From: Christensenella sp. UBA1431
GTDB taxonomy: Bacteria; Bacillota; Clostridia; Christensenellales; UBA1431
Direction of reading: 5' to 3'
Length of the DNA: 20,207 nucleotides
NCBI GenBank assembly: GCA_002329665.1
Contig: DCTV01000031.1
Span: forward strand, 21,535-41,741
Shown piece after piece: positions 1 to 20,207 of this stretch. Each line of letters starts with the position of its first letter. The stretch's first letter is position 1. The notes under the pieces are model-generated. The model was given only the letters and a program-made list of their open reading frames with translations, searched no databases and was not told where the DNA came from. Made by a program: the position numbers and the translations under genes.

Positions 1-1755
1 CTGCTCGATCGCGGCGGACTGCTCGTTGGACGCAAGCGAGATGTTGTGCACAAGCTGCGCGGCCTCGGTCACGCCGGTGACGATCTCGCCCAGCGCTTTC
101 GCGGTCTCGTTTGCGATCAGGGTCCCCTTCTCGACGTTGCTCATGGAGTTCTTAATAAGCTCGGTCGTCTCGTTCGCCGCCTTCGCGGAGCGTGCCGCCA
201 GGTTGCGCACCTCTTCGGCAACGACGGTGAAGCCTTTGCCGTGCTGCCCGGCCCTTGCCGCTTCTACGGCGGCGTTGAGCGCGAGGATGTTGGTCTGGAA
301 CGCGATGTCGTCGATGACCTTGATGATCTTCGAGATGTTGTCGGAAGAAACGTTAATCTCCTCCATCGAATCGAGCATCGCCTTCATCTGTTCGTTGCCT
401 TTTTCGGCGAATTCTTTGGCGGATTCTGCAAGCTTGTTGGCCTGGTCGGCGTCGTTTGCGTTCTGTTTGGTCTGCACGGCGATCTCCTCGATGGAAGCCG
501 TAAGCTCCTCTACCGAACTGGCCTGTTCCGTGGCACCCTGCGAAAGCGCTACGCTGGATTCGGACACCTGCTTGGCCCCGGCCGAAACCTGGGCCGATGC
601 GACGCTGATGTCTTTGAGTATGCCGTTAAACGACCGTAGCGTGTGGTTTATGGCGTCCTTGATCCTGACGTACTCGCCTGTGTATTCGCCGTTCATCTCC
701 ACCGTGAGGTTCCCGGAGGCGACTTCCTGCATCACTTCGGCGCATTCCATGATCGGCTCGGCCACCGCTTCCATCGTCCTGTTCAGGCCGCCGATGATCT
801 CCCTGTACGCGCCTTCGAACTTGTTCTCGTCGCCCCGTACGTTCAGTGCGCCCTCGTACGCGGCCTTCGCAAGAGTCCCCGTCTCCTCGATCAGACTGCG
901 GATCGTTTCCAGCGTCTTTACAATCGCAGGGATGAGGTTGTCGTGTTCGGACCGCCTGCCGACCGCTTTTAATTCTTCCAGCCGCGAGGTGTCACCCCTG
1001 GCCAGCTTCTGCATCACGTCCAGTATGCTCAGCAGGCGTCCGTGCACGTCGTTGATACAGGCAGCCATTTCCTTCATCGAGCCCTTGTAATCGTCGGGCA
1101 TCTTCTTGGAATAGTCGTTGAGGGACATCCTTTTGAGCACGTCTTCCGCTTCGTTGATCGGCGCGAAGATCGCGTCGAACGTCTCGTTCAGGTCGCGCAC
1201 GATCACGCCGTATGCTCCCCGGTAACCCGAGGGGTCCAGGCGCATCTCGGTCTTTCCTTCGATGATCGCCTTGGACAGCGCATCCACGTCGCCCGCCAGC
1301 TTGTTCAGGCTCGACACCGCAGCGTCGAAGCCTTTTGCCATCCTGCCTTTCTCGGTTCCTTCGTCCGTCTCCGCTTCCAGGTCGCCATCGGCGATCTTGT
1401 GGATGATCCTGTTGAACTGTCCCGCGTTCTTGTTCAAGGACGCAAGGGATCTGCTCAGGTATCCTATCACGTCGTTCTCCTCGTACACAGGCGTGGAAGG
1501 TTTGAAGTCTCCGGCGGCGATGTCGGCCGCAGTGGCGCCCAGTTCTTCGAGCCGCCGGTACACTTTCTTCTTCATGACTCCAAACGCGTACACGCAGATG
1601 AGTCCAATAACTGCCAGCGATGCCACGGATACGGGGAGCATCACGCCGGCCGGTGCGAACAGCGCGCACAGCACTTCTGCGGCCGCGATAGCCATCAGCG
1701 CGACAAACGAGATGATCAGGCTGTTCGCAATGCCGGCCTTGTTCCTATGTTGCAT
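1..1755 (-). CDS. Methyl-accepting chemotaxis protein, C-terminus beyond window edge
   Basis: This is a chemoreceptor that controls the CheA kinase through CheW. The reading frame is open from an ATG at 1755 to the left edge (585 codons), so the end of the signalling domain is missing. Two hydrophobic segments (about residues 11-33 and 37-59) are separated by only a few residues, so there is no periplasmic sensor domain. A long cytoplasmic part follows with HAMP-like stretches (for example [13 protein letters not shown]). The receptor tip is canonical ([17 protein letters not shown], about residues 480-500, followed by [15 protein letters not shown]). The start is supported by AGGGAGGT at 1762-1769, six bases from the ATG. 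It is the last visible gene of the che operon and a close paralogue of the receptor at 1843-3768, with which it shares an identical 85-bp block. The receptor family is certain; the stimulus is unknown. Confidence 0.95.
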
Positions 1756-1815
1756 CAGGTTACCTCCCTTACTTTATCTCTTTCTCTTGTAAAAGAGCGG
1801 ATCCCTTAAATTAAG

Positions 1816-1851
1816 TCAGTATTTACATTTCGGTATTTACCTTCAGTATTT
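1816..1851 (-). repeat. Three short direct repeats, AAATACYGA
   Basis: On the minus strand the nonamer AAATAC(T/C)GA occurs three times, at 1843-1851, 1830-1838 and 1816-1824, with starts 13 and 14 bases apart. The first copy includes the last codons and the stop of the upstream receptor gene, and the other two lie in the gap before the next one. They could be a protein-binding array or simple tandem duplication; nothing in the sequence decides this. Confidence 0.6.
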
Positions 1852-3768
1852 GCTGCTCGCCTTCTTCTCCTCCGTTTCGTGTATGGGTTTGGGCGGGGCA
1901 TCGGCCACGATATGGCTCTTCTCGAAGAGCTTTTCCAGCCTCTTTATCTCATCGGGGGACATCCCCGAGTACTTCAGGCCGTCGGCCTCCTCGTCCCTGA
2001 GCACGAACTTGGCGATCTGCTCCTTGAGCACCTCCGCCTGGCTCGCAAGCTGCTCGCTCGCCGTCGCGCTCTCCTCGGAGGTCGCCGAAGTCGCCTGTAC
2101 CACGCTCGATACCTGCGCGATCCCCTGGTTCACCTGCGTGATCGCCGAAGACTGCTCGTTGGACGCCGCCGCGATGTTGTGCACCAGCTTGGCCGCCTCC
2201 GTCACGCCTTCGACGATCTCGCCCAGCGCCTTGGCCGTTTCGTTGGCTATCGACGTGCCTTCCTCGACGCTGCGGATCGAATTCTTGATGAGTTCGGTCG
2301 TTTCGTTCGCCGCCTTCGCCGACCTCGCCGCGAGGCTCCTAACTTCCTCGGCCACGACCGTGAAGCCCTTGCCGTGCTGTCCGGCCCTCGCCGCTTCTAC
2401 GGCGGCGTTGAGCGCGAGGATGTTGGTCTGGAACGCGATGTCGTCGATGACCTTGATGATCTTCGAGATGTTGTTGGACGAGACGTTGATCTCCTCCATC
2501 GACCTGAGCATCGCATCCATCTTGTTGTTGCCCTTTTCGGCATGGTCTTTCGCGGCTTCGGCGAGTTTATTGGCCTGGTCGGCGTCCTCCGCGTTCTGCC
2601 TGGTCTGATTGGCGATCTCCTCGATGGAGGCCGTGAGCTGTTCTACGGAACTGGCCTGCTCGGTGGCGCCCTGCGAGAGCATCACGCTGGATTCGGACAC
2701 CTGTTTGGCCCCGGCCGACACCTGGGAAGACGCGACGTTGATGTCGTTTAGGATGCTGTTAAAGGAACGGATCGTGTGGTTGATGGACTCCTTGATCTTG
2801 TTGTATTCGCCCTTGTAGTCCCCGGTCATCTCCACGGTGAGGTTGCCCGAAGCGACCTGCTGGAGCACTTGGCCCGACTCGATGATCGGGCCGATGATCG
2901 CCTCCATCGTGTCGTTCATGCCCTTGATGATGTCCTTGTATGCGCCCGGGAAACTGTCCGCGTCGCCGCGTACGGTCAGGTCGCCGTTAACGGCGGCCTC
3001 CGCGAGCTTGCCCGTCTCGCTGATCAGATCGCGGAGGGTGCCCATCGCCTTCGTAATCGCAGGCCACGTCCTGTCGTTGTCGCATTTCTTTCCGACGTCG
3101 CGGAAGTATTCGTACTTGTGCGTGTCCCCCTCGCCGATTTCCAGGAACGTGCCCAGCAGGCAGTTGTACCTGTAGTGCATCTTGTTTACGACCTCGGCGA
3201 TTCCTTTCATGAAGCCCTTTTGGTCTTCTTCCGACATCTTCTCCGTGTAATCGTTCAAGAAATACTTCTCGAGTATCTCCTTGGCTTTGCCGAGGGTTTC
3301 CATCGTAGCCTCGAGCATGCCGTTGACGTTGGAGACGATCGCGCGATAGCTTCCTCTGAGCCCGGTCACGTCCGCCCGGTATTCAAGGTACCCTTCGCCG
3401 ACCTGGGCACAAAGCGTTTCCGATTCGGCCCGCACCGCGTCCAGTCCGGCCGCAATCTCCCCGACCGCCTCCGCGAGGCCGCCGACACCGCCGCCATGTG
3501 CGGCTTCGGGCACCGCGACCCCGGTCTCTCCCGCCGCGATCCTCTTGGCGGCGTCCTCGATTTCGCGCACCGGCCTGAACACCTTCGCGTTGATCCGCGC
3601 ATATGCGGCCGCCACGGCCGCAACGGTCAGCAGCAGGCCCGCGCCCAGGACATACAGCGCCGCCCCGGGCCCAATAAGCAGATAACAGAGGATTTCGGCT
3701 CCCCCGATCGCCGCGATCGCGGCGAGCGGAACCATCATCGTCCTTGATAAATCTTTTCCTTTCTTCAT
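1843..3768 (-). CDS. Methyl-accepting chemotaxis protein
   Basis: This is a complete 641-residue chemoreceptor. Two membrane segments (about residues 11-31 and 35-56) are joined by a tight Gly-Pro-Gly turn, so almost nothing is exposed outside the cell. From residue 57 it is cytoplasmic: a HAMP-like start ([18 protein letters not shown]), a long helical region, then HAMP-like repeats at about 255-295 (NGDLTVRGD) and 300-340 ([12 protein letters not shown]). The signalling hairpin spans about 345-590 and its tip is at 447-481 ([20 protein letters not shown]). The C-terminus (KKASSKY) shows no CheR-binding pentapeptide of the NWETF type. The SD AAAAAGGAG directly follows the cheW stop, only 14 bases upstream, which points to coupled translation. 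Input probably comes from the cytoplasm, the membrane or a partner protein; that is inference. Confidence 0.96.
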
Positions 3769-3782
3769 GGGTCTTCTCCTTT

Positions 3783-4280
3783 TTATAACCTGACCTTGCT
3801 GAGTCTGTCGGTATCCTCATCGTTTAACAGCTTTTCGCAGTTGATGAGCAGTTTTACCTCGTCGCCTACCTTACCCACGCCCTTGACGAATTTGTTCTGG
3901 TCGCCCTCGATCCCCGGAGTATCCACGATCTCGCTGTCTTCGAAGGAAAGCACGTCGGCTACGCCGTCGACGATGAGGCCGACGGAAACGTTGCCCAGGT
4001 CGACGATGATGATGCATGTCCTGTCGTTGTATTCGACAGCCTCGATCTTAAAGCGCATCCTGACATCGACGACGGGGATGATCTTGCCCCTCAGGCTGAT
4101 GATGCCCTGTACATACTCGGGGAGTTCCGGAACCTTGGTGATCTTCTGGATCCCGATGATCTCGGTCACGTTTTTTATATCAATGCCGTAATGGTTGGGA
4201 CCCAGTGCAAAAATGAGATACTGGTTCTTCTGTGCGTCGCTTACCAGATTATCAAGCTCCTGTGCTGCAACATCCAACAT
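3783..4280 (-). CDS. cheW: Chemotaxis coupling protein CheW
   Basis: CheW is the cytoplasmic adaptor that links chemoreceptors to the P5 domain of CheA. The 165-residue product has the usual length and double-barrel CheW pattern: [17 protein letters not shown] near the N-terminus, then VTEIIG...[28 protein letters not shown], which is the conserved family core, and [11 protein letters not shown] further on. The ATG at 4280 has AGGGAGGA at 4287-4294 at good spacing. It lies between cheA (45-bp gap) and the receptor gene (14-bp gap), all in one direction. The short N-terminal extension ([18 protein letters not shown]) is common among clostridial CheW proteins. Confidence 0.97.
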
Positions 4281-4325
4281 TTTTATTCCTCCCTACAATA
4301 TCGCTTCCTGCGCGTTCAATTTATG

Positions 4326-6413
4326 TCACGCCGCCAGTCCCGCCACGTCCAGGATCAGGCTGATGCTCCCGTCGCCCAGTATCGTGCATCCGGCGATGCC
4401 CGAGATTTGGTTGATGTACCTGGGCAGAGCCTTCACGACGACCTGGTTCTCCCCGATGAGCTCGTCCACGAATACGCCCGCCATCTTATCGCTGGTCTCC
4501 ACCATCACGACGATTCCCTCGCTGATGGTCTCCGTGTCGGCCCGCACGCCGTAGATCTGGTGCAGGCGCACGACCGGGCAGCATTCGCCGCGGAAGAGGA
4601 TCATCTCGTTGCCCTGCGGGTCCCTGATGACGTCTTTGCCGCTCGGCTTGATCGTTTCCTTGATGACGGTGATCGGGAGCGTGTACGTGCAGTTCCCGAC
4701 CCGTACGTTCATCCCGTCGATGATGGCCAGGGTCATCGGGAAATGGACGGTGAACTGGGTGCCCTTCCCCTCCTCCGATTCGACAGAGACCCGTCCGCCG
4801 AGCCCCTCGATGTTCCTGAGCACCACGTCCATGCCGACGCCCCTGCCCGAGTATTCCGTGATCGTATCGCTGGTGGAGAAACCCGTGTGGAAGATCAGGT
4901 GGTAGATTTCCTTCTCCGTCATCTCGTGCTCGGGCTTGGTCAGAAGGCCGTTTTCCTTCGCGCGCTTCAGCAGCTTCGCTTTATTCAGGCCCTTCCCGTC
5001 GTCACGGACGAAGATCTGTATCTCGCCGCCCTCGTTCCTGGCCCCGAGCAGGACGGTCCCCTTCGGCGGCTTGCCCTTTTCGAGGCGCTCCTCCTGCGAT
5101 TCCAGCCCGTGGTCCAGCGCGTTGCGCACGAGATGCATGAGCGGGTCGGAGATGTGGTCGATGACGTTCTTGTCGACTTCGGTCTCCTCCCCGGTTATCA
5201 GCAGGTCGACTTCCTTGCTGCACTTCCTGCTCATGTCCCGCACGATCCTGTGCATCTTCTGGAACGTGTTCCTCAGAGGCACCATCCTTATAGACATCGC
5301 CAGGTCCTGGAGCTCGCTGGTGATCTTGTGCAGCTGGTGCGCGGACTTGTGGAAGTTGTCGAGCTGCAGCCCGTACAGGTCGGGGTTGTGCAGGACCATG
5401 GACTCAGCTATGACGAGTTCCCCGATCATGTCCATCAGCGCGTCGAGTTTGGCCACGTTCACGCTGATGATGCTCTGCCCGGAGTTGGCGGCCTGGGTGC
5501 GCTGCTGCGCGGGAACGGGTTTCGGGGCCTTTGTCCCCGCGGCGTCCGGTTCCCTGTCGAAAGACGCCTGTTCCTTTTCGAAGTCGGCCTCGTATTCGAA
5601 CTGTACCAGCGAATACTCTTTCAAAAACACCTCCTGCGAGAAGAAACCCCGTACCTCCTCCTCGCTCAGATCTGTCCGGAAAAAGGCGGTGAAACCGTGC
5701 CGCCTGATGTAGTCCCGGCTCTCGTTCGAATCGAGGTCCTCCGGGAAATGGCGGATGCCCGCGGCGTGCTTTTTCAGGAGATAAACGATGTTGAACGCAC
5801 GGATGTTTTCCATGTCGCAGCCTTCCACGAAGTGCAACACGACCTGGAACAGGTTTGCGGCGACCGATACGCGCGCCTCTTCATCCGCACAAGGGCCGGC
5901 CAGTTCCGCCCAGTCCCCAAAATCTTCCTTTGCGTCCGCCTGTGCCGCCTCATCGTTTGCCTGCGCCGTTTCTTCGTCCTCTGTGGCCAAAACCGCCGCA
6001 TCGCTGCCCTTCACGGTTCGGAGCGTTTTGCACAGCTTCTCCTCGAGCCAGGTTGAATCGCTTTCGTTGAAGATCCCGTTCTTCATGTTTTCAAGCTCTC
6101 CGCTGATGAAATCCACGCTTTCGAGGATCAGGTCGGTGACGACCGAACAGTCGTAGTCCGTCTCGGGATTTTCCCTGATATAGAAGAACAGGTCCTCGAT
6201 CCTGTGGGAGAGCGAGGAAATCCCCTTGAACGACATCATCGCGGACGAGCCCTTGATCGTGTGCATGATCCGGAAGATCTCGTCGATCTCGGTCTTTGAG
6301 AACCGGCTGGTCTTTTCGCCGTCGAGGATGGTCTTTTCAAGCTGCTCAATATTCTGCGCCGTCTCGAACACGAACATATCCAGCATGGGTTCATTTGAAA
6401 GAAACTCTGACAT
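4326..6413 (-). CDS. cheA: Chemotaxis histidine kinase CheA
   Basis: CheA autophosphorylates on a histidine and passes the phosphate to CheY. The 695 residues show all five domains. P1 (about 5-110) has the phosphorylated His51 in MHTIKGSSAMM. P2 (about 180-275) docks CheY and carries the signature CDMENIRAFNIVYLL. A charged and proline-containing linker (about 278-312) leads to the P3 dimerisation helices (about 315-380). The P4 ATPase (about 380-560) has an N box (LVRNALDHGLE, 428-438), a G1 box (DDGKGL, 471-476) and a G2 box (SGRGVGMDVV, 522-531). The P5 CheW-like domain ends the protein. GGGAGGAG sits just upstream of the ATG at 6413. No catalytic residue appears to be missing. Confidence 0.98.
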   Translation of the reverse strand: MSEFLSNEPMLDMFVFETAQNIEQLEKTILDGEKTSRFSKTEIDEIFRIMHTIKGSSAMMSFKGISSLSHRIEDLFFYIRENPETDYDCSVVTDLILESVDFISGELENMKNGIFNESDSTWLEEKLCKTLRTVKGSDAAVLATEDEETAQANDEAAQADAKEDFGDWAELAGPCADEEARVSVAANLFQVVLHFVEGCDMENIRAFNIVYLLKKHAAGIRHFPEDLDSNESRDYIRRHGFTAFFRTDLSEEEVRGFFSQEVFLKEYSLVQFEYEADFEKEQASFDREPDAAGTKAPKPVPAQQRTQAANSGQSIISVNVAKLDALMDMIGELVIAESMVLHNPDLYGLQLDNFHKSAHQLHKITSELQDLAMSIRMVPLRNTFQKMHRIVRDMSRKCSKEVDLLITGEETEVDKNVIDHISDPLMHLVRNALDHGLESQEERLEKGKPPKGTVLLGARNEGGEIQIFVRDDGKGLNKAKLLKRAKENGLLTKPEHEMTEKEIYHLIFHTGFSTSDTITEYSGRGVGMDVVLRNIEGLGGRVSVESEEGKGTQFTVHFPMTLAIIDGMNVRVGNCTYTLPITVIKETIKPSGKDVIRDPQGNEMILFRGECCPVVRLHQIYGVRADTETISEGIVVMVETSDKMAGVFVDELIGENQVVVKALPRYINQISGIAGCTILGDGSISLILDVAGLAA

Positions 6414-6443
6414 GGAACTCCTCCCGTAAACACTCCTGTTCGT

Positions 6444-6803
6444 TTACCCCGCGATCTTCTTGAGCATCTGGACAATATGGTCTTCCTTGAAGGGCTTGAC
6501 GATGAACGATTTCGCGCCGCTTATGATCGCCTCTTTCACCATGGACTCCTGCCCCATCGCGGAGACCATGACAACCTTGGCGTCCGGGTCGAGCTCGCGT
6601 ATCTTCTTTAGCGCTTCTATCCCCGACATGTCCGGCATCGTGATGTCCATCGTCACGACGTCCGGCCGGCATTCGGCGTATTTAACTATGCTGACTTCTC
6701 CGTTCGGAGCTTCGCCCACCACTTCGAAGTTGTTTTTCTCAAGCACCCTTCTTATGGCCAGCCGCATAAATGCCGCATCGTCCACGATCAAGACTTTCTT
6801 CAA
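6444..6803 (-). CDS. cheY: Chemotaxis response regulator CheY
   Basis: This single-domain receiver is the diffusible messenger between CheA and the flagellar switch. Counted from the TTG at 6803 it has 119 residues with the acidic pair Asp8-Asp9 (VLIVDDA), the phosphorylated Asp53 (VTMDITMPDMSG), Ser81 (MVSAMG) and Lys103 (FIVKPF); no output domain is attached. The frame could also open at a GTG at 6812, but the SD AAGGAG ends one base before that GTG, which is too close. The TTG three codons later sits 10 bases from the SD and gives the usual CheY N-terminus MKKVLIVDD. The gene lies between fliY and cheA with short gaps. Confidence 0.95.
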   Translation of the reverse strand: MKKVLIVDDAAFMRLAIRRVLEKNNFEVVGEAPNGEVSIVKYAECRPDVVTMDITMPDMSGIEALKKIRELDPDAKVVMVSAMGQESMVKEAIISGAKSFIVKPFKEDHIVQMLKKIAG

Positions 6804-6861
6804 ACCAAACACGCTCCTTCAAATTCTTGCCCGGATTCGCCCTTTTTGCGTTTTGCCTGAT

Positions 6862-8019
6862 CTACAGGTATCTGAAAATTTCTTTGGTTGAGACGATTTC
6901 CGTTAACCTCACGCCAAAGTTGTCGTCGACCACCACGACATCGCCCCGGGCCATGAGCCGCCCGTTCACGACGACGTCGACCGAGTCGCCCGCCTGTTTG
7001 CTTATCTCGAGGATCGAGCCCTGTTCGAGTTCGAGAATCTCTTTGATCAGTTTCTTCGCCCGGCCGATCTCCACCGTGATCTCCAGCGGAACGTCCATGA
7101 TGAGGTCAAGGTTCCCCGTGTCCTCGATAACGCCGCCGCCGCTCCCGTCTTCGTCGAAGCTGACAAGCTTGAGCGGCTGGACGTTCACCTTCTGCAGGGC
7201 CCTTCTGTCGTAGCCGGGTTTCGTAAGGATGTTTTCCTCTTTTGAATCTTCCCCGGGCTCCCGGTCCCCGGCTGTTTCTTCCCCGGCCGGCGCCGCGCCC
7301 GGTTTCTCCTCCCGCGCTGCCGCACCGGCCGCGGCCCCCTCCGGCTCCGGCGCGGTGCCGGCTTTTGCGGGCGCGGTTTCAGGCGGACTCCCGTTAGCGC
7401 TTATTTCCATCGCAAACTTAACGAGTTCCCGCGTGAAGTCCAGCGGCAGGATGGTGCAGAACGTGCTGTCGATCAACCCTTCCACTTTAAAAAGGAAACT
7501 CACGGTCACGATGATCCCATCGAACCCGGCTTCGCTGATCTTTTCCTTCACGTTCTCCACGTCGAAGCGCCTCGGTATGGAGATGCTGATGCTCTTGCCG
7601 AAGAAATCCGCAAGGGCCGTGCTGGAAGACCCCATCATCTGGTTCATGATCTCGCTCAGGGCGCTTACCTGCATTTCGGTGAGCTCCTCTTCGCTTTCGG
7701 AGATGCTTTCCCCCAGCAGCAGGTCCACGATCGTTCGCACGTCCTTCCTTTTCATCACGAGGAGGTTCGATCCGTGGAGCCCTTTGATATATTCGATCTC
7801 GACGCCGTCGGCCGGCTCGAGTTCCTCGATTTCGAATTCGTCCGTTTTGATGCACCGTACAGTAGGTGTCGTGATGCTTACCTTCCTGTTCAGAAGGGTT
7901 GAGACGGTGGTCGCGGCGGCGCCCATGCTTATGTTGAGTATCTCGCCTATCGTATCGATTTCCAGCGTATCCAAAAACATACACCCGCTCGATTCCTGCG
8001 CTTGTTTCCCCGAATTCAT
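6862..8019 (-). CDS. fliY: Flagellar motor switch protein FliY (CheC phosphatase domain fused to FliN domain)
   Basis: FliY is part of the flagellar C-ring in Bacillota and also removes phosphate from CheY-P. With the ATG at 8019 the product has 385 residues. The CheC-like part (about 15-210) carries both phosphatase motifs of the E-x-x-N type: Glu26/Asn29 in IGEILNISMGAA and Glu123/Asn126 in ALSEIMNQMMG. A low-complexity Ala/Glu/Pro/Gly linker (about 211-265) follows, and the C-terminal FliN/SpoA domain is at about 303-385 (MDVPLEITVEIGR...ARGDVVVVDDNFGVRLTEI). I rejected an in-frame extension to 8139 because GGGGTGA precedes the ATG at 8019 and the extra residues look non-coding. The N-terminus lacks an obvious CheY-binding LSQDEIDALL peptide. 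It is the first gene of the operon. Confidence 0.93.
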   Translation of the reverse strand: MNSGKQAQESSGCMFLDTLEIDTIGEILNISMGAAATTVSTLLNRKVSITTPTVRCIKTDEFEIEELEPADGVEIEYIKGLHGSNLLVMKRKDVRTIVDLLLGESISESEEELTEMQVSALSEIMNQMMGSSSTALADFFGKSISISIPRRFDVENVKEKISEAGFDGIIVTVSFLFKVEGLIDSTFCTILPLDFTRELVKFAMEISANGSPPETAPAKAGTAPEPEGAAAGAAAREEKPGAAPAGEETAGDREPGEDSKEENILTKPGYDRRALQKVNVQPLKLVSFDEDGSGGGVIEDTGNLDLIMDVPLEITVEIGRAKKLIKEILELEQGSILEISKQAGDSVDVVVNGRLMARGDVVVVDDNFGVRLTEIVSTKEIFRYL

Positions 8020-8426
8020 TCTGTCACCCCGATCTTTCCAAAGATGCTTTTTAAACCATCGCCCAAACGACGGAAGACCCGCCATAATGCGGCTTCGTTG
8101 CCCGCGACAGGGGCAGTCATGCATCGTAACAAGACGCATTTTTTCTGTTTGTCATGAATCTCAGCTCTGCACCGGTTGCCTGAAGCTTGTTTTGCCGCCT
8201 CCCGAAAAAAAACGGGGCACGGCAACGGGAAACACGAAAGAGCCCGGAGCAATCATGAAAACAAGGCTTTCGTCGTACCGTTTCGGAATGTGAAAACCGT
8301 AAACCCGACGATTCTCCCGATGCATTGACGGCTACGGAGAGCTTGAACGTATAATCAACGCAAATATATACGTTTAAACACCTGTTTTGCCAGTTTTGGG
8401 GAAGCGTTTTCTTATGCTTTTTTTTT
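8020..8426. other. Intergenic stretch upstream of fliY, no gene seen
   Basis: I see no convincing gene here. It must contain the upstream region of the che operon on the minus strand, but no good housekeeping promoter is visible. The best minus-strand candidate is TAAA (8376-8373), 15 bases, then TGATTAT, which only loosely resembles the motility sigma factor consensus (TAAA-N15-GCCGATAA). If it is real, the fliY leader would be about 320 bases long. Small stems are present but none forms a clear terminator or known riboswitch. Confidence 0.4.
8325..8355 (+). promoter_or_regulatory. Possible promoter TTGACG-N19-TATAAT
   Basis: TTGACG (8325-8330) and a perfect TATAAT (8350-8355) are separated by 19 bases, which is longer than optimal. 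It would start a plus-strand transcript near 8362 that runs into a weak stem and a ten-base T tract at 8402-8428. It may be a second, upstream promoter for the kamA leader or fortuitous. Confidence 0.3.
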
Positions 8427-8456
8427 TTGCATTTCGGCGTAAATCTGTTTTATAAT
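8427..8456 (+). promoter_or_regulatory. Promoter of the kamA leader RNA
   Basis: TTGCAT (8427-8432), an 18-base spacer and a perfect TATAAT (8451-8456) give a good housekeeping promoter, preceded by a run of T that could act like an UP element. The predicted start is near 8463. That is about 390 bases before the kamA-like start codon, leaving a long leader. Confidence 0.7.
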
Positions 8457-8462
8457 GAAGTA

Positions 8463-8791
8463 CACGGTCTGTTAAAAGGGTATAAAAAGGCCGGACGAGA
8501 CGGAATGGAGCGGTGCAACATCCCGTCGTGCGCCCGGCCTGTTGATTCGGGAATGCCAGGCATTTCCTTTGGCAGATCAATGCTCTGCCCATAACGTCGG
8601 ACTTCTCCGCCGGCCGTAGCCCGGAGATATAAAGCGACGTTTACAGATATTCAGAAACCGAAATTCATGCTGCAGCCAGTCAAAGCTCGGGTTCACAGTC
8701 ACCACTGAAAGGGATTTGCCTGGCATTCGTCTCGGCTGATTAAAGACCACCCGCAGGCCGAAGCCGCCGTCCGGCTTAAGCAGGCCTTTTT
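8463..8791 (+). ncRNA. Unclassified structured RNA, leader of the kamA-like gene or free small RNA
   Basis: About 330 bases between a promoter and a terminator have no credible ORF but fold consistently by eye. The ends pair: GCCGGACG 8490-8497 with CGTCCGGC 8768-8775. A perfect 12-bp long-range helix joins 8551-8562 (GAATGCCAGGCA) to 8717-8728. Inside it lie a hairpin 8571-8576/8584-8589, a two-part hairpin 8593-8599/8635-8641 plus 8604-8609/8622-8627, and a stem 8650-8654/8705-8709 enclosing 8658-8661/8687-8690. The 5' strand GGCCGG (8489-8494) can instead pair locally with CCGGCC (8534-8539), above a second stem 8499-8503/8523-8527. Because 8768-8775 overlaps the right arm of the terminator, these two pairings could switch termination. 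It does not match RNase P, tmRNA, SRP RNA, T-box, S-box or lysine riboswitch cores as I know them. Confidence 0.6.
8756..8791 (+). terminator. Intrinsic terminator upstream of the kamA-like gene
   Basis: AAGCCG (8761-8766) pairs with CGGCTT (8772-8777) around a five-base loop. GGCC (8756-8759) and GGCC (8783-8786) extend the stem across an asymmetric internal loop, and TTTTT follows at 8787-8791. It ends 63 bases before the next start codon, so transcription must pass it to reach that gene unless another promoter exists; I see none in between. Confidence 0.7.
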
Positions 8792-8821
8792 CGCCAACTG
8801 CCCTGCAGCGGGTTTTTGGCG
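8792..8821 (+). other. Hairpin between terminator and kamA-like start
   Basis: CGCCAA (8792-8797) pairs with TTGGCG (8816-8821), with CCC (8801-8803)/GGG (8810-8812) inside. The same stretch contains CCTGC...GGG, which could pair with CCCGCAGG at 8750-8757, so it may be a second regulatory fold of the leader. Confidence 0.4.
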
Positions 8822-8854
8822 CCTTACATATCCGGACATGAAAGGGGAGCGTAA

Positions 8855-9949
8855 ATGCACAAGCTGAAAGACAACGTGAAGACGATACGGGAACTGTCAG
8901 AATTTATTCCAATGGACGAAAAGACGGTGGAAAAGCTCGAGGACGTGGCCAACAGGTTTCCTATTCTAATACCCAGATACTACCTGTCGCTGATAAACCC
9001 GGACGATATAAACGACCCGATCAGGAGGATGTGCGTACCGTCTCTTGAAGAAAACGAACCCGGCGGCAGCTGGGACACGAGCGGCGAAGGCAAGAACACC
9101 GTTATCGAAGGGCTGCAGCATAAATACCCTCAGACCGTGCTCATCCTCTCCACAAACCGGTGCGCGATGTATTGCCGGCACTGTTTCAGGAAGCGCATGG
9201 TCGGCCTTTCGGACGAGGAGACCGTGAAGAACTTCAAGCGGATGCTGTCCTACATACGGGCGCACGAGGAGATCAACAACGTGCTCGTTTCCGGCGGCGA
9301 CGCCTTCCTCAACAGCAACAGGCTCATCGATTTCTATCTCGGCAGGCTCTCTAACATCCGGCACCTGCATTACATACGCCTGGGCACCCGGGTCCCCGCC
9401 ACCTTTCCGGCCCTGGTAAACGACAACCCCGCATTGCTGGAAATCCTGAAGACCTATTCTTCGAAAAAAACGATTTACGTCTCCACGCAGTTCAACCATC
9501 CGAAGGAACTCACTCCCGAAGCGAAAAAATGCATAAAAAACCTGCTCGACGCCGGGGTTGTGGTGAACAACCAGGCCGTGCTGTTGAAACGCGTGAACGA
9601 CGACCCGGAAACGCTCGCTGCCCTGATGGGCGCCCTGACCGAAGCCGGCGTCATCCCGTATTACGTGTTCCAGTGCAGGCCGGTGAGCCACGTCATGACC
9701 TCGTTCCAGGTCCCGCTGATGCGGGGCTGCGACATCGTGGAACGGGCGAAAACCATGTGCAACGGCTACGCGAAACGCTTCCGTTACGTCATGTCCCACG
9801 AGCGCGGGAAAATCGAAGCGCTCGGGGTGATAAACGAAAAGGAAATGCTCTTCAAGTTCCACCAGGCCAAGGACCCGCGCGACTGCGGCAGGCTCTTTTC
9901 CGTCCGCTTCAAAAAAGACCGGACCTGGCTGGAGCAGGACCTCTTATAA
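8855..9949 (+). CDS. KamA-family radical-SAM aminomutase, substrate uncertain
   Basis: The 364-residue product belongs to the lysine 2,3-aminomutase family, which uses SAM, a [4Fe-4S] cluster and PLP to move an amino group. The cluster cysteines are Cys103, Cys107 and Cys110 (CAMYCRHCFRKR), followed by the family motifs VLVSGGDAFL (143-152), LGTRVPATFP and STQFNHPKELT (210-220). It is shorter than the clostridial lysine enzyme (about 416). The usual PLP-lysine motif DAPGGGGK is absent; SHERGKIEALG (314-324) lies at that place, with Lys319 the likely equivalent. The QCD motif that binds the lysine side chain reads QCR here (Arg275). A true lysine 2,3-aminomutase label is therefore doubtful. 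The ATG at 8855 follows AGGGGAG at five-base spacing. Expression probably depends on the leader RNA at 8463-8791. Confidence 0.85.
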   Translation: MHKLKDNVKTIRELSEFIPMDEKTVEKLEDVANRFPILIPRYYLSLINPDDINDPIRRMCVPSLEENEPGGSWDTSGEGKNTVIEGLQHKYPQTVLILSTNRCAMYCRHCFRKRMVGLSDEETVKNFKRMLSYIRAHEEINNVLVSGGDAFLNSNRLIDFYLGRLSNIRHLHYIRLGTRVPATFPALVNDNPALLEILKTYSSKKTIYVSTQFNHPKELTPEAKKCIKNLLDAGVVVNNQAVLLKRVNDDPETLAALMGALTEAGVIPYYVFQCRPVSHVMTSFQVPLMRGCDIVERAKTMCNGYAKRFRYVMSHERGKIEALGVINEKEMLFKFHQAKDPRDCGRLFSVRFKKDRTWLEQDLL

Positions 9950-9968
9950 AGGCACGGCGCCTTTTCAA

Positions 9969-9988
9969 CCTCCGCTTGAAAGCGGGGG
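9969..9988 (+). other. Hairpin after the kamA-like gene
   Basis: CCTCCGCT (9969-9976) and AGCGGGGG (9981-9988) form an 8-bp stem with one G-T pair and a TGAA loop, 20 bases after the stop. No U-tract follows, so it is at best a weak terminator or a 3'-end stabilising fold. It overlaps the -35 of the next promoter. Confidence 0.45.
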
Positions 9989-10004
9989 GACGCCGTATTA
10001 TAAT
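9976..10004 (+). promoter_or_regulatory. Promoter TTGAAA-N17-TATAAT for the GIY-YIG gene
   Basis: TTGAAA (9976-9981) and a perfect TATAAT (9999-10004) are separated by the optimal 17 bases. The predicted start is near 10011, giving a leader of about 43 bases. Confidence 0.8.
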
Positions 10005-10053
10005 GAAATAGAAATACAATCACCGGCAATCGAACCGAAAGGACGCATCGGAT

Positions 10054-10398
10054 ATGGAACCTCCGGCCACGCGCGACGAATTCGGCAGGCCTCTGACGAT
10101 AGGCGTATACGGCCTGGTCAACACCGTCACCGGCCGCATGCTCGTAGGCAGCGGCGTCAACCTTCGAAGCCAGTTCAACCGCATGCGGACCGAACTCCGC
10201 CTCGGAGTATACCGCCACCGGCCGCTCCAGGACGACTGGCAGCAGTACGGCGAGGAAGCCTTCCGGTTCGACATACTCGAAGAGTACCTGCCGCAGGAAA
10301 AAGAAGGCTTCTTCGAGATCTTCACGTCGCTCCAGGCGCTCGAGGAAAAATGGGCGCGAAAACTGCAGGGCCGCCCGCAGTACACGCGCATCACCTGA
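10054..10398 (+). CDS. Small GIY-YIG domain protein
   Basis: This 114-residue protein consists almost entirely of a GIY-YIG nuclease fold. GVY (17-19) stands for GIY, then exactly ten residues later LVG (30-32) stands for YIG. Next come VNLRSQFNRMRTELRLG with candidate catalytic Arg38 or Arg43, the family segment LQDDWQQYGEEAFRFDILEEYLP (split here at residues 58-80), and the late acidic residues Glu97/Glu98 in ALEEKW. The second catalytic Tyr is replaced by Leu30, so nuclease activity is uncertain; similar small clostridial homologues also vary at this place, as far as I recall. The start has AAAGGAC at 10038-10044 and its own promoter. The biological role of this small family is unknown to me. 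Confidence 0.82.
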   Translation: MEPPATRDEFGRPLTIGVYGLVNTVTGRMLVGSGVNLRSQFNRMRTELRLGVYRHRPLQDDWQQYGEEAFRFDILEEYLPQEKEGFFEIFTSLQALEEKWARKLQGRPQYTRIT

Positions 10399-10430
10399 GG
10401 GCCGTCCCGCCGGGCATCCCGCCCTTTCTT
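10398..10430 (+). terminator. Possible weak terminator after the GIY-YIG gene
   Basis: AGGGC (10398-10402) pairs with GCCCT (10421-10425) around an inner CCC/GGG stem and is followed by TTCTT. The stem is short and the T tract interrupted, so it may be leaky. Confidence 0.4.
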
Positions 10431-10444
10431 AAACAGCCGCACTT

Positions 10445-10463
10445 AATAATGAGAATCATTACG
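10445..10463. promoter_or_regulatory. Fur-box-like palindrome upstream of the sortase gene
   Basis: The 19 bases match the classical Fur box (GATAATGATAATCATTATC) at 15 positions. The core is the inverted repeat TAATGA-GAA-TCATTA at 10447-10461. It lies directly before the SD of the sortase gene and overlaps a possible -10 (TAATAA at 10444-10449), a position suited to repression. No clear -35 is seen, so the promoter itself is not established. Confidence 0.5.
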
Positions 10464-10479
10464 GACAGAGGTGCGAACC

Positions 10480-11169
10480 GTGTCTTCTAAGAACAGTCCC
10501 CGCAGACAAAGAACGCCCGTCCGTCTGCGTTGGGTCCGCGCGGCCCTCAACGCCGGCTGCGCCGCTTTCATCGCGGCCGCCTTCGTCTGGGGCGCGTCGC
10601 TGTACAGGCAGGGAACGCCGCCCGTATCGCCCGCGCCGTCTCCCAAAAAACCGCCGCCTTCTTCCGTACGGCTGACGGAAACGGGCGTCCCTCTGGCGCA
10701 GCCGGACAAACGGGCGTCGCCTTCCGCGAAACCGTCGCCCCCGCCCGTACAGACGCAGGGCGAAACGCCGCCGCCCGCAAGCGATGCATTGGTGGAATGC
10801 GCGCTCAAAATCCCCTCGCTCTCGCTGGAACTGCCCATATCGGAAGTCTGCACCGAGGAGACGCTGCTTCGTTACGTGTGCAAATTCTCGGGACCGCAGC
10901 CCGGTCAGGAAGGAAACTACGTTGTAGCGGGGCATGACTTCCTCAGCGGCGCGCAGTTCGCCCGGCTTCCGGATATGCGGCCGGGGGACAAGGTAATCAT
11001 AAGGAACAGGGAAAACCGGGAATACACGTATACGGTATACGCTTTGCAGTTGGTGACGCCCGAGGACGTTCAGTCGCTGACCGTGCCCGAAAAGGCCAAA
11101 GAAGCCACGCTGCTGACCTGCGCCCGGCAAAACACGATGCGGCTGCTCGTGCGCTGCCGCCTCGACTAA
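10480..11169 (+). CDS. Sortase, membrane-anchored transpeptidase
   Basis: Sortases cut a C-terminal sorting signal and attach the protein to the cell wall or to a pilin. The 229-residue product starts with a basic stretch, then one membrane segment (about 20-41), a Pro/Ser/Lys-rich stalk (about 46-101) and the sortase barrel. The catalytic triad is visible: His152 in NYVVAGHDF, Cys214 in ATLLTCARQ and probably Arg221 in NTMRLLVR. The GTG at 10480 has AGAGG at 10467-10471 with eight-base spacing; a GTG nine bases earlier overlaps that SD and is unlikely. No LPxTG-type substrate or pilin gene is in the window, so it is an orphan here and its class cannot be fixed by eye. It ends well before a bidirectional terminator. 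Confidence 0.88.
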   Translation: MSSKNSPRRQRTPVRLRWVRAALNAGCAAFIAAAFVWGASLYRQGTPPVSPAPSPKKPPPSSVRLTETGVPLAQPDKRASPSAKPSPPPVQTQGETPPPASDALVECALKIPSLSLELPISEVCTEETLLRYVCKFSGPQPGQEGNYVVAGHDFLSGAQFARLPDMRPGDKVIIRNRENREYTYTVYALQLVTPEDVQSLTVPEKAKEATLLTCARQNTMRLLVRCRLD

Positions 11170-11367
11170 ATCGGAGCAGGCTTCGCTTCGCTCATAATCC
11201 CTTTGCGCTTCGCGCTCCGGGGGTTTATTCGAACCGCTCCCTCGTCGAAGCTTGCTCCTCCTTTTCCCCCAAAGCTACGCTTTGCGGGGAAGAGCTCGGG
11301 TTAGGTTTCGCAGGCAGCGGGCTTTGCCGGGGCAGGCCGCGCCGGAAACGCGTTTCAATCGACGGAG
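11170..11367. other. Hairpin-rich spacer between sortase gene and terminator
   Basis: I see no gene here. It is rich in GCTTCGC/GCGAAGC and GGAGC/GCTCC words that can pair with each other, including GGAGC soon after the sortase stop with GCTCC about 40 bases later, and it contains the palindrome at 11264-11291. The composition resembles the repeat-rich spacer at 14113-14890 more than the coding regions. Confidence 0.5.
11264..11291. repeat. Palindrome TTCCCC-n-AAAGC-TAC-GCTTT-nn-GGGGAA
   Basis: TTCCCC (11264-11269) and AAAGC (11271-11275) pair with GCTTT (11279-11283) and GGGGAA (11286-11291) around a three-base loop. A near copy with the same arms is at 14664-14694, so this is a dispersed palindromic element of REP type, not a local accident. 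Confidence 0.6.
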
Positions 11368-11401
11368 AAAACCCTCGCAAACAAAGTTTGCGAGGGTTTT
11401 T
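11368..11401. terminator. Bidirectional intrinsic terminator
   Basis: A perfect 15-bp stem (AAAACCCTCGCAAAC 11368-11382 with 11386-11400) and an AAA loop end in TTTTT on the plus strand and begin with AAAA, so T's also follow on the minus strand. It sits between the convergent sortase and exonuclease III genes and can serve both. Confidence 0.9.
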
Positions 11402-11458
11402 GGCTCGGTGATTCATCGCGGCCGGCCTGGTCCCATATCCACCGGCGCACATAGCGAA

Positions 11459-12214
11459 TCAGTCCAGGTCGAGGCCCACGGGGCAATGGTCGGAACCGTA
11501 TATGTCCGAATGGATGACGGCGTCTGAAACGCCGTCCCAAAGCCTGTTTGAGACCAGGAAGTAGTCGATGCGCCAGCCCACGTTCCGCTCGCGCGCCTTG
11601 AAACGGTAGGTCCACCAGGAATACGCGTCCCTGCGCCCCGGGTACATCTTCCTGAACGTATCGGTGAACCCGCTTTCGACCAACCGCGTGAAGCCTTCGC
11701 GCTCCTCGTCGGTGAATCCCGGGTTCGTCCGGTTGGCCTTAGGATTCTTGATGTCCATCTCCGTGTGGGCCACGTTCATGTCCCCGCAAACGACCACGGG
11801 CTTTTTCGCGTCGAGCGAACATATGTACTCCCGGAAGGCTTCGTCCCAGCGCATCCGGTACTCCAGCCTCACCAGCCCCGGCTGCGCGTTGGGCACATAG
11901 GCGTTGACCAGATAAAAGCCACCGTATTCCAGCGTAATGACGCGCCCCTCCCGGTCATACTCGGCGATTCCGATGCCCGGCGACGCCGAAAGCGGCTCTT
12001 CGCGCGCGAACACGGCCGTCCCCGAATACCCTTTGCGCTCCGCGTAGTTCCAGGTCTGCGTGTATCCGGGCAGGTCGAGGTCTATTTGTCCGGCCTGCAG
12101 CTTCGTCTCCTGAACGCAGAAAAAATCCGCGTCCAGTTTATTGAATTGATCCATAAACCCTTTGTTGAGACAGGCCCTGAGCCCGTTGACGTTCCATGAT
12201 ACGAACCGGATAAT
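11459..12214 (-). CDS. xth: Exodeoxyribonuclease III / AP endonuclease
   Basis: This DNA repair enzyme cleaves at abasic sites and degrades 3' ends. The 251 residues counted from the ATT at 12214 match the ExoIII length and carry its active site: Asn8 (SWNVNGLRA), Glu36 (CVQETKL), Tyr106 (NAYVPNAQ), Asp145 and Asn147 (GDMNVAH), Asp217 (WRIDYFLVS) and Asp242-His243 (GSDHCPVG). The start is odd. The conserved N-terminus begins at codons ATT-ATC-CGG, right after the SD GGGGGGAGG, with no ATG, GTG or TTG in frame there. ATGs further up at 12289 and 12313 lie in or before the probable -10 box and would add unrelated residues. Initiation at AUU or AUC is the simplest reading. The gene is divergent from pyrG. 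Confidence 0.92.
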   Translation of the reverse strand: MIRFVSWNVNGLRACLNKGFMDQFNKLDADFFCVQETKLQAGQIDLDLPGYTQTWNYAERKGYSGTAVFAREEPLSASPGIGIAEYDREGRVITLEYGGFYLVNAYVPNAQPGLVRLEYRMRWDEAFREYICSLDAKKPVVVCGDMNVAHTEMDIKNPKANRTNPGFTDEEREGFTRLVESGFTDTFRKMYPGRRDAYSWWTYRFKARERNVGWRIDYFLVSNRLWDGVSDAVIHSDIYGSDHCPVGLDLD

Positions 12215-12287
12215 GCATCCTCCCCCCGTTATGCCCCGCTTCGCCGGCCGCTCCCATAGAGGCCGGCCCGGGTCATTCCAGTATACC

Positions 12288-12293
12288 ATTATA
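12288..12293 (-). promoter_or_regulatory. Probable -10 box of the exonuclease III gene
   Basis: The minus strand reads TATAAT here, about 74 bases before the proposed start codon. No good -35 is seen (AAAATG or similar at 17-18 bases). If used, transcription begins near 12281, downstream of both in-frame ATGs. Confidence 0.45.
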
Positions 12294-12358
12294 CGGCGGG
12301 CCGCCGCATGCATTTTTACGCCTCTGATTTAAAAATCCCACAAATTTAAAAAAACGCC

Positions 12359-12386
12359 TTCGTTTTTCGCGCAATGCTGGTATAAT
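12359..12386 (+). promoter_or_regulatory. Promoter of pyrG
   Basis: A perfect TATAAT at 12381-12386 is preceded by TGG, which makes an extended -10 (TGGTATAAT). The -35 is weak (TTCGTT, 12359-12364). The predicted start is near 12393, leaving a leader of about 30 bases, so there is no room for the long pyrG attenuation leader known from Bacillus subtilis. Confidence 0.65.
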
Positions 12387-12422
12387 AAATGCTGTTGGTA
12401 CTTTATATGGGGGTGGAAAGTC

Positions 12423-14030
12423 TTGCCTGCAAAATACGTTTTCGTCACCGGCGGCGTGGTTTCTGGACTGGGGAAGGGCATCACGGCCGCTTCTCTGGGG
12501 CGCCTGCTCAAGGCCAGGGGCTACCGCGTCTCCATCCAGAAACTCGACCCGTATCTAAACGTCGACCCCGGCACGATGAACCCGTTCCAGCACGGCGAAG
12601 TCTTCGTGACCGAGGACGGTGCGGAAACGGACCTGGATTCGGGGCACTACGAGCGTTTCATCGACGAAAACCTCGACCGATTTTGCAACGTCACCTCCGG
12701 GAAGGTCTACCAGGAGGTCATCGCCCGCGAACGCGCCGGCGAATACGCCGGATCGACCGTGCAGGTCATCCCGCACATCACGGGCTACATAAAGGAACAG
12801 ATTGCGAGCATCGGGGACCCCGATAAGGTGGACGTCGCGATCGTCGAGATCGGCGGCACGGTGGGCGACATCGAGAGCCAGCCCTTCCTCGAAGCGATCC
12901 GCCAGTTCTCTATAGAGCGCGGCCGCGGCAACTGCGCATTCGTGCACGTCACCCTCATCCCCTTCCTCAAATCCTCGGGCGAACTGAAGACCAAGCCGAC
13001 GCAGCACAGCGTCCAGCAGCTTCAGGGCACCGGAATACAGCCCAACATCATCGTGTGCCGCTGCGAACACCCCGTCGGGCGCGAGGTCCGCGAAAAGATA
13101 TCCCTTTTCTGCAACGTGCCGCTCCACCACGTCATCGCGAACCGGGACACCGAGGTCCTGTACGAGGTGCCGCTCAAGCTCGAGCAGGAAGACTTCGCGC
13201 AGACCGTGCTCGAGACCCTCGACTCCTCCTGCCCCGAACCCCGGCTCGACGACTGGCGCGCGATGGTCGAGGCGCTCAAGACGCCCCGGCACACTGTGCG
13301 CATCGCGATGGTCGGCAAATACGTCGCGCTGCACGACGCGTACCTGAGCGTGGTCGAAGCGCTCAAGCACGGCGGCGTGCCCAGCGGCACCCGCATCGAG
13401 ATCGCGTGGGTAGACTCGGAGACCGTAACGCGGGAAAACGCGCGCGAACTGCTCGAGGGCGTCCACGGGATCCTGATCCCCGGCGGGTTCGGGATACGCG
13501 GCGTCGAAGGGAAAATAGAGGTGGCGCGCTTCGCCCGCGAGCAGAGGATACCGTACCTGGGCATCTGCCTCGGCCTGCAGGTGGCCGTCATCGAATTCGC
13601 GCGCAACGTGGCCGGCCTTGAGGGGGCCCACGGCATCGAGTTCGACCCGTCCGCAAGGCACCCCGTCATCCATCTGATGCCCGACCAGGACGGCGTCGTG
13701 GACCTCGGCGGGACGCTTAGGCTGGGGAGCTATCCCTGCCGGCTCGAACCCGGCTCGAAAGCGTACTCCATCTACAACAAGCCCCTGATCCACGAACGCC
13801 ACCGCCACCGGTACGAGTTCAACAACGCTTACCGCAAGGCGCTTTCCGACGCGGGCCTCAGGCTCTGCGGGCTCTCCCCCGACGGGCATATCGTCGAGAT
13901 GGTGGAACTGCCCGACCACCCCTGGCACGTCTCGGTGCAGTTCCATCCCGAGTTCAAGTCCAGGCCCAACCGGCCGCACCCGCTTTTCCGCTCGTTCGTG
14001 GAGGCCTCGCTCGAACACGGCAACGCCTGA
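12423..14030 (+). CDS. pyrG: CTP synthase
   Basis: CTP synthase makes CTP from UTP, ATP and glutamine, the last step of de novo pyrimidine nucleotide synthesis. The 535 residues have the usual length. The synthetase domain (about 1-270) has the P-loop-like [12 protein letters not shown] (8-19), [16 protein letters not shown] (37-52) and [10 protein letters not shown] (143-152). The glutaminase domain (about 290-530) has the oxyanion segment IPGGFGIRG, the nucleophile Cys382 in YLGICLGLQ, and His508/Glu510 in VQFHPEF. The start is TTG at 12423, six bases after GGGGGTGG; it gives the standard N-terminus [11 protein letters not shown] and no better start lies nearby. The gene has its own promoter and terminator and is monocistronic. 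Confidence 0.98.
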
Positions 14031-14085
14031 GTATGGGCAGTCCGCCCCGGCGGAAACCGTATAGCCGATTAAAAACGAAAGACCG

Positions 14086-14112
14086 CCGCCTGTTGCTCGA
14101 CAGGCGGTTTTT
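14086..14112 (+). terminator. Intrinsic terminator of pyrG
   Basis: CCGCCTGT (14086-14093) pairs with ACAGGCGG (14100-14107) and is followed by TTTTT (14108-14112), 55 bases after the pyrG stop. Confidence 0.9.
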
Positions 14113-14136
14113 CATATAACCTTTTCAGTAAAGCGT

Positions 14137-14189
14137 CGCAAACCGCCGCGCGGCGCGAAGCGACCCGCAGCGGCAGGCGGCGGTTTGCG
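14137..14189. repeat. 12-bp perfect inverted repeat
   Basis: CGCAAACCGCCG (14137-14148) and its reverse complement (14178-14189) flank 29 bases that contain a further GCGG/CCGC stem (14150-14153/14165-14168). No T tract follows on either side. It begins the repeat-rich spacer after pyrG. Confidence 0.7.
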
Positions 14190-14205
14190 CGCAGCATACG
14201 GCCGT

Positions 14206-14231
14206 TTTCTCGACATTTTTCGGGAAATTCC
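14206..14231 (+). repeat. Degenerate copy of the TTTCTCGGGAAA repeat
   Basis: It reads TTCTCGACATTTTTCGGGAAA and then TTCCT. It differs from the better copies by a few bases (GACATTTTTC against GATATTTCTC) and keeps the GGGAAATTCC tail. Confidence 0.5.
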
Positions 14232-14295
14232 TCCGCTGTTCGCCGGGCCCATTGCCCGCCCCGCATCGCCGCCCCTTCGCAAAAGGAGGCTCCCT

Positions 14296-14499
14296 ATGGG
14301 CCGAAAAACCGCACCGGCCGTTCAAAAATCGGGAAGCCCTATTCCCGTACCGGCGGCGCATGCGAAAGGGGCCGCAAGCCCGCGCACGGTTGCGACCCCT
14401 TTCGATATTTCTCGGGAAATTCCCCCGGCAATCTGTCCCCCGGTATACTATTTCCCAAATCCGCGCGCGCCCGCGAATTTCAGGCGAATGCCCGGCTGA
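14296..14499 (+). CDS. Doubtful small ORF, 67 residues
   Basis: The only reason to list it is an ideal ribosome binding site: AAAAGGAGG at 14281-14289, six bases before an ATG. The product would be Pro/Ala-rich and basic at the start (MGRKTAPAVQKSG), with no membrane segment or known domain. It includes a translated copy of the local repeat (FDISREIP) and ends in NFRRMPG. I recognise no family. It lies inside the repeat-rich spacer and may be chance. Confidence 0.15.
   Translation: MGRKTAPAVQKSGSPIPVPAAHAKGAASPRTVATPFDISREIPPAICPPVYYFPNPRAPANFRRMPG
14393..14424 (+). repeat. Copy of the TTTCTCGGGAAA repeat
   Basis: CGACCCCTTTCGATATTTCT continues with CGGGAAATTCCC. The centre ATTTC-TCGG-GAAAT can form a five-bp hairpin. 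It differs from the two best copies only in the bases between CGACC and TTCGAT. Confidence 0.65.
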
Positions 14500-14607
14500 C
14501 GCCAATACTCCGGCCCATGCCCTATCAAACCGGGAAATACCTTGCGCGCGGCTGCAAACGTCGTTGTCGATCAAGGGCCCTTCTTTGGCAATGTCCCCAA
14601 AATCAGG

Positions 14608-14629
14608 CGACCGCATTCGATATTTCTCG
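14608..14629 (+). repeat. Copy of the TTTCTCGGGAAA repeat, truncated tail
   Basis: These 22 bases, from CGACCGCATTCG to TTTCTCG, are identical to 14778-14799. After TCG the sequence diverges (CCTCGTCGG), so the GGGAAAT arm is lost in this copy. Confidence 0.75.
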
Positions 14630-14663
14630 CCTCGTCGGAGCAAACTTCGCCCCGCTACGTTGC

Positions 14664-14694
14664 TTCCCCGCAAAGCCTGCGGCTTCGCGGGGAA
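14664..14694. repeat. Palindrome related to 11264-11291
   Basis: TTCCCCGC (14664-14671) and AAGCC (14673-14677) pair with GGCTT (14681-14685) and GCGGGGAA (14687-14694) around a TGC loop, with one mismatch. Arms and loop size match the palindrome at 11264-11291, 3.4 kb away. Confidence 0.65.
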
Positions 14695-14777
14695 TTACCC
14701 GGGAAGGGTTTGGTGGAATTTTCTCGGGAAAAGCTTCGCGGGCAGTGCTTCAAAGCGTACCAAACCCAGACTCTTTA

Positions 14778-14807
14778 CGACCGCATTCGATATTTCTCGG
14801 GAAATCC
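14778..14807 (+). repeat. Copy of the TTTCTCGGGAAA repeat
   Basis: The first 22 bases are identical to 14608-14629, exactly 170 bases away, and here the full GGGAAATCCC tail is kept. Confidence 0.75.
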
Positions 14808-14891
14808 CGGTACGGTTCCATGCATTTCACCAGCGTAAGCCTCACATTTTCGTCCGGACCTGCGCGATTCCCCAACATCTTTGCTGATGGC

Positions 14892-14924
14892 AAAAGAAAC
14901 GGCGCAGTAAAAGCGCCGTTTCTT
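14892..14924 (-). terminator. Intrinsic terminator of the hisHF unit
   Basis: A perfect 12-bp stem (14894-14905 with 14913-14924; AAGAAACGGCGC) and a seven-base loop end, on the minus strand, in the U-rich TTTCTTTTG. It lies 68 bases after the hisF stop. Confidence 0.8.
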
Positions 14925-14991
14925 CCGCTTTTCGGATAAAATGAAAATTTCTGTCTTTAAAACTTTAATCCGGTACTTCGCGCCGTAACGT

Positions 14992-15750
14992 TTACCCCCG
15001 TATCGTGACGCCGCGGCCGCGGAGGTATTCCTTCAACGCGCCGATCTCCAGCTCCTTATAATGAAACAGCGACGCCGCCAGGGCCGCGTCCGCGCGGCCT
15101 TCGGTCAGCGCTTCGTAGAAATGCTCCATCGTCCCGGCCCCGCCCGAGGCGATGACCGGGATGCCCACGGCCCGGCTGACCGCGCGCGTGAGTTCGATGT
15201 CGTACCCGGCCTTGGTGCCGTCCGCGTCCATGCTGGTGAGCAGTATCTCCCCCGCGCCCAGCCGCTCGGCCTCGGCCGCCCAGGCAACGGCGTCCATCCC
15301 CGTGTTGATGCGGCCACCGTTTATGAACACGTCCCAGCCGCCGTTATCGCGCCTGCGCGCGTCAATGGCGACCACCACGCACTGGCTCCCGAACTTCGCG
15401 GCCGCCTCGCTGATAACGGTCCTGTTCCTGACGGCGGCGGAGTTTATGGACACCTTGTCCGCTCCCGCGCGCAGGATGTCCTTAAAATCATCGACGGTGC
15501 GCATGCCGCCCCCGACCGTGAACGGGATGAACACGCGCTCGGCCACGCGCGAGACCATGTCGGTCACGATGTCCCGCGCGTCCGACGACGCGGTGATGTC
15601 CAGGAAAACCAGTTCGTCCGCGCCCTGCGCGTCGTACGCCGCCCCGATCTCCACCGGGTCGCCCGCGTCGCGCAGGTTGACGAAGTTCACGCCCTTCACC
15701 ACGCGCCCGCCGTGCACGTCCAGGCAGGGTATGATCCGTTTTGCCAGCAT
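14992..15750 (-). CDS. hisF: Imidazole glycerol phosphate synthase, cyclase subunit HisF
   Basis: HisF uses ammonia from HisH to turn PRFAR into imidazole glycerol phosphate and AICAR, in histidine synthesis. The 252 residues form a (beta-alpha)8 barrel with the catalytic Asp11 ([12 protein letters not shown]) and Asp130 (VVVAIDARR), plus the phosphate-binding VGGGMRT (79-85) and IASGGAGT. The ATG at 15750 shares one base with the hisH stop (TGATG), and AAGGAGG lies inside the end of hisH, so the two subunits are translationally coupled. There is no other his gene nearby; hisA, often found between hisH and hisF, is absent. Confidence 0.98.
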
Positions 15751-16379
15751 CAGCCAATCCCTCCTTCGCCGCGCACGCCGAACGCGAAATTCCTGAGTAT
15801 GTCAAGCCCCACGGCGCCGCTTTTTTCCGGGTGGAACTGCACGGCCTGCATGTTGCCGTCCTTCACGGCGACGTCCATTTCGACGCCGTGCTCCGCCGTC
15901 GCGATGACCTTTTCCCGCTCGGCCGCCTTCGCGTAGTAGGAATGCACGAAATACACGAACGGCGAAGGCGGGAGCGACGCGAACAGCCCGGCGCCCTCCC
16001 GCGCGCGAAGCGTGTTCCACCCCACGTGCGGGATCTTCAGGCCTTCCTTTTGGGGGATGCGCAGCACGCTCCCCTCGAGGATGCCAAGCCCCCCGACGCC
16101 CGGGCTCTCCTCGCTCGTTTCAAACAGCAGCTGGAGCCCGAGGCAGATGCCGAGCAGCGGCAGAGAGCGCTGCACGGCTTCGCGCACCACGTCGTCCATA
16201 CCGCTCTTTATCAGCCCGTCCATCGCGTCCCCGAACGCGCCGACGCCGGGCAGTATGATCCTCGCGCTCGAAAGCACCGCCTTCCTGTCCGACGTTACCC
16301 TCGCGGTGCATCCGATGTGTTCGCAGGCCTTTTTCACGCTGCTCAGGTTCCCAGCGCCATAGTCGATGATAGCTATCAC
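15750..16379 (-). CDS. hisH: Imidazole glycerol phosphate synthase, glutaminase subunit HisH
   Basis: HisH hydrolyses glutamine and channels ammonia to HisF. From the GTG at 16379 it has 209 residues with nucleophile Cys79 ([12 protein letters not shown]), oxyanion region [11 protein letters not shown] (43-53), and His183/Glu185 (VQFHPEKSG). The start gives the canonical [11 protein letters not shown] and has AAAGGGG at 16389-16395 at nine-base spacing. In-frame ATGs at 16403 and 16412 are possible but would add an unusual MEKMNTKGRER extension. TATTAT at 16423-16418 could be a -10 without a clear -35, so the pair may also be read from the ABC-F gene, which ends 65 bases upstream. Confidence 0.96.
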
Positions 16380-16444
16380 TCGTTCGCGCCCCTTTGTATT
16401 CATCTTCTCCATACATGATAATACGCCGCAGTCCGCGGCCAACG

Positions 16445-18403
<1,959 letters not shown>

Positions 18404-18437
18404 GAAACCGGATCCGCTCCTCCCTGCCTAGCTCAAG

Positions 18438-18466
18438 AGTATACCGTATTTGCATGCCGCTTTCAA
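18438..18466 (-). promoter_or_regulatory. Promoter TTGAAA-N17-TATACT of the ABC-F gene
   Basis: On the minus strand TTGAAA (18466-18461) is followed after 17 bases by TATACT (18443-18438). The predicted start is near 18431, about 28 bases before the ATG, so there is no long attenuator leader of the kind found ahead of many antibiotic-resistance ABC-F genes. Confidence 0.8.
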
Positions 18467-18566
18467 TGGCCCTCTCTCCGCAATGTAGGCAACGACCGGC
18501 ATGATCCGCCGTAGATGCGGGCCTTAAGGACGCAAACCCCGCCGGGACGGCCGTATTGTCCGCCTG

Positions 18567-18600
18567 AAAAAAAGCCAACGCAAACGAGGTTTGCGTTGGC
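18567..18600 (-). terminator. Intrinsic terminator of the deoC-like gene
   Basis: A perfect 12-bp stem (GCCAACGCAAAC 18574-18585 with 18589-18600) has a three-base loop and, on the minus strand, ends in seven T's (18573-18567). It lies 45 bases after the stop of the aldolase gene. Confidence 0.92.
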
Positions 18601-18645
18601 AGGTCACATGGGAAAACCCGGCCCAAACGAAGTTTTCGCCGGCCT

Positions 18646-19371
18646 CTATCCCTTGATCTCGATGTCCTGATAATACTGGTTGAGCTCGTCGCAGATCTGC
18701 ACCGCCCGTCGCGTTCCCAGGCGGGACGCGCCCGCCGCGATCGCCATGAGCGTGAGCTGCGCGGGGTTGTAGCCGCCGTACCCTGCGAACTTGACCCCCA
18801 CGTTATCGGGGACCGTGGCGCGCATGATCTTCACGTGCTTGATCTGGGGGTTCCCCCCGCGTCCGGTCGACGTCTTCACGAAATCGACGCCGGCCTCCAC
18901 GGCGCATTTGCAGGCCGTCGCCACTTCTTCGTCGGTCAGCATGGCGACCTCGAGGATCGACTTGACCTCGTAGCCCGCGCCGTGCCCGACCTTGACCACC
19001 TCGGCGATGTCCCGCGTGTAGTAGTCGTAGTCCCTGCCCTTGAGCTTGCCGATGCTGGTCACCATGTCGATGCAGGCGGGCCGCCCCTTCAGCGACTTCA
19101 CGACCGCTTCCGCCTCGGCGACCTTGAGCTCGGTCGGGATGGCGCCGAAGGGGAAGGCGACGGGTATCCCCGCCTCCAGCCCGGTCCCGTCGAGCAGGTC
19201 GGCCACGAGGGAGACCCACAGCGGGTTGGGGTGGACGCCCTTGACCTTGTATTTGACGGCCAGCTCGCACACTTCCCTGATCCTGGCTTCATCCGTCGCC
19301 GGGTCCAGGACCGCAAAGTCCATCATCCCCGCGATCCTCTCGGCCGTGTACGCTTCGTTGTTGATCTTCAT
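18646..19371 (-). CDS. DeoC-family aldolase (deoxyribose-phosphate aldolase-like)
   Basis: DeoC aldolases split 2-deoxyribose 5-phosphate into acetaldehyde and glyceraldehyde 3-phosphate through a lysine Schiff base. The 241 residues keep the catalytic set: Asp102 (ACIDMVTSIG), the Schiff-base Lys166 (DFVKTSTG) and Lys194 (VGVKFAGYGG). Other family motifs differ: the N-terminal DHTLL is MDFAVLDP, CVNP is GVHPNP (45-50), and AGGIR is AGYGGYN. It may therefore act on a related sugar phosphate. The ATG at 19371 follows AGGAGGGAAACAA, ideal spacing; a longer frame to 19422 has no support. It is read after the FGGY kinase, which suggests one pathway in which a sugar is phosphorylated and then cleaved. 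Confidence 0.9.
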   Translation of the reverse strand: MKINNEAYTAERIAGMMDFAVLDPATDEARIREVCELAVKYKVKGVHPNPLWVSLVADLLDGTGLEAGIPVAFPFGAIPTELKVAEAEAVVKSLKGRPACIDMVTSIGKLKGRDYDYYTRDIAEVVKVGHGAGYEVKSILEVAMLTDEEVATACKCAVEAGVDFVKTSTGRGGNPQIKHVKIMRATVPDNVGVKFAGYGGYNPAQLTLMAIAAGASRLGTRRAVQICDELNQYYQDIEIKG

Positions 19372-19403
19372 TTGTTTCCCTCCTGTAAACCGGATATGCG
19401 TCA

Positions 19404-19434
19404 GTTGCCCGGAGGACGGCATCCCCCGGGCAAC
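19404..19434 (-). other. Hairpin between kinase and aldolase genes
   Basis: GTTGCCCGG (19404-19412) pairs with CCGGGCAAC (19426-19434), with GG/CC just inside and a seven-base loop. No U-tract follows on the minus strand. It could be a processing or stability element that sets the ratio of the two proteins. Confidence 0.6.
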
Positions 19435-19472
19435 AGCGTTACGATTATGGTGTCCGAAAGCCTGTCGTCCTA

Positions 19473-20207
19473 TCAGAAAATGGGTCCGTCCAGGGCCTCG
19501 TAGAGGTCGGTGAAGCGCTTGAAGGCGTCTTCGTATGCCGCGAAATTCTTCGGGTTCGGCTCATACGTCTTCATGATCCTGACCGACTTGGTCGCTTCAT
19601 TGACGTCCTTGTAGACGCCGGTACCGATGCCCGCGTACAGCGCGGCGCCCAGGCAGCCCGTCTCGGAGGTTTGCAGCAACTGGATCGGCTTCTGCGTGAT
19701 GTCGGCCAACATCTGGCACCAGGTCGGCGACTTGGCGGCGCCGCCGGTCAGGCGGATCGCATTGATGTCGATGCCGGCCGCGGCCTCCGCCTTGAGGATG
19801 TCGGTCATCTCGTAGCAGATGCCCTCCATGACCGCCCTGGCCATGTCCGCCTTGGTGGTGCCCAGCGACATGCCCGAGAACACGCCGCGCGCGTTTCCGT
19901 TCAGGCGTGCGCCCGACGCGCCCTGCAGGTAGGACAGGAAGGTGATGCCGTTCGCGCCCGGAGGCACGGTGTCGATCTGCTGGGTGATGAGGTTGTACGT
20001 GTCCTCATTGAGGACTTTTCCCGCCGCGACTTCGAGGTCGCAGAACGTGTCGCGGTACCAGCGGAAGCTGGAAGCGGCCGCGGTCGAGAACGCTTCGATG
20101 GTCCAGTTGTTCACGCCGTGGTTGCCCTTGACGACCAGTTTCTTGTTGGGGTCGCGGATCGGTTCGTCGGACACGACGAAACTGGAGCCGAACGTGCCGA
20201 TGACCAT
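19473..20207 (-). CDS. FGGY-family carbohydrate kinase, C-terminal part
   Basis: The 5' end lies beyond the right edge; about half of a typical 500-residue sugar kinase of the xylulokinase/glycerol kinase family is present. The visible 245 codons hold the C-terminal ATP-binding domain: IGTFGSSF at the start (the GTSG-type phosphate loop), GITFLSYLQGASGAR, then the FGGY signature region RLTGGAAKSPTWCQMLAD with the adenine-binding GGAAKS, and SETGCLGAALYAGIGTGVY. The codon at the edge reads ATG, but this is internal to the family fold and not the true start. The substrate cannot be read from this half. It is followed, after about 100 bases and a hairpin, by the DeoC-like aldolase gene. Confidence 0.9.
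   Translation of the reverse strand: MVIGTFGSSFVVSDEPIRDPNKKLVVKGNHGVNNWTIEAFSTAAASSFRWYRDTFCDLEVAAGKVLNEDTYNLITQQIDTVPPGANGITFLSYLQGASGARLNGNARGVFSGMSLGTTKADMARAVMEGICYEMTDILKAEAAAGIDINAIRLTGGAAKSPTWCQMLADITQKPIQLLQTSETGCLGAALYAGIGTGVYKDVNEATKSVRIMKTYEPNPKNFAAYEDAFKRFTDLYEALDGPIF

Follow-up and report, generated by a model that had tools for sequence, protein, structure and literature searches.

The two ends of 6S RNA, a single RNA, are paired with each other, and the lysine riboswitch (RF00168) is organized around a five-helix junction. Structured RNAs are reported to be found preferentially in long, G+C-rich intergenic regions (PMC8632094), and a tandem of Na+-I and c-di-AMP riboswitches is reported to be associated with ablA in Dehalobacter sp. 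CF (PMC9337991). Here we analyzed a 20,207-nucleotide stretch of DNA (the window; contig C32) from the draft genome of Christensenella sp. UBA1431 (1.53 Mb, 74.7% complete), in which a gap of approximately 835 bases separates fliY on the minus strand from a KamA-family gene (kamA) on the plus strand. An earlier note on this DNA had described an unclassified, highly structured leader RNA with a built-in terminator ahead of kamA. Folding and Rfam analysis supported a structured, unclassified plus-strand leader with a terminator candidate, and our preferred reading, to which we give a probability of about 0.4, is that region 8463-8791 acts in cis as a transcription attenuator of kamA. The features of the locus are as follows.

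8325-8355, plus strand: possible second promoter, TTGACG-19-TATAAT, from the letters; spacer longer than usual
8401-8428, plus strand: weak terminator-like hairpin, 8401-8407 paired with 8414-8420, leading into 11 T (8418-8428); -5.9 kcal/mol
8427-8456, plus strand: promoter candidate, TTGCAT-18-TATAAT, from the letters; weak -35
8463-8791, plus strand: predicted structured RNA reaching from the inferred start as far as the U-tract of the terminator (about 329 nt), by folding against shuffles
8484-8541, minus strand: stronger terminator candidate, stems of 10 bp and 9 bp followed by UUUUU; -36.0 kcal/mol, z -6.49
8488-8540, plus strand: predicted 5' hairpin, outer stem 8488-8494/8534-8540 and inner stem 8499-8503/8523-8527
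8551-8728, plus strand: predicted core domain closed by a perfect 12-bp helix, with inner hairpins at 8571-8589 and 8593-8641
8755-8791, plus strand: intrinsic-terminator candidate, 8755-8766 paired with 8772-8777, 8781 and 8783-8787, then TTTTT at 8787-8791, from the forced-terminator structure
8792-8821, plus strand: short predicted hairpin CGCCAA/UUGGCG between the terminator and kamA
8843-8849, plus strand: candidate ribosome-binding site of kamA, AGGGGAG, from the letters
8855-9949, plus strand: KamA-family radical SAM protein of 364 aa, from TIGR00238, alignment with 2a5h and CxxxCxxC

The intergenic nature of the region was clear. The fliY ORF runs from 8139 on the minus strand, with a likelier start near 8018 behind GGGGTGA. 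The claim of about 330 bases free of a credible ORF held, as the plus strand of 8400-8854 contained no ORF of at least 60 aa except kamA; the longest minus-strand ORF there was 72 aa. A decayed gene as the source of the leader was rejected: six of the eight short ORFs listed in the leader region were scanned and had no Pfam match up to E 1. Among 20 pieces of the genome (303,573 bases), the leader was one of 14 stretches of at least 200 bases that lacked a stop-to-stop frame of 100 codons on either strand, and there it was cut by the end of a piece. G+C content was 54.7% in the RNA part, 46.4% in the gap to its left and 60.2% in the window, and the leader was thus G+C-rich solely relative to the adjoining gap and not to the whole window. 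Directly downstream of kamA, positions 10054-10398 encode a small protein that scores 34.3 bits, below the threshold of 56.05, against a group I intron endonuclease model, which we take to be of the GIY-YIG type. Elsewhere in the window, in the gene-poor stretch 14198-14808, a 34-nt unit around CGATATTTCTCGGGAAATTCC occurs four times, with 65-100% identity to the reference copy and spacings of 192, 215 and 170. Look-alike G+C-rich intergenic hairpins of the AAAGC..GCTTTGCGGGG type were seen by eye at about 11265-11300 and 14670-14700 of the window and at about 10805-10840 of another stretch of the same genome (L138).

The transcription signals were of uneven quality. An RNA start at about 8463 would follow from the promoter candidate at 8427-8456, which the earlier note had called good; this applied to its perfect -10 box (8451-8456), whereas its -35 box TTGCAT matched at three of six positions, and the candidate was missed by our consensus scan because of this weak box and the 18-nt spacer. 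The same scans listed no promoter between 8792 and kamA and none on the minus strand between 8500 and 8950 (nearest, 8990-8963). Perfect TATAAT boxes occurred in the fliY-kamA gap at 8350-8355 and 8451-8456 only, both on the plus strand, and the window contained seven on both strands versus 1.33 expected. The hairpin at 8401-8428 overlaps the -35 box of the promoter candidate at 8427-8456; it was absent from the pattern-scan list and also from the fold cut short at 8416. At the other end, the intrinsic terminator proposed before kamA was present as a candidate, an interrupted hairpin (8755-8787), and 8753-8791 alone folded to -14.4 kcal/mol, but taken alone it did not exceed chance (z -1.43, 8 of 100 shuffles as stable). 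The pattern scan of 7800-9200 found one terminator-like site versus 1.7 expected. In the folds, the minus-strand version of the left hairpin was clearly superior, resembling a textbook terminator (8484-8541) with one G.U pair per stem in place of an A.C mismatch on the plus strand. No obvious minus-strand transcript was seen for it to end.

Fold analysis revealed that the strongly folded region is real. The RNA 8463-8791 reached -131.6 kcal/mol (z -4.99, 0 of 100 shuffles as stable) on the plus strand and z -4.28 (1 of 100) on the minus strand, so that the region as a whole folds nearly equally on both strands (-131.6 and -131.7); a 313-nt version gave z -4.59, again with 0 of 100 shuffles as stable. 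Most of the excess stability of the RNA is carried by its 178-nt core 8551-8728, with z -6.14 on the plus strand and -3.54 on the minus strand, and the 3' part 8729-8791 was ordinary (z 0.05). The long-range helix previously noted at 8551-8562/8717-8728 was recovered with pair probabilities of 0.98-1.0. A perfect 12-bp helix spanning at least 100 nt occurred in none of 400 shuffles and in none of 168 sampled 329-nt windows of the same genome, with a maximum of 11 in both cases. The pairing of the two ends was also confirmed, as 10 bp (8488-8497/8768-8777) rather than the reported 8490-8497/8768-8775. However, the stability of the leader is not unique within the genome: comparably strong folds were found at 11201-11500 (z -5.48 and -5.26, the plus strand being more stable by z) and in the L138 stretch (z -5.47).

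The two proposed exclusive partners of the 5' strand GGCCGG both exist. Arms 8488-8494 and 8534-8540 form the 5' hairpin when paired with each other, and have 8768-8777 and 8753-8760, in the two arms of the terminator region, as alternative partners, but an equivalent layout of two hairpins exchanging strands appeared in 48 of 240 shuffles by the criterion used. The layout is not beyond chance, and a switch is therefore possible, not more. With the terminator forced, the fold was -125.3 kcal/mol versus -131.6 for the forced alternative, which is 6.3 kcal/mol more stable at equilibrium. In prefix folding, the 5' hairpin had a probability of 0.99-1.0 until base 8783 and the terminator core of 0.99-1.0 for prefixes ending at 8777-8783, whereas from 8786 on the alternative beat both. 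Since the terminator forms before its competitor in these calculations, the alternative would win only given time or after release. Thus, of the suggested control of read-through into kamA, the more stable alternative state stood, while the order of folding and the shuffles weakened it, and the switch appears plausible in the fold model. From these sequence elements and computed folds, we infer transcription, its start and termination, switching and a possible ligand as follows. RNA polymerase would start near 8463; folding would begin with the 5' hairpin and with the core that the 12-bp helix closes; hairpin 8755-8787 would then form and halt transcription at 8787-8791. Some factor, perhaps a metabolite or a protein bound to the core, may prevent this by letting the arms of the 5' hairpin capture both terminator arms, and this would give read-through into kamA.

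Database searches placed the leader in no known family. The earlier note could not match it to a riboswitch class, and the Rfam scan that it recommended agreed, giving no match in the window at the gathering score of the Rfam 15 covariance models and nothing credible in 8300-8900 up to E 10. The three sub-threshold matches in that region were HOTTIP_3, sbrA (15.1 of 45 bits) and SAH (14.9 of 37 bits); 6S (RF00013), SRP and RNase P RNAs were not among them. HOTTIP_3, presumably from its name a piece of a human lncRNA, had an E of 0.0015 but 19.1 of 50 bits, aligned without base pairs and was taken as chance. No tRNA or tmRNA was found in the window. A 6S match of 57.1 bits lies on a different contig of the genome (C61:9583-9759). 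RF01854, RF00169 (SRP RNA) and RF00010 (RNase P type A) had no match in this 75% complete assembly.

Homologue searches used genome draws that are overlapping samples of larger groups. In blastn against 61 relatives, among which this genome is the sole member of its family, we recovered its own sequence plus one 22-base match (E 4.3e-4), not a credible homologue. In blastn against 396 genomes of the order, with no more than two candidates scored in each, short matches of 22-39 bases turned up in 11 genomes besides its own (E 4e-4 to 0.009 on the scale of one genome), none credible and all taken as chance because 396 genomes were searched; in 338 genomes of the phylum (E up to 0.001), only its own was found. 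A one-sequence model (R1, the sequence entered twice) likewise returned only its own up to E 0.1 in 396 genomes of the order and 391 of the class; being built from one sequence, it reaches only fairly close relatives, and the filters of the model search are stricter once more than 40 genomes are searched. Among 120 loci from outside this genome's own three (109 fetched for KamA), nhmmer found nothing up to E 1 and the best blastn E of a KamA locus was 0.60. R1 on 89 KamA and other sources, including 76 of 80 genome-contig KamA loci and 10 of 29 KamA loci of other genomes, gave at best 10.9 bits (E 2.4) besides the window. The leader had no match in a distant blastn against phage and plasmid records, one 23-base exact stretch of it was absent from viral contigs, and KamA was represented in viral contigs by one 35% relative only. 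A mobile element was rejected, the leader being single-copy in the assembly and without a phage or plasmid match. A literature search found nothing on Christensenellales with noncoding RNA. By sequence comparison, the leader RNA appears to be an orphan, one sequence with no credible relative in the genomes sampled, and hence cannot yet define a class.

The gene behind the leader belongs to a large subfamily. Its product scored 237.6 bits against TIGR00238 (KamA family radical SAM; cut-off, 199.2) and fell well below the cut-offs of the equivalog models for glutamate (262.9 of 650), lysine (TIGR03820; 257 of 525.4) and arginine (223.2 of 600) aminomutases. Instead of Asp at chain position 293 of lysine 2,3-aminomutase (2a5h), a residue that we take to bind the lysine side chain, it has Arg275. 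Of 7999 candidates scored, at least 5414 proteins belonged to the subfamily (E up to 1e-50), and in the best 120 of these (P0001 being nearly the window's own) both the Arg and the three Cys of CxxxCxxC were kept in 120 of 120. A stretch S-x-x-x-GK-x-E was also present in all of these best 120. P0001 was 99% identical to the product and P0002-P0004 63-70%, the DNA upstream of P0002, P0003 and P0004 being left out of the leader comparisons. We found nothing in support of the earlier idea that the leader senses the substrate or product of the aminomutase; Arg in place of Asp293 makes lysine unlikely, and the idea would probably need another compound.

To see where similar layouts occur, kamA upstream regions were compared. 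A crude scan detected a terminator-like hairpin within 200 bases upstream of kamA in 12 of 90 KamA loci, a set in which one locus is probably present twice (L027, L095) and some have little upstream sequence. Six of the 12 upstream regions inspected, all titled Oscillospiraceae or Oscillibacter, shared a flank like ATCAAAAYCGTT followed by a hairpin, and the other six (L068, L048, L067, L077, L103 and L097) were without this combination. The six lie before kamA as follows.

L022, 1897-1964: flank and terminator hairpin
L039, 1647-1713: flank and terminator hairpin
L045, 1818-1881: flank and terminator hairpin
L050, 1816-1877: flank and terminator hairpin
L066, 1894-1962: flank and terminator hairpin
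L069, 1895-1963: flank and terminator hairpin

Their 12-pair helix was 93.1% paired over the six sequences. Changes on both sides affected two pairs, an unremarkable number (135 of 500), and toward the inner end two pairs failed, in two and three sequences. Its covariation score of 0.356 versus 0.220 in shuffles (5 of 500 as high) comes from six related sequences picked after the scan had been seen and is thus exploratory. A model of this hairpin (R2) matched these six among 87 sources at E below 1e-10, with the next match at E 0.17; neither the window (up to E 5) nor the other Oscillospiraceae-titled loci L046, L067 and L073 were found. In L045 and L050 an FMN riboswitch lies upstream on the opposite strand, and the terminator is therefore most likely in kamA's own leader. 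The flank with its partly covarying hairpin is a candidate attenuator in its own right. By analogy, these loci lend mild support to our reading, as the leader-terminator layout appears to recur, in a different RNA, among other members of the subfamily. Rfam analysis of 60 of the 90 KamA loci gave seven matches and no riboswitch in a sense-strand kamA leader; in L006 a guanidine-I riboswitch lies about 1 kb upstream of kamA with an ORF in between. The genes next to kamA were viewed by eye in the ORF lists of 16 loci.

How these observations should be read depends on their weight for several explanations. Attenuation is favored by the core, which folds distinctly better on the plus strand, by the plus orientation of both TATAAT boxes of the gap, and by the lack of a scan-listed promoter between 8792 and kamA, although the scans also miss 8427-8456. 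It is further favored by the energy difference of the two states with the terminator core ahead of its competitor, and by the precedents of the six unrelated Oscillospiraceae leaders and the ablA tandem riboswitch (PMC9337991). Against it stand the frequency of the layout in shuffles, the ordinary plus-strand terminator and the lack of a credible match upstream of KamA relatives. The equilibrium fold, which pairs 5' with 3' parts as a free small RNA might, and the better terminator on the minus strand also count against it. The main rival, doubtful in our view, is such a free RNA, about 329 nt long and equipped with a promoter and a terminator of its own, which would act in trans, have the equilibrium fold as its mature form and leave kamA as merely the next gene. 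A unit bounded by terminator-like sites (8401-8428 and 8755-8791), a final fold closed end to end and the absence of the RNA from every KamA relative examined fit this explanation, but the assembly contains it only once, the sampled genomes yielded no credible homologue, and a promoter of kamA's own is missing from the consensus-scan lists.

It is unlikely that the region is non-regulatory and its folds are by-products, whether of a long stretch between genes that contains inverted repeats and terminators or of a mobile element in decay. The equally strong folds elsewhere (11201, z -5.48; L138, -5.47) and the near-equality of the strands agree with this, and the short perfect 9-bp terminal repeats AAAAAGGCC/GGCCTTTTT at the ends of the region would suit an element; however, the core is better on the plus strand, the copy is single and no target duplication was seen by eye at the ends. 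Improbable is a working RNA on the minus strand that ends at terminator 8541-8484, antisense to the kamA leader or guarding against antisense transcription into the fliY side. The strength of its hairpin (-36.0 kcal/mol, z -6.49) and the G.U pairs in place of A.C argue for it, and the better plus-strand core and the lack of a listed minus promoter in 8500-8950 argue against it, although such scans miss real promoters. Very improbable, finally, is an undescribed riboswitch class with one representative, in which the 178-nt core would sense a non-lysine metabolite tied to the KamA-type aminomutase and free the terminator by double strand exchange between the 5' hairpin and the terminator hairpin. 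If the attenuator reading is true, the ligand would give a clue to what a large KamA subfamily acts on, a subfamily in which the key residue speaks against lysine; if the RNA is free, it would be a structured RNA seen in one lineage only.

Compared with known systems, the leader resembles 6S RNA (RF00013) in its paired ends, whereas the 6S match of this genome lies elsewhere (C61:9583-9759) and none was listed for the leader. Like the lysine riboswitch, it has a junction of several helices with a long closing stem and, by gene name, a link to lysine, but it has no covariance-model match to that riboswitch up to E 10. The Oscillospiraceae loci (L022, L039, L045, L050, L066 and L069) are without sequence or model similarity to it, although in them, too, a leader terminator closely precedes a kamA gene that belongs to the same subfamily. 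Finally, the ablA leader differs in that the window leader has no credible Rfam match up to E 10 and its gene is, by the key residue, not a lysine 2,3-aminomutase; what the two have in common is a structured leader with terminators before a gene of the KamA superfamily, with control of read-through in the ablA case (PMC9337991).
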